From Sphingomonadaceae bacterium (GTDB lineage: Bacteria; Pseudomonadota; Alphaproteobacteria; Sphingomonadales; Sphingomonadaceae), in assembly GCA_009926135.1 (NCBI GenBank), contig RFPL01000001.1, positions 1 through 64,000 on the forward strand: a stretch of 64,000 bases of DNA, read 5' to 3'. The translations under genes were made by a program, and so were the position numbers. The notes beneath the pieces are model-generated. The model saw nothing but the letters and a program-made list of their open reading frames with translations. It was not told the DNA's origin and ran no database searches. Positions 1-64,000 of the stretch are shown here, in pieces. Position 1 is the first letter of the stretch; the number at the start of each line of letters is the position of its first letter.

Positions 1-1
1 C

Positions 2-106
2 AAGACGCTGGCCAAGGCCCCGATACTGGTCGATCTGCGCAATATCTACGATCCCGCCGAAGTCCGGGCCAAGGGTTTTGCCTATTCCAGCGTCGGACGC
101 GCCTAG
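2..106 (+). CDS. ugd: UDP-glucose 6-dehydrogenase, C-terminal end (partial)
   Basis: The gene enters from the left edge, so only the last 34 codons are visible. They read in frame from position 2 to a TAG at 104-106. The visible tail contains LVDLRNIYDPAEVRAKG, which matches the NAD-binding C-terminal end of UDP-glucose/GDP-mannose dehydrogenases (usually D-x-R-N-x-Y-D, then a G-F-x-Y tail). The enzyme oxidises UDP-glucose to UDP-glucuronate in the cytoplasm. A UDP-glucuronate decarboxylase gene lies further along the same locus at 14614, so this product probably feeds UDP-xylose synthesis as well as glucuronate incorporation. The call rests on a short tail; GDP-mannose dehydrogenase is a less likely alternative. 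Confidence 0.75.
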   Translation, partial: KTLAKAPILVDLRNIYDPAEVRAKGFAYSSVGRA

Positions 107-168
107 GGCCGGTTGGAAATGGGCGCACCTTCGCCACCCTTATGTAGCTGTGAAGGTATCGGAGCATA

Positions 169-2793
169 ATGTTAGTCGATTCATCCAAGCCCAACGCGCG
201 TGTTGCAGTGGATCTACTGGCAATCCTTCCTGGGGGCGCCAACGGCGGAGCGAAGTTGTTAGCCCTGGATCTAGTGAAAGAACTTTCCAAAAACTGGATA
301 ATTACGTGCTTCTGCCTACCAGAGGCTGCGCACGAAATTTCATGGGCACTTGGAGAGAAAGTTCAGATCGTCTGCGTCGCAAGACACGCCGACCTTGAAT
401 CCGCCTACGCAGCTGAGGTCGCCAAAAAAGGTCCTTTCGCTGTAAATTTCTTCCCGATGCAGCACGTTTCTTTGCAAGCTCAAGGCACCCCAACGATCAG
501 TGTGGTTCACGACCTGCAATTTTTGGACATGCCGGATAACTTCACTTCTGCTCAGACAGAAGAGCGGGCGGCAGCATTTCGAACGTGTATCGAACGCTCG
601 GACTTGATCGTAACGGTTTCGAATTTTTCCATGAGCCGAATCAGCCAGGTTGCAGGAGTCGATTCCGACCGAATCAAGGTGATCTACAATGCACTGAACA
701 ACCAAATTGCCGAGCCGAGTCTGTCGGCAGCATCAATTCCTGATGGATACTTTCTTTATCCTGCAAACTTCTGGCCACATAAAAACCACGCGCGATTGCT
801 TGAAGCGTATCGCATCTATCGTAAGATCCAAGTCTCGCCACTGGACCTCATGCTGACTGGTGATCCCGGCGTTGCGAGTTGCAGTTTGGTTGAAGCTGCA
901 AAAGCCGAGCCGGGGGTGTTTGTGACCGGCTACTTAAGCCGGTGCGAGTTCCAATCACTGCTGTCGACGGCCAACGCGCTAATTTTCCCAAGCCTTTATG
1001 AAGGTTTCGGGATGCCAATTGTCGAAGCGATGTCTGCGGGAATTCCCGTTGCCTGTAGTAACGCGGGGAGCTTACCCGAGATTGCCGGTTCAGCAGCCCT
1101 GCACTTCGACGGCTCCGATGCTAGTGCGATCGCCGAAGCAATGGTTAAGGTTTCCACCGATCGGCAATTGCGCTCCGCTCTCATAGCCGCTGGGCGAAAA
1201 CGGCAGCTAGAGCTGGGCGATTTCTCCAGTATGTGTCACGCCTACAGCGATGCGATGAACGCGGTCTGCGCCAAGCCTGAGGGGAGTTCGATTTGCATTC
1301 ATGGCGTAGATGGTGACGGCTGGGCCGATAGCACTGTAACGTTGGAACTGTCAGGCACGACCAAGGCAGACCAAGCCCAACTTCATTTAGTCTTGCCCGA
1401 TTGGGCGCCTTTGTCACGCCAGACACTCATGATTTCAAGCGGCTCCCGCGAGGTTGCACGAGCAACGCTGTGGCCGGGCAAAGACACGAAGATTGACCTG
1501 CGGCTCTTGCCGGGCGAGCGAACCATTACTCTGAATGCTGGATCTTGTTTCAGATTGTGCGACTTGCTTGACACGCAATCGGAAAGGTCAGCCTCCTATC
1601 GTTTTTTGGCAGCCACATCGTGGGTGAAAGGCCGGCGGTCAAACCTGTGGCCTGCAAGAACCGTATCGAACGAGATTACCCCTTCCGACGTGGCGCTTGC
1701 CGCGATCGTCGAATTACCGAACAATGGATTTTCCATCAGCATCGTCGGTGTTTCTACAAGACCCGTGGCCATACGCCCCATCGCCTCGATTGCAGACACC
1801 TGCATCACGCTCGCATTCCGATCCGAACCCTTGGTCGCCGGCCAATCACATACGCCTGTAACGCAAATCGCGCTTCCACCAGAAAAATGTATACCTGCGC
1901 TTGACTGCGCTGCAGGAATAGTTCCGATCACGCTCAATTCTCCAAAAATCGTAGAGCCCGCCGCAATTGTAGATGTGCAGACTGAGGAAGGTTTTTCGGT
2001 CATCATTCCTTCATTCAACCAGGGGCGCTTTCTGGACAGAACGATCGACAGCATTCTTAGTCAGGATCATGTCTTGGAAGTCTTAGTACTTGATGGAGGG
2101 AGCACGGATACGACCTTGGATGTGCTTGCAAGCTACGGCAACAGAATCAGCTGGTGGAGTGAAAGCGACGAGGGACAGGCAGACGCTGTCAATAAAGGGC
2201 TAGCCAGAGCAAGAGGCGAGTACATTGCCTGGATCAATTCAGACGATACCTATGCCCCAGGTGCATTTGCGCATGTCGCCAGAATTTTAGCGAGCGATCA
2301 GACAGCTGCCGTAGTTTACGGCGATGCCGACCATATTGATGAAAATGACCGATTCATCGAACCCTACCCCACGATGGATTTCAGCGCGGCGGCATTGATG
2401 AACAAATGCTTTATCTGTCAGCCAGCTGCGTTCTTCCGTCGGCGAGTTGCCGTGGAACATGGAGGATTAAGGCCTTCGTTGCGTTTCTGTCTCGATTACG
2501 AGTTCTGGCTACGCCTCGCTAAGGCGGAGCAAAAATTCAAACGCACCCGCAAGCTGCTCGCGCATTCAAGAATGTATCCGGAGAACAAGACGCTCGGTCA
2601 GCGGCTTCATGCCTATTTTGAGACGGCAGACATGATGATCCGCGGCGCAGGATACAACCAGGGCCAGTGGCCCGAACACTTTGCCAACGCTGCTGCCGAC
2701 CATTTGCGTGATCGGTATGGAATTCCGCGCGCATATGCATTGCGGGAGGCGCTTCGACTGGCCAACACTGTTTGGCCACGCACGCCATCATGA
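169..2793 (+). CDS. Two-domain glycosyltransferase (GT4 + GT2) with an intervening unknown region
   Basis: The 874-residue protein has two sugar-transferase domains. Residues about 10-365 look like a GT-B family 4 enzyme: an HD-x-x-F-L stretch, a PANFWPHKNH motif after the linker, and the E-x7-E motif YEGFGMPIVEAM. Residues about 608-820 are a GT-A family 2 domain starting FSVIIPSFNQGRFLDRT, with D-G-G-S-T-D and N-S-D-D metal-binding motifs. The roughly 240 residues between them fit no family I recognise, but their first half is beta-rich and resembles accessory modules elsewhere in this locus. The ATG at 169 follows a weak GGAG. It probably adds two sugars during capsule repeat-unit assembly at the inner membrane; donor and acceptor cannot be read. 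The gene is visibly A/T-richer than the housekeeping genes. Confidence 0.85.
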   Translation: MLVDSSKPNARVAVDLLAILPGGANGGAKLLALDLVKELSKNWIITCFCLPEAAHEISWALGEKVQIVCVARHADLESAYAAEVAKKGPFAVNFFPMQHVSLQAQGTPTISVVHDLQFLDMPDNFTSAQTEERAAAFRTCIERSDLIVTVSNFSMSRISQVAGVDSDRIKVIYNALNNQIAEPSLSAASIPDGYFLYPANFWPHKNHARLLEAYRIYRKIQVSPLDLMLTGDPGVASCSLVEAAKAEPGVFVTGYLSRCEFQSLLSTANALIFPSLYEGFGMPIVEAMSAGIPVACSNAGSLPEIAGSAALHFDGSDASAIAEAMVKVSTDRQLRSALIAAGRKRQLELGDFSSMCHAYSDAMNAVCAKPEGSSICIHGVDGDGWADSTVTLELSGTTKADQAQLHLVLPDWAPLSRQTLMISSGSREVARATLWPGKDTKIDLRLLPGERTITLNAGSCFRLCDLLDTQSERSASYRFLAATSWVKGRRSNLWPARTVSNEITPSDVALAAIVELPNNGFSISIVGVSTRPVAIRPIASIADTCITLAFRSEPLVAGQSHTPVTQIALPPEKCIPALDCAAGIVPITLNSPKIVEPAAIVDVQTEEGFSVIIPSFNQGRFLDRTIDSILSQDHVLEVLVLDGGSTDTTLDVLASYGNRISWWSESDEGQADAVNKGLARARGEYIAWINSDDTYAPGAFAHVARILASDQTAAVVYGDADHIDENDRFIEPYPTMDFSAAALMNKCFICQPAAFFRRRVAVEHGGLRPSLRFCLDYEFWLRLAKAEQKFKRTRKLLAHSRMYPENKTLGQRLHAYFETADMMIRGAGYNQGQWPEHFANAAADHLRDRYGIPRAYALREALRLANTVWPRTPS

Positions 2794-2988
2794 GCAAAGC
2801 CATTGCTGACGATACTTGAACGCACCCTGCCCTTGGGGTTGACATATAGGCACCGGCACGCGACCAGCGCCTTCCATGTTAGAGGCCGTGACTGTTAATA
2901 CGCTGTGCATCTTTAAGTTAGGATAGGCGCTGAGCGCCTTCAGGCGGCAACGAACACACCTGAATCGACCTGGGCTGTTGGAGTTTTC

Positions 2989-4098
2989 ATGACTATTCGA
3001 TTCTTTCCGGGATTGCGGTTAGTTTCGCCGCTTTTCCTCGTGACGGTCGCGCTTCCGACTTTGGTGGCAATTGCCTATTATGGTCTGCTTGCCTCAGACG
3101 TCTATATCTCTGAATCGAAGTTCGTCGTTCGCAGCCCCGACAAGCCAGCAGTGGGTGGGGTTGGGATTCTTTTGAAAACTGCCGGATTTTCGAACGCAGG
3201 CGAGGAGCTTCACGCTACCCAGGAGTTTATCCGTTCGAGAGATGCGCTAAACGGGCTAAACAAGAATAACTATTACTGGAAGATATACAGTTCTGATGCC
3301 ATCTCTCTATTTGATCGATTCGGCAGCTTCAACCTCCGCCCGAGCTTTGAAGATCTATATTATTATTTTCAGAACAAGGTCAATGTGCGCTACGACTCTA
3401 TTTCTTCAATTACCACTTTGACCGTACGCGCCTATACCCCCAATGACGCCAGAAAGATCAATGAAGATCTGCTCGTGATGGCCGAGAAAACCGTGAACCG
3501 CCTTAATCAACGGGGCCGGCAGGACCTGATCGAGACTGCATTGGCAGAAGTCAACCAAGCGAAAGAGGCCGCCGCCGATTCGGCCGGGAGGCTGGCTCGG
3601 TACCGCAATCGTAGCGGAATCGTGGACCCGGAAAAGCAGGCCGAAGTGCAGTTGCAGATGGTTTCAAAGCTGCAGGATGAGCTTATTGCAAACCGGACGC
3701 AGCTTGCCGAACTTCGTAACTATGCCCCATCGAACCCCCAGATAGCCGCGCTGAAGGCGCGCATCGACAGCTTACAACAACAAGTTGACAAGGAAGTGGG
3801 CAAGGTCGTTGGCGGAAGCGGGTCCCTTGCGGGCGAGATCGAACAGTATCAGGCTCTTGTGCTTGAGGACCAATACGCTTCCAAGCGACTGTCGGCGTCG
3901 ATGGCAGCTTTGCAGGAAGCCGAAGCCGAAGCACGGCGCAAGCACGCCTATGTGGAGCGCATAGCCCAGCCTAGCCTGCCAGACGAGGGAGCAGAACCAC
4001 GCCGCCTACGAGGCATTTTCGCTACTTTTGTGCTGGGATGTGTGGCATGGGGCATCATTGCTCTGCTGTTCGCAGGCGTGCGCGAGCACAGGGACTGA
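2989..4098 (+). CDS. kpsE: Capsule export inner-membrane protein, KpsE/CtrB family
   Basis: This 369-residue protein belongs to the polysaccharide co-polymerase type 3 family (KpsE, BexC, CtrB). A transmembrane segment lies near residues 10-33. A periplasmic region includes SESKFVVRSPDKP and a long helical, coiled-coil-prone stretch at about 170-325. A second transmembrane segment lies at about 343-363 with a short cytoplasmic tail. Such proteins span the periplasm and link the KpsM/KpsT ABC transporter to the outer-membrane channel. It is followed directly by kpsM and kpsT. The 195 bases upstream contain no gene and probably hold the promoter; a TTGACA lies at 2839-2844 but no convincing -10 follows. 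Length is normal for the family. Confidence 0.9.
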   Translation: MTIRFFPGLRLVSPLFLVTVALPTLVAIAYYGLLASDVYISESKFVVRSPDKPAVGGVGILLKTAGFSNAGEELHATQEFIRSRDALNGLNKNNYYWKIYSSDAISLFDRFGSFNLRPSFEDLYYYFQNKVNVRYDSISSITTLTVRAYTPNDARKINEDLLVMAEKTVNRLNQRGRQDLIETALAEVNQAKEAAADSAGRLARYRNRSGIVDPEKQAEVQLQMVSKLQDELIANRTQLAELRNYAPSNPQIAALKARIDSLQQQVDKEVGKVVGGSGSLAGEIEQYQALVLEDQYASKRLSASMAALQEAEAEARRKHAYVERIAQPSLPDEGAEPRRLRGIFATFVLGCVAWGIIALLFAGVREHRD

Positions 4099-4104
4099 TT
4101 GCGA

Positions 4105-4899
4105 ATGAGGCAGGCGACGGCCGATCTGTTTCGTTCACTCGCGATCCAGCGAAGGGTCGTTTTCGCCCTTTTCATGCGCGAAACCATGACTCGTTACGGG
4201 CGACACAACATCGGGTTCCTTTGGCTATTTGTTGAACCCATGATTTTTACTCTGGGGATCACCTTCCTGTGGACCGCGATGAAATCGGTCCACGGGTCGG
4301 ATCTTCCAATCACGCCATTTGCTTTGACCGGCTATTCTGCGGTGCTGCTGTGGCGCAACATGCCAGCCAGAACAATCGGGGCGATCCCTCCCAACCTGTC
4401 ATTGATGTATCACCGCAACGTCCGTGTGATGGACATCTACATCGCCCGACTTCTGCTTGAGGCAGTGGGAGCGACAATGTCCTTCGTTCTGCTAGGCGTA
4501 TTGTTCATCTTTCTCGGCATGATTGACCCCCCGGAGGATCTGCTGAAGGTGGCCGGAGGGTGGCTTCTACTCGCCTATAATGGCATCTCGATGGCTTTGA
4601 TGATCGGCACGCTCTCGGAAAGATCAGAACTCGTCGACAAGATCTGGCACCCATTAGCCTATCTTATTTTCCCCCTGTCGGGCGCCGCCTTCATTGTAGA
4701 GGCTCTGCCGCATGACGCACAGCAGGCCGTGCTTTACATTCCGATGGTCCATGGGCTCGAATATCTTCGCGAAGGTTTCTTTGGTTCGAAGTTCCACCCC
4801 GTCTACGATCTTAGTTACATGATCCTGGTCGCGACCGGGATGCTGTTAATTGGTCTCGTGCAAATGCGAACCGTCGCGCGACTGGTTGTGCCGGAATGA
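4105..4899 (+). CDS. kpsM: Capsule ABC transporter permease, KpsM family
   Basis: This is an ABC-2 type membrane protein of about 264 residues with six predicted transmembrane segments. It opens with the family's cytoplasmic RRVVFALFMRETMTRYG region and contains GFLWLFVEPM, both typical of KpsM/BexB/CtrC. It forms the inner-membrane pore through which lipid-linked capsular polysaccharide is flipped. The ATG at 4105 is preferred because GGGA at 4091-4094 is well spaced; an in-frame TTG at 4099, right after the kpsE stop, is possible. Its 3' end overlaps the kpsT ATG by four bases, implying translational coupling of permease and ATPase. Confidence 0.92.
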   Translation: MRQATADLFRSLAIQRRVVFALFMRETMTRYGRHNIGFLWLFVEPMIFTLGITFLWTAMKSVHGSDLPITPFALTGYSAVLLWRNMPARTIGAIPPNLSLMYHRNVRVMDIYIARLLLEAVGATMSFVLLGVLFIFLGMIDPPEDLLKVAGGWLLLAYNGISMALMIGTLSERSELVDKIWHPLAYLIFPLSGAAFIVEALPHDAQQAVLYIPMVHGLEYLREGFFGSKFHPVYDLSYMILVATGMLLIGLVQMRTVARLVVPE

Positions 4900-5597
4900 A
4901 CGCCCCTGCAGTTGCCTTGGAAGCGCCCCCCAGCGAACAGCGCGGCATTTTTCTGCACAATGTTTCAAAGGTTTATCCCACTCAGCACAGCACAGTTAAG
5001 ATTTTCGACCACGTTGATCTAGACATCCGATATGGCGAGAAGCTTGGCGTTCTCGGTCGCAATGGTGCCGGCAAGTCGACCCTCATGCGCCTGATTAGTG
5101 GCTCCGAATTGCCAACCGGAGGCGTCGTCGACCGCCGCATGAGCACCTCCTGGCCGCTTGCACTCGGGGGCGGGTTTCAGGGTTCACTAACCGGGATGGA
5201 CAACATTCGCTTCATTAGCAGGGTCTACGATCTTGACCTTGAAGCGGCAGTGGCATTCGTTGAAGAGTTTACCGAGCTTGGCCGGTATCTGCGCGAGCCG
5301 GTAAAGATTTACTCCAACGGGATGCGCGCCCGGCTTGCCTTCGCGATCTCCATGGTGGTCGAATTCGATTGCTTCCTGATCGACGAAGTCATCGCTGTCG
5401 GCGATCAGAGGTTCAGGGAAAAGTGCCAAGCTGAACTCTTCGAACGCCGCGGCGACAGGGCAATGGTCATCATCTCGCATGACGCGGAATTCGTGAAGCA
5501 TTATTGCGAAAGGGCGGTTGTGATTCATGATAAAACGGTGCGACATTTTCCTTCTGTCATGGAAGCGTATGACTTCTATTTGGAACATATAGCGTGA
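4896..5597 (+). CDS. kpsT: Capsule ABC transporter ATP-binding protein, KpsT family
   Basis: This 233-residue ATPase energises KpsM. It shows a Walker A motif GRNGAGKST near residue 54, the KpsT-type signature YSNGMRARLAFA replacing the usual LSGGQ, a Walker B ending FLIDEV, and the switch histidine in ISHD. The degenerate signature and the short length are characteristic of the capsule/O-antigen exporter subfamily (KpsT, BexA, CtrD, Wzt without the carbohydrate-binding tail). No C-terminal carbohydrate-recognition domain is present, so export is expected to be independent of chain-end recognition, as in Kdo-linked capsules. The ATG overlaps the kpsM stop, and the stop overlaps the next gene's GTG. 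Confidence 0.93.
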   Translation: MNAPAVALEAPPSEQRGIFLHNVSKVYPTQHSTVKIFDHVDLDIRYGEKLGVLGRNGAGKSTLMRLISGSELPTGGVVDRRMSTSWPLALGGGFQGSLTGMDNIRFISRVYDLDLEAAVAFVEEFTELGRYLREPVKIYSNGMRARLAFAISMVVEFDCFLIDEVIAVGDQRFREKCQAELFERRGDRAMVIISHDAEFVKHYCERAVVIHDKTVRHFPSVMEAYDFYLEHIA

Positions 5598-6817
5598 GGG
5601 AAGGTGCCCAGCGTTACCCGAGCGATACAATTGAAGAGTGTTCGCCGAAGAAAGAACTTCTGATCGATCTTTCGGTTATTGCTTTTCACGATGCGGGGAC
5701 CGGCATACAGCGCGTTACGCGGGCAACTTATGCAGCGCTGAGCCGTTTGCGCTTTTTGGATTTCAGGATCCGGGCTGTCGCAGCAACGCGAGAACTAGAC
5801 TATCGATACCTTCCTGACGATTTCGTATTCGGAAGCGCAATGCCTGACCTCTCGCATTGCGAGCGCGTCAGTCCTCGCAACGGGAATGTTTTTCTGGGTC
5901 TTGACCTTGCTTCCATGGTCATGCCGCATCACGAAGGACAGCTGGCGTCCTGGCGGCAAGCGGGGATGTCGATCCATATATTTCTGTTCGACATGCTGCC
6001 ACTGCTGCACGGAGAGTGGTTCAGAAGGGCCGCCAGACGGAATTTCCGCAGATGGATTCACGTTGTTGAGCGGCAAGCTGACAGCGTCATATGCCAATGC
6101 CAGGCGGTAGCCGACCAGTTCGCAAACTGGAATGCCCGCTGGTGGCCGCCAAGGCGGCGGCGCAAGCCAAGAGCCATTTGGATACCCTTGTCCGGCGATC
6201 TGAACGGCTCCGTTCCAAGCACGGGTCTGCCTGATAACCACTATCTTATCGAAAAATGGATGGATCAAAGGGAAACGGTCCTGCTGGTGGGGACGGTGGA
6301 GCCGAGGAAAGGATATGATCAGGCGATTGCCGCCTTCGAACTGCTATGGCGCGATGATACTGGAGACGCACCGCAGCTTCTGCTGATCGGCAAGCCGGGG
6401 TGGAAAACCAAATCGCTTCAGAGAAAGCTTGCGAGCAGATCGTCAATCGACGGACCGTTCTTGTGGATCAGTGATGCGAGCGACGAATTCCTCGAACGAA
6501 TCTACAACAAGGGCTGTTTCCTGCTTTTCCCGAGTTTTGGTGAAGGATTTGGCCTGCCAATCCCCGAAGCCCTCCACCGGGGTCTGCAGGTCCTGTTTCG
6601 CGATCTACCCGAACTCCAGCAATTTGCCGGACCAGGTACCGCCCAGTTCCAAGGCGACAAACCTCGCGATCTAGCGCAAGCAGTAGTCCGATGGTTGGGT
6701 CAGCCGATAGCAGTTGCGCATTCCAACAATCACGCAAGCCGTAGCTGGGATGCTGTCGCAATCGAACTTGCCAATGCCCTCCAATTGCGTTTAGCCCCTA
6801 AGTGCGAGATTATGTAG
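5594..6817 (+). CDS. Glycosyltransferase, GT4 family
   Basis: This 407-residue protein has a GT-B fold. The N-terminal region carries LIDLSVIAFHDAGTGIQR, a motif seen in GT4 enzymes that begin with a glycine-rich acceptor loop. The C-terminal half holds LLVGTVEPRKGYDQ and the catalytic FGEGFGLPIPEAL motif. It starts with a GTG overlapping the kpsT stop, so it is probably translated from the same message as the transporter genes. Its likely role is transfer of one sugar from a nucleotide donor to the growing capsule repeat in the cytoplasm; specificity is unknown. A similar N-terminus recurs in the GT4 gene at 28196, suggesting related acceptors. Confidence 0.88.
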   Translation: MREGAQRYPSDTIEECSPKKELLIDLSVIAFHDAGTGIQRVTRATYAALSRLRFLDFRIRAVAATRELDYRYLPDDFVFGSAMPDLSHCERVSPRNGNVFLGLDLASMVMPHHEGQLASWRQAGMSIHIFLFDMLPLLHGEWFRRAARRNFRRWIHVVERQADSVICQCQAVADQFANWNARWWPPRRRRKPRAIWIPLSGDLNGSVPSTGLPDNHYLIEKWMDQRETVLLVGTVEPRKGYDQAIAAFELLWRDDTGDAPQLLLIGKPGWKTKSLQRKLASRSSIDGPFLWISDASDEFLERIYNKGCFLLFPSFGEGFGLPIPEALHRGLQVLFRDLPELQQFAGPGTAQFQGDKPRDLAQAVVRWLGQPIAVAHSNNHASRSWDAVAIELANALQLRLAPKCEIM

Positions 6818-6870
6818 AACGGTTAGTCGCCGCAGCAGATCGCCATGTCTCTGAAAGTTGGAAGTTATAG

Positions 6871-7383
6871 ATGAAGATTGATGCCTTGGTCGGACCCGCC
6901 ACCTCACTTCAGGAACTTTGCTCGCATGAAGGGCGTGACTTCATTCGCGCGGCATACCTTACGGTCCTTGGCCGACTTCCCGACGAAAGCGGCTTTCGCT
7001 TCTATCTGGCTCGATTCGATCAAGGTGTTTCGAAACTCACAATACTTCGCGAGTTGCGCACATCATTCGAAGCTGGCAGCCATGATCCGGGAATTGCCGG
7101 TTTTGACCGAGCCTTGAAGCGGCATAAACGCGGTAACCTTCCCGTCATCGGGTGGGCACTCCGGATTCTCGCGAAAGGTGAGAGCGACAGTCCCGGAGCG
7201 CGAGGCCGCCGCGCCATTTTGCGCCGGATCGAGCGACTGGAAGCAATGCTGATGGCAATTCATGCTGATTTGGCCGAGCGTCTTGACGGACCAGCATTTC
7301 AATCGGGTCCGCGCCGGGCGTTTGGCATCGTGCCGGCGAAGAAACAAACTGCTCAGCCCTGGGCAGCAAACGGCTCTGCCTGA
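6871..7383 (+). CDS. DUF4214 domain protein in capsule locus
   Basis: This is a 170-residue soluble protein without a signal peptide. Residues about 20-70 match the DUF4214 pattern, with DFIRAAYLTVLGRLPDESG followed by a second helix ending near RELRTSFE. DUF4214 units are found in bacterial surface proteins and glycosyltransferase loci, and no enzymatic activity is established. The C-terminal 100 residues are basic and contain a helix (about 120-145) that could be a coiled coil. The ATG at 6871 has a GGAAG ribosome-binding site. Its position between two GT4 genes suggests a scaffold or carbohydrate-contacting role in polymer assembly, which is inference only. Confidence 0.7.
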   Translation: MKIDALVGPATSLQELCSHEGRDFIRAAYLTVLGRLPDESGFRFYLARFDQGVSKLTILRELRTSFEAGSHDPGIAGFDRALKRHKRGNLPVIGWALRILAKGESDSPGARGRRAILRRIERLEAMLMAIHADLAERLDGPAFQSGPRRAFGIVPAKKQTAQPWAANGSA

Positions 7384-7415
7384 GCGTGCACAACTGATCA
7401 ATCGACACTCTGCTC

Positions 7416-8561
7416 GTGATCCTCAATCTGGGCCTTGCAGTTGATGCGCTTTCACCGGCTCTGACTGGCATAGGGCGCTACTGCTGGGAACTCGTCTCCC
7501 GGGTGCCCGGCCAACCCGAGATCGAGAGCGCCACCTACTGGCGCGGCAACGATCGAATACTCCATCCAGAGCGCCTGTTGCGTGGCAATCGTTCCAGCCT
7601 GACGCCCCGAGCAAGATTTCGGCGTTGGGGGCTTCGACGGATCCGGAGTGCCGGCCTGATTGGGGACTCGGCACTTTGGCCTCGCCGACACGGTGTGCAG
7701 TTGTTTCACGGCCCCAATTTCATGCTGCCGCCCTGGGTCGAAAGCGGCGTGATTACGGTCCATGACCTGTCGGTGTTCCTCCTCCCTGAGACTCATCCCG
7801 CCGCCCGTATCCAAGCGTTCGAACATAGCTTTCGGGACTCGCTGGAACGAGCCCGGAGAATAATAACTCCATCGCAAACCATCAGACGTGAACTTGCCGA
7901 ATTTGCGGGCATCGCTCCGGATTTGATCAGTGTTGTACCCATGGGGGTGAGCCGGGCTTTCGCGCCTGTCTATCACGAGGACCGTCGGGCCATCCTAGCG
8001 CGGCTTGGCCTGCCAGAAGGTGGCTATGCGCTTACACTTGCCACGCTTGAACCACGCAAACGGATTGACCGCCTTCTGGACGCATGGCGGATCCTGCCCG
8101 AAGGTCTACGCCTGCGCTTCCCCCTGGCCATTGCCGGGGCGAGTGGTTGGGAAAACGCAGCCCTGCAAGAGCGGATCGGCGAGGCCGTGGCTGAAGGTTG
8201 GGCCATTGCCCTGGGATATGTCGATGACGCCGACTTGCCAGCGCTCTACAGCGGGGCGCACGCTTTCATTTACCCATCCATGTACGAAGGCTTCGGAATG
8301 CCGCCGATCGAAGCAATGGCATGCGGCGTGCCCGTGGCTGTAGCCAATTGCTCATGTCTACCCGAAATCAGTAGCGGCGCTGCCGCCCTGATCAATCCCG
8401 AGGATCCGGAAAGCACTGCTGCTTCTCTCGCTGAAGTACTGACCGACGAAGTGTGGCGCGCTTCAGCGGTCGAACGCGGTTTCGAAGTAGCCGCAAGTTA
8501 CAGCTGGGAACGCTGCATTTCCGAAACAGTTGCGGTCTACTCGCTGGCAGCAGGGCTCTAA
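7416..8561 (+). CDS. Glycosyltransferase, GT4 family (mannosyltransferase-like)
   Basis: This 381-residue GT-B enzyme begins LGLAVDALSPALTGIGRY, typical of GT4 enzymes that use GDP-mannose or similar donors. It contains FHGPNFMLP and VHDLSVF in the acceptor domain, then ATLEPRKRIDRL and the catalytic YEGFGMPPIEAM in the donor domain. The start is a GTG at 7416 with no strong ribosome-binding site; no better start keeps the N-terminal motif. Its stop region overlaps by four bases the end of the convergent sulfotransferase gene. The product probably adds a sugar to the capsule repeat; the donor is not certain, and GDP-mannose is an intermediate of the gmd-fcl pathway in the same locus. Confidence 0.88.
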   Translation: MILNLGLAVDALSPALTGIGRYCWELVSRVPGQPEIESATYWRGNDRILHPERLLRGNRSSLTPRARFRRWGLRRIRSAGLIGDSALWPRRHGVQLFHGPNFMLPPWVESGVITVHDLSVFLLPETHPAARIQAFEHSFRDSLERARRIITPSQTIRRELAEFAGIAPDLISVVPMGVSRAFAPVYHEDRRAILARLGLPEGGYALTLATLEPRKRIDRLLDAWRILPEGLRLRFPLAIAGASGWENAALQERIGEAVAEGWAIALGYVDDADLPALYSGAHAFIYPSMYEGFGMPPIEAMACGVPVAVANCSCLPEISSGAAALINPEDPESTAASLAEVLTDEVWRASAVERGFEVAASYSWERCISETVAVYSLAAGL

Positions 8562-9172
8562 CAGTAGTATCCGAGCTCGTGCATCAGATCACCATGCAGA
8601 GCATCGAACTGCTTGAGTTGCTCGGCGGTCAATTCCGCAGAATTCTTCGCGTTGCTACCGCTCCGAAAGAAGTCGGGCGAGGTCTTTTGCAGTTTCGCGA
8701 AATCGCCCTTGAAACCGCCCGTCGGAGTTGTGCCGAGGAACTCCGCCAGTTGCTCAATCGCCTCTTCCGGGCGGGCAACGACCTCTTCGAAACGCAGCAG
8801 GAGAGTATTACCTCTTCGTCCGGGGTTCCAGCCCCCAAAATGGGACGACCACGATCCGAACGGCGTTTGTCCATCGATTATCGACTCGAGCGAGCGCTCG
8901 AACTCGAACCGGCGGCAATAGTGATAATACGAGACAATCGCAGCACGCCCATCCCGAACGATATAGATTGCTGGTTGCGCATCGGTTTCGATGTCGTGAG
9001 TCTTGACGATCCGAAAAAGGTCCGGTGATGCACGTCCAAGCGCCGTTCCGAAAGCTTCGGAAAACGCGCTATAGTCCTCATCGTACTTGCTGCCGACCTT
9101 CGTACCGAAACCCGCGTTCAGTAGCACGCGAAGAAAGGTGTTTCCGGACCTAGGGTAAGATGCAAGCCACAT
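8558..9172 (-). CDS. Sulfotransferase (PAPS-dependent)
   Basis: This 204-residue protein carries both PAPS-binding signatures of the sulfotransferase fold. The 5'-phosphosulfate loop SYPRSGNTFLR is at residues 5-15, and the 3'-phosphate site is in YIVRDGRAAIVSYYHY near residue 70. A strand with RFEEVVARPEEAIEQ follows, as in carbohydrate and sulfotransfer_1 families. At 204 residues it is short but has the full core. It is transcribed opposite to its neighbours with a GAGGG ribosome-binding site upstream of the ATG. It may sulfate capsule sugars, making the polymer more acidic, but small-molecule or glycolipid acceptors remain possible. No PAPS-synthesis genes are in the window. Confidence 0.85.
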   Translation of the reverse strand: MWLASYPRSGNTFLRVLLNAGFGTKVGSKYDEDYSAFSEAFGTALGRASPDLFRIVKTHDIETDAQPAIYIVRDGRAAIVSYYHYCRRFEFERSLESIIDGQTPFGSWSSHFGGWNPGRRGNTLLLRFEEVVARPEEAIEQLAEFLGTTPTGGFKGDFAKLQKTSPDFFRSGSNAKNSAELTAEQLKQFDALHGDLMHELGYYC

Positions 9173-9377
9173 GGAATTTTCCCTCGAATTGACCGCCCCA
9201 AATCTGATGATTTCGTAAACTCGGCAATTCCGCAGTCGTCAATAGATTCAGGCCAAGGCAGCAGTTTATTGGAGTGACGAGAGTTTATAACGTGCCTATG
9301 TGCAATGATTGCAGCGTGTTCCGATCCGACCGGGGCGGACGGTTCATGCTACTGCCAAGAGGGAGTTTTTCGTCACT

Positions 9378-11132
9378 ATGGCTAAGAGGTCATCCGTCTT
9401 TGGCGGGGTATTCAAGGCGAACACCCGAACTGCATCGACCCGGCTTGGCGAAATTACCTATGTCAAGCACGACGAATTCATCGGCAGATCCTTGAGCATC
9501 TATGGTGAGTGGGCTCAGCTCGAGATTGATCACTTGCTCAACTACATCGCGCCGGGCGACTTGGTGATCGATATTGGTGCGAATGTCGGATTCCACGCAC
9601 TTTCGTTTGCCAGAAAAGCCGGGAAGTCGGGTCTAGTCTGGGCGTTCGAGCCCGATCCCGTCAACGGGCTGCTATTGCGCCACAACATAATCCAGGCCGG
9701 GTACGAGGAAAATGTCATCCCGTTTGACGTGGCCGTCTCCGATGCGGTCAGGGTCTGCCAGTTCAGGACACACCCCATCTCAGCTCGCGAAAACTTCGGG
9801 CATACCGCGATCGATCCGGAAGCAGGGAGCTACCCGCGCATTTCCCTTCCGCTGGACGTTCTGGGCTTCAGTCGAGCGCCTACACTGATCAAGATCGACA
9901 TCGAAGGCCATGAACTGACCGCCCTCGGCGGAATGGTCGAACTGATCCAGGAATTCCTTCCGGTTGTGAGTGTAGAGGCGGAAACGCCAGAGGAAATCGA
10001 AGTGAACGGCGCTGCCTTGGCGTCCATGGGCTACGATGTCTATTCTCTGGTAGTCGATGCCTATAATTCGGGCAATTTCGCGGGTAACCCAACCGATATC
10101 TGGAAGGGACACGGGCGGTGCTCAAACCTGCTTTGCGTGGTGCCGGGCAAGCATCGCCCACCCGCCGGGCTTTCGCGCGTTCGCCGCGCAGTCATCGCGC
10201 GGCAGGAAGTTTTGCAACTGGGCAAGACAATCGGGGGCGTCTACTCCGCAATTCCGGCGCAGGAGGGGCAGATTGGCAATGGCCAGCTTGTTAGCGACAT
10301 GGGTGCGGTCCGCGCCGACGTAAGAAAATTTGTCTCAAGCTTCTTGCGGACGACCTATGGCAAACTCGATCCTGTCAGTCACGCTGATCTAGTTGAAAGC
10401 GCACTGGATTTCCTGGCTGCGAGCGGGGCGCCCGCAGAGGGCGCGGCGCTCCAGCGGCTGTTGATCGCTGGTGTCGAATCATTTGCGGAAGCACTCGGTG
10501 ATCGGGCAAAGCTCGATGAACTGGCAAAGGCGAAGGCCGACCGCGAAGCCTTGCTGGCCGAAGCCGAAAGACTGAAATCTGAACTAGAGCAGGGCGCCGC
10601 TGCGCGGCAGAGCCTTGAGGAGGAGTACCAACGCATTGCGGAGGACCAAATGTCCCGCCTGCGGGCGAGCGAGGCCGCCGAGTCTCGCCTTAACGCCGAA
10701 CTTTCAAAACAGGCAGCCTTAGCCAGAAGGCAAATTGAAGAGGCTCTCGCCAGCGTGGCAGCTACCGAGAAGCACACGGAGGATTTAGAGGCGCAGCGCG
10801 ACCGGCTTTCCGACGAACTCGCCGAGCTTCGCGACAGACTGGAACAGGCTTCTGCCCAGCAAGAGCGAATGATCGCGGAGACAGCCGCGCTTCAGAAGGC
10901 TGCAGCGCAGGATCGCGCCTTGTTCGAGAAAAAGCTCAAAGCTTCGGCAGATCGAGGCGATCAGGCCACCAAAGACCTTGCAAAGCTTGAGAAAGACAAT
11001 AAACGCTTAACTACAGCACTTTCCGAAAAGGAAGGAGAGCGCAACCAGCTGTCTTCCGAACTGGCCGAGGCGCAAGAAAGGTTGGCCTTGCAGGCTCAAC
11101 AACTTCGACACCTGCGGTCTGTTAGCAATTAA
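9378..11132 (+). CDS. FkbM-family methyltransferase fused to a long coiled coil
   Basis: The protein is about 584 residues. Residues about 55-250 are an FkbM-type SAM-dependent O-methyltransferase. They carry LVIDIGANVGFHALSF (motif I), an acidic FEPDP that contacts the ribose, and IKIDIEGHE typical of the family. Residues about 375-580 are a charged, heptad-like helical region rich in E, K, A, L and R, predicted to be a long coiled coil. The ATG at 9378 is preferred because the residues upstream of it do not resemble the family; an in-frame TTG at 9309 would add 23 residues. It probably methylates a sugar hydroxyl of the capsule, with the coiled coil mediating oligomerisation or docking to the assembly complex. 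This fusion is unusual. Confidence 0.85.
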   Translation: MAKRSSVFGGVFKANTRTASTRLGEITYVKHDEFIGRSLSIYGEWAQLEIDHLLNYIAPGDLVIDIGANVGFHALSFARKAGKSGLVWAFEPDPVNGLLLRHNIIQAGYEENVIPFDVAVSDAVRVCQFRTHPISARENFGHTAIDPEAGSYPRISLPLDVLGFSRAPTLIKIDIEGHELTALGGMVELIQEFLPVVSVEAETPEEIEVNGAALASMGYDVYSLVVDAYNSGNFAGNPTDIWKGHGRCSNLLCVVPGKHRPPAGLSRVRRAVIARQEVLQLGKTIGGVYSAIPAQEGQIGNGQLVSDMGAVRADVRKFVSSFLRTTYGKLDPVSHADLVESALDFLAASGAPAEGAALQRLLIAGVESFAEALGDRAKLDELAKAKADREALLAEAERLKSELEQGAAARQSLEEEYQRIAEDQMSRLRASEAAESRLNAELSKQAALARRQIEEALASVAATEKHTEDLEAQRDRLSDELAELRDRLEQASAQQERMIAETAALQKAAAQDRALFEKKLKASADRGDQATKDLAKLEKDNKRLTTALSEKEGERNQLSSELAEAQERLALQAQQLRHLRSVSN

Positions 11133-11156
11133 ATTGAGAGCAGTCTGAAATTGCTT

Positions 11157-14100
11157 ATGGATGATTCGGCTCAATTCTCGGCCACTACTGAAGAGGTGGT
11201 GAACTGGCTGCATCTGGCGCAGGTCAGTTCTCCGAAGACATGTCTGTGGATCGGTCAAAACGCGTCATTTGCCGCCCGGCTTAGTCCGCTCCTGGGGCCA
11301 AGCTGCGCAACGCTTGTTCTTAGTAACAGCGCGGGAGACCTCCAACAGGGGCTCGAGAACGGTCAATTCGTAGCGGGCCCTGCAGTCGCTGCGGACGCTT
11401 TGCCCGACCTGGCCGCAGTGATTGATCATGCGGTCACCCAGCCCGATCCAAACCTGGCGATTGCCGCGCACAGCAAAGTTTGTGCCGCCTTGCGTGGCGA
11501 ATTGCGCCAGCCTGCGCTCGACAGGATCAGCGAAGATCTTCAGATTTCGCGGTTCGATCTTGCGATCATTGCGGGCGAGCAGATTCTGGCGGATGTGATC
11601 ACCCAAAAGGTGATCGGCTCACGCGCCATCCTCGTCGACGGCACCAGAACCACATTTGGTGGATCGGCAGCTTTCGCCCGGCTATTTTCGAACCCGGACT
11701 ATTTACTGGCGGCATTCAACGATCTTGAATCAGGAGGTTGGGCCTTGTTTGTCCAGCGAGAAACAACGAAGTCCAATTTGCCAATACATTTCTTCACGAT
11801 TGTCCTGAACGGCGAGCCTTTCATCCGCTACCATGAGCAGATGCTGCTGGAGCTCGATTTCCCGTGGCATTGGCATGTTGTCGAGGGAGTCGCCTCGCTG
11901 GTCAAAGATACGGCTTGGAGCGTGGCGGCCGGAGGTCACATCCCTGACTCAGTACATGCGCATGGCAAGAGCAATGACGGGACGACCGAGTATCTTGATG
12001 AGTTGAAAGCCCGCTTCCCGAACAAGATCACGATCTACCGAAAGCCCGACCATGTGTTCTGGGACGGCAAGCAGGAAATGGTGAGCGCGCCAATTCCGAA
12101 CATCCAGGAATCCTGCCTACTTTGGCAGGTCGATGCAGACGAGCTCTGGACAGCCGAGCAGGTCCGCACCGTGCGGCAGAAGTTTATCGACCATCCCGAA
12201 AAGTCAGCGGCTTACTTTTGGTGCAATTACTACGTCGGCAGCGAAAAAGGCGTTTCCACACGATATAATTATGCGCAGAACCCCCGGCAGGAATGGCTGC
12301 GGGTTTGGCGTTTCGAACCAGGCATGAAGTGGGACAAGCATGAGCCACCGGTGCTCGCCGGCTTCGATGCTGATGGCAATTCTTATGATGTCGGGCAGCA
12401 ATCGCCGTTCATGCATCGTGAGATGGAGCTTTGCGGGGCAGTATTCGATCACTTTGCCTACACCACGCCTGAGCAGGCGCGGTTCAAGGAAGCCTATTAC
12501 GGGTACGCCAATGCGGTAGAACAATGGCAGGCGTTGCAGCAAGTTTCTTCCGGATCGGGGCACCTGCGTGACTATTTTGCATGGGTCTCGGATGAGACCA
12601 TGTTCGACGACGTATCGCGGCTTGGGTGGGCACCGGTCGCCTACATTGATCCGCAATCGGGCAAGTGGCGATTCCGATCTGCCGCGGAACTTGAGGCCCT
12701 GAAGGCGCAACTAGGCCAGCGTCAGAAGCCGCGGATCGTGGTTGATGGCGTGTTCTACCAGCTATCGTCGAGCGGCATTGCACGCGTCTGGACCAGTCTG
12801 CTGCAGGAGTGGATCCGGGCTGGCTATGCCGACAATATCGTGCTGATTGACCGAGCCGGAACTGCACCGCGCATTGACGGGCTGATCTATCATTCCATCG
12901 AATTGCACAACTGGGACACCGTAGATGGTGATGCCCGTCTGCTGCAAGAAGTCTGCGACCTGGAAAACGCAGACCTGTTCCTTTCGACCTACTACACCAC
13001 CCCCGTCCGGACCCCGTCGGTTTTCTTCGGCCACGACATGATCCCGGAAATCATGGGCTTTGACCTCGATGATTTGTGGTGGCGGCAGAAGCGAAGGGCG
13101 ATTCAATACGCGGCCGGGCACATCATGGTTTCCCAGAGTTCGGCAAATGACATGTGCCGCTTCCATCCCGAAGTCGATCCTGCACGGGTTTTAGTGGCGC
13201 ACAACTCGGTCGCGCAGGTTTTCACTCCGTGCACACAGGACGAGATTGATCGATTCCGCCAGGACCATGGAATTGAGCGCGATTTCATCATGATGGTTGG
13301 TGAACGGTTCGGCTGGCATGGTTACAAGAATGGCGGTGTTGTCTTTGCAGCGCTGGCCCAGATGGATCCAAAAGATCGCCCCCTTCTGGTCTGCGTCGGT
13401 GGCCAGAGCGAACTTGAAGAAACCGCTTGCGCTTTCCTCGACCCGGAAGACGTCAAGTTGCTGAAGCTGGACGATGCTGGCCTGCGCGCCTGTTATGGTT
13501 CGGCACTGGCATACGTTTGCCCCTCCAGACTCGAAGGCTTCGGTCTGCCGGTGGCTGAAGCAATGGCCGTAGGCTGCCCCGCCTTGGTCTGCCGCAATTC
13601 ATCGATCCCCGAGGTTGCCGGCGAAGCTGGCGTCTACTTCGACCCCTCTGACGCGTCCGATCTTGTTGCAGCGATCCAAAAGGTCCGAAGCAAGCCGTTC
13701 CGGGATGAATTTGTGGCTGCAGGCCTGGCTCAGGCTGCAAGCTTTAGCCAGGAACGCAGCGCCAAGCTGATTGCGGAATACTGCGAGAGTGTTGTCCGCG
13801 ATCTCAATGAGGGCAAGATCAGGCAGACCAGCCAAGCGCTTGAAGATGCTTACAACGATGCCGAAGCGCGTCGCTCAGCCGAGCAGAAGGCGCAGGCGCT
13901 GCAGCAGACAATGGATGAACTGAAGAGGCGGCTTGCCTCGTCGGTCCGGATTCCGGCCGTGCGGGTGCAGGATGTTCCGGCCTTTGCGCCGCCGCCAATG
14001 GAGACGCGTATTGACGACAGCCTGCTGATCGCCATGGAGCGCCGTCTGGCCAACGCCTATGCCCAACTGCGCTCTTACGAACGGGCCACTAGCGAAGGCA

Positions 14101-14573
14101 TTGCAGCGGCGCAGCCAACCCCCATCCTTGAAGTGCTTGGTGCCGCGCAGGCCGCGGTGGATGCCCAGCCTTCGGCCGATCGCTTTGCCCCCTTGCTGAA
14201 AGTGCACGGACTCAACGGCATCGAAGGGCCCTACCCGGAGTTTGGAATCAGCAAGGCGTTCCGTTGGCAAGTTGAACCGGCCAGCAGCTTCGTCTTCCAG
14301 TTCCAAGAATCCGGACCAGTCGTATTCGAACTCGATTTCAGCAATGTCGAGCCGGACCAGAAGCTGCGCGTCCTGTTGGATGGCGAAAAGATCGGTGAGG
14401 TTGTTCCGCCCGAATATGGCTGGGACCACGTCTGGCATATCTCGCTCCCCGCTTCAGTCGACGAAGGAGAGCGCCACTTCGTTGTCGAAGCCACGGCATC
14501 GGGGACGATCGATAGTGACCATAATCCGAGGTACATAGCCATTCATGGCATTTCCGTGCGGCTCGGAGATTAA
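11157..14573 (+). CDS. Giant multidomain glycosyltransferase (GT2-like + GT4 + coiled coil + beta-rich tail)
   Basis: This protein of about 1138 residues has at least five parts. Residues 1-205 fit no family I recognise. Residues about 208-400 resemble a GT2-like/nucleotide-diphospho-sugar domain, with [18 protein letters not shown] and a D-A-D-E-L-W acidic motif. Residues about 524-885 are a GT4 domain starting [20 protein letters not shown] and containing the catalytic [13 protein letters not shown] coiled coil lies at about 885-930. Residues about 1015-1138 look beta-rich, with repeated hydrophobic strands and an L-R-V-L-L-D-G motif. ATG 11157 or TTG 11151 could be the start. It may build two linkages of the capsule repeat. 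Its size is exceptional for a capsule transferase. Confidence 0.85.
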
Positions 14574-14613
14574 GCGCGCAGCAGCGTAAGTCGGCATCTG
14601 AAAGGAAAATTGG

Positions 14614-15588
14614 GTGTACAAACGAATACTGGTTACGGGTGGCGCGGGCTTTTTGGGTTCCCACCTGTGCGATCGGCTTCTGCGCGAAGGACATGATGTC
14701 CTTTGTGTCGACAACTTCTTTACCGGGGCCAAGCGCAATGTCTCGCATCTGATGGACCACCCCAACTTCGAATTGATGCGACACGACGTTACTTTCCCGC
14801 TCTACGTAGAAGTGGACGAAATCTACAACCTGGCCTGCCCGGCCTCGCCAGTCCATTACCAGTTCGATCCAGTCCAAACTACCAAGACCTCGGTCATGGG
14901 GGCGATCAACATGCTGGGCCTAGCAAAGCGCGTGAAGGCCAAGTTCCTCCAGGCATCCACTTCCGAGGTCTACGGCGATCCATCGGTGCACCCGCAGCCC
15001 GAGTCCTATTGGGGCAACGTCAACACGATTGGCCCCAGATCGTGCTATGATGAAGGTAAGCGCTGCGCGGAAACATTGGTCTTCGATTACGTGCGCCAGA
15101 ACAATGTCCAGGCCAAGGTGGTGCGAATCTTCAACACCTATGGACCCAGAATGCACCCGCACGATGGCCGGGTTGTTTCCAATTTCATCATGCAGGCACT
15201 GCGTGGGGAAGACATCACAATCTACGGCGATGGCACCCAGACCCGTTCATTCTGCTACGTCGATGACCTTATCGAGGTGATCGTCCGCATGATGAACAGC
15301 CGCCCTGGGTTCACAGGTCCCGTGAATATCGGCAACCCGGGCGAATTCACCATGATCGAGCTGGCCCGACTGGTCATCGAACTCACCAACTCCCGATCGC
15401 AGCTGGTGAATCATCCGCTTCCCGCCGATGATCCCAAACAACGCCGCCCGGACATCTCGCTGGCCAAGCAGGAGCTGGATTGGGAACCGAAGATCGCCCT
15501 GCGCGATGGCCTGACTAAGACCATCGAGTATTTCGATGCCCTGCTTAAAAGCAATGACATGCCGGCGAACATCGCGGCGGCACGCTGA
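14614..15588 (+). CDS. uxs: UDP-glucuronate decarboxylase (UDP-xylose synthase)
   Basis: This is a 324-residue extended short-chain dehydrogenase. The N-terminal [17 protein letters not shown] binds NAD. The family-specific [18 protein letters not shown] motif, the catalytic Y-x3-K in [11 protein letters not shown], and [12 protein letters not shown] all match UXS enzymes, which convert UDP-glucuronate to UDP-xylose. The GTG start at 14614 has an AAAGGA ribosome-binding site. With the Ugd gene at the left edge it forms a two-step UDP-Glc to UDP-GlcA to UDP-Xyl route, predicting xylose (or a UDP-4-keto-pentose derivative) in the polymer. No C-terminal transformylase domain is present, so it is not ArnA. 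Confidence 0.93.
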
Positions 15589-15594
15589 ACTGGG

Positions 15595-15630
15595 CTGGCA
15601 GGCCGATCCAGCGCAGATCCGGCCCGCCAG
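15595..15630. terminator. Hairpin between convergent genes (probable bidirectional terminator)
   Basis: The 45-base gap between the uxs stop and the stop of the convergent GT2 gene holds a strong inverted repeat. The left arm is 15595-15608, the loop about 15609-15615 and the right arm 15616-15630, with one mismatch and one bulge. No long T-run follows on either side, so it is a weak intrinsic terminator or a transcript-end stabiliser. Confidence 0.5.
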
Positions 15631-15633
15631 TAA

Positions 15634-16398
15634 TTACTCAGCCTTGAGGCGCTCGTTCTCCAGCCGCAATCCGATGTACTGCTCCTGGTAGGCTTCAATA
15701 CGGCGCTCCATCCACTCGGTCTGCCGGTATAGTGGCAAGGCATTCTGGATCGCATGCCGTTCGCGCTCGCCGCGTTCCAACTGGCTCGATGCGCCGCCAA
15801 GTCCGAACGAAGCGACCATGAAGTCCATCCGCCTCAGCCCCACCCGCGGATCGCTCGCGGCTTTCAGAAACCAGTCGTAATCAGCATGACTGCGCCAGCG
15901 GGTATCAAACAGGCCGGTGTGGGCAAAGGCGGTGCGCCGAGCGAACGTCCCCTGGTGGGGAAGACTGCCGCAAATGAGGAACTGCAGCGCCTCGCCTTCG
16001 GGTGGCGGCATGAACTCCGTCACCTGCCCGTTGGGGAACCGCACCTCGATCCCGCCATAGGCCACGCCCGCATCGGGGTTGGCCTGCATGAACTCCGCAG
16101 CCAGCTCGACGGCATATGGCGAATAGAAATAGTCGCCGGCATTCATGAAGATGACGGCATCGCCCGTCGCCAGGCGGAGACCCTTGTTCATGGCGTCATA
16201 AATGCCGCCATCGGGTTCGCTGACCAGCACGTCGACCCGGCTGCGATACCGGTTGACGAGATTGAGCGTGTCGTCGGTCGAGGCCCCGTCAATGACCAGA
16301 TATTCGATCCCGCCCCAGGTCTGCGCCGCCACGCTGCTAAGCGTCGGCTCGATCTCTGCCGCAGCGTTGTAACTCACTGTGATAACAGACACTCTCAT
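15634..16398 (-). CDS. Glycosyltransferase, GT2 family
   Basis: This GT-A enzyme has about 254 residues. It begins MRVSVITVSYNAAAEIEPTL, followed by VIDGASTDDT (UDP-sugar binding), the D-x-D equivalent MNAGDYF, and a downstream SHADYDWFLKAA motif carrying the general base region. This arrangement is common in WcaA/WcaE-like capsule and colanic-acid transferases. A charged C-terminal helix of about 30 residues follows. The ATG at 16398 has AAGG upstream; a GTG at 16446 would add 16 residues. It is the second gene in the locus on the minus strand and is convergent with uxs. Confidence 0.88.
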   Translation of the reverse strand: MRVSVITVSYNAAAEIEPTLSSVAAQTWGGIEYLVIDGASTDDTLNLVNRYRSRVDVLVSEPDGGIYDAMNKGLRLATGDAVIFMNAGDYFYSPYAVELAAEFMQANPDAGVAYGGIEVRFPNGQVTEFMPPPEGEALQFLICGSLPHQGTFARRTAFAHTGLFDTRWRSHADYDWFLKAASDPRVGLRRMDFMVASFGLGGASSQLERGERERHAIQNALPLYRQTEWMERRIEAYQEQYIGLRLENERLKAE

Positions 16399-16597
16399 GG
16401 GCTGAGCCTTGACATCGGAAGACCGCAAAGTCAAACTTGCGGCCACCTCACTGCGCGGCGCTATTCTGTGCAGCTCAGATCGGATGTGCTAGCGGCAAAT
16501 ACAAGCTCAAGAGAGCGGTTGGCCGAAACCCGTAGCAGCGCCATCGGGATGGGTTCGGATCCAAATTTGCGCATTGGCGCCATGGAGATAAAGCGGA

Positions 16598-17371
16598 ATG
16601 GAATATGACTTCGTCGAAGATGCGGCTTTCGCCGCTAGAGTACGGCGACTGATGAGCCTTATGCGGCCGATGCGAGCCAAGGGGCTGGCAAAACGCCGCT
16701 ACGGCCGCGACTGGGATGGCGGATATGTGATTTTGCCAAGCGTCGAAACGGTGAAAGTCGTCTATTCTCTCGGCATTTCCGACGATGTTTCGTTTGATGA
16801 GATCATCGCAAATTTTGGTGCTGAGATCTATCAGTATGACCACACTGTGGACGCCCCCCCGATTGATCATCCCAATTTCCGTTTCCATAAGATGGGAATA
16901 GCTTTCAGTGACGACTGGCTGCCAGAAATGCGCCGCCTCGACACATTTGTTCGACAGAACGGCCATGCAAACAATTCCAGCATGTTCTTGAAGATGGATA
17001 TCGAGGGCCACGAGTGGGACACACTTGATGTAATCGACGAAGAGATTCTCAAGCAGTTCGACCAGATCGCCGCTGAATTTCACAGTTTTGAGCATTTGCG
17101 GAATCTTGCATGGTTCGACCGCGCCGAGCGGGCATTAGAAAAGCTAAACCGAACACATCAGGTGATCCACGTGCATGGGAACAACAACGCCCCCTTCACC
17201 AACCTTGCAGGTTTGCACATTCCTTCGGTTATCGAACTGACCTGGGCACGTCGAACCAGTTACGAATTCGAAGAAACGGATGAGATGTTCCCAACCGAAC
17301 TGGATTTCCCCTGCAATCCTAATGCCCCAGAGCTGAACCTAGGTTCTTTCAAATACTTAGAGGGACGATGA
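16598..17371 (+). CDS. FkbM-like methyltransferase
   Basis: This 257-residue soluble protein contains FLKMDIEGHEWDTL, the hallmark of FkbM/Methyltransf_21 enzymes. The N-terminal half has RDWDGGYVILPS and VVYSLGISDDVSFD, a divergent SAM-binding motif I in which the usual glycine-rich loop is altered. A His/Asn-rich loop VHVHGNNN lies near residue 190. It probably methylates a sugar, like the gene at 9378, but the altered loop means catalytic competence should be regarded as likely rather than certain. It is read divergently from the GT2 gene across a 199-base gap that probably holds both promoters. Confidence 0.75.
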   Translation: MEYDFVEDAAFAARVRRLMSLMRPMRAKGLAKRRYGRDWDGGYVILPSVETVKVVYSLGISDDVSFDEIIANFGAEIYQYDHTVDAPPIDHPNFRFHKMGIAFSDDWLPEMRRLDTFVRQNGHANNSSMFLKMDIEGHEWDTLDVIDEEILKQFDQIAAEFHSFEHLRNLAWFDRAERALEKLNRTHQVIHVHGNNNAPFTNLAGLHIPSVIELTWARRTSYEFEETDEMFPTELDFPCNPNAPELNLGSFKYLEGR

Positions 17372-17399
17372 TTCAAGTTTCTTTAAACGTCCTTGAATC
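17370..17399 (+). terminator. Inverted repeat after FkbM-like gene
   Basis: GATTCAAG at 17370-17377 is perfectly complementary to CTTGAATC at 17392-17399 across a 14-base A/T-rich loop. It starts at the stop codon of the preceding gene and lies in a distinctly A/T-rich 101-base spacer. No T-run follows, so this may be a weak terminator, an mRNA-stabilising hairpin or an operator. Confidence 0.3.
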
Positions 17400-17472
17400 G
17401 TAGCGTTATGCAATACTGTAAACAAATTGATCGGGTAACATCTCGGTTTGGTTAATGTAATATTATAGGACG

Positions 17473-18975
17473 ATGTTTGAAATGGATAGTAATGTTGCAG
17501 ACTTGCGCTGCGTGCATTGCGGTGATGACGTTCGCCCGGTCAATTCCGGCCAGGACCGGCATCCCGAGATCCACTGCTTGGGGTGCGGCAGCGCCTTTGA
17601 TTACGTGGATGGGATTTTCTTCTTTGGCGGCTACGAGCCCCCCGATTTCCTTGGCCTGATCGAAGTGGTCGCCACTGGTGAGATGAATCAGACGCCGATC
17701 GACATCGACTTCGCCCGCCACCTCCACAACCTGCTGACTGATTACCACCACGCCGCAGACAAGGCCGAGTTCATCAGGACCCACCCGGACGACATGGTTC
17801 GGGCACCGTGGTTCTCGGAACATCGCTATCACGAATGGATGCAGACCGATGCCATGCTTGCCGGCAAGGACCTGGTCGGCAAGAAAATCCTGAATGTTGG
17901 CGCCGGCTTCGGTTTTGACAGCGTGCCGTTGGTCGATGCAGGGGCGGATGTGACCTGCATCGACTATGCCCCGACTATCGTGGCGCTGGGTAAGAAGGGC
18001 CTGCCCGCCGCGCGGTGGGTTGGCGGCTTTTCCCACGCACTGCCGTTCAAGGACGAGAGCTTCGACATCGTCCTGGCCAACGCCGCGATGCATCACATGC
18101 GCTCAACCCCCGTCGCCCTGCGTGAAATGCTGCGGGTGCTGAAGCCGGGCGGGTTCATGTTTACGGTTGGCGATCCGATCAGGCCGGATGATTCCGACGA
18201 CAGCCTGGAATTCGAAGTTTTCAACCGACACGAAGGCGTGCTGTCCGGGGTCAACGAAGGCATCATCCGGTTTAGCGATTTCTATGACACCCTTGCGGAG
18301 TTTGGGGACCAGATCGAGCTGGCGCTTATTGCAAGCGTGCAGGACCCGTCCGCGCTGCACGGTGCATCTCCGGTGGGCGATGGTGCATTTAACGATTTCT
18401 GGGTGCCCTGCTGGCCCGAAAACATCGAGTATCTGCGCCAGGCGCATGGCGCAGGCCTTTGTGCTGCCGTGAAAAAGACCCGGTCGATCGAGCTACCGGC
18501 GGAACGACAATCGCATTATGTCCTGCCTGCCGGCATATTGGCCTCGTGGATTGGCAATCCTCAGACGGCCTTTTCAAGGCTTATGGCCTGGGCACCCGAT
18601 GACCTGGTCAATCTGCCATTTCCGGGAACTGCGCAGGATTGGTTCAGCCTCCTCAACGGCTGGCAGCGGCCAGAGCCCGGCCAGGAGTTTCGCCGCGGCT
18701 TTCAACGGGCGCGCTGGCTGCTGCGGTCACCTGGAGCGACCAGCCTGGCCTTTTCCATCCGGGCCGCCGACGGACCGCGTGAGCTTGAGGTCTATGTGAA
18801 CGGCCTCAAGGCGAAGTCATCAGAAATCCACTCCGAATGGCAGCGGATCGAGGTGGAGATTCCCGGCAATGCCGGGGGACTGCCGTTTCTGGTCGAGCTG
18901 CGAGTGGTGGGCAATTTTGACGGACTGAACTTCGACCAGCGCTGCTTCGATGTCCGCGACCGCTTCGCGGCTTGA
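17473..18975 (+). CDS. Class I SAM methyltransferase with zinc ribbon and beta-rich C-terminus
   Basis: The protein has 500 residues. Residues 13-38 contain C13-x2-C16 and C35-x2-C38, a zinc-ribbon pattern like the Trm112p-like N-termini of some methyltransferases. Residues about 130-245 are a Methyltransf_11 domain with ILNVGAGFGFDSVPLVDAG (motif I), CIDYAP, and LREMLRVLKPGG (post-motif). Residues about 375-495 appear beta-rich and contain LEVYVNGLKAKS, resembling the tail of the giant transferase at 11157. The ATG at 17473 is in an A/T-rich leader. Likely substrates are capsule sugars or their lipid-linked precursors; the acceptor is unknown. Confidence 0.8.
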   Translation: MFEMDSNVADLRCVHCGDDVRPVNSGQDRHPEIHCLGCGSAFDYVDGIFFFGGYEPPDFLGLIEVVATGEMNQTPIDIDFARHLHNLLTDYHHAADKAEFIRTHPDDMVRAPWFSEHRYHEWMQTDAMLAGKDLVGKKILNVGAGFGFDSVPLVDAGADVTCIDYAPTIVALGKKGLPAARWVGGFSHALPFKDESFDIVLANAAMHHMRSTPVALREMLRVLKPGGFMFTVGDPIRPDDSDDSLEFEVFNRHEGVLSGVNEGIIRFSDFYDTLAEFGDQIELALIASVQDPSALHGASPVGDGAFNDFWVPCWPENIEYLRQAHGAGLCAAVKKTRSIELPAERQSHYVLPAGILASWIGNPQTAFSRLMAWAPDDLVNLPFPGTAQDWFSLLNGWQRPEPGQEFRRGFQRARWLLRSPGATSLAFSIRAADGPRELEVYVNGLKAKSSEIHSEWQRIEVEIPGNAGGLPFLVELRVVGNFDGLNFDQRCFDVRDRFAA

Positions 18976-19074
18976 GCTGGGCGGAGCTGCCAGCACGGCG
19001 AGCTGTTGAGCGCCAAAGGCGGGCGGCAGCTTCGGGGGCGATTCCGGCTGGTGACCTTGAACAAGGCCCGCTAG

Positions 19075-20361
19075 ATGGCACAAATGTACAGCGGCCCGGA
19101 TCGATCAAGAACTGTGAGTTTTTCAGTGCTACACACCTTCAGTCGCAAGTCCCCCAGTACGCGCAACCGCCCTGTCCCGTTGTCCTTCACGGGGGCGTCT
19201 CTAATGGCACTATTGCTGGCGGGCTGCTCGTCGCTTGGCGGTGACGGCCCAACAACGAAGCGGATTGCTGCGGCCGAGGGGCAGGCACTGCTTGCCGCCC
19301 AGATTGAAGTCGTCAACCTAGACAGTGCGGTGACCGAGAGGCTTCAGGCATTTCATTCGCTTCCGCTGTTTTCGGATACTTTCGGAGAAGTACCACCGAC
19401 GGGCAGTGTGATTGGCCCGGGGGACGTTCTCGAAGTTTCAATCACCGAGGCCCCACCAGCAGTTCTCTTCGGGGGGGCATCAGGCGACAGCGCCTTGCGC
19501 AATCCCACCGCTGCATCGAATGTGCAGTCGGTGTCTTCGTCACGTGGCTGGACCTCGCCACAACAAGTGATCGATACCGAAGGGACAATCTTTGTGCCCT
19601 TTGCCGGCACGATCCCTGTCGCTGGCCGCAGCCCGCGGCAGATCGAACAGACAATTACTGATCGTCTGCGCGGCAAGGCCCACCAGCCACAAGTCATCGT
19701 GCGTCGGGTCGGCAATTCGGCCGCTACGGTCACCGTTCTAGGCGAAGTCGGTCAAAGCGGTCGCGTGCCGATCTCGGCGCATGGCGAGCGTCTCCTGGAA
19801 ATCATTGCTGCCGCCGGCGGTCCGAAACAGCCTCTAACCAAGACCCTGGTGCAAATTAGCCGGAACCAGCAAGTCTATGCCCTGCCGATGGGAGTGGTGA
19901 CACAGGACCCTCGGCAGAACATCGTCATGCAGCCAAACGATGTAGTGGCATTGCTGTTCCAGCCTTACACCTTCACGGCGCTGGGCGCGACCGGCCAGAG
20001 CAATGAGATTTCGTTCGAAGGCCCCGGCTTCAACCTTGCAAATGCACTAGGACGGATCGGCGGACTGGATGAAAACCGGGCCGATCCAAAGGGTGTATTC
20101 GTTTTCCGGTTTGAGGATCCCTCTGTGCTCAATGCAGCCAGTATTGCCGGTAAACCTCGTACAGCAGACGGCAAGGTTCCAGTCATTTACCGGATCGATT
20201 TGCGATCGCCCGCGAACCTGTTTTTGATCCAGCGATTCCCGATTAAACAGAATGATGTTTTGTTTGTCTCAAATGCTCCGCTTGTCGACTTCACGAAGTT
20301 CCTGGGGATTATTACGTCGACTGTGTTCTCCGTAGCCGGAATCGTAAATCTAGCGCAGTGA
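19075..20361 (+). CDS. Outer-membrane polysaccharide export lipoprotein (KpsD/Wza-like OPX)
   Basis: This 428-residue secreted lipoprotein has a hydrophobic segment ending in the lipobox LLAGC near residue 51. A Poly_export domain includes GPGDVLEVSI (about residue 114) and GTIFVPFAGTIPVAG. SLBB-type repeats follow, with VTVLGEVGQSGRVPI and LLEIIAAAGG. It ends in a hydrophobic stretch FLGIITSTVFSVAGIVNL. The OPX family forms the periplasmic and outer-membrane channel through which capsule exits, partnered by the KpsE-type protein. The ATG at 19075 gives an unusually long n-region; a GTG at 19114 is an alternative. It is separated from kpsEMT by about 13.5 kb, so the export machine is split within the locus. 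Confidence 0.88.
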   Translation: MAQMYSGPDRSRTVSFSVLHTFSRKSPSTRNRPVPLSFTGASLMALLLAGCSSLGGDGPTTKRIAAAEGQALLAAQIEVVNLDSAVTERLQAFHSLPLFSDTFGEVPPTGSVIGPGDVLEVSITEAPPAVLFGGASGDSALRNPTAASNVQSVSSSRGWTSPQQVIDTEGTIFVPFAGTIPVAGRSPRQIEQTITDRLRGKAHQPQVIVRRVGNSAATVTVLGEVGQSGRVPISAHGERLLEIIAAAGGPKQPLTKTLVQISRNQQVYALPMGVVTQDPRQNIVMQPNDVVALLFQPYTFTALGATGQSNEISFEGPGFNLANALGRIGGLDENRADPKGVFVFRFEDPSVLNAASIAGKPRTADGKVPVIYRIDLRSPANLFLIQRFPIKQNDVLFVSNAPLVDFTKFLGIITSTVFSVAGIVNLAQ

Positions 20362-20438
20362 GCGATTAATTAGCGAAGCATCGATGGCAGCTTTAGCCCG
20401 ATATGGCGCGACACTGGCCGTTTTGAGGAATGATACTA

Positions 20439-21575
20439 ATGTCGGAAAACGTGGCGGGAAGAGTCGCCCTGATTACTGGGGTTACTGGACAGGACGGCTC
20501 CTATCTTGCGGAGTTCTTGCTGCAGAAAGGCTATGAAGTTCACGGTATCAAGCGTCGTTCTTCGTTGTTCAATACACAGCGGGTCGATCATATTTACGCC
20601 GACCCGCACGTAGAGCACGCCAAGTTCAAGCTGCATTACGGCGATCTGAGTGACACCTCAAATCTAACCCGCATCATGCAGGAGGTTCAGCCCGACGAAG
20701 TCTATAACCTGGGCGCGCAAAGCCATGTAGCTGTGAGCTTCAGTGCACCAGAGTATACGGCAGATGTTGATGGCATCGGCACCTTGCGCCTGCTGGAAGC
20801 CATCCGCTTGCTCGGGCTGCAACAGAAGACCCGATTCTATCAAGCCTCGACCTCGGAACTGTACGGTCTGGTGCAAGAGATTCCGCAAAGGGAGACTACA
20901 CCCTTCTATCCGCGCTCCCCTTACGCCGTGGCGAAGCTCTATGCTTATTGGATTACCGTGAACTACCGCGAGGCATATGGCCTGTTCGCTTGCAACGGAA
21001 TCCTCTTCAATCACGAGAGCCCGCGGCGCGGCGAAACCTTTGTAACTCGCAAGATTACGCGCGGTCTTGCAAACATCAGCCAAGGACTGGAGTCCTGCTT
21101 GTTCATGGGCAACCTGGATGCCTTGCGTGACTGGGGCCATGCCAAGGACTACGTCCGGATGCAGTGGCTGATGTTGCAGCAAGATCAGCCTGAGGATTTC
21201 GTCATAGCAACCGGGCAACAGCACTCGGTCCGCGAATTTATCCAGTGGTCAGCCGAGGAACTAGGCATTGCCTTGCGTTTTGAAGGCACCGGGATCGAAG
21301 AAGTCGGTATCGTTGATACCGTAACCGGCAATATCTCAACTTCGGTAAAGCCCGGCGATGTGATTGTTCGGGTCGATGAGCGGTATTTCAGACCAGCCGA
21401 GGTGGAAACGCTGTTAGGTGATCCAGCGAAGGCCAAGGAAAGCCTTGGCTGGTACCCCGAGATTTCTGCTCGCGAGATGTGTTCGGAAATGGTCGCCTCA
21501 GATCTCGCCTTGGCACGCCGCCACGCGTTGTTGAGGGCCCATGGCCTCGATGCGCCTGTCTCTATCGAAAGCTGA
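20439..21575 (+). CDS. gmd: GDP-mannose 4,6-dehydratase
   Basis: This 378-residue extended SDR converts GDP-D-mannose to GDP-4-keto-6-deoxy-D-mannose. Diagnostic motifs are [17 protein letters not shown] (NADP binding), [34 protein letters not shown], the catalytic Y-x3-K in SPYAVAKLY, and [13 protein letters not shown]. The ATG at 20439 is preferred because GAGGA at 20424-20428 is correctly spaced; the in-frame ATG at 20430 is too close to it. It is followed after nine bases by the GDP-fucose synthase gene. Together they supply GDP-L-fucose for the polymer. Confidence 0.97.
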
Positions 21576-21584
21576 GGTAACGGC

Positions 21585-22538
21585 ATGTCCATTTTTGTCG
21601 CAGGGCACCGGGGCATGGTTGGATCTGCTATCCTGCGCCAGCTTGAAGCACGCGGCCACACTCCAGTGGTAAGAACCCGTGAAGAGCTAGATCTTGCAGA
21701 CCAGGCGGCAGTACGGGTCTTTTTTGAAGAAACAAAACCAGACGCAGTGATACTGGCGGCTGCCCGGGTCGGTGGCATTCATGCCAACAACACATACCCT
21801 GCGGACTTCATTTACGAAAACTTGATGATCGAATGCAACGTGATTCATCAGGCATTCCGCGCAGGCGTCCGGCGGCTTTTGTTTCTTGGCTCGTCTTGCA
21901 TTTATCCGCGGTCTGCAGCGCAGCCAATGGCGGAAAGTGCGCTGCTAACTGGGGTGCTCGAGCCAACAAACGAACCCTATGCGATAGCGAAGATTGCTGG
22001 AATCAAGCTGTGTGAAAGCTATAATCGGCAACACGGGACCGACTTTCGCAGCGTGATGCCGACCAACCTTTACGGACCAGGCGACAACTTTCATCCAGAG
22101 AACTCGCACGTGCTCCCTGCCCTGATCCGTCGCTTCCACGAGGCGGTCATTGCCCAGCGCGATAGCGTAACAATATGGGGGACTGGGACCCCGAGACGGG
22201 AATTCCTCCACGTTGACGACATGGCCGCCGCCTCGCTCTTCGTTATGGATCTCGATCAGGAAACTTACCTGGCCAACACCGATCCCATGCTTAGTCACAT
22301 CAATGTTGGCTGCGGTAGCGATGTGACAATTGCCGAGTTGGCAACCATCATTGCCGAAGTAGTAGGATATCGAGGTGAAGTCTGCTTCGATACCACAAAA
22401 CCGGACGGCACTTCGCGCAAACTGATGGATGTAAGTCGCCTAACGAGCATGGGCTGGAATTCGCGGATCAGTCTCGAGCACGGCATTGCGAGTACTTTTG
22501 AATGGTTTCTCGACAACCAATCCAAGCTCAGGATTTGA
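21585..22538 (+). CDS. fcl: GDP-L-fucose synthase
   Basis: This is a 317-residue SDR epimerase-reductase of the WcaG/Fcl type. Features are [13 protein letters not shown] (NADPH binding), the SSCIYPR motif, the Y-x3-K in [10 protein letters not shown], and [19 protein letters not shown]. It performs 3,5-epimerisation and 4-reduction of the Gmd product to GDP-L-fucose. It follows gmd by nine bases with a GAGGT ribosome-binding site, so it is co-translated with its pathway partner. No fucosyltransferase can be singled out from the neighbouring transferases. Confidence 0.97.
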
Positions 22539-22659
22539 CAGGCCTGCATGCTTCGCTTCAATCTATCGATACATTCATCGCTTCATTTGATATTATTGAT
22601 TTCAATGACTTTATTTCCAAACAGGGTTTCGAGGAATCTCAACTGCAGCGAGCACGTTA

Positions 22660-23646
22660 GTGGATAACAAGATCGATTCCGTTGACGAAGTCCTCAAGCG
22701 CGGCCGCGAGGTTATCTCGGCCGAGGCGGACGCCCTCGGCCAGCTGGCCCTGCTACTTGACGGAGCGTTTCCAGAAGCCTGCGCTGCGATCAACCAAGTC
22801 CGCCGCCAGTTGGTAGTGACTGGCATGGGTAAGTCCGGCCATATTGCCCGGAAGGTTGCCGCCACCTTCGCCGCCACCGGGACCCCGGCAATCTATATCC
22901 ATCCAAGCGAGGCCGGGCACGGCGACCTTGGCATGCTTAGCACGGGCGATGTGCTGCTGGTCTTCTCGAATTCTGGCAATACCCCGGAATTGCGCGCGAT
23001 ACTGAGCTATGCCCGCAAGAAGCAGATCCCGATCATCGGCGTAGCTGCCCGGAGGAACTCGCTGCTAATCGATTTGGCCGACATCCAGTTGCTGCTGCCG
23101 CGTATACCCGAAGCCTGCCCGGTGAGCGTCGCGCCGACCACTTCGACGACCATGCAACTGGCACTCGGCGATGCCCTGGCCATGACCGTCATGGACCTAC
23201 GCGGCGTGTCGAAGAACCACCTGCGCGCATTGCATCCGGCCGGGTCGATCGGCCTGGCGCTCGCTCCAGTCAGCGAGATCATGCACGGCGCGGACCGGCT
23301 GCCGCTGGTCAGCGAAGACGCCGGGATGCCCGAGGCGATCTCGGTCATGACTTCGGGCTGCTTCGGACTGGCCGGAGTGATCGATCGCACCGGCACGCTG
23401 GTCGGCATCATCACCGATGGTGATTTGCGGCGGCGCTTCGGCGTGCTGACCACGGCCTTTGCGCGCGAAGTCATGACCCAGGCGCCGAAGGTCATCCCCG
23501 CCGACATGCCCGCTGGCGAAGCCCTGGTCTTCCTTAACGACAACAAGATCACCGCCGCCTTTGTGGTCGAGGATGCGGAGGTTGGCCCACGCTTGCCACT
23601 GGGGATCATCCATATCCACGATCTGCTGCGCCACGGGCTCAACTGA
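22660..23646 (+). CDS. kpsF: D-arabinose-5-phosphate isomerase (KpsF/KdsD family)
   Basis: This 328-residue enzyme has an N-terminal SIS domain (VVTGMGKSGHIARKVAATFA, IHPSEAGHGDLG, FSNSGNTPELRAIL) and two C-terminal CBS domains with the SEIMHG and AREVMTQAPKVIP boundaries. It isomerises ribulose-5-phosphate to arabinose-5-phosphate, the first committed step of Kdo synthesis. The GTG start at 22660 lies after a 121-base A/T-rich spacer that probably carries the promoter for the whole kpsF-kdsB-kdsA-kpsC-kpsS run. With kdsA and kdsB here it supplies CMP-Kdo; kdsC (the 8-phosphate phosphatase) is not in the window. Confidence 0.95.
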   Translation: MDNKIDSVDEVLKRGREVISAEADALGQLALLLDGAFPEACAAINQVRRQLVVTGMGKSGHIARKVAATFAATGTPAIYIHPSEAGHGDLGMLSTGDVLLVFSNSGNTPELRAILSYARKKQIPIIGVAARRNSLLIDLADIQLLLPRIPEACPVSVAPTTSTTMQLALGDALAMTVMDLRGVSKNHLRALHPAGSIGLALAPVSEIMHGADRLPLVSEDAGMPEAISVMTSGCFGLAGVIDRTGTLVGIITDGDLRRRFGVLTTAFAREVMTQAPKVIPADMPAGEALVFLNDNKITAAFVVEDAEVGPRLPLGIIHIHDLLRHGLN

Positions 23647-23654
23647 ACCGGGCG

Positions 23655-24458
23655 ATGACACCCGATTTCGCGATCCTGATTCCGGCGCGCTATGCCTCGA
23701 CCCGCTATCCGGGCAAGCCGTTGGCCCTGCTGCGCGGCGCGGATGGCGCTGCGCACAGCCTGATCGAACGCAGTTGGCGCGCGGCAACGGCCGTCGCCCC
23801 GACCGAACGGGTCTGGGTGGCGACTGACGATAGTCGTATTGCCGATGCCGTGCGCAGCTTTGGCGGGCAGGTGGTGATGACGCCTGAAAGCTGCCGCAAT
23901 GGCACCGAACGCTGTGCTGCCGCCTTGGACGTGCTGGGCGAGATCGCGCCGGTGATCGTCAATTTGCAGGGTGATGCCCCGCTGACTCCGGCTTTCGTCG
24001 TCAGCGATCTGGTCGCCGCCCTCGCTGCCGACCCGGCTGCAGCCATGGCGACGCCCGCGGTGGAATGTTCGGCCAGCCTCTATACGCACCTGATCACTGA
24101 CCAGGCCGCCGGGCGCGCCGGCGGAACGACCGTGGTGGCCGATGCCAGCGGACGCGCGCTCTATTTTTCCAAGCGCGTCATTCCGCACCTACCCGCCAGC
24201 GCGCCAGACGCACATGCGGCTGTCCGGCTGCACCTTGGGGTCTATGCCTACCGCCCCGCTGCGCTGGCCAGCTATGCCGCGCTTGAACCCACGCCGCTCG
24301 AGCTGTGCGAGGGGCTGGAGCAGCTCCGGTTCCTGGAGAGCGGCCAGCCCATTCGCCTGGTTCCCTTCCCGGCACTGGAGTGGGACTGCATCGAGCTAAA
24401 CAACCCGGAAGACGTGCCAGCGATAGAAGCCATTTTGCAGGCGCGCGGCATCCGCTAA
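23655..24458 (+). CDS. kdsB: CMP-Kdo synthetase (3-deoxy-manno-octulosonate cytidylyltransferase)
   Basis: This 267-residue nucleotidyltransferase opens [20 protein letters not shown], the CTP-binding N-terminus of KdsB. It has [13 protein letters not shown] and a pyrophosphate/metal motif at about residue 100. In that motif it reads LQGDAP instead of the usual Q-G-D-E-P; the aspartate is kept but the adjacent acid is lost. RPAAL and the C-terminal [10 protein letters not shown] are normal. It couples Kdo to CMP so that KpsC and KpsS can use it. It follows kpsF by eight bases and precedes kdsA by eight bases, so these are clearly one operon. Confidence 0.93.
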
Positions 24459-24466
24459 GAGGCGGC

Positions 24467-25303
24467 ATGACCGGTCCAACCGTAACCCTGCCTGGCGGCA
24501 TCGCCCTGGCCAATCATTTGCCGCTGGCGCTGATCGCCGGCATGAACGTAATCGAGGACCGCGCGGTCCTGCACGAGGTGGCCGCACATTTCGTCGAAGT
24601 GACCGGGCGGCTCGGCATTCCCTATGTCTTCAAGGCCAGTTTCGACAAGGCCAACCGCTCGTCGCTGGCCTCGTTCCGAGGTCCCGGGCTGGAGGCAGGG
24701 CTGGCCGAGCTGGCCGAGGTAAAGGCTCGGTTCGGCGTTCCGGTGCTGACCGACGTGCACGAGCCATGGCAGGCCGAGGCCGTGGCCGAAGTTGCCGATA
24801 TCCTGCAACTGCCGGCCTTCCTTGCCCGCCAGACCGACCTAGTTGCGGCGCTGGCCCGCACCGGCAAGCCGATCAACATCAAGAAGCCGCAGTTTCTTGC
24901 GCCAGAGGAAATGCGCCACATCATCGCCAAATGCCGCGAGGCGGGTAATTCCCAGGTCCTGCTGTGCGAACGCGGATCGAGCTTCGGCTACAACAACCTA
25001 GTGGTCGACATGTTGGGCATCGACCTGATGAAGCCGATGGCGCCGGTGATCTTCGACGTGACCCATGCCCTGCAGAAGCCGGGCGGGCGGGCCGACAGCG
25101 CAGACGGACGCGGCGCCCAGACCGCAGCGCTGGCCCGGGCCGGGGTAGCAGTCGGCATCGCCGGCCTGTTTCTTGAAGCCCATCCTGATCCCGCCACGGC
25201 GAAATGCGATGGTCCGAGCGCACTGCCGCTGCGCGAACTGGAGCCGCTGTTGCGCCAACTCATCGCCGTGGACGCTGCCGTGAAGCCGGGAACCGCGGCT
25301 TGA
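24467..25303 (+). CDS. kdsA: Kdo-8-phosphate synthase
   Basis: This 278-residue TIM-barrel synthase condenses phosphoenolpyruvate with arabinose-5-phosphate. Nearly all family motifs are intact: [68 protein letters not shown] and FDVTHALQ. The N-terminal AGMNVIED has Asn where metal-dependent KdsAs have Cys, which places it in the metal-independent class. The ATG at 24467 follows AGAGG; upstream in-frame codons belong to kdsB read in another frame. Its stop overlaps the TTG of kpsC. Confidence 0.96.
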
Positions 25304-26916
25304 GCAAGCCGTTCCTGCAAATCCCCCCCTTCCCCGGCGGCAGGGGCCTGTCCATTGTCCAGCCGGGGGCCAGCACCTTTGCACCTGACGAGGCGCGGAG
25401 GTTGTTGACCGCAAACAGGGTGGGAGGGGCATTCTGGGCACCGCCCGTCACGGTAAAGGCCGGGTGCGAACTGGTTCTGGTGCCCGGTAATGCTGCCGAG
25501 CTGGCCGTGATGCTGCGGAACCTCAAGGACCCAGGGGTCACCATCGTCGTGCCGCCGGGCCTGCGCCGGCCCACGGGCTATGCATTAATCGAAGGCCCGT
25601 TCGATCCCTGGCACGTGGCCAGTCAGGCCAGCGAAGTCTGGGCCGGGACCGATCGCGAGCTTGCCACAGTCGCGGCCCTGCTGGGCAAGCCGGTGCGCTT
25701 GTTCGACGCCGAGCGAGCGGCGCGACAGCAGCCCGACCTGATCAAGGCGCTGGAGCACGAGCTTGCCGCCAGTCAGTATTCCAGCCCGTTCGACGGCCAG
25801 CCCTGGTCCCTTGCTCAGGCAATCGAGCAGCTGGGCGAATGGCGCCGGCTGATCGACGGCAATCGCGCCTTTCGCGCGGTCTATGGCGTGGCGCGGTGGA
25901 AGCGTGTTTCGGTCGACCCGCTGCTATGGGACGGGACTGGTCCAGTGCGTCATGCCCGGCGGCTGATCCCCGGCCTAACAGTTGGTACGCCGGTCGTGGC
26001 CTGGAAATCGCGTACTGCCCCTGCCTTGCTTTCAGCGATTGAAGCAGCCGGAGCCGCAATTGCCGAACTGGAAGACGGCTTTATCCGCTCTGTCGGGCTA
26101 GGTGCAAACTGCGTTCCCCCATTGAGCATAATTGCCGACAGAACAGGGGTTTATTTTGATCCGAACGCAAGCAGCGACCTTGAACGACTGCTTGAATGCG
26201 GTGAACTGCCCCCCCGGTGGGTCGAGCGGGCCGGAGAATTGCGAAGAACACTCGTTCGGGCTGGAATAAGCAAGTATGGGCAAGGAGAAGTAACCGCGCC
26301 GCCTGCTGTGGGGCCAGGTCGGCGAATACTTGTAACCGGACAAGTTGAGGACGACCGATCGGTGCTGAGCGGAGGGGCAAATTGCACTAACCTAGAGCTG
26401 ATCGCCAAGGCGCGCGCGCTCGAACCAGATGCGTGGATCGTCTACAAGCCGCACCCCGATGTTGAAGCGGGGCATCGCAAGGGACACGTCCCTGATGCGG
26501 AAGCTCTTCGTTACGCCGATACGATTGAGCGGCAGACGCCGATTGGCGCGCTGATCGAGCAGGTCGATGCGCTCCACGTGATCACTTCGCTGGCCGGATT
26601 CGAAGCCCTGCTGCGCGGCAAGGCCGTGACCACCCATGGCCAGCCGTTCTATGCTGGCTGGGGCCTGACGCGCGACATGGGTCCAGCCAACCCGCGCCGC
26701 ACGCGCCGCCGCAGCCTAGATGAACTCGTGGCCGCCACGCTGATCGGCTATCCGCGTTACGTCGATCCGGTGACCCGTCTGCCCTGCCCGCCTGAAGTGC
26801 TGGTTCAGCGGATCGCAGCAGGCCAGGCCCGCGTGTCCTCCCCGCTGATTGTCCTGCGCGAATGGCAGGGGCGTCTGCGACTGCTATGGCAGCGGCTATC
26901 GGGAGGACGGCGATGA
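25300..26916 (+). CDS. kpsC: KpsC-like Kdo transferase with one intact module
   Basis: This protein of about 538 residues belongs to the KpsC/LipB capsule family. Residues about 230-500 form a complete module: [18 protein letters not shown] (about 257), [29 protein letters not shown] (about 384), and [13 protein letters not shown] with FYAGWGLT. Residues 1-200 look like a shrunken copy of a first module: a stretch ending [13 protein letters not shown] matches the end of the family repeat, but no EDGF or HPD motif is present. Characterised KpsC proteins are about 675 residues with two modules. The start is a TTG inside the kdsA stop (TTGA), implying coupled translation. It should add Kdo to the lipid acceptor primed by KpsS. 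Confidence 0.87.
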
Positions 26917-28175
26917 GTGCCCAGTGGACCCCGCGCCGCGAATTCCTGTTCCTGCAGGGCCCGCCGGGTCCGTTCTTCCGCGAACTGGCTACCGCGCTCG
27001 CCGAGCATGGTTGCGGCGTGCACCGGATCAACCTGTCTGGCGGTGACCGCTATGACTGGCCAGACGCGGCGACCAATTATCGCGGCCGCAAACGCAACTG
27101 GCCGATGTTCCTTGACCGGTACCTGCGCGCGCACAACATCACCGACATGGTGCTGTTCGGCGATTGCCGGCCGATGCACCAGGCCGCCCTGCGCATGGCC
27201 CAGCTGCGCGGAGTCCACATCCACGTCTACGAGGAAGGCTACATCCGCCCGGACTGGATGACGCTGGAACGCGACGGCGTGAACGGCCATTCGCCGATGG
27301 AGCGGGATCCGCAAACGATCCTGGCTGAGGCCAGCCAACTGCCGCCAATCCCCCAGCTGCCGGCGATTACCGCCGAATTCAGGCGGCGCGCACGCGATTC
27401 CTATTGGCACTACCACCACGTGGTGACCGGGCGCTGGCAGTTCCCGTTCTATCGCACACACCGCCAAGGTTCGATCATCCTCGACGGGATTGGCTGGCTC
27501 TGGCGCCTCTCGCTGCGGGCGCGGCGCCAGCGCCAGGCTTTGGAGACCCTGGCCGCGATTGCCGGGAGAGAGTTCTTCGTCTTTCCGCTCCAGCTGACCG
27601 GGGACTACCAGATCCGGCATCACTCGCCGTTCGGCTCGATGCACGTCGCGGTCGATTATGTGCTGGAAAGCTTCGCCCGCTTTGCCCCGGCGGAAACGGT
27701 GCTGCTGGTCAAGGAACACCCGCTCGACAGCGGCTACACCAACTGGCGCGCCTATCTGCTGGCCAAGGCACAGCGGCTGGGCGTCGCCGGACGGGTCTAT
27801 CACATTGACGGGGGAGAGCTTGACGATCTCTCGGCCGCGGCCAAGGGCATGGTCTGCGTCAATAGTACCTCGGCCACGCTGGCGCTCGAAGTGGGTACGC
27901 CGGTATCCGTGCTGGGCGATGCCATCTATGACATCAAGGGGATCACCCACAGCGGCGGGCTCGACAGTTTCTGGGCACGCCCCACTCCCCCCGATGCCGA
28001 ACTTTATGCCGCCTTCAAGCGGGTGCTCCACGCCAAGTGCCTGGTCCGTGGCGGCCTTGCCAGCGCCTCTGCCACGGCAATCCTGGTCCGCAATTCGGTT
28101 GCCAGGCTCCTGTCCGACGACTTGCCCCCGGTGCGCCAGAGCGAGCCGGCGCGGATCGTCCGTGCGGTCGGCTAA
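26913..28175 (+). CDS. kpsS: KpsS-like Kdo transferase
   Basis: This 420-residue capsule synthesis protein starts with FLFLQGPPGPFFRELATAL, the typical N-terminus of KpsS. It has INLSGGDRYDWP, VLFGDCRPMHQAA, HVYEEGYIRPDWMTLE, LLVKEHPLD (the H-P motif) and CVNSTSATLALE. In characterised systems KpsS adds the first Kdo to lysophosphatidylglycerol at the inner face of the membrane, starting the linker. The ATG at 26913 overlaps the kpsC stop (ATGA) and has an excellent GGGAGG site. Length and motifs are complete. Confidence 0.93.
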   Translation: MSAQWTPRREFLFLQGPPGPFFRELATALAEHGCGVHRINLSGGDRYDWPDAATNYRGRKRNWPMFLDRYLRAHNITDMVLFGDCRPMHQAALRMAQLRGVHIHVYEEGYIRPDWMTLERDGVNGHSPMERDPQTILAEASQLPPIPQLPAITAEFRRRARDSYWHYHHVVTGRWQFPFYRTHRQGSIILDGIGWLWRLSLRARRQRQALETLAAIAGREFFVFPLQLTGDYQIRHHSPFGSMHVAVDYVLESFARFAPAETVLLVKEHPLDSGYTNWRAYLLAKAQRLGVAGRVYHIDGGELDDLSAAAKGMVCVNSTSATLALEVGTPVSVLGDAIYDIKGITHSGGLDSFWARPTPPDAELYAAFKRVLHAKCLVRGGLASASATAILVRNSVARLLSDDLPPVRQSEPARIVRAVG

Positions 28176-28195
28176 GGCCTGATCGTCCGCCAGCC

Positions 28196-29350
28196 ATGCT
28201 TCAACGCGATCTTCTGCTCGACGTCACGCGGCTGGTCTGGCGGGTCTGGTCCGGCCGCTTGCCGACCGGGATCGACCGGGTCTGCCTCGCCTATCTCGAT
28301 CATTACGCTCCGCGCGCTCTTGCCGTAATCCAGCGCAACGAGCTGCGCATGGTGCTATCGGCGCAGCACAGCGAACGCTTGTTTGCGCTGCTGCGCGAAG
28401 GCGGACCAGGTTTTCGCTGGCGCCTGACGGTGTTGCTCGTGGCAGCCGCACTGTCACGTGGGCCCGGTGGCTCGACGCGCGGCTGGAGCTATCTCAATAT
28501 CGGGCACACGGGCCTTGATGCACCCGGGCTGGCTGGTTGGCTCGCCCGACAGGGTTGGAAAGCAGTCTATCTGGTCCATGACCTGATCCCGATCAGCCAT
28601 CCGGAATTCTGCCGCCCCGGCGAATCGCGCCGCCACCGCCAGCGAATGCGCACCGTGCTGGACAGTGCGGCGGGCGTGATCGCCAATTCCGCCGCGACCC
28701 GCGATGCCCTCGCTGATTTTGCCGCACGCGAACACCGCCCTGTGCCGCGCTGCCAGGTCGCCTGGCTGGCCTCCCCAGAACAGACCCCACCGGCCGAGCT
28801 GGCCCCGCCCAACCGACCGACCTTTGTGATGGTCGGGACAATCGAGGGGCGCAAGAACCACCTCTTGCTGCTCCACCTTTGGGAAAAGCTGGCCAAGGAG
28901 CTGGGGCCGGCGACGCCGAAACTGGTCCTGATTGGCCAGCGCGGCTGGGAGGCAGATGAAGTCTTCGCCCTGCTTGACCGCTCGCCGCGCCTCAAGGGCT
29001 ATGTCCGCGAACTGGGCCGCTGCGATGATGCAACCATGTTTGGCTGGCTCGACCACGCGCGCGCGCTGCTGATGCCGAGCTTTATCGAAGGCTTCGGGAT
29101 CCCGGTGATCGAGGCCCTGCAACGCGGCGTGCCCGTGATTGCCAGCGACTTGCCGGTCTTCCGGGAAATTGCTGGCGATATTCCGCTTTACCTCGATCCG
29201 CTCGACGGCCAGGGCTGGGAAGCAGCCATCCGCGCCTATTGCAGCGATACGCCCGACCGGGTGCGTCAGCTTGCCGCCATGCCCTCGTTCCATGCGCCCA
29301 GCTGGGATGATCACTTCGCCAAGGTCGACGGCTGGCTCAAGGCACTCTAG
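28196..29350 (+). CDS. Glycosyltransferase, GT4 family
   Basis: This 384-residue GT-B enzyme has an N-terminus reading LLLDVTRLVWRVWSGRLPTGIDRV, close in style to the transferase at 5594. It contains YLVHDLIPISHPEF, MVGTIEGRKNHLLLL and the catalytic IEGFGIPVIEAL. The ATG at 28196 lies 20 bases after kpsS and is chosen because upstream in-frame codons overlap kpsS and look unlike a protein N-terminus. Lying directly after the two Kdo transferases, it is a good candidate to add the first sugar joining the Kdo linker to the repeat polymer. That role is inferred from position only. Confidence 0.87.
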   Translation: MLQRDLLLDVTRLVWRVWSGRLPTGIDRVCLAYLDHYAPRALAVIQRNELRMVLSAQHSERLFALLREGGPGFRWRLTVLLVAAALSRGPGGSTRGWSYLNIGHTGLDAPGLAGWLARQGWKAVYLVHDLIPISHPEFCRPGESRRHRQRMRTVLDSAAGVIANSAATRDALADFAAREHRPVPRCQVAWLASPEQTPPAELAPPNRPTFVMVGTIEGRKNHLLLLHLWEKLAKELGPATPKLVLIGQRGWEADEVFALLDRSPRLKGYVRELGRCDDATMFGWLDHARALLMPSFIEGFGIPVIEALQRGVPVIASDLPVFREIAGDIPLYLDPLDGQGWEAAIRAYCSDTPDRVRQLAAMPSFHAPSWDDHFAKVDGWLKAL

Positions 29351-29359
29351 ACTGCCGGA

Positions 29360-31414
29360 ATGAGCGAGCCCCTACCCTTCCATTCGATCCATCGCCACGG
29401 CCTGGTCCGTCTCGCTGCGGCAACGCCCGCGGTCTTTGTCGCCGACCCGGCCGCCAATGCCCGGGCCGTGCTCGACCTGGCCCAGCAGGCGGAACGCGAC
29501 GGGGTGGACCTGGTCGTCTTTCCAGAGCTGTGCCTCACCGCCTATGCGATCGATGATTTGCTGACCCAGCAGGCCTTGCTCGATTCGGCCCGCACCGCCC
29601 TTGCCAGCGTCGTCACGGCGAGCGAGCGGATGCGCGCGGTCATGGTGGTCGGCCTGCCGCTGGTCCGCAACGGCCGGCTCTACAATTGTGCTGCTGCGGT
29701 AACGCAGGGCCGCGTTCTCGGCGTGGTACCGAAGAGCTTCCTGCCAAACTACCGCGAGTATTACGAGAAGCGCTGGTTCGCGCAGGGTGTTGGCATCACG
29801 GGCGAGACGATCGAGCTGGGCGGCGTCGAGGTGCCGTTTGGCACCGACCTGCTGTTCCGCGCCGCGAATCTGCCCGACTTCACGTTCCACCTCGAAATCT
29901 GCGAGGACATGTGGGTGCCGCAGCCCCCTTCGATCCGCGGGGCCTTGGCCGGGGCGATCGTGCTGTGCAACCTGTCCGCCTCCAACATCACCGTTGGCAA
30001 GGCGGACGAGCGCACCACGCTTTGCGCTGCCCAGTCGATGCGCTGCGCGGCGGCCTATGTCTATGCAGCGGCTGGCGCGGGCGAGAGTACCACCGATCTC
30101 GCCTGGGACGGCCAGGGCTCGATCTTCGAACTGGGTGAGGAAGTCGCACGCTCCGAGCGGTTCAGCCGCAGTCCGCAGCTGGCGGTCGCCGATATCGACG
30201 TGCAGCGCTTGCGTCTGGAGCGGATGCGGACCGGTTCGTTCAACGATGCCGCCGTCGCCGCCGGCCATCCGGAACGTGACTTCCGCCGGATCGATTTCAC
30301 CTTGCCGCTCCACGAAAAGGATGTCGGGCTGCGCCGTGCACTGCGCCGCTTCCCCTATGTGCCGCACCGCGCCGAACGTTTGGCGCAGGATTGCTACGAG
30401 GCGTTCAACATCCAGATCGACGGGCTGATCCGGCGAATGGAGGCGACCAAGGCCAAGTGCCTAGTCATCGGCATTTCCGGCGGGCTCGATTCAACCCACG
30501 CACTGGTCGTCGCCTCCAAGGCCTGCGACCGGCTGGGCCTGCCGCGTACCGCGATCCGCGGCTATACCATGCCGGGCTTTGCAACCAGCGAGGGCACGAA
30601 GGCCAACGCCTGGAAGCTGATGCAGGCGCTGGGCATCACCGCTGAAGAGATCGACATCCGCCCGGCGGCAAACCAGCTGCTGAAAGACATGGGCCATCCC
30701 TATGCGCGCGGCGAGAAGGTCTATGACGTGACCTTCGAGAACGTCCAGGCAGGTCTGCGCACCGACTACCTGTTCCGCCTCGCCAACCAGCACCATGGCT
30801 TCGTGGTCGGGACGGGCGATCTCTCCGAACTGGCGCTCGGCTGGTGCACTTACGGTGTTGGCGATCACATGAGCCATTACGCGGTCAACTGCGGCTTGCC
30901 CAAGACCCTGATCCAGTACCTGATCCGCTGGTCGGTAGAGAGCGCACAGTTTGACGCCGCGACCGATGCAGTGCTGACCGCGATCCTTGACCAGGAAATC
31001 TCCCCCGAACTGGTTCCGGCAGATGCCGAGGGCGCGATCCAGAGCACCGAGGCGGCCGTCGGACCTTACGCGCTCAATGATTTCTTCCTTTACTACACGC
31101 TGCGGCAGGCACTTGGCCCGGCCAAGATCGCCTTCCTGGCCTGGCACGCCTGGCGCAAGGACGGGACCGGCCGCTGGCCCTTCGGCTTCCCGGAAGAGCG
31201 CAAGGAAGATTATACGCTGGCGGAAGTGCGCCGCTGGCTGGAAAACTTCGTGCGGCGCTTCTTTGCCACCAGCCAGTTCAAGCGGAGCGCAATTCCCAAC
31301 GGGCCAAAGGTTTCGTCAGGCGGCAGCCTCAGCCCACGCGGCGACTGGCGTGCGCCCAGCGACGGATTGGCTGAAGTGTGGCTGGCGGAAGTGGCGCAGG
31401 TCCCGCGCAAATAG
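29360..31414 (+). CDS. nadE: Glutamine-dependent NAD+ synthetase
   Basis: This 684-residue two-domain enzyme has an N-terminal carbon-nitrogen hydrolase (amidase) domain with the catalytic Glu in FPELCLTAY, Lys in VPKSFLPNYREYYE and Cys in EICEDMW. The C-terminal NAD synthase domain has the pyrophosphate loop GISGGLDSTHAL and GTGDLSELALGW. It amidates nicotinic-acid adenine dinucleotide with ammonia channelled from glutamine. It starts nine bases after the last capsule-locus transferase, so it may share that transcript, although its function is housekeeping. It is convergent with the next gene. Its GC content is high like the following genes, so the compositional edge of the capsule island lies upstream. 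Confidence 0.96.
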   Translation: MSEPLPFHSIHRHGLVRLAAATPAVFVADPAANARAVLDLAQQAERDGVDLVVFPELCLTAYAIDDLLTQQALLDSARTALASVVTASERMRAVMVVGLPLVRNGRLYNCAAAVTQGRVLGVVPKSFLPNYREYYEKRWFAQGVGITGETIELGGVEVPFGTDLLFRAANLPDFTFHLEICEDMWVPQPPSIRGALAGAIVLCNLSASNITVGKADERTTLCAAQSMRCAAAYVYAAAGAGESTTDLAWDGQGSIFELGEEVARSERFSRSPQLAVADIDVQRLRLERMRTGSFNDAAVAAGHPERDFRRIDFTLPLHEKDVGLRRALRRFPYVPHRAERLAQDCYEAFNIQIDGLIRRMEATKAKCLVIGISGGLDSTHALVVASKACDRLGLPRTAIRGYTMPGFATSEGTKANAWKLMQALGITAEEIDIRPAANQLLKDMGHPYARGEKVYDVTFENVQAGLRTDYLFRLANQHHGFVVGTGDLSELALGWCTYGVGDHMSHYAVNCGLPKTLIQYLIRWSVESAQFDAATDAVLTAILDQEISPELVPADAEGAIQSTEAAVGPYALNDFFLYYTLRQALGPAKIAFLAWHAWRKDGTGRWPFGFPEERKEDYTLAEVRRWLENFVRRFFATSQFKRSAIPNGPKVSSGGSLSPRGDWRAPSDGLAEVWLAEVAQVPRK

Positions 31415-31423
31415 CGTGAAAGG

Positions 31424-31969
31424 TCAGTTGCCGCCTTCGGGCTTCTTACCAGCCTCTGCCTTGGCCGCAGCTTCCGCCTCGGCCTTGCGGCGGGCGTCCA
31501 TCTGGTCTTCCAGCTTCTCGACATCGGTCTGGGTCTTGGCCGCATCCTTGTCGATGGTCGAGAGCCGCTTGGCCCGCTCATCAGCGATCAGCTGGCCGAA
31601 CCGGATGCTCTCGTCGCTCTGCTTCTCGGCATAGGCTGCATCGATCAGCCGGCCTGAGCAGCCCGTCCAGCCACCCGCGCCAACGGGCGAGCAGCTCATC
31701 GTTCCGGTCTTGTTGACGCGCTCGTAGGCCAGGACCTTGTTGTTCCACGCTTCGTTCTGCGGCGAAGCGGACTGCCGCAGGATCTGCGGGATCCGGAACC
31801 GCTCGGCCTCGGCCTTGCGGGCGCAGACGGTGATCGTGTCGTCACCGGAAACCGGGCACTCGTCATTGCCATAAACGATCAGCTGATTGACCTTTGGCTC
31901 GGGCGCTTCCTGGGCCAGCGCGGGGGCAGCAGCGAACAGCAGCGGGGCGGCGATCAGCAAGCGGCGCAT
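31424..31969 (-). CDS. Exported protein of unknown function
   Basis: This 181-residue protein has a clear Sec signal peptide, MRRLLIAAPLLFAAAPALAQ, cleaved after A-L-A. The mature part contains NQLIVYGNDECPVSGDDTI and a pattern of cysteines (ECPVS, VCARK, MSCSP, GCSGR) that could form disulfides. It ends in a charged Ala/Glu/Lys-rich helix of about 50 residues that may be a coiled coil. AAGGAG lies just upstream of the ATG. I do not recognise a named family; similar small periplasmic proteins seem common in sphingomonads. The gene is convergent with nadE. A dsbB gene nearby fits with disulfide formation in the periplasm, but no direct link is shown. Confidence 0.8.
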   Translation of the reverse strand: MRRLLIAAPLLFAAAPALAQEAPEPKVNQLIVYGNDECPVSGDDTITVCARKAEAERFRIPQILRQSASPQNEAWNNKVLAYERVNKTGTMSCSPVGAGGWTGCSGRLIDAAYAEKQSDESIRFGQLIADERAKRLSTIDKDAAKTQTDVEKLEDQMDARRKAEAEAAAKAEAGKKPEGGN

Positions 31970-32067
31970 GGTTAATCTCCTTGGCGCGGTTGCCCCGATA
32001 TAGGGGCCTTGCGCGCTGAATGACAGCTTAAGCGGGCGGGTTCCTTGCGCCCGGTCAACTTGGGCCG

Positions 32068-32577
32068 TCAGATTCGTTCGGACAGCCGGATCGCAAGGCG
32101 GCAGCCCAGTCGGATCGCGCCCGCGAGCAGGGGATAGGCAGGAGCCTGTTCGGCCCCGGCGGCAAGGGCCGCCTCCTTGTGTGCGCGTTCATCGTCGCGG
32201 AATTCGCGGATCATTTCGGCCAGCTCCGGGTCCTGATCGCCCAGTTCCTCAAGTTGCTCGGTATAGTGCCGGTCAATCTCGGTCTCGATCGCCGCAGTGC
32301 AGGCCATGGCTGCCTTGGGGCCCATCAGCGCGGTTGCCGCACCCAGCGCATAACCCGCCACGTTCCAGACCGGCTGCAGCGCGGTCGGACGCACCGCGCG
32401 CTGCGCAAGCAGGGCATCGAACTTGGCCCGGTGGGCCGCTTCCTGTTCGGCCATATGGGCAATCTCGCCCGAGTGCGGCGCGCGATCACCCATCACTGCC
32501 AGCTGACCGGCATAGATCCGGGTGGCACCATATTCCCCCGCCTGGTCGACCCGGAGCATTCGAGCGGTATCGGTCAT
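32068..32577 (-). CDS. coq7: Demethoxyubiquinone hydroxylase (COQ7 family)
   Basis: This 169-residue diiron hydroxylase contains the two internal helical repeats of COQ7. Motifs are MLRVDQAGEYGATRIYAGQL, the E-x-x-H in QEAAHRAKF, EIDRHYTEQL, and the second E-x-x-H in DDERAHKEAA. It catalyses the penultimate ring hydroxylation in ubiquinone synthesis at the membrane. The ATG at 32577 is chosen from homology; longer in-frame extension runs through dsbB. It overlaps the dsbB stop by four bases (ATGA), so the two are co-translated. This family replaces UbiF in many alphaproteobacteria. Confidence 0.94.
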   Translation of the reverse strand: MTDTARMLRVDQAGEYGATRIYAGQLAVMGDRAPHSGEIAHMAEQEAAHRAKFDALLAQRAVRPTALQPVWNVAGYALGAATALMGPKAAMACTAAIETEIDRHYTEQLEELGDQDPELAEMIREFRDDERAHKEAALAAGAEQAPAYPLLAGAIRLGCRLAIRLSERI

Positions 32578-33035
32578 GCCTTGGCTCCTTCGCGGCGCAG
32601 CAGGGCGAAGATCGCCAGCGCGCCGGTGGTGGAAATCAGGAAGTTGAAGCCCGCCAGGGAAATTCCGAACAGGGTCCAGGGTGCAACGTCGCAGCGCACG
32701 ATCGGCGCATCGAGGATGGCGGCCAGCGGATCGCCCCCAGCCTGCGCGACGGTGGCGCAACCGGTGATGCCTTCCCACCAGTTGTATTCAACCCCGGCAT
32801 GGAAGCCGCCAATCAGGCCCGAGGCCAGAATGGCGAGCCCGGCCAACCAGACCCATAGCTTCTGCCCGGGCTGCACCAGGCCGATCAACGCCAGCACCAG
32901 CGCCGCAAAATGCGGATAGCGCTGCCACCAGCACATCTCGCAGGGATAAAGTCCGAAGACGTACTGAGAGATATAGGCTCCGCCCAGCAGACCAAGCGGC
33001 ACTGCCAGCGCCAGCAACCGCGCCGAGATCCTCAT
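32574..33035 (-). CDS. dsbB: Disulfide bond formation protein B
   Basis: This 153-residue membrane protein has four predicted transmembrane helices. It has the first periplasmic redox pair in YPCEMCWWQR and a second pair of cysteines in the loop GITGCATVAQ...VRCD. DsbB oxidises DsbA and passes electrons to ubiquinone, which gives functional sense to its coupling with coq7. It starts four bases after the ctpA stop on the same strand. Membrane helices and cysteine placement match the family. Confidence 0.92.
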   Translation of the reverse strand: MRISARLLALAVPLGLLGGAYISQYVFGLYPCEMCWWQRYPHFAALVLALIGLVQPGQKLWVWLAGLAILASGLIGGFHAGVEYNWWEGITGCATVAQAGGDPLAAILDAPIVRCDVAPWTLFGISLAGFNFLISTTGALAIFALLRREGAKA

Positions 33036-33039
33036 TCGC

Positions 33040-34383
33040 TTACTTCCCCTTCAGCGCCATTGCTGCCCGGCCGCCGCGGCGCAGGGTTTCGAGCGCGTAA
33101 TGCAGCTGGAAATCGGTAATGCCCTTGGCCTTCAGCTCCTCGGCGCTTGCCTTGAAGCGGGGATCGTCCTGCCAGTCGGTCTCAAGCTGCTTGTCGGCCA
33201 CGCCGAGTTCGTTGACGAGGTGGCGGCGCAGGTCGCTTTCGCGCATGGTCAGTTCGGCCCGGCGGCGCGCATCGGGATCGGATAGCTGCGGGACGCGGAT
33301 GTCAGGCTCGATCCCGCCTTCCTGCACCGACTTGCCCTTGGGCGTATAGTAGCGCGCCGTCGTGAGCTTGATCGCGCGGGTCTTGTCCAGTTCGAACAGT
33401 GACTGGACGCTGCCCTTGCCAAAGCTGCGTTCGCCCATGATCAGCGCGCGCTTTTGGTCCTGCAGGGCCCCGGCGACGATTTCCGACGCCGATGCCGAGC
33501 CGGCATCGATCAGGACGACCACCGGCAGGCCCTTGGCGGCATCGCCAGGGATCATTTCCTCGGCCCGGTAGAACTCGTTATCGCGCGGGTTGCGGCCGCG
33601 CTGCGAGACGATATCGCCCTTGGTCAGGAACAGGTCGGACAGGGCGACGGCCTCGTCCAGCGAGCCGCCCGGGTTCTGCCGCAGGTCAAGCACCAGTCCG
33701 GTCAGCTTGCCGCCAGCCTGCTTCTTGAGGTCGGTTATGGCGGCTCCGACATCGACGCCGACATTGCGCGAGAATTCGTTGACCGAGACGACGCCGATAT
33801 CCTTCTCGAGCTTCCAGGTAACCGGCTCAAGATCGATCACGCCGCGCGTGACCGTGACATCAAAGGTGTCCTTGCGTCCTTCACGGAACAGGGTCAGGCG
33901 AATCGGCGTGCCGGCCTCGCCGCGCATCCGGGCGACGGCTTCGTCCAGCTCAATCCCATAAATCAGCTTACCGTCGAGGTGCGTGATATAGTCACCAGCC
34001 TTGACCCCGGCCTTTTCCGCCGGGCTGCCCTTCATCGGCGCAATCACGCGCACGGCCCCGTCGTCCATGCCGACACTGAGGCCCAGGCCCGAGTAATTGC
34101 CGTCGATCATGTTGGTCAGGCGCTGGAACGAGGCACCCTCGACATAGCTGGAATGCGGATCGAGTGCGGCCAGCATCCCGTCGATCGCGCCATTGATCAA
34201 TTTGTCGTCATCGACCGATTCGACATATTGCGCCTTGACGATCTGGTAGACCGTGAAGAGCCGGTTGAACTGCGCGCTGGAACGCCCTTCAACCGCGGCC
34301 AGCCCTGCCGTTGTTGCCGGCAAGAGAGCGACGGCGCTGACCAGCAGCGCGGCGCGGGCAAGGTTGGCAAAGTTCATTCGCAT
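33040..34383 (-). CDS. ctpA: Carboxy-terminal processing protease (S41, CtpA)
   Basis: This periplasmic serine protease of about 447 residues has a signal-anchor or signal peptide at residues 5-30. A helical region (VYQIVKAQYVESVDDDKL) and a PDZ domain at about 85-165 (YSGLGLSVG) follow. The S41 catalytic domain has the nucleophile in AGSASASEIVAGAL and the Lys of the dyad in FGKGSVQS. CtpA enzymes trim C-termini of periplasmic proteins, including peptidoglycan hydrolases. The ATG at 34383 has AAAGG upstream; a TTG at 34413 is possible. It follows an EnvC-like gene on the same strand, an arrangement conserved in many alphaproteobacteria. Confidence 0.95.
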   Translation of the reverse strand: MRMNFANLARAALLVSAVALLPATTAGLAAVEGRSSAQFNRLFTVYQIVKAQYVESVDDDKLINGAIDGMLAALDPHSSYVEGASFQRLTNMIDGNYSGLGLSVGMDDGAVRVIAPMKGSPAEKAGVKAGDYITHLDGKLIYGIELDEAVARMRGEAGTPIRLTLFREGRKDTFDVTVTRGVIDLEPVTWKLEKDIGVVSVNEFSRNVGVDVGAAITDLKKQAGGKLTGLVLDLRQNPGGSLDEAVALSDLFLTKGDIVSQRGRNPRDNEFYRAEEMIPGDAAKGLPVVVLIDAGSASASEIVAGALQDQKRALIMGERSFGKGSVQSLFELDKTRAIKLTTARYYTPKGKSVQEGGIEPDIRVPQLSDPDARRRAELTMRESDLRRHLVNELGVADKQLETDWQDDPRFKASAEELKAKGITDFQLHYALETLRRGGRAAMALKGK

Positions 34384-34473
34384 TAGGGCCTTTCGCCGAT
34401 CGTTCTGCGGCAATCTATCCGCTGCCGCGCCTTAACGCCAGATGGCCCGAAGTCTGGCCCTGTCCCAAATCGA

Positions 34474-35688
34474 CTAACGACCAAGTTGGTCGAGCGGATT
34501 GACCGCCTGGCCATCCTTGCGCAGCTCCAGCGTGACCAGCGGTTGGCCCGGTCCGGTGATCCCCAGCGGAGAGCCGCCGACCAGCCGGTCTCCCACTTCT
34601 ACATCAAGCGTGGCCAGCCCGGTAATCAGCGAGGTCCAGCCGCCGGAGTGCTCGATGATGACGATCTGTCCATAGCCACGATAGGGTCCGGCAAAGACCA
34701 CCCGGCCGGGCGCGGGAGAGACCAGCTGGGCTGCCGGGCGCGCCAAAAGCGTAACCCCGCGCGAGCGCGGCTGGCCCGGACGCTCGGTCCCGAACCCGGC
34801 CACCACCTGTCCCGCCAGTGGCAGAGCAAAGCCCGGCAGGCGCGCAGCCGAGGTGGCCGCCGCCTGCGCATCGGCAACGACCAGCGCCGCTCCGGGAACC
34901 GCTGGCCGCAAGACTGGCCCGGGCAAGGCAGCGAGGGCCGCACGCCGACGGCTGGCTTCGTCGAGCTGGCCGACCAGGCCGTTGAGATCGCGCGCCTGTT
35001 CCGCCAGCGCAAGGGCACGGTCGCCTTCGCGCGCGGCCAGTCCGCCGGCAGCGCGGGCTTCAAGCCGCTGGCGACTTTCAAGCATGGCCAGTGCCTGCCG
35101 GCGGGCCGCAAGATCGCGCTGGGCCTGGCGAAGGCCATCGGCATTGGCGCGGGCCCGGGCCTGGAGCGCGCGGCTGCGATCAAGTTCGGCGCGCAGGTCG
35201 GCGGTACGCCGCTCAACCTCGGGCAGCATCGCCTCGAGCGCGGCGCGCAAGTAAACCGTTTCGTGCAGCGAACCCGGCCTCAGCAGGGCAAAGGCGGCGG
35301 GACGGCGCGCCAGACGCTGCAAGGCCGCCGTCAGCTGCACCAGTGGCTGCTGGCGCTGGGCCAGGCGTGCGCGAAGCTGGCCGCGCTCCCGCTCGATCAA
35401 TGCGGCCTGGGCTTCGTTGGCAGCGATCCCGGCCTCGGCCTGCTGGATCCGAGCCGCAATGCCGGCCGCCTCGCGCGTGGTCTTCTCGACTGCGGCATTG
35501 GCAGTGCTGGCCTGGCCTTCAAGTTCGGCGGCGCGGCGACCGGCCGCGGCTCCGGCGGCCTGGGCCTCGGCAATGGCGCGGCGGAGCTGGCCTGGATCGG
35601 TTGGTGCCAGCGGTACCTGCGCGACGGCACCGCCCAGCGCAACCAGGGCGAGCAGGGGCGTGAAGCGCAGGAAAGCGGCAGGCGGCAT
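34474..35688 (-). CDS. EnvC-like murein hydrolase activator (degenerate LytM)
   Basis: This exported protein of about 404 residues has a signal peptide (FTPLLALVALGGAVAQ), then a long Ala/Arg/Gln-rich coiled coil at about 30-265, and a C-terminal LytM fold at about 290-404. The active-site residues of M23 peptidases are missing: the H-x(n)-D position reads RGVTLLA and the H-x-H position reads TLELR. This is the hallmark of EnvC-type activators, which switch on amidases at the septum rather than cutting peptidoglycan. It starts eight bases after rlmH and is followed by ctpA. Confidence 0.88.
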   Translation of the reverse strand: MPPAAFLRFTPLLALVALGGAVAQVPLAPTDPGQLRRAIAEAQAAGAAAGRRAAELEGQASTANAAVEKTTREAAGIAARIQQAEAGIAANEAQAALIERERGQLRARLAQRQQPLVQLTAALQRLARRPAAFALLRPGSLHETVYLRAALEAMLPEVERRTADLRAELDRSRALQARARANADGLRQAQRDLAARRQALAMLESRQRLEARAAGGLAAREGDRALALAEQARDLNGLVGQLDEASRRRAALAALPGPVLRPAVPGAALVVADAQAAATSAARLPGFALPLAGQVVAGFGTERPGQPRSRGVTLLARPAAQLVSPAPGRVVFAGPYRGYGQIVIIEHSGGWTSLITGLATLDVEVGDRLVGGSPLGITGPGQPLVTLELRKDGQAVNPLDQLGR

Positions 35689-35696
35689 CGCGTGCC

Positions 35697-36119
35697 TTAT
35701 CCCGAACGGTGATAGGGATGACCAGCTAGAATGCTGGTCGCGCGCCATAATTGTTCGGCCAGCATGGCGCGCACCAACAGATGGGGCCAGGTCATCGGCC
35801 CGAACCCGAGCAGGAGATCGGCCTTGCTCCGCTCCGCTTCGCCGTGCCCGTCGGCCGCGCCGATCACGAACCGCGCCTCGCGCACTCCCTCGTCGCGCCA
35901 CCGGCCGAGCAGGGTCGCGAATTCTTCCGAGGAGACTTGCCGACCACGCTCGTCGAGCAGCACTTCGCGCACCGGGGTCAGCGGTGCCGGGACCGTGCCG
36001 CCAATGTCAGGCAACTCGGTCTGGACCACCGGCCAGGTAATCCGCTTCATGTAACGGGCAACGAGCTCAGCCTCGGGAGAGCGGGCGATCTTGCCGCGGG
36101 CAATCACGTGCAGCCGCAT
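35697..36119 (-). CDS. rlmH: 23S rRNA pseudouridine-1915 N3-methyltransferase
   Basis: This 140-residue SPOUT methyltransferase methylates pseudouridine 1915 of helix 69 in 70S ribosomes. It contains LLDERGRQVSSEEFA, FVIGAADGHG (SAM-binding knot region) and the C-terminal RAMLAEQLWRATSILAGHPYHR with the conserved Tyr-His. Its gene follows rsfS by 24 bases, an order conserved widely across bacteria. Length is 15 residues below that of E. coli RlmH, but all motifs are present. Confidence 0.95.
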   Translation of the reverse strand: MRLHVIARGKIARSPEAELVARYMKRITWPVVQTELPDIGGTVPAPLTPVREVLLDERGRQVSSEEFATLLGRWRDEGVREARFVIGAADGHGEAERSKADLLLGFGPMTWPHLLVRAMLAEQLWRATSILAGHPYHRSG

Positions 36120-36143
36120 AGCGGGTTTACCTGAACAGGCGAA

Positions 36144-36539
36144 TCAGGCTGCGCCTGAATCCCCGAAGGCCCACATCCGCTCAAGATTATAGAAGCTGCG
36201 CACTTCGGGGCGGAACAGGTGGACCACCACATCGCCGGCATCGATCAGCACCCAGTCCGCCGCCGGCAGACCTTCGATCCGGACATGGCCAAAGCCGCCC
36301 TGCTTGATCCGCTCGGCCAGCTTTTGCGCCATGGCCGCAACCTGGCGGGTCGACCGGCCACTGGCGATCACCATGTGGTCCGCAATCGAGCTTTTGCCTT
36401 CGAGTGGGATCGAGACGATCTCCTGCGCCTGGTCATCGTCCAGCGACTGGAGCACCAGAGCGTGGAGCGAGCCGGGTTCGGACGGCGGCAGCGGGGTGGG
36501 CGTTCCGGCAGCGGCCGGGGCGTTCGTGGCAGGTGTCAT
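36144..36539 (-). CDS. rsfS: Ribosome silencing factor
   Basis: This 131-residue RsfS/DUF143 protein binds L14 of the large subunit and blocks subunit joining when nutrients are low. The core runs from about residue 25 with LHALVLQSLDDDQAQEIV, DHMVIASGRSTRQVAAMA, VRIEGLPAADWVLIDAGDVVVH and FYNLERMW. The first 24 residues are a Pro/Ala-rich extension. It lies between nadD and rlmH, the usual neighbourhood. Confidence 0.95.
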   Translation of the reverse strand: MTPATNAPAAAGTPTPLPPSEPGSLHALVLQSLDDDQAQEIVSIPLEGKSSIADHMVIASGRSTRQVAAMAQKLAERIKQGGFGHVRIEGLPAADWVLIDAGDVVVHLFRPEVRSFYNLERMWAFGDSGAA

Positions 36540-36603
36540 TGAGGGGGCGAATGCTCCTTGGGGCGGGCGGCGCGCGACGGCGCAGGGACAAGGCCCTGCC
36601 CGT

Positions 36604-37290
36604 TCATGGCGTGTCGTAATTGACCGGATGGTGCGTCAGCGGATCCCGGACAGCCCGGCCGGCATGATGCCGGGCCCAGTCTGGATCGGCGCGGCGAATG
36701 GCAGTCGCCGAGCGCGGATCGGGATCGAATCGCAAATGTATCAGCGCGGGTGCGCTCCATCCTGCCCGGTGTTTCAAACTGGCTGCGGACCGCCGGTATC
36801 GGCCGAGCCATGCCGCAGCGGGGCTCGCCGCGGCCATGCCCTCATAGCCGGGCCGCGCAATTACCGCAATCGGCATGGTGCGGGCGAGCCTGCGCCAGTC
36901 GCGCCAACGGTGCAACTGGGCCAGATTGTCGCTGCCCATCAGCCAGACGAAGTCGATATCGGGATAACGGCGGCGCAGCGCCCGGAGCGTGTCGACAGTA
37001 AAGACGGTCCCCAGCTCGTGCTCGATCGCGGTCGGCACGATCGGCGCGCGCCGCGCCATCTTCATTGCCGAGGCCAGCCGCGCCGGAAGCGGTGCCATGC
37101 CAACCCTGGGCTTGAGCGGGTTGCCGGGCGAGACGAGCCACCACACCGCATCCAACCCCAGCGCATCGCGCGCGAACAGGCTGATCCGCCGGTGCCCGCC
37201 GTGGGCCGGGTTGAAGCTGCCGCCCAGCAGCCCGACGCGCGGTTTTGCGCGGTTCAGGGCCGGACCTGCCCGCTGCCGCGTACGAGCCAC
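36604..37290 (-). CDS. nadD: Nicotinate-nucleotide adenylyltransferase
   Basis: This 228-residue nucleotidylyltransferase makes nicotinic-acid adenine dinucleotide, the substrate of the NadE encoded at 29360. It has RVGLLGGSFNPAHGGHRRIS (with the H-x-G-H pair), WWLVSPGNPLK, FVWLMGSDNLAQLHRW, and a C-terminal SATAIRR motif (usual I-S-S/A-T-x-I-R). The start is a GTG at 37290 inside the 3' end of proA, an overlap of 37 bases; no closer start preserves the N-terminal strand. Confidence 0.94.
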   Translation of the reverse strand: MARTRQRAGPALNRAKPRVGLLGGSFNPAHGGHRRISLFARDALGLDAVWWLVSPGNPLKPRVGMAPLPARLASAMKMARRAPIVPTAIEHELGTVFTVDTLRALRRRYPDIDFVWLMGSDNLAQLHRWRDWRRLARTMPIAVIARPGYEGMAAASPAAAWLGRYRRSAASLKHRAGWSAPALIHLRFDPDPRSATAIRRADPDWARHHAGRAVRDPLTHHPVNYDTP

Positions 37291-38531
37291 TTGTAAGTCG
37301 TCAGCCCTTCGAGCGCGACCGGGCCACGCGCATGAAGGCGGCCAGTGGCGATGCCGATCTCCGCGCCGAGTCCGAACTCGCCGCCATCGGCGAACTGGCT
37401 GGAGGCATTGTGCATCACGATAGCGCTGTCCACTTCGGCCAGGAAGCGTGCGGCCGCAGCCTGGTCCTCGGTAACAATCGCATCGGTATGGTGCGAACCA
37501 TGCCGGGCAATGTGGGCCAATGCCGCATCCAACCCGTCAACCACCGCGACCGAGAGGATCGCGTCGAGGTATTCTGTATCCCAGTCTTCCTCGGTCGCCG
37601 GGACAATCCGGGGATCCAGCGCACTGGCCCGCGCATCGCCGCGCAACTCGCAGCCAGCATCGAGCAATGCCGCGACGAGGCTGGCCGATTCGGGATAGAG
37701 CGCATCAATCAGCAGCGTCTCCATCGCGCCGCAAACGCCCGTGCGACGCAGTTTTGCATTGCAGGCGATCGCCTCGGCCTTCGCCGGATTGGCCTGGGCG
37801 TGCACGTAGGTGTGATTGATCCCGTCAAGATGCGCCAGTACCGGCACTCTTGCATCGGCCTGGACCCTCGCCACCAGGCTCTTCCCGCCGCGCGGCACGA
37901 TCATGTCGATCAGCCCAGCTGCGGTCAGCATCGCGCCGACCACGGACCGGTCCTGGCTGGGAACCAGTTGCACCGCCTCGGCCGGAACGCCCGCCTCGAC
38001 GAGGCCTGCAACCAAGGCCGCATGGATCGCGCGGTTTGAATGGACGGCTTCGCTGCCCCCGCGCAGCAGCACCGCATTGCCCGAGGCAAGACACAGCGCG
38101 GCGGCATCGGCGGTCACGTTCGGGCGGCTTTCATAGATGATGCCGATCAGGCCGATCGGCACCCGCACCCGCGAGAGGACGAGGCCATTAGGGCGCTCGG
38201 TCCGGTCAATTACCTGGCCGACCGGATCGGGCAGATCGGCCACCACCGCAACCGCATCCGCGATCCCTGCGAGCCGCTCTGCATCCAGCCGCAGCCGGTC
38301 CAGCATCGCGCTGCTGAGACCACGCGCTGCTCCGGCGGCCATATCCTGGGCATTAGCCGCAAGAATTGCCGATTCCTGAGCGCGCAATGCCTTCGCCGCT
38401 GCGCGCAGCGCCGCCTTCCGGCGCTCGGGCGCGAGCAGTGCCAACCGGGCCTGCGCCGCCCTTCCAGCCTGCGCCAGGGTAGCCACCAGCGAATCAGGAT
38501 CGCCATCCAGAGTGATTACGGGAGCCGACAT
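37254..38531 (-). CDS. proA: Gamma-glutamyl phosphate reductase
   Basis: This 425-residue aldehyde-dehydrogenase-fold enzyme reduces gamma-glutamyl phosphate in proline synthesis. It carries VPIGLIGIIYESRPNVT, NAVLLRGGSEA, the catalytic Cys in LRRTGVCGAMETLL, and SDAIV-like HHTDAIVTED. The ATG at 38531 gives the usual N-terminus; upstream in-frame codons are not protein-like. It overlaps nadD downstream and is divergent from the M23 peptidase gene across about 160 bases that must carry both promoters. Confidence 0.95.
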   Translation of the reverse strand: MSAPVITLDGDPDSLVATLAQAGRAAQARLALLAPERRKAALRAAAKALRAQESAILAANAQDMAAGAARGLSSAMLDRLRLDAERLAGIADAVAVVADLPDPVGQVIDRTERPNGLVLSRVRVPIGLIGIIYESRPNVTADAAALCLASGNAVLLRGGSEAVHSNRAIHAALVAGLVEAGVPAEAVQLVPSQDRSVVGAMLTAAGLIDMIVPRGGKSLVARVQADARVPVLAHLDGINHTYVHAQANPAKAEAIACNAKLRRTGVCGAMETLLIDALYPESASLVAALLDAGCELRGDARASALDPRIVPATEEDWDTEYLDAILSVAVVDGLDAALAHIARHGSHHTDAIVTEDQAAAARFLAEVDSAIVMHNASSQFADGGEFGLGAEIGIATGRLHARGPVALEGLTTYKWLVRGSGQVRP

Positions 38532-38691
38532 TGTGCTGCTGCGCCTATCACTTGCCAAACAGTTCCCGCAACCCAATCAACTCGTCCCGCGAGTCTTTCG
38601 ATTCAACGACAACCGTTTGCGGCAGATTCGCCTACCCTCGGGATACCTGCTAGCGGGCCGCATCAAAGGTCATCAAGGGCTCGGGGTCGTC

Positions 38692-39849
38692 TTGCAAAAT
38701 CTGACCGTTGGCGGGGTAAGGGACCGCCTGCGGAGCTGGTTCCCGGATCGCGAATTTTTCATGCGATCGCAGGGGCAGGTCCGTTTCATCAAAGTTTCGG
38801 CGAAAGTGCAGATGGTGGGTGCCGCCATCGTTGCAGCGCTGCTGGTCGCATGGCTGGTCTCGATGGCCGGCATGGCGGTATCGCAATATCTCGCCACGCG
38901 TGATCGGCTCGCCTTGCTTGATCGTGAAGCCAAGGTAACGACCGCCGAAAGCCGCGTGGCCGAGTATCGCGATGATCTGCAAAGCGTCGCCGAAGACCTG
39001 ACCCGCCGCCAGGACGCGCTCGAAAAAATGACGGACGTCCTGCCGGACGACATCAAGGCTGCAGATACGGTTTCCGATTCGAGCGGTGAGGCCGCCAGGA
39101 CCGTCGACAAGGTCAGCGCCGCCCTGCCCGAAGCCGGCGGCCTGGCCAGGATCGAAGCTCGCCAACTGGCCCTGGTTGAACGCCTGACCCGCTTTGCCGA
39201 CCGCCGCGCAGCATCGGCGGCGCAGCGCATCCGCGCGCTGGGTCTCGATCCCAATGCCATGGTTGCGCGGCTCAATGATCGTTCGGCCCAGGGTGGTCCG
39301 TTGATCGAACTGTTCGGGCCGAAAAAGCGCGCGCTTGATCCGCGCTTCGAGCGGCTGGGGCTCAGCCTGGCGCGGATGGATGCGCTGGAGCGCGGGCTGG
39401 CCGGGATTCCCCAGCACACACCGGCCAACCTCGATTACATTTCATCGGGCTTCGGGTACCGCGCCGATCCCTTCACCGGCGGCGCAGCCTTCCATGCCGG
39501 TCTCGACTTCAAGGGTCCGGTTGGCGCGTCGATCTATGCCGCCGCAGCCGGGACAGTCCGGTTCGTCGGGGTCCAGCAGGGCTATGGCAATGTGGTTGAA
39601 ATTGACCATGGCAATGGGCTGATGACGCGCTATGCTCATATGTCGGGTTTCAGGGCGCGGGTCGGCCAGTTGGTCCAGGCGGGGCAGATAATCGGATTGA
39701 TCGGCAGCACCGGTCGGTCGACTGGACCGCACCTTCATTTCGAAGTTCGGATCAACGACCGAGCGGTAAATCCCCGGCCATTCCTTGAGGCAGCGGTACA
39801 TGTTCAACAAGAAAGCAGCGGCCTCGGCGCCGCGTCCAACAGGCAGTAA
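38692..39849 (+). CDS. M23 (LytM) peptidoglycan endopeptidase, membrane anchored
   Basis: This protein of about 385 residues has a transmembrane helix at about 35-60, a coiled-coil periplasmic region at about 75-170, and a C-terminal M23 domain with intact zinc motifs (HAGLDFKGPVG and HLHFEVR). It should cleave peptidoglycan cross-links. The conserved N-terminal stretch SWFPDREFFMRSQGQVRFI starts before any ATG, so a TTG at 38692 is the likely start; a GTG at 38512 would run into the proA 5' end. The last 50 bases overlap the bactofilin gene, so the two are translationally coupled. M23-bactofilin pairs are linked to cell-shape control in several bacteria. Confidence 0.88.
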   Translation: MQNLTVGGVRDRLRSWFPDREFFMRSQGQVRFIKVSAKVQMVGAAIVAALLVAWLVSMAGMAVSQYLATRDRLALLDREAKVTTAESRVAEYRDDLQSVAEDLTRRQDALEKMTDVLPDDIKAADTVSDSSGEAARTVDKVSAALPEAGGLARIEARQLALVERLTRFADRRAASAAQRIRALGLDPNAMVARLNDRSAQGGPLIELFGPKKRALDPRFERLGLSLARMDALERGLAGIPQHTPANLDYISSGFGYRADPFTGGAAFHAGLDFKGPVGASIYAAAAGTVRFVGVQQGYGNVVEIDHGNGLMTRYAHMSGFRARVGQLVQAGQIIGLIGSTGRSTGPHLHFEVRINDRAVNPRPFLEAAVHVQQESSGLGAASNRQ

Positions 39850-40231
39850 CACCATGCGCGGATCGACCTTCTCGGTCCTTGGGGCCGATATGGCGATCAA
39901 GGGCAATGTCACAGCTTCCACCGACCTGCACATCGACGGCAAGGTCGAAGGCGATGTCACTTGCAGCTCGCTGGTCCAGGGCGAAACCGGCGAGATCGTC
40001 GGCGCGGTCAAGGCCGAAAGCGCCCGGCTGGCCGGGATCGTCCGCGGCTCGATCTCGGCGCGCGAACTGGTCATCCTCAAGTCCGCCCGGATCCATGGCG
40101 ACGTGCATTACGATGCGCTGACGATCGAGCAGGGCGCGCAGGTCGACGGGCGCTTTGCCCCGCGCGGCGTCGGCCAGCCGGAAGACAGCCCGGCCGAAAG
40201 CGTCGAAAAGCTGCTTACCCTGGCGGGCTAG
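39800..40231 (+). CDS. Bactofilin
   Basis: This 143-residue polymer-forming cytoskeletal protein has a DUF583/bactofilin beta-helix. It begins STFSVLGADMAIKGNVTASTDLHIDGKVEGDV and continues with regularly spaced glycine/valine turns to about residue 120, followed by a disordered tail. Bactofilins self-assemble without nucleotides at the membrane and recruit peptidoglycan enzymes. The ATG at 39800 has GAGG upstream and lies inside the end of the M23 gene. Its stop overlaps by four bases the stop of the convergent acyl-CoA ligase. Confidence 0.95.
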   Translation: MFNKKAAASAPRPTGSNTMRGSTFSVLGADMAIKGNVTASTDLHIDGKVEGDVTCSSLVQGETGEIVGAVKAESARLAGIVRGSISARELVILKSARIHGDVHYDALTIEQGAQVDGRFAPRGVGQPEDSPAESVEKLLTLAG

Positions 40232-41919
40232 GCCAGCCCCACTTCCGCGCCCAACGCCTTGCGATCCAGCTTGCCGATCATCGTCTTGGGCAGGCTCTCG
40301 CGCACTACCACTGCATCGACCCGCTCGTGCTTGCCGAGCTGGGCGTTGAGCCATTTTGCCAGCGCCTCGCCGCTCTCGGTCGCCGCTTCTTGCAAGGTGA
40401 CATAGGCACGCGGGGCCTCGCCCCGATAAGGATCGGGCACGCCAATCACCAAAGCTTCCTTGACTGCGGGATGGCGCAGCAACACGGCTTCCACCTCGCT
40501 AGGGAAGACCTTGAACCCGCCGACCGCGATCATGTCCTTGATCCGGTCAACGATCCGCAGATAGCCACCTTCCTCCAGCACGGCGACATCGCCGGTGCGC
40601 AACCAGCGTCCGTCAGGCCGCTCGGCAAAGGCCGCGAGCGCGGCTTCGGGCCGACGCCAGTAGCCGCGCATCACTTGCGGTCCCTGGATCGCCAGTTCGC
40701 CTGGCTCGCCGGGTGCCGCGTCCCGGGTGGGATTCTCCTTGTCGAGCAGGCGGATGCGGGTGCCGGGGATTGGCTGGCCGATGGTCCCGGGACGCTCCTC
40801 GCCCTCATAGGGATTTGCCGTCGCGACCCCGGCGGTTTCGGTCAGGCCATAGCCTTCGATCAGCCGCGCCCCGGTCGCCGCTTCGAACCGCTGCTTGAGC
40901 GGCTGCGGCAGCGGTGCCCCGCCCGAGATGCAGACCCTGAGCGAGCTGAAATCGGTCTTGCCGCAGTCCGGGTGATCAAGCAGTGCCTGGTACATGGTCG
41001 GCACGCCGGGCATCGAAGTGGCACGGACCCGCGCCAGGGTTTTCAGCGCTTGCCCGGCATCGAAGCGCGGCAACATGGCGATGCAACCGCCATGCGCGAC
41101 CGTGCGGTTGAGCACGCAGATATTGGCAAAGACGTGGAACAGCGGCAGCACACCGACAATCATGTCGCGGGCGTCCTGCTGCGGGTCGATCGCTTCGACC
41201 TGGCGAGTGTTGGCGGTAATGTTCTGGTGCGTCAGCATGGCCCCCTTGGGGGTACCGGTAGTGCCGCCCGTATACTGCAGCAACGCCAGGTCTTCTTCGG
41301 GGTCGAGAGCGGTCGGCGCTGGCGCTGTCTCGGCCAGCAGGTCATCCCAGCGCAGGGCTTGCGGCGGAACCTTGCTCAGCGCCTTGCGCGCGAACAATCG
41401 CATGGCAAGCCCCTTGGCCCAGGGCAACTGGTCCGCGAGCGAACCGACCACGAGCCATTCGAACGCGGATTGCGCCTGCACCGCAACGGCAGTGGGCAGC
41501 AGTGCGGAAGAATCGACCGTCACCAGCAGCCGCGTTCCCGAATCGGCGACCTGGGCCGCTAACTCGGTAGCCGTGTAGAGCGGTGAGAAATTGACCACCG
41601 TCGCCCCGGCCAGCATCGCGCCATAATACGCCGCCAGGTAGATCGGCACATTAGGCAGGAACAGACCGACCCGGTCGCCCTTGACGATGCCAAGCTGTTG
41701 AAGGCCGGCGGCAAAGGCCCGCGCTTCGCCATTCAGGTCTGCATAGCTGAACCGCCGCCCCATGAAATCGACCAGCGGCCGGTCCGCGAACCGGGCGGCG
41801 CTGTCGGCAAACATCTGGGGCACCGACAGCGGCGGAAAGATCGTATCCCATGGCGCAGGGTGCGCATAATGCGCCCGCCAGGGTTGATCGGGCGATGCGG
41901 CGGCCGTGCTGACAGTCAT
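40228..41919 (-). CDS. fadD: Long-chain fatty-acid CoA ligase
   Basis: This 563-residue adenylate-forming enzyme activates fatty acids to acyl-CoA. It shows the AMP-binding loop YTGGTTGTPKGAMLTH, EGYGLTETAG, LRTGDVAVLEEGGYLRIVDR, and the C-terminal catalytic lysine region GKLDRKAL. The N-terminus is soluble, as in FadD. It appears monocistronic, convergent with the bactofilin gene and preceded on the same strand by trcR. Substrate chain length cannot be read from the sequence. Confidence 0.93.
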   Translation of the reverse strand: MTVSTAAASPDQPWRAHYAHPAPWDTIFPPLSVPQMFADSAARFADRPLVDFMGRRFSYADLNGEARAFAAGLQQLGIVKGDRVGLFLPNVPIYLAAYYGAMLAGATVVNFSPLYTATELAAQVADSGTRLLVTVDSSALLPTAVAVQAQSAFEWLVVGSLADQLPWAKGLAMRLFARKALSKVPPQALRWDDLLAETAPAPTALDPEEDLALLQYTGGTTGTPKGAMLTHQNITANTRQVEAIDPQQDARDMIVGVLPLFHVFANICVLNRTVAHGGCIAMLPRFDAGQALKTLARVRATSMPGVPTMYQALLDHPDCGKTDFSSLRVCISGGAPLPQPLKQRFEAATGARLIEGYGLTETAGVATANPYEGEERPGTIGQPIPGTRIRLLDKENPTRDAAPGEPGELAIQGPQVMRGYWRRPEAALAAFAERPDGRWLRTGDVAVLEEGGYLRIVDRIKDMIAVGGFKVFPSEVEAVLLRHPAVKEALVIGVPDPYRGEAPRAYVTLQEAATESGEALAKWLNAQLGKHERVDAVVVRESLPKTMIGKLDRKALGAEVGLA

Positions 41920-41981
41920 GTCAGCCTAAGTGGGGCCGCAGAGTGCCCCGCGCAAGCGACAGGCCGAGCAGGACCGGGGAC

Positions 41982-42683
41982 TTAGCCTTCGTCTGTCGCT
42001 TCTGCGGCACGCTTGGCCTGCAACCAGGCGGCGGCTTCGGCTTCCTGAGCAGCATCCGAGGCGAGCTTGGTCTGGGCATCGCGTTCGGCCCGCAGCTCTT
42101 CGATCAGCGCTTCGCGGTCATCGCCCAGACGCAGATCGTCGCCAGCCTGATCGAGGAGCCCGGCCTTCTTGGCAGCCTTGGCCACGATCGCGTCAAGCTC
42201 ACGCTGGCTGCACAGGCCCAGGGTAACCGGGTCCTTCGCCTGGATGTTGGCGATGTTCCAGTGGCTGCGATCGCGGATCGCAGCGATGGTGTTGCGGGTG
42301 GTGCCGATCAGCTTGCCGATCTGCGCGTCTGAGATTTCCGGATGGTTGCGCAGGATCCAGGCGATGCCATCGGGCTTGTCCTGGCGTTTCGACACCGGCG
42401 TATAGCGCGGGCCCTTGGTCCGGCTGACCTGTGCCGGGGCCTTCTGCATGACCAGCGAATAAGACGGATCGTTCTGGCCCTTTTCGATTTCCGCCATGGT
42501 CAGTTCGCCCGAGCGCACCGGATCGCGACCTGTGTACTTGCTGCTGGCCAGATCATCGGCCATCGCGTTCACTTCAAGGATGTGGAGCCCGCAGAATTCG
42601 GCGATCTGTTCGAATGACAGCGCGGTGTTGTCGACCAGCCAGGAAGCAGTGGCATGGGGCATCAACGGGGTGGGCTGGGTCAC
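41982..42683 (-). CDS. trcR: Cell-cycle transcriptional regulator TrcR (DUF1013)
   Basis: This 233-residue DUF1013 protein is found almost only in Alphaproteobacteria. It contains MPHATASWLVDNTALSFEQI and FCGLHILEVNAMADD, a helix-turn-helix-like region (ISDAQIGKLIGTTRNTIAAI), and a C-terminal acidic coiled coil. Family members bind RNA polymerase-associated promoters and affect the cell cycle. The start is a GTG at 42683 with a GGCGGAG ribosome-binding site. A Rho-independent terminator of the upstream quinone-oxidoreductase gene lies just before it, so trcR has its own promoter within 42684-42802. Confidence 0.9.
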   Translation of the reverse strand: MTQPTPLMPHATASWLVDNTALSFEQIAEFCGLHILEVNAMADDLASSKYTGRDPVRSGELTMAEIEKGQNDPSYSLVMQKAPAQVSRTKGPRYTPVSKRQDKPDGIAWILRNHPEISDAQIGKLIGTTRNTIAAIRDRSHWNIANIQAKDPVTLGLCSQRELDAIVAKAAKKAGLLDQAGDDLRLGDDREALIEELRAERDAQTKLASDAAQEAEAAAWLQAKRAAEATDEG

Positions 42684-42710
42684 GGGAATTCTCCGCCAGA
42701 AATCGAGTTC

Positions 42711-42755
42711 AAAATAATAGGGCCGCCCCTTACCGGAGCGGCCGTGCGGCGGCCC
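42711..42755 (-). terminator. Rho-independent terminator of quinone oxidoreductase gene
   Basis: Read on the minus strand, GGGCCGCC (42755-42748) pairs with GGCGGCCC (42727-42720) and is followed at once by TATTATTTT (42719-42711). The GC-rich stem plus T-tract lies 48 bases beyond the oxidoreductase stop codon and ends transcription before trcR. Confidence 0.8.
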
Positions 42756-42802
42756 ATCTAGGTGATAGCGGCAGATTCGGCAAGGATTGAGTCACAGGGA
42801 AG

Positions 42803-43816
42803 TCAGGCCCGCAGCACGATCTTGCCGATGTGGGCCCCCGCCTCCATCCGGGCATGAGCCCCCGCAGCATCTGCCAGCGGGAACGACTGGTCCATGATCG
42901 GGCGCAGCTCCCCGCCGGTGAACAGCGGCCAGGCGTTAGCCGTGATCTCCTGCGCCAGCAGCGCCTTGAACTGGTTGGAACGAGGACGAAGGGTGGATCC
43001 AGTCAGGGTGTACCGCCGGCTCATGATCACCGCCATGTTGAGTTCGGCCTGCATCCCGCCCTGCACGGCGATAGTCACGTGGCGGCCATCCTCTTTCATG
43101 CAGCGCAGGTTCCGGGCGACATAGTCCCCCGCCACCATGTCGAGCACCAGTTCAACGCCCTGGCCATCGGTGATCCGCTTGACCTCTTCGACGAAGTCAC
43201 TCGCCTTGTAATCGATCGCGTGGTCGGCACCGATTGCGATCGCGGCCGCGCACTTTTCGGCATCGCCGCAGGTGACGATGACAGTCAGCCCGAAGGCCTT
43301 GCACAGCATGATTGCCATGGTGCCGATCCCGCTGGTGCCGCCGTGGACCAGGATCGTCTCGCCTTCCTTGGCCCAGCCACGCTCGAACACGTTGTGCCAG
43401 ACGGTAAACAGCGTTTCCGGCAAGGCCGCAGCCTGATCCAGCGGCATGCCAGCCGGGACGGGCAGGCAGTGGTCGGCCACGGCCAGGCAATATTCGGCAT
43501 AGCCGCCGCCCGAAACCAGCGCGCAGACACGCTGGCCCAGCATCACGTCGCCGACGCCATCGCCCAGCGCCACGACTTCTCCGGCGATCTCCAGGCCGGG
43601 AATTGGCGAAGCACCCGGCGGCGGCGGGTAAAGCCCGCGGCGCTGGATCACATCGGGGCGATTGACCCCGGCAAAGGCCACCTTGACCAGGACCTGGCCT
43701 GGACCCGGCACTGGCACCGGTACGGTTTGGGGCTGGAGCACTTCGGGGCCGCCCGGCGTTTCAAAGCCGATTGCGGTCATCGTTGCAGGCAGTGTCTGGG
43801 ACGTATTTCCGGCCAT
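42803..43816 (-). CDS. NAD(P)H quinone oxidoreductase / zinc-less alcohol dehydrogenase family
   Basis: This is a 337-residue medium-chain reductase of the PIG3/QOR type. It has MTAIGFETPGGPEVLQ, FAGVNRPDVIQRRGLYPPPPGAS, PGLEIAGEVV, the nucleotide-binding VHGGTSGIGTMAIMLCKAFG, and LRPRSNQFKA. The catalytic and structural zinc ligands of alcohol dehydrogenases are absent, as usual for quinone reductases. AAAAGG precedes the ATG at 43816. It is divergent from the DUF1192 gene. Confidence 0.9.
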   Translation of the reverse strand: MAGNTSQTLPATMTAIGFETPGGPEVLQPQTVPVPVPGPGQVLVKVAFAGVNRPDVIQRRGLYPPPPGASPIPGLEIAGEVVALGDGVGDVMLGQRVCALVSGGGYAEYCLAVADHCLPVPAGMPLDQAAALPETLFTVWHNVFERGWAKEGETILVHGGTSGIGTMAIMLCKAFGLTVIVTCGDAEKCAAAIAIGADHAIDYKASDFVEEVKRITDGQGVELVLDMVAGDYVARNLRCMKEDGRHVTIAVQGGMQAELNMAVIMSRRYTLTGSTLRPRSNQFKALLAQEITANAWPLFTGGELRPIMDQSFPLADAAGAHARMEAGAHIGKIVLRA

Positions 43817-43911
43817 TTGCCCTTTTCCCTGTTGGCATCGCAGCGCGCGGGCCCGGCCTAGCCTTTGGCCGTGTTGACAGCAAGCGCAGGAAGTCCGAAT
43901 TTGCTGACCAG

Positions 43912-44112
43912 ATGGACCACGACGACCGCCCCCGCGCGCGCAGCGATGCGGCCAGCCAACTGGCCCTGGAGCCACTCGACCCCCTCTCGCAAAACGAGCT
44001 GGCCGAGCGCATTGCGCTGCTTGAGACAGAGATCGCACGGATCAAGGCACACCGGGACAAGGTTTCAGCCCACCGGGCCGCAGGCGATGCCTTGTTCAGG
44101 CGGCCAGACTGA
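43912..44112 (+). CDS. DUF1192 family small protein
   Basis: This 66-residue protein is short, charged and mostly helical. Its core LDPLSQNELAERIALLETEIARIKAHRDKV matches the DUF1192 pattern, in which an L-x-E-L-x-E-R-I helix is followed by an A-H-x-x-A segment. The family is alphaproteobacterial and of unknown function. The ATG at 43912 lies 95 bases from the divergent quinone-oxidoreductase start, with no strong ribosome-binding site. A longer in-frame extension to 43771 would overlap the divergent gene and lacks family similarity. Confidence 0.8.
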   Translation: MDHDDRPRARSDAASQLALEPLDPLSQNELAERIALLETEIARIKAHRDKVSAHRAAGDALFRRPD

Positions 44113-44186
44113 TGATTTTCGGGGTGCCCCTTCGCAGCAGCGATCCGGCATCCCATATATGGTCCGATCGGGTTGGCCATATAGGT

Positions 44187-44198
44187 ATGGTTAACCAT
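44187..44198. promoter_or_regulatory. 12-base palindrome upstream of clpA
   Basis: ATGGTTAACCAT is a perfect palindrome 57 bases before the clpA ATG, in the only A/T-rich part of the 143-base spacer. It could be an operator for a dimeric regulator, but no cognate factor can be named, and a 12-base palindrome may occur by chance. Confidence 0.25.
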
Positions 44199-44255
44199 CC
44201 TTGTTCATACTCTTCGGCTATCGAAGGGTCACTCCATCCGTGGGAAGGCTTCTAA

Positions 44256-46628
44256 ATGCCAAGTTTTGCCCAGAGCCTTGAAAAGACGCTGCATAGCGCG
44301 CTCGCCAATGCGTCCGAGCGCAGCCATGAATATGCGACTCTGGAGCATCTGCTGCTCGCCCTGATCGACGATCCGGACGCGGCGCAGGTGATGCAGGCCT
44401 GCGGCGTCGAGCTATCCGACCTCGGCGATGTCGTGCGCCAGTATCTTGATCAGGAATACCAGAGCCTCAAGACCGAGGAAAAGGGCGATCCCGCCCCGAC
44501 CGCCGGGTTCCAGCGCGTGATCCAGCGCGCGATCCTGCACGTCCAGTCTTCCGGTAAGGACACGGTCACCGGTGCCAATGTGCTGGTCGCGCTGTTTTCC
44601 GAGCGCGATAGCTATGCGGTCTATTTCCTGCAGCAGCAGGACATGAGCCGACTCGATGCCGTAAGTTTCATCAGCCATGGGATCGGCAAGGGCGGCAAGC
44701 GGATCGAGGACAAGAGCCCCAAGGGTGCCGAGAGCGAAAGCCCGGCCCAGGAAGAAAAGGCCCAGGCCAAGGATTCGAAAAAGGAGTCGGCGCTCGACCA
44801 GTTCTGCGTCAACCTCAACGAGAAGGCGCTGGCTGGCAAGGTCGACCCCCTCATCGGCCGCGGCCCGGAAGTCGATCGGACGATCCAGATCCTGTGCCGC
44901 CGCTCGAAGAACAATCCGCTCTATGTGGGCGATCCGGGGGTCGGCAAGACTGCTATCGCCGAAGGTCTGGCCCGCAAGATCGTCGAAGGTGAAGTGCCAG
45001 AGGTGCTGACCGAAGCGGTGATCTACAGCCTCGACATGGGGGCGCTGCTGGCTGGTACGCGTTATCGCGGCGATTTTGAAGAGCGGCTGAAGCAGGTCGT
45101 CTCCGAGCTGGAGAAGATGCCGCACGCGGTGCTGTTCATTGACGAAATCCACACCGTCATCGGTGCCGGCGCAACCAGCGGCGGAGCGATGGACGCCTCG
45201 AACCTGCTCAAGCCGGCACTGAGCGGCGGCTCGATCCGGTGCATCGGATCGACCACCTACAAGGAATTTCGCAACCACTTCGAAAAGGACCGCGCACTGC
45301 TGCGCCGGTTCCAGAAGATCGACGTGAACGAGCCGACGGTCGAGGATACGATCAAGATCCTCAAAGGTCTGCGCACGGCCTTCGAGGAACATCACAAGGT
45401 CAAGTACACGCCCGACGCGATCAAGACCGCGGTCGAACTGTCGGCCCGCTACATCAACGACCGCAAGCTGCCCGACAAGGCGATCGACGTGATCGATGAA
45501 GTGGGCGCGATGCAGATGCTGGTGCCGCCGAGCAAGCGCAAGAAGACCATCACCGCGCGCGAGATCGAACAGGTGATCGCGACGATGGCGCGGATCCCGC
45601 CCAAGTCGGTATCTTCGGACGACCGCACGGCGCTTGAACACCTTGATCGTGACCTCAAGCGCGTCGTCTTCGGCCAGGACAAGGCGATCGAAGTGCTGAG
45701 TTCGGCCATGAAGCTGAGCCGCGCGGGTCTGCGCGATCCGGACAAGCCAATTGGCTCTTTCCTGTTCTCCGGCCCGACCGGCGTCGGCAAGACCGAAGTA
45801 GCCAAGCAGCTCGCCCAGATCCTGGGCATTCCGATCCAGCGTTTCGACATGTCGGAATACATGGAGCGCCATTCGGTCAGCCGCCTGATCGGCGCACCTC
45901 CGGGCTATGTCGGCTATGACCAGGGCGGTCTGCTGACCGATGCGATCGATCAGCAACCGCACTGCGTGCTGCTGCTCGATGAAATCGAAAAGGCGCACCC
46001 GGACCTGTTCAACATCCTGCTCCAGGTGATGGATAATGGCCGCCTGACCGATCATCACGGCAAGACGGTCGACTTCCGCAATGTCGTGCTGATCATGACG
46101 ACCAATGCCGGCGCCAGCGATATGGCCCGTCAAGGGATCGGCTTTGGCGACGTGTCCAAGGCCGATGCCGGCGACGAAGCAGTCAAGAAGATGTTCAGCC
46201 CGGAGTTTCGCAACCGGCTCGATGCCATCGTGCCCTTTGCCTATCTCGGCACCGAGGTCATCGCACGGGTGGTCGACAAGTTCGTGCTCCAGCTTGAACT
46301 GCAGCTGGCCGACCAGAACGTCCACATCCAGTTCGATGGTGACGCGCGGAAATGGCTGGGTGAACGCGGTTATGACAAGCTCTATGGGGCGCGACCGATG
46401 TCCCGCCTGATCCAGGAGAAGGTCAAGCAACCGCTGGCTGAGGAGCTGCTGTTCGGCAAGCTGCGGCATGGCGGTGAGGTTCACGTGACGGTCAAGGATA
46501 ACGCCTTGGCGTTTGAACTGACCCCGGCCCCGCCCAAGCTGACTAAGGGCAAGGCCGACAAGCCGGCAGCCAAGCGCAAGGGCAAGACCGCCCCGGAAAC
46601 GAGTAGCGACGGCAACGACACCGATTGA
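44256..46628 (+). CDS. clpA: ATP-dependent Clp protease ATPase subunit ClpA
   Basis: This 790-residue AAA+ unfoldase has an N-terminal Clp_N repeat domain (1-140) and a linker rich in K/E (about 145-180). Its D1 domain has Walker A GDPGVGKTA and Walker B VLFIDEIHT; its D2 domain has Walker A GPTGVGKTE and Walker B LLLDEIEKAH. An I-G-F loop for ClpP docking is in the D2 part (ARQGIGFGDV). No middle coiled-coil domain is present, so it is ClpA rather than ClpB. The last about 35 residues form a basic Lys-rich tail. ClpA usually sits next to clpS; here upstream are DUF1192 and a quinone reductase, so clpS is elsewhere. A strong terminator follows. Confidence 0.96.
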   Translation: MPSFAQSLEKTLHSALANASERSHEYATLEHLLLALIDDPDAAQVMQACGVELSDLGDVVRQYLDQEYQSLKTEEKGDPAPTAGFQRVIQRAILHVQSSGKDTVTGANVLVALFSERDSYAVYFLQQQDMSRLDAVSFISHGIGKGGKRIEDKSPKGAESESPAQEEKAQAKDSKKESALDQFCVNLNEKALAGKVDPLIGRGPEVDRTIQILCRRSKNNPLYVGDPGVGKTAIAEGLARKIVEGEVPEVLTEAVIYSLDMGALLAGTRYRGDFEERLKQVVSELEKMPHAVLFIDEIHTVIGAGATSGGAMDASNLLKPALSGGSIRCIGSTTYKEFRNHFEKDRALLRRFQKIDVNEPTVEDTIKILKGLRTAFEEHHKVKYTPDAIKTAVELSARYINDRKLPDKAIDVIDEVGAMQMLVPPSKRKKTITAREIEQVIATMARIPPKSVSSDDRTALEHLDRDLKRVVFGQDKAIEVLSSAMKLSRAGLRDPDKPIGSFLFSGPTGVGKTEVAKQLAQILGIPIQRFDMSEYMERHSVSRLIGAPPGYVGYDQGGLLTDAIDQQPHCVLLLDEIEKAHPDLFNILLQVMDNGRLTDHHGKTVDFRNVVLIMTTNAGASDMARQGIGFGDVSKADAGDEAVKKMFSPEFRNRLDAIVPFAYLGTEVIARVVDKFVLQLELQLADQNVHIQFDGDARKWLGERGYDKLYGARPMSRLIQEKVKQPLAEELLFGKLRHGGEVHVTVKDNALAFELTPAPPKLTKGKADKPAAKRKGKTAPETSSDGNDTD

Positions 46629-46646
46629 TCGGGGTCAATGCGCATG

Positions 46647-46687
46647 ATTCGGCAGCCTGTCAGCGAGCGGGCTGCCGAATTTCGTTT
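46647..46687 (+). terminator. Rho-independent terminator of clpA
   Basis: ATTCGGCAGCC (46647-46657) is complementary to GGCTGCCGAAT (46670-46680), with a 12-base loop. It is followed by TTCGTTT, giving an 11-bp stem with a T-rich tail 19 bases after the clpA stop. Confidence 0.85.
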
Positions 46688-46701
46688 GCGGAGCTGACCT
46701 G

Positions 46702-47106
46702 ATGAGTGCCGAAACTGCACAAGCCCCCGCTGCCACCCCATTTGAGCGGGTCGGTGGCCACGCGGCGATGCGCGCCATCACCGACCGCTTCTATGACCTG
46801 ATGGACCAGGATCCGGCCTTTGCCGAACTGCGCGCGATCCATGCAGCAGACTTGTCCGAAATGCGGGAGCAGTTGCCGCTGTTCCTGGCCGGCTGGGCCG
46901 GCGGGCCGCGCGACTGGTTCGAAGCCAATCCCGGCAAATGCATGATGAGCGCCCACGGCGGCATTCCCATTACCAGCGACACCGCCGGGCAATGGGCCGA
47001 CGCGATGACCCGCGCCATCGCCGAGGTCGAGGTAGCCGATCGCGAGATCGCGGAGGCCATGGCAGACGTGCTTGGCCGCATGGCCAAGGGCATGGCACGC
47101 GGCTAA
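46702..47106 (+). CDS. Group II truncated hemoglobin
   Basis: This 134-residue globin has the 2-on-2 fold. It contains PFERVGGHAAMRAITDRFYDLMDQDP, the distal-pocket region, LFLAGWAGGPRDWFEANPG with the group II Trp, and proximal-side helices after the conserved AHGGIPI. Such proteins bind O2 or NO and are linked to nitrosative or oxidative stress handling. It follows the clpA terminator by 14 bases, so its promoter must overlap that region or readthrough occurs. Confidence 0.9.
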   Translation: MSAETAQAPAATPFERVGGHAAMRAITDRFYDLMDQDPAFAELRAIHAADLSEMREQLPLFLAGWAGGPRDWFEANPGKCMMSAHGGIPITSDTAGQWADAMTRAIAEVEVADREIAEAMADVLGRMAKGMARG

Positions 47107-47144
47107 GCCTCGCCATGCGGCAGCGTTGCGGTTAGGGTGCGGTC

Positions 47145-47774
47145 ATGAACTCGATCGACCGCTCCCGCCGTCGTCTCGCCATTGCTGCCGCAGGGCTCGC
47201 CGGGTTTGTCGATGCCACCGGGTTTCTCTCCGCCAATGGCTATTTCGTCTCATTTATGTCGGGCAATACAACCCGGCTGGGAGTCGACCTCGTTATCAGC
47301 CCGCGCGTGGCAATGGTTCCGGCTCTGCTGATCGGGGGGTTTGTGCTGGGCGTCTTTGTCGGCGCGCTGCTGGCGGCGCGCGCCGCGGCGCAGCGAAAAG
47401 TGGCTGTGCTGGGGTTGGTGACGCTGCTGCTGGCCAGCGCTTCGATTGCTCATCTGGCGGGTGCCGCCATCGCCATGCTGACGTTCCTGGTCTTGGCGAT
47501 GGGCGCGCTCAATAACACCTTCCAGCGTGACGGCGAGGTTTCGGTTGGCCTGACCTATATGACCGGCGCTCTGGTCCGCTTTGCTCAGGGTCTGGCGGCG
47601 CGGATAACTGGTACCGGCGGTGAGGGATGGAGCAGCTGGCTCCTGCTGTGGCTTGGCCTCGCACTGGGTGCCTTGACCGGTGCCTACGCGCTGCTGGCCT
47701 GGCCCGCATTCGCGCTTTGGCTGGCGAGCGCCTGGGCGCTCTTGCTGGTGCTGGCGGCCCGGCGACTGGCCTGA
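47145..47774 (+). CDS. DUF1275 (YoaK-like) membrane protein
   Basis: This is a 209-residue hydrophobic protein with about six transmembrane helices. It has FVDATGFLSANGYFVSFMSGNTTRLG in the first part and ALNNTFQRDGEVSVGLTYMTGALVRFAQ in the second. Both are diagnostic of DUF1275, where the M-S-G-N-T and T-Y-M-T-G motifs recur. Function is unknown; members are thought to be small transporters. It follows the hemoglobin gene by 38 bases on the same strand. Confidence 0.9.
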   Translation: MNSIDRSRRRLAIAAAGLAGFVDATGFLSANGYFVSFMSGNTTRLGVDLVISPRVAMVPALLIGGFVLGVFVGALLAARAAAQRKVAVLGLVTLLLASASIAHLAGAAIAMLTFLVLAMGALNNTFQRDGEVSVGLTYMTGALVRFAQGLAARITGTGGEGWSSWLLLWLGLALGALTGAYALLAWPAFALWLASAWALLLVLAARRLA

Positions 47775-47844
47775 CCCAGTCCGCCCCTTGAAACGCCCGG
47801 CTCCTGCCCCTAATCCAGTTTCAAATCGAAACCGGAGAGTCCTG

Positions 47845-48360
47845 ATGCACCTGGCTGAAACCGCCCTGATCACCTTTGACCAGCTCCTCGCAACGCTTGA
47901 CCACCTGCTGGGCAAGGCAGCGGCCAGTGAACAGGGTGAAGCACTGCTCCAGGCCCGCCTCGCGCCGGACATGCTCCCGCTGGCGACGCAGGTACGGTTT
48001 ACCACGCAGCAGATCTTCAACACGCTGAACCGGGCCTATGGCACTGACCTTTCAGGGAGCGGGGTCGATCATGCTTCCTTTGCCGAGGCGCGCGCCCACG
48101 TAGCGGAGGTTCGCGCGCTGATCGCTGAAGCGCGCAAAGGCCGGTCCCTTGCCGAGGATGAAATGGTCGAATTTGACCTCCCCAATGGCATGATCTTCGC
48201 CATGACCGTGTCGGACTATGTCCGGGACTGGTCGCTGCCGCAGTTCCATTTTCACCTGATGACGGCTTACGCGATCCTGCGCCAAGCAGGTCTGCCGATC
48301 GGCAAGAGCGATTTCATGGGCTACATGATGCAGCACCTGAAAGCGCCGCCGCAGGGTTGA
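47845..48360 (+). CDS. DUF1993 family protein
   Basis: This 171-residue soluble protein has TFDQLLATLDHLLGKAA, LAPDMLPLATQVRF and the motif FDLPNGMIFAMTVSDYVRDWSLPQFHFHL, which matches DUF1993, a DinB-like four-helix bundle family. The conserved His residues near the C-terminal motif could bind a metal. Function is unknown. The ATG at 47845 has CCGGAGAG upstream; in-frame codons upstream of it overlap the preceding gene and are not protein-like. Confidence 0.87.
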   Translation: MHLAETALITFDQLLATLDHLLGKAAASEQGEALLQARLAPDMLPLATQVRFTTQQIFNTLNRAYGTDLSGSGVDHASFAEARAHVAEVRALIAEARKGRSLAEDEMVEFDLPNGMIFAMTVSDYVRDWSLPQFHFHLMTAYAILRQAGLPIGKSDFMGYMMQHLKAPPQG

Positions 48361-48365
48361 TTGCG

Positions 48366-48650
48366 CTAGGGCGCGACGATCTGAACCTGCTTGTCGCGCC
48401 CAGTTGCGCCGCGCAACAAGCGAAGTCGTGACGTCGCTATGCCGAGCGCCCGCGCGAGCAGTTCGAGGACGGCGGCGTTGGCCTTGCCGTCCTCGGGCTT
48501 CGCGCGGACCTTTAGTGTCAGGCGGTTATCCTCAATTGCCAGGGTCTCAACCCGCGCGCCAGGCGTGACGCGCAAGGTCAGCCGCCCTTCGCCATCCGCC
48601 AGGGCCAGGATTGCGGCGGCCGGGGGCAGATCAGCTTTCGGCCTGGCCAT
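48366..48650 (-). CDS. DUF167 family protein (YggU-like)
   Basis: This 94-residue small alpha/beta protein contains LTLRVTPGARVETLAIEDNRLTLKV followed by AKPEDGKANAAVLELLARAL and RLLRGATGRDKQV. The motif order P-x-x-G-K-A-N-x-x-x-x matches DUF167/YggU. Function is unproven. Its 5' end overlaps the 3' end of the gamma-carbonic-anhydrase gene by 20 bases, so the two are co-transcribed. It is convergent with the DUF1993 gene. Confidence 0.9.
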   Translation of the reverse strand: MARPKADLPPAAAILALADGEGRLTLRVTPGARVETLAIEDNRLTLKVRAKPEDGKANAAVLELLARALGIATSRLRLLRGATGRDKQVQIVAP

Positions 48651-49197
48651 TCAGCGCGGCCACGTGATGCTTGGCATTCTCTACGTAGTGCTTCACGCCC
48701 ATTTGCAGACCCGCCAGCATCCGGTCATCAAGATCGCGCATGAACGTGGCTGGCCGGCCCGACCACAATTGCCGCGCCGGAATCCGCTTGTTCGGTGACA
48801 GCAGCGCCCCGGCGGCAAGCATCCCGTCGTGCTCAATGACGCAACCATTCATGGTCTGGGCCGAAAAGCCGACGAAGCCGCGATCCTCGATCACGGTGCC
48901 GTGGATCATCGCCATGTGACCGATCAGTACGTCCTCCCCGATCAGGGTCGGGAAGCCGCTGGGATTGCCAGGCATAGGCCCATCGCAATGGATCACGCTG
49001 CCATCCTGCACATTGGTCCGCGCGCCGATCACAACCCGGCTGACATCGCCGCGGATCACGCAGTTATACCACACACTCGCATCCGGCCCGATCTCGACAT
49101 CGCCGATGATCCGGCAGCCGGGCGCGATGAAGGCGGTATCATGGATCCGCGGGCGCTTGCCGTGGATTTCAAGGATGGTGATGTCGGGTCGGGTCAT
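48631..49197 (-). CDS. Gamma-class carbonic anhydrase family protein
   Basis: This 188-residue left-handed beta-helix protein has hexapeptide repeats through about 25-150. It contains SVWYNCVIRGDVSRVVIG, TNVQDGSVIHCD and LIGHMAMIHGTVI, supplying the three zinc histidines of gamma-carbonic anhydrases and related CaiE/PaaY proteins. It may hydrate CO2 or act as an acyl-CoA thioesterase-type hydrolase (PaaY). The ATG at 49197 is one base after the stop of the membrane-fused synthase gene upstream, so they form one operon. Confidence 0.9.
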   Translation of the reverse strand: MTRPDITILEIHGKRPRIHDTAFIAPGCRIIGDVEIGPDASVWYNCVIRGDVSRVVIGARTNVQDGSVIHCDGPMPGNPSGFPTLIGEDVLIGHMAMIHGTVIEDRGFVGFSAQTMNGCVIEHDGMLAAGALLSPNKRIPARQLWSGRPATFMRDLDDRMLAGLQMGVKHYVENAKHHVAALNGQAES

Positions 49198-49198
49198 G

Positions 49199-51423
49199 TC
49201 AGCGGTTTCCCAGCAGGCTGCCCCAGCGCACCTGGGGCAGGATTGAAGCGTGGTCATCAGTCCAGGCGCGCTTTGCGGACGGACCCAGCGGACGCCAGAC
49301 CCGGGCAGGATCGACCCTGCGCAGGTCTTCGATCCGCCCTGGCGTGCGAGCGATCGCTACCCAGGTCGAAGAGGTGAACCGGGCACCGGCCTCCTCTGCG
49401 GCATCATCGTCGCGGATCACGGCGCTCAGTCCGCGCTTGCGCGCGATCGCCGCGAGGACCGGTTCAAGGTCGATATAGCGGTTCGAGATGTGGATCAGCA
49501 GAAGGCCTTGCGGGCTCAGCGCGTCAAGGTAGACCCCCATCGCCTCATCGGTCATCAGGTGCAGCGGAATGGCATCGGATGAGAAGGCATCGACTGCCAG
49601 CAGGTCCATTCCGCCCCTTGGCATCCGCGTCAGTTCGAGCCGTGCATCGCCCAGCACAACCTGGGCATCCGGGGCGCAGTCACGGATATACGTGAACGTG
49701 CCGTTGCGAGAGAGTTCCAGCACGGCCGGATCGATTTCGAAGAACCGCCATGACTGCCCGGGCCGGTGATAGCAGGCAAGCGTACCCGTCCCCAGGCCAA
49801 CCACGCCCAACCGCGCCCTTGGTCCGAACAGGAGATCGGCATTGGCAAAGGCAATCCCCGCGCCGGAACCGGGACCATAGTAGGTCAGCGGCAGACGACT
49901 GAGCTTGGGATCGAGCGACTGCTTGCCATGCAGGGTCGTGCCATGGGCCAGGGTGCGCATCTTCTGGACCGGAAAGTCGCGTACGGTGTAGACGCCGAAA
50001 TAGCTGCGGGTCCGTAGCCCCTCACGCGAGGCATCGACCGTATCCCATCCGCCCTGGGCATACATCAGCACCACCAGCAACAGTGCCAGCAGCCAGCGCC
50101 AGGAGGCGATCAGGCACCCAAGCAGCCCGACGACCAGGGTGAGCACCTGCTGCCGCGTGGAGAAGTCGCCCTCGGACGAAGTTGCTTCGTAGATGAACCA
50201 GCACAGCGCCAGGGCCACGCCCATGACGGCGGCCGCCGTGATCCGGGCAGCGTGCGGATCGATCCCCTTGAGTTTGCGCCAGTCGAACAGGGTCGAGGTG
50301 GGGAGCAGCAGCGCGGCCGCCAGCACCAACATCGGATGTTCCCAGACCCAATCGAACAACAGCGGCGCGAACAACGCGGTAAACAGGCCGCCCAGCGCTC
50401 CGCCGGCCGACATGACCAGATAGAACAGCGTCAGTTGCGAGGCATCCGGCCGGGCATCATAAAGCCGCGCGTGCAGCGCGACGCAGACCACGAAGAGCAG
50501 GCAGACGCTGCCAACAACCGGGACAAGCGTGGCCGAATGGCTTGACGAAGCGGCAAAACTGCCCGCGATCAGCACGAACAGCGGCGCGACCTGGGTGAAG
50601 ACCCGAGCGAGGACACGATTGTCCGCAAAGGCCACGCTGAAGCTAAGCAGATAGAGACTCAGCGGGATCACCCATAGCAGCGGCATGGCGAAAAGGTCGG
50701 TGGTAAGATGGGTCGTCGTGGACAGCATCAGCCCCGAGGGAACGGCGGCAAGGGCGAGCCACAAAACGATGCGCCTTGCACCAACGGTCTCCACCGCGGC
50801 TGGTTGTGGCTGAGGCAGCGTTGCATCAGTAGTGCCGCTCCGGCTCCAGGCGCAAAGCGCAACGAGAACAACCAGCAGCGCATAGCCCAGGCTCCAGCCA
50901 GCCGATTGCTCACTGGCAGATAGCAGGGGCTCGGCGAGGAGCGGATAGGCAATCAGCCCGCCAAAACTGCCGAGATTGGACGCAGCATAGAGCGCCCAGG
51001 GTGCACTCGAGGCCGGGTGGGACGCATACCAGCGCTGCATCAGCGGCGCCTGGGCCGAGACCAGGAAGAACACCGGCCCGATCGTCATGGCGAGCAGCGC
51101 CGGCACCCACAAGATCTCCATGCCGGCGGCGGGCGGCGGCAGGTTAGCCAGGGTGATCGGCAGGGTCAGGCCGGCCACGGCCAGCAGCGCGATGTGGATC
51201 CGGCCCTGCCGCTTCAGCGGCAGTTTCGAGAGGCGGTGCGCGTAGAAGTAACCGGCCAGCAGCAGCGCCTGGTAGACCAGCATGGCGCTGTTCCAGACAT
51301 TCGGCGCGCCGCCCAGCCGCGGCAGGGCCAGCCGCGCGACCAGTGGCTGGACCAGGAACAGCAGGAAGCTGCCGGTCAGAATCGTGATGACGAACAGCGC
51401 CCGCTGCGCCCCCGCATTGCCGC

Positions 51424-51427
<4 letters not shown>
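49199..51427 (-). CDS. Membrane-fused spermidine-synthase-like protein
   Basis: The protein has 742 residues. The N-terminal 480 or so residues hold about 12 transmembrane helices (LFVITILTGSFLLFLVQPLVARL onward), like an MFS transporter. The C-terminal domain has LGVVGLGTGTLACY (motif I of spermidine synthases), FEIDPAVLELSRN and VLGDARLELTRMP. Such fused proteins are common in bacteria. The synthase fold is clear, but the aminopropyl-acceptor residues cannot be confirmed, so polyamine synthesis remains unproven. It overlaps the GNAT gene stop by four bases. Confidence 0.88.
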
Positions 51428-52969
<1,542 letters not shown>

Positions 52970-53011
52970 TCACGCTCTAGGTCAGAGACCGGAACCCAGC
53001 AAGCCCCGGTT

Positions 53012-54604
53012 CTATTGGGGCGGCGGCGGCGCGGGCAAGCTGGCGGCAGGCGAGGGTGCGGCCAGGGGGCCGAGCGCCGCCCCCGGCAGCACGGCCTTCA
53101 ATGCCGCCATCCGGGCGCGGAAGGCGGCGAGCTCCTTGGCATCAACCTGGTTCGAAACAGTGAACCGCACCGACATCGGGTTCACCTTCACGCCGTTACG
53201 ATAAAGCTCATAGTGGAGATGAGGACCAGTCGAGAGGCCGGTCGAGCCCACATAGCCGATGACTTGCCCGGCACGCACCCGGCTGCCGGGCGAAACCGCG
53301 ATCCGGCTCATGTGCGAATAACCAGTGCCCCAGCCGCCGCCGTGATCAAGCTTGACGTGATTGCCATGCCCGCCGCCCCAGCCAGCAAAAGCGACGGTGG
53401 CATCGCCAACGGCGTAGATCGGGGAGCCTGCCGGCGCGCCGAAATCGACCCCGGCGTGCATCCGCGTATAGCCTAGGATCGGGTGCCGCCGCGCACCGAA
53501 GTTCGAGGTGATCCGTCCGACCACCGGCATGATCAGGCCGGAACGCTGCGCGCCCATGCCGGAAGCTTCAAAGAACTGTCCATCGCCGCCCCAGCGCAGG
53601 AGCTGGGCCTTGGGCCGACCATTGCGCTCAACCCCGGCGAACAGCAGCTCGCCCACCCTGGTCTCGCCGGTCGCGGCGCGCTTGAATCCGACGATGATAT
53701 CGAAGGTGTCGCCGGGCTCGATCGCAGTGTCTAGGCTGAGGTGCTGGTCGAGCACCTGGAGGTATTGCTGGATCGCCTCGATCGGCGCACCCGCAGCGCG
53801 GGCCGAGCGGTAGAGGCCCGCGCCGATCGTCCCGCGAATCCGCAGCGGAGTGGTGTTGACCGGGATTGCCTGGGGCTTGAGCAGAAAGGTGCCGTTGCTA
53901 CGCTGGACGGTCAGCTTGAGATCGAAGCGGGCGCGGAACGACAAGGCATCGAGCGGGCGCGGTTCACCCGGAGCGGAGCGCCGGCCCAGGGTAATGTCGA
54001 CTTGCGTTCCGGGAGCGAGGCCGGCTGGGTCGACCGATCCGGCAACAAGTCCGCGAACGCGCGCGGCATCGACCGCACCAACTCCGGCGCGCTGGAGCAT
54101 CCGTTCGAAACTGTCGCCTTCGCCGAAGGGGGCGGTGACCTGGACAATGGCGCGCTCTGGCACATTGGCAACCGGGCTGACACGGTCGGTCGGTCCCATC
54201 CGGCGGCCACTGTCGCCGCCAAAGGCCAATGGCTGGATCGTCTGGCTGCGAAATTCATCGCGCGCAGCCGCATCGAGCACCATGGTCGGCGGTGCATGAA
54301 TTGCCGAGAAGTCGGGCAGGAATGCAAGGGCCAGGGCGCTGAGGCCAAACAAGGTGCCAAGCCCGCGGAACCAGCGCGTCGAACCGATGTCTTCGGCGAG
54401 GTCCGGCGTCCAGTCGAGCCGGGCCAGCCGGAGATCCCAATCGAGGCGGAGCAGTGCAAGCCGCTGCAGGAGCGAAGCAGCCTGCGATCGCGGCGTTGCG
54501 CGCCCCGTCGCTGGTGCCGGGCGCGCCGCACCGCTTGCAAGGCGCAGCCCGAGCGAAGCCGTGCCGACCCCGGTTTCAAGCGCTTCACGCGATGTGAACA
54601 CCAA
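53012..54604 (-). CDS. M23 peptidoglycan endopeptidase, membrane anchored (OapA/MepM-like)
   Basis: The protein has about 530 residues. An N-terminal cytoplasmic segment precedes a transmembrane helix at about 82-100. A periplasmic region then resembles the OapA/LysM-like domains of MepM-type enzymes (GEGDSFERMLQRAGVGAVDAA). The C-terminal M23 domain has intact HAGVDFGAPAG and HLHYELYRNG zinc motifs. It should cut peptide cross-links. The start is a TTG at 54604 or the adjacent GTG at 54601; neither has a clear Shine-Dalgarno, so the start is tentative. The last 30 residues are Pro/Ala-rich. It is divergent from the helicase gene. Confidence 0.88.
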   Translation of the reverse strand: MVFTSREALETGVGTASLGLRLASGAARPAPATGRATPRSQAASLLQRLALLRLDWDLRLARLDWTPDLAEDIGSTRWFRGLGTLFGLSALALAFLPDFSAIHAPPTMVLDAAARDEFRSQTIQPLAFGGDSGRRMGPTDRVSPVANVPERAIVQVTAPFGEGDSFERMLQRAGVGAVDAARVRGLVAGSVDPAGLAPGTQVDITLGRRSAPGEPRPLDALSFRARFDLKLTVQRSNGTFLLKPQAIPVNTTPLRIRGTIGAGLYRSARAAGAPIEAIQQYLQVLDQHLSLDTAIEPGDTFDIIVGFKRAATGETRVGELLFAGVERNGRPKAQLLRWGGDGQFFEASGMGAQRSGLIMPVVGRITSNFGARRHPILGYTRMHAGVDFGAPAGSPIYAVGDATVAFAGWGGGHGNHVKLDHGGGWGTGYSHMSRIAVSPGSRVRAGQVIGYVGSTGLSTGPHLHYELYRNGVKVNPMSVRFTVSNQVDAKELAAFRARMAALKAVLPGAALGPLAAPSPAASLPAPPPPQ

Positions 54605-54696
54605 TCTGGCCCCCGGGTGGCTGCAACCGGCAACCGCTCTGCACGGGTAAGGTTAATCTTCACCTAAAATCGGGGGCTGGCCGGGGAATAAGACCG

Positions 54697-57291
54697 ATGA
54701 CCACCTTGTCGGCGCTCTATCGCAATGCCACATCCCTGAACGTAATGGCGCGCCACTCCCCCGCCCGTCCGGATCGGCAGCATGACAGCCGGGTCAAGGC
54801 CGTGCTGGGCCCAACCAACACGGGCAAGACCCACCTGGCGATCGAGCGGCTGTGCGCCCACTCCTCCGGTGCGATCGGTTTCCCACTGCGGCTGCTGGCG
54901 CGCGAGGTCTATGACCGGGTCTGCGCCATCAAGGGCGCGGACCGGGTGGCGCTGATCACGGGTGAAGAGCGGATTGAGCCCCGGCATGCGCGCTGGCTGC
55001 TCTGCACCGCCGAGGCCATGCCGGTGAGCGCCGACCTGGCCTTTGTCGCCCTGGACGAGGCGCAACTGGGCGCTGACCGCGAGCGCGGCCATGTCTTCAC
55101 AGACCGGCTGCTCCATGCCCGAGGCCGAGAGGAGACGATGATCCTTGGCTCGGCAACGCTGGAGCCGATGGTCCGCGCACTGGTCCCCGAGGCCGAGATT
55201 GTCGGCCGGCCGCGCTTTTCGACGCTGACCCATGCCGGTGCACGCAAGCTGTCGCGGATCCCGCCGCGCTCGGCAATTGTCGCCTTTTCGGCCGAGCAGG
55301 TTTACGCGATTGCCGAAATGCTGCGCCGGTTTCGCGGCGGAGCAGCCGTGGTGATGGGTGCACTTTCGCCCGAAACACGCAATCGGCAGGTAGCATTATA
55401 CCAGTCAGGCGAAGTCGACTATCTCGTTGCGACTGATGCGGTTGGCATGGGCCTCAACCTTGATGTGCAGCATGTGGCCTTTGCCGGACTGTCAAAATTC
55501 GACGGTGTGCGGCAGCGGCGGCTGTTCCCGGCCGAGATGGCGCAGATCGCCGGACGTGCCGGGCGGCACCAGACCGATGGAACTTTCGGCACACTGGCCG
55601 GGACCGGGGGCCACGATGCGCAATTCACGCCCGAGGAAGTCTACGCAATCGAAGAGCACCGCTTCGCGCCGCTGACCCGCCTGTTCTGGCGCGATGCCGA
55701 GCCGGACTGCAGTTCGGTACCCGGCCTGATCCGCGATCTCGAACGACTGCCGGATCGCCCTGAGCTGGCAGCAGCACCAGAAGCCATCGACCTGGCAGTG
55801 CTAAAGCGGCTGGCCGACGATCCCGCGATTGCCGCCCAGGCGCGCAGCCCGGCAAGCGTCGCGCGGCTGTGGGACGCCTGCCGCCTGCCGGACTTCCGCC
55901 AGCATGGTGCAGAGACCCACGCCCGCTTCGTCGCCCGCCTGTGGACCGACCTGAAGGACGGTCAGATTCCGGGTGACCATGTCGCCAGGGCGATTGCCGA
56001 ACTGGACCGGCCGGACGGGGATATCGACACGCTGCAGGGGCGGATCGCGGCGATCCGGTCGTGGTCCTATATCGCGCAGCGGCCCGACTGGGTGTTGGCG
56101 CGCGAGGAAATGGCGGCCCGCGCCCGCGCCGCCGAAGCGCGGCTATCCGATGCGCTGCACGGCCGATTGACCGAACGCTTCGTTAATCGCCGCACATCGG
56201 TGCTGATGAAGAAGCTCGGTCCGGACGCGGGACTGCTACCGGTGACCGTCGAAGCAGACCGCGTACTGGTCGATGGCGAGGTCATCGGCGTGCTCACCGG
56301 CTTTCGCTTCCGCGTCGATCCAGCGGCGCGGCATGCCGACCACAAGCTGTTGCTCGCCGCCGCCGAGCGGCATCTGCCGGAGCTGCTGGCGGCGCGGGCC
56401 CGGGCGCTCACGGCGGTCTTGTCCGAAGGTGGACCGGTCGATCTGATCCTTGCTGGCGCTAGCCTTGATTGGGAGGGGGTGCGGCTCGCCCGGCTGATTC
56501 CGGGCAAGTCGCTGCTGACACCCGGCCTGAAGCTGGAGTCCGCCCTGTCCGCACTCCCCCAAGTTGCGCGGCGCGACCTTGAGGCGGCATTACAGAATTG
56601 GGTGCAGCAGGCACTGGCCCCGCTAGATCCACTGCGCAGGCTCGAAATGGCGAGTCGGGCGGCAGAGGGTGGACCGGAGCTACGGGCGATCTTGATCCGC
56701 CTGGTCGAAGCCGGCGGGCTGCTGGTCAAGGCTGGCTCGGGCATCGAACTGCTGACCCCGGCGCAGCGCCATTCGCTGCGGCGGCTGGGCATCAAGGTGG
56801 GTGCGCTCGACATCTTCATGCCCGCCATGCTCAAGCCGGTGCCGCTCGGCGCCTGGCGCACGCTCCAGGCCGTCCGGGGTCAGGCACCGGCCATGGTCCA
56901 TCCCGCCATGCCGCCGGTCCTTGCCCTCAACGGGCGGGCCGCGCTGCCGCCGGGCTATCGCGCGCTGGGCAAACAGGCCCTGCGACTCGATATGGCGGAG
57001 AAACTGCTGCATGCGGCCCATGGTGCCCGCAGCGCCGGGGCGGGCAAGCCGACCATGCTCGACCCCGCCCTCGCGATCTCGATGGGCCTCGCCACGCCAG
57101 CATACGCCCACTTGCTGCGCCTGGCCGGGTTCCAGCCGATCATGCCGCGGCCCTTGCCCGCGGGTGCGTCCGGTCCGATGCCGCCGCCGCGCTGGCGCTG
57201 GCGGCCAAACCGGCGAGAAGCTCCGCTTGCCGCACCCCAAGCACCACCCGCTCATGGGGCTTTTGCTGCACTTGCCGGGTTGATGCCTTGA
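54697..57291 (+). CDS. SUV3-like DEAD/DEAH helicase
   Basis: This 864-residue superfamily 2 helicase resembles the mitochondrial SUV3 RNA helicase. It has Walker A VLGPTNTGKTHLAIERL, ALDEAQ (motif II), GSATLEP (motif III), and a helicase C-domain with VATDAVGMGLNLD and QIAGRAGR (motif VI). The C-terminal 350 residues include helical regions and end in a Pro/Arg-rich tail. Such alphaproteobacterial homologs are expected to unwind RNA, but the target is unknown. Its stop overlaps the TTG start of the S4 gene (TTGA). Confidence 0.92.
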   Translation: MTTLSALYRNATSLNVMARHSPARPDRQHDSRVKAVLGPTNTGKTHLAIERLCAHSSGAIGFPLRLLAREVYDRVCAIKGADRVALITGEERIEPRHARWLLCTAEAMPVSADLAFVALDEAQLGADRERGHVFTDRLLHARGREETMILGSATLEPMVRALVPEAEIVGRPRFSTLTHAGARKLSRIPPRSAIVAFSAEQVYAIAEMLRRFRGGAAVVMGALSPETRNRQVALYQSGEVDYLVATDAVGMGLNLDVQHVAFAGLSKFDGVRQRRLFPAEMAQIAGRAGRHQTDGTFGTLAGTGGHDAQFTPEEVYAIEEHRFAPLTRLFWRDAEPDCSSVPGLIRDLERLPDRPELAAAPEAIDLAVLKRLADDPAIAAQARSPASVARLWDACRLPDFRQHGAETHARFVARLWTDLKDGQIPGDHVARAIAELDRPDGDIDTLQGRIAAIRSWSYIAQRPDWVLAREEMAARARAAEARLSDALHGRLTERFVNRRTSVLMKKLGPDAGLLPVTVEADRVLVDGEVIGVLTGFRFRVDPAARHADHKLLLAAAERHLPELLAARARALTAVLSEGGPVDLILAGASLDWEGVRLARLIPGKSLLTPGLKLESALSALPQVARRDLEAALQNWVQQALAPLDPLRRLEMASRAAEGGPELRAILIRLVEAGGLLVKAGSGIELLTPAQRHSLRRLGIKVGALDIFMPAMLKPVPLGAWRTLQAVRGQAPAMVHPAMPPVLALNGRAALPPGYRALGKQALRLDMAEKLLHAAHGARSAGAGKPTMLDPALAISMGLATPAYAHLLRLAGFQPIMPRPLPAGASGPMPPPRWRWRPNRREAPLAAPQAPPAHGAFAALAGLMP

Positions 57292-57569
57292 GGGTCGACA
57301 AGCTGCTATGGTTCCTGCGCCTGGCACCTAGCCGGACCTTGGCGCATGACTGGGTGGCAGAAGGGCATTTTCGGCTCAACGGACGGCGAATCGAAAAGCC
57401 AAGCGCAGCTGTTGGCGTGGGCGATGTGCTGACTATTCCGGCGCGATCCGGTGTCCGTGTGATCGAGTTGATCGAGGTTCCGGAGCGCCGCGGTCCGGTT
57501 GCGGAAGCGATTGCCTGTTACCGCACGCTTGACGAGCGACGCGCAAATCCCATAGCAGCGGAAAAATAA
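57288..57569 (+). CDS. S4 domain RNA-binding protein (Hsp15-like)
   Basis: This 93-residue protein begins LRVDKLLWFLRLAPSRTLAHDWV, with GHFRLNGRRIEKPSAAVGVGDVLTI, the canonical S4 fold seen in HslR/Hsp15 (stalled 50S recycling). The start is a TTG within the helicase stop codon, so translation is coupled. RNA helicase and S4 protein next to each other suggest a shared RNA or ribosome role. Confidence 0.9.
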   Translation: MRVDKLLWFLRLAPSRTLAHDWVAEGHFRLNGRRIEKPSAAVGVGDVLTIPARSGVRVIELIEVPERRGPVAEAIACYRTLDERRANPIAAEK

Positions 57570-57596
57570 CATCACGCCTTAGGGGACCTGACTGCC

Positions 57597-57935
57597 ATGA
57601 CCTATGTCGTCACCGACGCCTGCATCAAGTGCAAGTACATGGACTGTGTAGAGGTCTGCCCCGTAGATTGCTTCTACGAAGGCGAGAATATGCTGGTGAT
57701 CAACCCCAGCGAATGCATCGACTGCGGCGTGTGTGAACCGGAATGCCCGGCCGAAGCCATCCTGCCCGATACCGAATCGGGGCTGGAACAGTGGCTTGAA
57801 CTCAATGCCAAGTACTCGGCCGAATGGCCCAACCTCACCACCAAGAAGGAAACGCCGGCCGACGCCGACGAGCACAAGGGTGAAGATGGCAAGTTCGAGA
57901 AGTACTTCTCGGCCGAACCTGGCGAGGGCGACTGA
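57597..57935 (+). CDS. fdxA: 7Fe ferredoxin (FdxA type)
   Basis: This 112-residue ferredoxin holds one [3Fe-4S] and one [4Fe-4S] cluster. The cysteines lie in [20 protein letters not shown] and [13 protein letters not shown]. The C-terminal 60 residues are the usual charged extension. It donates electrons to unknown partners and is often next to carD in alphaproteobacteria, as here. It is 27 bases after the S4 gene. Confidence 0.96.
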
Positions 57936-58240
57936 GCCTTCGCGCCTGCAGCGCGAATCGATTGCATTTCCTGCACCAGGCAGGAACGCGGGCTGACGGC
58001 GGAATCGCTTGTGAGAGCGGGGAATTCTGCGGTCTGGCAATTTTGTTGCCGACATGCTATATAATCGTCCGACTTCCGGAGCGCTCTGCCCCGGTTGCAT
58101 GACAATCATTGGCTAGGCGGGACTGCGAACACGGACGGGGGACACACGGTGCCGGCCTGGGAGGGCGGGCGCCGGGATTGTTAATCCACGCCGCTTTCCG
58201 GTTCGACGGGTAACGTTCCCGCCGCATGAAAGGACGATAC
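57936..58240. other. 305-base gene-free spacer before carD
   Basis: No protein gene is supported here. It holds a perfect 7-bp hairpin at 57968-57986 (TTCCTGC/GCAGGAA) shortly after fdxA, without a T-run, and a promoter-like A/T-rich patch at 58035-58066. The remaining roughly 170 bases between the promoter and carD are GC-rich and imply a long 5' leader. Confidence 0.7.
58035..58065 (+). promoter_or_regulatory. Candidate carD promoter
   Basis: TATAAT at 58060-58065 is a consensus -10 element in an otherwise GC-rich spacer, overlapping TATATA at 58058-58063, which is preceded by TG (extended -10). A recognisable -35 is weak (candidates near 58035-58044). It would give a leader of about 170 bases before the carD ATG at 58241. 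CarD-type factors stabilise open complexes, so autoregulation is possible, but this is inference. Confidence 0.5.
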
Positions 58241-58774
58241 ATGGCTTCCAAGGCGCACGCCTTCGATGTTGGTGACTACGTCGTTTATCCCAAGCATGGT
58301 GTTGGCCGGGTGATTGAACTGCTGGAGCAGGAAATCGCCGGCATGAAGCTTGAACTCTATGTCCTGCGCTTCGAGAAGGAGCGGATGACGCTCCGTGTGC
58401 CGACCAACAAGGTCGAGTCGATCGGGATGCGCAAGCTCTCCAGCGACAAGACCCTGCGCGAAGCGCTCGATACGCTGAAGGGCAAGCCCAAGGTCAAGCG
58501 CACCATGTGGTCGCGCCGCGCCCAGGAATACGAAGCGAAGATCAATTCTGGCGACCTGGTGTCGATCGCAGAAGTGACCCGCGACCTGTTCCGCGCCGAT
58601 GACCAGCCGGAACAGTCCTATTCGGAACGACAGATCTTCGAAGCTGCCTCGTCGCGCCTCGCGCGTGAGTTGGCCGCGATGGAGAAGACCGAAGAACCGG
58701 CAGCACTCAAGAAGATCCTGGCGATCCTCAACGAGCACGCACCGAAATACTATGCCGAGACGGCCAGCGCCTGA
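58241..58774 (+). CDS. carD: CarD family transcriptional regulator
   Basis: This 177-residue regulator has an N-terminal RNA-polymerase-interacting domain (FDVGDYVVYPKHGVGRVIELLEQEI, Tudor-like) and a helical C-terminal DNA-binding domain. It binds the RNA polymerase beta subunit and stabilises the open promoter complex, supporting rRNA and housekeeping transcription. The ATG at 58241 is preferred because AAAGGA lies just before it; an in-frame ATG at 58226 would add five residues. A strong terminator follows. Confidence 0.95.
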   Translation: MASKAHAFDVGDYVVYPKHGVGRVIELLEQEIAGMKLELYVLRFEKERMTLRVPTNKVESIGMRKLSSDKTLREALDTLKGKPKVKRTMWSRRAQEYEAKINSGDLVSIAEVTRDLFRADDQPEQSYSERQIFEAASSRLARELAAMEKTEEPAALKKILAILNEHAPKYYAETASA

Positions 58775-58799
58775 CCGGCACAAACCGAATCACCGAGGA

Positions 58800-58830
58800 G
58801 GGCCGTTCCTGCAAGGGAACGGCCCTTTTT
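58800..58830 (+). terminator. Rho-independent terminator of carD
   Basis: GGGCCGTTCC (58800-58809) and GGAACGGCCC (58816-58825) form a perfect 10-bp stem with a 6-base loop, followed by TTTTT (58826-58830). This is the strongest intrinsic terminator in the window and ends carD transcription 26 bases after its stop. Confidence 0.95.
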
Positions 58831-58909
58831 CATGGGCGCTCGCCCGTCCCCTTGCCTAACCTGCCATGCTGTATTATATCAACAACACACATTGCGCAGG
58901 AGACTCGCC

Positions 58910-59689
58910 ATGAAGTTTGACAGATTCTTCCGGGCACTCGGCCCGATTATCGCCGTAGCCATGGCCGCAGGGGTTACCGCTTGCGATGGCAACGTTTCGA
59001 TCAACGGCGAAAAGGGCAAGCCGCTCGCTGAAATCGATCTGCAAGGAGCACCGCCAGTGGAACTGGTCCTGATGGGCCCCGACGAAGTCCGGGTTACCGA
59101 AGGCGATAAGCTCGCCATTACGGTCGAAGGCGACAAGACAGTGACCGACAAACTGCGCTTTACGCTGAAGGATGGCACGCTGGGTGTTCTGCGCGAGGGC
59201 AGGAATGCGGATTCGGAGCGAACCGATGGCAAGGCGATCGTAAATGTGACCATGCCCGCACCCAAGACGCTGACCATGGCCGGTTCGGGCAAGATCAATG
59301 CCGCCGCGCTGGCCAGGGATGCCAAGGTCACCATCGCCGGATCGGGCGACATTGAAACCCCCAATGTGGCTGGTGACAAGCTAGATCTGACCATCGCCGG
59401 TTCTGGCTCTTATCGCGGCGCGGGCAACGTCACCGCGCTGGATGTCAGCATTGTCGGCAGTGGCTCGGCAGCGATGGACGCCCTCAAGACCGACAAGGCC
59501 GACTTGACCATAGCCGGTTCAGGCAACTCCACCTTCGCCAGCGACGGCGAGGTGAAGGCCAAGATCATGGGTTCGGGCAGCGTCACCGTCCGCGGCCGGG
59601 CGCGCTGTACGGTGGAATCGATGGGTTCGGGCAAGTTGATCTGCGAACCGGGAACCGGCTCTGCGCCGGTAGCCTCCAAAGCTGAATAG
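58910..59689 (+). CDS. DUF2807 putative auto-transporter adhesin-like lipoprotein
   Basis: This 259-residue protein has a signal sequence ending VTAC (lipobox-like), so it may be an outer-membrane lipoprotein. The mature part has the DUF2807 fold, a beta-helix built of repeats of about 20 residues in which G-S-G turns recur: MAGSGKI, IAGSGDI, IAGSGSY, VGSGSAA, IAGSGNS, MGSGSVT and MGSGKLI. The function of the family is not proven despite the adhesin label. The ATG at 58910 follows CAGGAGAC. A hairpin downstream spans the start of the next gene. Confidence 0.85.
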   Translation: MKFDRFFRALGPIIAVAMAAGVTACDGNVSINGEKGKPLAEIDLQGAPPVELVLMGPDEVRVTEGDKLAITVEGDKTVTDKLRFTLKDGTLGVLREGRNADSERTDGKAIVNVTMPAPKTLTMAGSGKINAAALARDAKVTIAGSGDIETPNVAGDKLDLTIAGSGSYRGAGNVTALDVSIVGSGSAAMDALKTDKADLTIAGSGNSTFASDGEVKAKIMGSGSVTVRGRARCTVESMGSGKLICEPGTGSAPVASKAE

Positions 59690-59710
59690 ACCGCTGGTTC
59701 ATCTCAGGCT

Positions 59711-59757
59711 AACCCGGGTGCGGTCAGGATCATGCGACCTGATCGCCCCGGGGGTTT
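59711..59757 (+). terminator. GC-rich hairpin overlapping the next gene's ribosome-binding site
   Basis: The left arm at 59711-59728 pairs imperfectly with the right arm at 59738-59756 (CCTGATCG... CCCCGGGGG), followed by TTTTC. It looks like the terminator of the DUF2807 gene, yet its right arm also supplies the only purine-rich stretch just before the ATG at 59761. It may therefore restrict translation of that gene. Confidence 0.6.
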
Positions 59758-59760
59758 TCA

Positions 59761-60096
59761 ATGTCTCAGACCAAGCTGATCCTGTTGCCGGCCTTGCTGG
59801 CTCTGCCCGGTTGCGGGGTAGCCGGGGCAGCAGTGGATCTGGCGACCGCCCCGGTCCGTGTCGTCAAAACCGGCAGCACTGTGGTCGATGTGATGACGAC
59901 CAGCGATTCGGAACGGGACCAGAAGCGCGGCCGCGAGATCCGTCGGCGCGAAGAGCGCCTGGGCGAACTCGATCGCGAGTACCGCAAGCAGACCAGCAAG
60001 TGCGAGCGTGGCAATGATGAGGCCTGCCGCAAGGCAGAACAGGCCTATGCCGAAATGCGCGCGCTGACGCCCAGCGTTCCCTACGAGCGCGACTGA
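59761..60096 (+). CDS. Small lipoprotein of unknown function
   Basis: This is a 111-residue protein whose N-terminus KLILLPALLALPGC ends in a lipobox (L-P-G-C), so it is probably an outer-membrane lipoprotein. The mature part has AVDLATAPVRVVKTGSTVVD, followed by a charged, Arg/Glu-rich helix with a Cys pair (TSKCERGNDEAC). I do not recognise a named family. Its stop codon abuts the stop of the convergent tRNA-modification gene as one TGATCA palindrome. Confidence 0.75.
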   Translation: MSQTKLILLPALLALPGCGVAGAAVDLATAPVRVVKTGSTVVDVMTTSDSERDQKRGREIRRREERLGELDREYRKQTSKCERGNDEACRKAEQAYAEMRALTPSVPYERD

Positions 60097-61047
60097 TCAG
60101 GCCGCCGCGCGGCGCAGGCGATCGTTGATGGCTGCGCCAATCCCCGCAGCCGGAATTGCAGCAACGGCAATCCGCGGCTTGGGCGATGCGGCCCCGGCAT
60201 GAAGCGCTGCATAGAGGCCGGCCGCTGCCTCGGCGAGATCGCCTGAGGGCGACAGCGTTACATCCCCCACGACTGGCCCGAACCCGATCAGGAATTCATC
60301 AGCTTCGGCGGCGGCGGCGTTGAGTCGCAGCGGTTTGCCCGGCGCATAGTGGCTGGCAAGTTGTCCCGGAGCCTCGATCGCGGCTGACGTCACGGCGTCC
60401 GGCTCCCGCCCGAGAATGGCGAAAATTTCGGCTTCGGCGATTGGGCCAGGTCGCAGGACCTGCCAGGCACCGCCTTCGCGCAAGGCGACAATGGTCGATT
60501 CGAGGCCTGCGGCGCACGGCCCGCCATCGAGGATCAGCGGAACGGCATCGCCCAGCGACGCCGCAACATGCTCGGCGCGGGTCGGGCTGACAGCGCCACT
60601 CCGATTGGCCGAGGGCGCAGCCAGCGCAAGGCCGCTTGCTTCCAACACGGTGCGCATCACCGGATGCGCAGGACAGCGCAGGGCAATCGTCGGTAGACCC
60701 GCCGTGACTGCAGGCGCAATCGCGGCACCCGTCCGCAGCGGCAAGACCAGCGTCAGTGCGCCGGGCCAGAACTTCATCGCCAGTGCCTCGGCCCGGCCGT
60801 CGAAATGGGCAAGGGTTCGCGCCGCCTCGACCGAAGGCACATGGACGATCAGCGGATTGAAGTCCGGACGCCCCTTGGCACGATAGATTGCTGCCACCGA
60901 TTCGGTGCGGTCTGCCCGCGCAGCGAGGCCGTAGACCGTTTCCGTCGGCAGTGCGACGAGGCCGCCACCGCGCAACAGATCGGCAGCCGCGGCGATCCCG
61001 GCGGGATCGGCAGTTCGGATCTGCGCGGCTTCATGCTTGTCGGCCAT
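60097..61047 (-). CDS. L-threonylcarbamoyladenylate synthase (Sua5/YrdC)
   Basis: This 316-residue enzyme makes threonylcarbamoyl-AMP for t6A modification of ANN-decoding tRNAs. The YrdC domain has LRGGGLVALPTETVYGLA, RAKGRPDFNPLIVHV and the nucleotide pocket SANRSGAVSPTRAEHV. A C-terminal Sua5 domain (about 215-316, with ASHYAPGKPLRL) marks it as the two-domain Sua5 form rather than TsaC. The ATG at 61047 is the best start; upstream in-frame codons are not homologous. It is divergent from the acyl-CoA dehydrogenase gene. Confidence 0.94.
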   Translation of the reverse strand: MADKHEAAQIRTADPAGIAAAADLLRGGGLVALPTETVYGLAARADRTESVAAIYRAKGRPDFNPLIVHVPSVEAARTLAHFDGRAEALAMKFWPGALTLVLPLRTGAAIAPAVTAGLPTIALRCPAHPVMRTVLEASGLALAAPSANRSGAVSPTRAEHVAASLGDAVPLILDGGPCAAGLESTIVALREGGAWQVLRPGPIAEAEIFAILGREPDAVTSAAIEAPGQLASHYAPGKPLRLNAAAAEADEFLIGFGPVVGDVTLSPSGDLAEAAAGLYAALHAGAASPKPRIAVAAIPAAGIGAAINDRLRRAAA

Positions 61048-61102
61048 GCGCCTCCCGCTATAGGCGGGAAGCCGCAAAGCCAAGGGAAAGCAAGAGAGCA
61101 CC

Positions 61103-62827
61103 ATGGATTTCACCGCCCCCACTGCCGATCAGGTCCTCGCCATTCGCGTCAACGCCGGGATCGATGAACTGGCCGCCCACCCCCGCTTTGCAGCTGCCAG
61201 TCCGGACATGGTCGAAGCCATAGTCGAAGGTATCGGCCAGTTCGCCGGTGGCGAGTTTGCGCCGCTCAATCGCAAGGGTGATATCGAAGGGGCGAAGCTG
61301 GCCAACGGCACGGTCACTCTGCCCGATGGCTTTGCCGAAGCTTACCGCGCCTATGTCGAGCAGGGCTGGAACGCGGTCGCCGGTGACGAGGCGCACGGCG
61401 GCCAGGGCCTGCCGTTCACGCTCGCTGCCAATGTGCTCGAGAACCTGGGTGCCGCCAACATGGCCTTCTCGCTGCTGCCGATGCTTACCGTGGGCGCGAT
61501 CGAGGCGTTGGCTCACCATGGCAGCCCGGCGCAGCAGGCGCTTTACCTGCCGAAGCTGGTCAGCGGCGAATGGTCGGGCACGATGAACCTGACCGAACCC
61601 CAGGCCGGATCGGATGTTGGCGCACTGCGCACCACCGCCACTCCGCGCGGGGACGGAACCTGGTCGATCAAGGGCACGAAGATCTACATCACCTGGGGCG
61701 AGCACGACCTCGCTGGCAATATCATCCACCTGGTTCTGGCGCGAACTCCCGGCGCACCCGCCGGTAGCCGGGGCATCTCGTTGTTCGTGGTGCCAAAGTA
61801 TCTGGTCAACGCTGATGGCTCGCTGGGGCCGCGCAACGACCTGCGCTGCGTCAGTATCGAACACAAGCTGGGGATCATGGCCAGCCCAACTTGCGTGATG
61901 AGCTTCGGCGATAATGACGACTGCGTAGGCGAACTGGTCGGGCATGAAAACGAAGGCCTGAAGGCCATGTTCACGATGATGAACTCGGCCCGGATCAATG
62001 TTGGCAGTCAGGGCGTCCAGATTGCCGAGCGGGCCTTGCAGCAAGCCCGCTACTACGCCCGCGAACGGGTCCAGTCGGCGCGCGCGGGCGGGGCAAGCCG
62101 CGATCCAGTTGCGATTGTCGAGCATCCCGATGTCCGGCGGATGCTGCTAAGGATGCGGGCGCTGACCGAAGGCTCGCGGGCGCTGCTCTATTACACCGCT
62201 GGCCAGGTCGACCGCGGTGCGCTGGGCGACAATGCGGCGCAACTGCGCGCTGATTGCCTGGTGCCGATGCTCAAGGCCTGGGGCACCGATATTGGCTGCG
62301 AGGTCGCGAGCCTGGGCGTCCAGATCCACGGCGGGATGGGCTTTGTCGAGGAAACCGGTGCCGCCCAGCACTACCGCGATGCCCGAATTGCACCGATCTA
62401 CGAAGGCACCAACGGGATCCAGGCGGCCGATCTGGTCACGCGCAAACTGGGTTATGAGCAGGGTGGCGTTCTGACGTCGCTTTTCGCCGAGATAGGGCGC
62501 GATAGCGGTGATGCCCCGGAACTCGCCGCCCTTGCCGCTGATTGCGAGGCCATCGCCGAGTGGATGACGGCCGAGGCCAGTCTCGACGATCGGCTGGCCG
62601 GCAGCGTGGCAATCTGCACGATGAGCGCGGTGGCCGTCGCGGGGTGGCAGCTGCAGCGACAGGCCAGGGCGCTGGCGAGTGACGATACCCCGCAAGCCAA
62701 GGCCAAGGCGGTCATCGCCCGCTACTTCGCCCAATACATCGCCAGCGAAGCACAAGGGCTGAAGGCGCAGGCGACCGCTGGTGCCAATCTGCTTTATGCC
62801 CTCGATGCCGAGGCGCTGGCGGGATGA
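61103..62827 (+). CDS. Acyl-CoA dehydrogenase (DmdC/long form)
   Basis: This 574-residue flavoenzyme has the acyl-CoA dehydrogenase core at about 60-450: LTEPQAGSDVGALRT (FAD/substrate region), IKGTKIYITWGEHDL, and the catalytic Glu in IYEGTNGIQA. An extra C-terminal domain of about 110 residues marks the long AidB/DmdC group. Closest in style are 3-methylmercaptopropionyl-CoA and related dehydrogenases; the substrate is not settled. Its stop overlaps the DUF815 gene start by four bases. Confidence 0.92.
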   Translation: MDFTAPTADQVLAIRVNAGIDELAAHPRFAAASPDMVEAIVEGIGQFAGGEFAPLNRKGDIEGAKLANGTVTLPDGFAEAYRAYVEQGWNAVAGDEAHGGQGLPFTLAANVLENLGAANMAFSLLPMLTVGAIEALAHHGSPAQQALYLPKLVSGEWSGTMNLTEPQAGSDVGALRTTATPRGDGTWSIKGTKIYITWGEHDLAGNIIHLVLARTPGAPAGSRGISLFVVPKYLVNADGSLGPRNDLRCVSIEHKLGIMASPTCVMSFGDNDDCVGELVGHENEGLKAMFTMMNSARINVGSQGVQIAERALQQARYYARERVQSARAGGASRDPVAIVEHPDVRRMLLRMRALTEGSRALLYYTAGQVDRGALGDNAAQLRADCLVPMLKAWGTDIGCEVASLGVQIHGGMGFVEETGAAQHYRDARIAPIYEGTNGIQAADLVTRKLGYEQGGVLTSLFAEIGRDSGDAPELAALAADCEAIAEWMTAEASLDDRLAGSVAICTMSAVAVAGWQLQRQARALASDDTPQAKAKAVIARYFAQYIASEAQGLKAQATAGANLLYALDAEALAG

Positions 62828-63651
62828 CCGACCAGGGCGATCCGCTGGCCCGCATTGCCGAGGCGCTGGAGAGGCTGGCAGGCGTCCTGCCGGCGATGCC
62901 TGACTGGACTGCGGCGCCGGCCTATGTCTGGGATCAGACCGGCGCGCGCGCCGTCGAAAAGCTTGCTGCGCCCGCACTTGAACTGCTCAAGGGGATCGAT
63001 TCCCAGAAGGACCTGGTGGCCGCCAACGTCGCGCGGTTAGCCGCCGGGCATGCCGCCCACGACATGCTGCTGTGGGGCGCGCGCGGCATGGGCAAGTCAG
63101 CCCTGCTTCGTGCCAGCGTGATCGCAGCGCAGACGCAGGACCCGGGTTCGCTGGCGCTGGTTCAGGTAGCGTCCGGGGCTTTTTCGGCCCTGACCCGGCT
63201 ATTCGGCGCCCTGGGTGCCGAGCCGCGCCGCTTCCTGGTTTTCATCGATGACCTTGGCTTCGCCGACGGGGACAGCGAAGGGCCGCGGGCCTTGCGATCG
63301 TGGCTGGAAGGCGGAGTCGATGCCCGCCCGGCCAATGTCCGCCTCGCCGTGACCGCCAACCGCCGCGCGATCGTGCCACGCCATGCAGCGGAGCAGGACG
63401 ATCCGATCAACCCGCGCGACGCGATGGACGACAAGCTGGCCCTGGCTGACCGCTTCGGCCTGTCGATCGGCTTCCACGCCTGCAGCCAGGACGACTACCT
63501 TGCGATCGTCGGTGGCTATTGCGCCAGCCATGGCCTCGATTGGGAACCCGGCGAGGCGCTGGAATGGGCCAAGCGCCGGGGTGCCCGGTCGGGCCGCGTC
63601 GCCTGGCAATTCGTCAGCGAGCTGGCCGGGCGCGCGGGGCGCGCGCTCTGA
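62824..63651 (+). CDS. DUF815 family ATPase
   Basis: This 275-residue AAA-like ATPase has Walker A LLWGARGMGKSALLRA near residue 84 and Walker B FLVFIDDLGF, followed by LRSWLEGGVDARPANVRLAVTANRR (sensor region). It matches the DUF815 family, whose physiological role is unknown. The ATG at 62824 overlaps the stop of the acyl-CoA dehydrogenase gene. It is convergent with the sugar dehydrogenase. Confidence 0.9.
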   Translation: MTDQGDPLARIAEALERLAGVLPAMPDWTAAPAYVWDQTGARAVEKLAAPALELLKGIDSQKDLVAANVARLAAGHAAHDMLLWGARGMGKSALLRASVIAAQTQDPGSLALVQVASGAFSALTRLFGALGAEPRRFLVFIDDLGFADGDSEGPRALRSWLEGGVDARPANVRLAVTANRRAIVPRHAAEQDDPINPRDAMDDKLALADRFGLSIGFHACSQDDYLAIVGGYCASHGLDWEPGEALEWAKRRGARSGRVAWQFVSELAGRAGRAL

Positions 63652-63654
63652 CCC

Positions 63655-64000
63655 TTACTGGCCACCCGCCTGTTTGAACCCGGCGCGGTACTGCGCCTCC
63701 ATGTTGCCATCAAGCTCGCGCTGGGCCGGCATCCGTGCCGTTACCACCGGACGCACCGCCGGACCGGCCGCTGCACCTGGCGCTGACACACGCCACACGA
63801 TCCCGGCCGTATCGTCAGACACCAGCAGCGCACCAGTCTTGTCGAAGGCCACCCAGGTCGGGCGGCCACGGGTTTCCTTCTTGCCGCTGAGGAAGCCGGT
63901 TAGCACCGGAATCGGCTTGCCCTGAGGGTTACCGTTTGCATCGAAGGCCACGAACACCACGTCATAACCGGTCAGTGGCTCGCGGTTCCATGAACCATGG
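63655..64000 (-). CDS. PQQ-dependent sugar (glucose/sorbosone) dehydrogenase, C-terminal part (partial)
   Basis: The gene runs off the right edge; the frame stays open to 64000. Just inside the edge it reads HGSWNREPLTGYDVVFVAFD, the H-G-S-W-N-R motif of the soluble glucose dehydrogenase/sorbosone dehydrogenase (Yli/YliI) beta-propeller family. It continues with RPTWVAFDKTGALLVSDDTAG, typical of a propeller blade end. Members oxidise sugars in the periplasm using PQQ. The last 35 residues are a tail beyond the propeller. The visible part cannot show a signal peptide. Confidence 0.9.
   Translation of the reverse strand, partial: HGSWNREPLTGYDVVFVAFDANGNPQGKPIPVLTGFLSGKKETRGRPTWVAFDKTGALLVSDDTAGIVWRVSAPGAAAGPAVRPVVTARMPAQRELDGNMEAQYRAGFKQAGGQ

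Follow-up and report, generated by a model that had tools for sequence, protein, structure and literature searches.

A KpsC-like protein with one intact Kdo-transferase module and a predicted non-catalytic remnant of the other in a Sphingomonadaceae capsule locus

The capsule locus

The window, i.e. the whole stretch of 64,000 nucleotides that was analysed (from genome G000), carries an open reading frame at positions 25300–26916 of the plus strand, which encodes a KpsC-like protein of 538 amino acids. Its TTG start codon at 25300 overlaps the stop codon of kdsA, and its own stop codon overlaps the ATG of kpsS at 26913. An ATG at position 25204 lies inside kdsA and is thus an unlikely start of kpsC. 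Genes kdsD, kdsB and kdsA are directly upstream, and genes for KpsE-, KpsM- and KpsT-like proteins and for an outer-membrane export protein are found farther upstream:

2989–4098, plus strand: kpsE-like inner-membrane export protein (TIGR01010, E 3.8e-99, below cut-off; without a Pfam match)
4099–4899, plus strand: kpsM-like ABC permease (NF050053, E 1.4e-26, below cut-off; PF01061)
4896–5597, plus strand: kpsT-like ABC ATPase (PF00005; polysaccharide-export ATPase models, below cut-off)
19075–20361, plus strand: KpsD/VexA-type outer-membrane polysaccharide export protein (PF02563; PRK15175, below cut-off)
22660–23646, plus strand: kdsD/kpsF, arabinose-5-phosphate isomerase (TIGR00393, 241.5 bits, above cut-off)
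23655–24458, plus strand: kdsB, CMP-Kdo synthetase (NF003950, 303 bits, above cut-off)
24467–25303, plus strand: kdsA, Kdo-8-phosphate synthase (TIGR01362, 364.5 bits, above cut-off; start inferred from the open reading frame)
25300–26916, plus strand: kpsC-like gene, between the overlapping kdsA and kpsS (PF05159, E 6.7e-41)
26913–28175, plus strand: kpsS, first-Kdo transferase (NF050054, E 1.7e-69, below its cut-off; PF05159, 3.5e-67)

The KpsMTE, outer-membrane export (OPX), KpsS and CMP-Kdo supply genes are present together, with the Kps equivalog models matching below their own cut-offs. By these matches the region appears to be a complete group 2-like capsule locus of the ABC-transporter type. 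A sulfotransferase gene (PF00685, positions 8558–9172, minus strand) is situated within the capsule region and suggests a sulfated polymer. Two sugar-nucleotide epimerase-like genes (positions 20430–22538) adjoin the export gene and are read as gmd and fcl (GDP-fucose synthesis).

A search of the window genome for WaaA gave no PF04413 match, and KdsA has a single match genome-wide, inside the capsule operon. With WaaA unmatched and the only KdsA in the operon, the Kdo made appears to be dedicated to the capsule pathway.

The two modules of the KpsC-like protein

In E. coli, KpsS places the first Kdo, after which KpsC-C (2->7) and KpsC-N (2->4) alternate to give 5–9 Kdo residues, according to the accessible part of PMC10148158; a K5 study argues for odd Kdo numbers only (PMC7694667, accessible part). 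The corresponding features of the window protein are:

25300–25875, plus strand: N-region, residues 1–192, predicted non-catalytic remnant of a KpsC-N (beta-2,4) module (profiles, fold, motif loss)
25810–25863, plus strand: predicted helix, residues 171–188, with conserved WR..ID.NR (secondary structure, conservation)
25876–26874, plus strand: KpsC-C-type beta-(2->7)-Kdo transferase module, intact by sequence, residues 193–525 (residues, tree, profiles, fold)
25876–26085, plus strand: acceptor-domain part of the C module (C profile 44.5 bits, N profile 22.7)
26071–26076, plus strand: EDGF with putative catalytic base Glu258 and Asp259 (alignment; role by PMC10148158)
26341–26355, plus strand: QXXXD motif, Q348–D352, with putative nucleophile Asp352 (alignment; role by PMC10148158)
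26452–26457, plus strand: HP motif, His385-Pro386 (alignment)
26842–26898, plus strand: C-terminal helix, residues 515–533, at the position of the KpsC amphipathic membrane helix (predicted structure)

By analogy with the KpsC described in PMC10148158, the helix at residues 171–188 may, from its position, be the inter-module linking helix, and that at 515–533 may have the role of the amphipathic membrane helix.

The first-pass annotation had read the gene as a KpsC with one intact Kdo-transferase module, and the motif positions bear this out. The protein has one copy each of EDGF, SKY, Q(VED)D and HPD, all in the C-terminal module (E258/D259, K325/Y326, Q348/D352 and H385/P386). The start given for that module (residue ~230) needs correction, as the intact module starts near residue 193.

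All residues looked for in a working C-terminal module (equivalents of W42, E66/D67, K133/Y134, QXXXD and HP) are present. In an alignment of 74 C-type modules, equivalents of W235, E258/D259, K325/Y326, Q348/D352, H385/P386 and R393 are kept in 29/29 modules from dual proteins and 45/45 from single-module proteins. The Tyr93 equivalent is Tyr in 28/29 dual and 30/45 single C modules, and otherwise His. An AlphaFold2 model of the whole protein (pLDDT 90.9, pTM 0.90) aligns with KpsC structures at Z = 30.8–32.8; in this VIA-align comparison the 2,4 transferases reach 32.8 and the 2,7 transferase 6mgd 30.8, and such scores do not separate the two types.

In PMC10148158 (accessible part), linkage specificity is assigned to the 70 residues at the start of a module. 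Acceptor-domain profiles score 58/58 single-module proteins as C type, and in leave-one-out controls the same profiles sorted 18/18 dual N and 18/18 dual C modules correctly. In a module tree of 68 rows, a 100/100 branch separates 20/20 N-modules from the C-modules, and the single modules, including that of the window, group with the latter. A phmmer search with the 78-residue acceptor domain of the window protein, on the other hand, weakly matched KpsC-N structures (E 0.012) and found no KpsC-C structure. When the controlled profile test and the tree are set against the phmmer result, the working module is, on balance, predicted to be of the beta-(2->7) type.

Three positions of the C module differ between the two kinds of protein. 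Asn327, which follows the catalytic Lys-Tyr, and Thr427 are each present in 29/29 dual C-modules; Asn327 is replaced by Gly/Ala in 20/45 single-module proteins and Thr427 by Val in 22/45. Tyr285, (nearly) invariant in the 29 dual C-modules, is His in 15/45 single ones. By our reading, two of the three lie next to residues that PMC10148158 names as donor or adduct residues, and the shifts could reflect an altered specificity. The changes at residues 327 and 427, otherwise invariant, accompany loss of the first module.

The N-region has neither acceptor domain nor base Glu, nucleophile Asp or HP motif. The first-pass annotation took the first ~200 residues to be a worn-down first module, which agrees with three comparisons in which KpsC-N is the best match: PDB profile search, profile-profile alignment and fold. 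A 29-sequence profile of residues 1–205, run against 177,635 PDB sequences, gave E. coli KpsC-N as its best match (6mgc, residues 199–327, E 1.3e-5; best stretch of the match taken alone, E 2.7e-4), and up to E 10 the same profile matched neither KpsC-C (6mgd) nor the KpsC-N of Thermosulfurimonas dismutans (6mgb). The N-region as a lone query sequence found no PDB relatives and one chance match. In profile-profile alignments, where E-values are pairwise, a 20-sequence N-region profile matched the N-modules of nine dual proteins at 96.4% (E 1e-9, 100 columns), as compared with 40.2% (E 2.9e-4, 60 columns) for the C-modules of those nine proteins.

The predicted fold points the same way. AlphaFold2 gave a mean pLDDT of 87.8 for the N-region alone. 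The predicted fold of residues 1–205, compared with both module types, shows VIA Z values of 11.7 (8fux), 11.4 (6mgb and 6mgc) and 10.8 (8fuw) against 2,4 transferases, and 8.9 against the 2,7 transferase 6mgd; a missing fold match was never counted as evidence. In the structural alignment, residue 1 of the model corresponds to residue 65 of E. coli KpsC-N (matches start at residue 64 or 65). The start of the protein thus falls near the former end of the acceptor domain, which is lost together with its Glu66 base. From the sequence profiles and the predicted fold, residues 1–192 descend from a beta-(2->4) KpsC-N module.

By our reading of the alignment, 'LLRxPPFPG' of the remnants matches the segment after EDG in intact modules, 'RVGGxFW' occupies the place of '.LSKYN', and 'DPWxLL' matches 'NPWSLL'. 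Among 43 rows, P9, F11, P12, G42, G43, W46, W104 and N188 of the N-region are invariant, and D102, D119, R182 and others nearly so. These conserved positions do not make up the known KpsC motifs.

Loss of the motifs extends to the relatives. None of four patterns (EDG, QXXXD, HP, SKY) is present in any of 58 single-module N-regions (53 informative, as five have <100 residues), while in the C modules of these proteins the four patterns are found in 58, 56, 58 and 50. As a control, N-modules of dual proteins were scanned with these patterns, and 18/18 contain at least one motif (12, 15, 11 and 12 by motif). By aligned position, E66, D67, K133, D160, H194 and P195 are kept in all aligned dual N-modules (30 rows, frame-split ones left out and one gene present twice), the exceptions in the catalytic set being Q156 to L in one gene and Y134 to T in six. 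The set is not kept at the aligned columns in the window protein, L124, L125, L127, L153, L155, L158, L161, L171 and L181, where single letters coincide at D160 (L127, L153), Q156 (L155, L171) and D67 (L171); L163 and L172 were put aside as unclear. The residues of a working N-terminal module are therefore not found in the window protein, and, as judged from these columns, the remnant is catalytically dead. A complete catalytic first module was looked for in alignment and structure and none was found, nor does any of the 58 single-module homologues have the motifs twice.

Distribution and evolution of the single-module form

In a sample of the family, 68 of 298 genomes have a KpsC match, and 59 of these have one working module and nine a dual-module protein. 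(The 59 are made up of 57 loci, that of the window, and G232 with its gene in two frames; L073, a second locus of G071, and L072, a second region of G242, were left out of the census.) A single-module kpsC spread over two frames is seen in the assemblies of L060 (G232) and L074.

In a collection of named relatives the best 80 of at least 556 were taken, a sample which is biased towards the window. An intact first module was found by profile in 12 of the 80: L120, L126, L132, L139–L141, L144, L146–L148, L151 and L152 (L141 and L147 are absent from the motif table). It was not found in the remaining 68, among which L074 is frame-split and L110 and L129 begin at a contig end. Sphingobium sp. SYK-6 (L108) has the same single-module architecture as the window.

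An even sample at class level gave a match in 27/387 genomes, 20 with a KpsC-type C module and seven weak or other. Eight of the 20 are of the single-module type (G000, G329, G361, G458, G481, G507, G517 and G532), ten are dual with N motifs and two are unclear (G450 = L172 and G635 = L163). A KpsS-strength match is present in 6/7 of the other one-module genomes; G481 has one PF05159 match only, and KpsS was not detected there. Two more PF05159 proteins, both weak (43 and 34 bits), occur in G329. The single-module state is thus shared widely, including elsewhere in Alphaproteobacteria, and is not peculiar to the window genome.

Two other loci may be mentioned. G517 has two KpsC copies (L158 and L181), both with motif-less first modules; the other sampled loci of its family (f34) are intact dual modules. 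In Caldovatus (L153), a second protein of 442 aa (ORF L153_-0_5913; KpsC-N profile 236 bits, very long branch) lies beside the one-module KpsC.

Several proteins show the first module in other states of reduction. In L125 and L127, from two Alphaproteobacteria MAGs, the first module is of full length but does not have the catalytic set, and shorter remnants are found in a Syntrophobacteraceae MAG (L124) and in Caldovatus (L153); these four are intermediates of first-module loss. L071 (G242, same genus as the window) encodes a KpsC-C of 352 residues with hardly any N-region, on a branch different from that of the window gene, and four further family members (L048, L058, L059 and L062) have N-regions of <60 residues. 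The careful 68-row tree requires three changes for the single state, one of them forced by starred branches. A quick 74-row C-module tree gives six changes, three of them forced (SH-aLRT >=95); this tree has SH-aLRT support alone, without bootstrap, and leaves out L163 and L172, and the long rows L171 and L173 are unsure in the count. The N-module was likely lost more than once, and some dual forms may have been regained by transfer.

Nucleotide substitutions show constraint on the remnant. In 42/42 pairs the N-region has an omega below 1 (median 0.32, range 0.09–0.89); the C-module median is 0.18. The N/C ratio is above 1 in 42/42 pairs (median 1.91, lowest 1.01), whereas the corresponding ratio in 12 pairs of dual proteins has a median of 0.91 (0.50–1.54; three pairings in which the pattern found one EDG only were skipped). 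Between the window and L074, its closest named relative among the matches listed, omega is 0.25 and 0.13. A simple counting method was used and many dS values are high, but the 26 pairs with dS <1.2 agree; the pair L026/L053 was omitted from the summary (undefined dS). Since omega is below 1 and the ratio is above that of dual proteins, the remnant is under relaxed yet real purifying selection. Its role may be structural, as a docking site for the C module or partner proteins.

Consequences for the Kdo linker

The first-pass annotation proposed that loss of one module would require either a different linker pattern or another enzyme for one of the two alternating linkages. The window genome, given as 100% complete, has no Capsule_synth (PF05159) proteins beyond KpsS and the KpsC-like protein when all candidates are scored. 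A hidden standalone KpsC-N was thus not found in this genome, and the KpsC is not split between two proteins. In 59 single-module genomes of the family, with up to four candidates scored in each, one KpsC-type gene was found per genome and no separate KpsC-N; second pieces in G072, G158, G212 and G232 are beside or within the same gene. A second family scan with all candidates scored gave no separate KpsC-N among the matches listed. Since KpsS is the only other protein of the family in the window genome, a changed linker pattern is preferred here to a second KpsC-family enzyme.

The proposed course of events is as follows. The ancestral beta-(2->4) KpsC-N would have lost its acceptor domain and catalytic residues and would persist as a folded non-catalytic domain joined to a fully equipped beta-(2->7) KpsC-C module. 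KpsS would place the first beta-Kdo on phosphatidylglycerol (PG), and the KpsC-like enzyme would add one beta-(2->7)-Kdo by double displacement, with Asp352 as nucleophile, Glu258 as base and His385 as acid. As there is no beta-(2->4) module, growth would stop at PG-Kdo-(2->7)-Kdo, and this would be the starting point for the capsule-specific glycosyltransferases. That a KpsC with a single working module ends growth at this two-Kdo stage, instead of making an alternating chain, is the reading we hold to be probable.

A C module of broadened or changed acceptor specificity might alone make a longer oligo-Kdo chain with (2->7) linkages only. The replacements at residues 327, 427 and 285 are in line with this, but the acceptor domains are still ordinary C type in 58/58, the acceptor and catalytic residues named in the KpsC literature are, apart from Y93, the same in 45/45, and E. 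coli KpsC-C with an inactive N-module recognises only (2->4)-ended disaccharide acceptors in the in vitro assays of PMC10148158 (accessible part); such a chain is unlikely, if the most credible of the alternatives. Somewhat more doubtful is a normal alternating linker whose (2->4) linkages come from an unrelated Kdo transferase elsewhere. Kdo transferases without recognisable sequence similarity are known (KrkA, GT140; PMC12887879, accessible part), and T. dismutans divides its modules between proteins (PMC10148158). Against this, the PF05159 proteins of the window genome are KpsS and the KpsC-like protein only, one KpsC-type gene was counted per genome in the 59 single-module genomes at the scoring depth given above, and in a Pfam scan of 14 window open reading frames the glycosyltransferases apart from KpsC and KpsS are of GT4 or GT2 type.

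Kdo transfer by the N-region itself through relocated residues is very improbable. The fold is confidently predicted and under purifying selection, but the acceptor domain is missing (the start being equivalent to residue 65), the catalytic columns hold other letters or gaps, and the region's own conserved positions are unlike known motifs. There is equally little to be said for a decaying or misassembled dual-module kpsC. With the C module as yardstick, evolution of the N-region is roughly twice as rapid as in dual-module proteins (1.91 against 0.91), and a few relatives (L060, L074) have broken frames; yet dozens of separate assemblies share the architecture, with frames open and motifs conserved, and N-region omega stays below 1 in every pair. 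A pseudogene or an assembly error is rejected on the family survey and the omega values.

The two-Kdo linker can be compared with known systems. The window protein shares with E. coli KpsC (GT107, dual module) a C module with all catalytic residues, an adjacent KpsS, the same locus type and an N-module, here a remnant, in N-terminal position. It differs in that its N-module is without acceptor domain and catalytic residues, so that beta-(2->7) activity alone would be expected. A one-module KpsC is in print for T. dismutans, where both modules are separate polypeptides (PMC10148158, accessible part). The likeness to T. dismutans is one working module of the same type per protein; the differences are that its beta-(2->4) module is a separate protein (6mgb), for which no counterpart was found in the window genome, and that the window's working module carries an attached non-catalytic N-domain. 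The Vi capsule of Salmonella Typhi, anchored through VexE, is likewise of ABC type and deviates from the poly-Kdo linker, as the window's would; according to the accessible part of PMC12220298, Vi is without KpsS and KpsC, whereas the window has both genes.

A literature search turned up neither a KpsC whose first module is dead nor a one-module KpsC from Alphaproteobacteria; the 2016 and 2019 KpsC papers were outside its scope. The accessible part of PMC10148158 describes the Kdo linker as conserved in almost all ABC-dependent capsules, and states that Trp42, Glu66 and Asp67 show absolute conservation across all KpsC homologues, in both modules. The present proteins make up a natural family of wide occurrence; one of their modules is dead, and no substitute for it was seen within the same family. 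There is perhaps an even chance that a large group of Alphaproteobacteria, including most of the KpsC-bearing family genomes sampled, builds ABC-exported capsules on a fixed PG-Kdo-(2->7)-Kdo, with the dead module kept as a scaffold or length brake. If this is true, loss of KpsC-N, probably repeated, would break the supposedly conserved, odd-numbered, alternating poly-Kdo anchor. The linker length needed by capsule glycosyltransferases and the KpsMT exporter then becomes testable. A short linker remains compatible with the KpsM cryo-EM density, which shows one clear Kdo and weaker density fitting two to three more (PMC11041684, accessible part). The proteins are also potential natural single-linkage enzymes for glycoengineering. 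The capsules of the window bacterium and of many relatives may thus hang on a linker much shorter than the textbook one.
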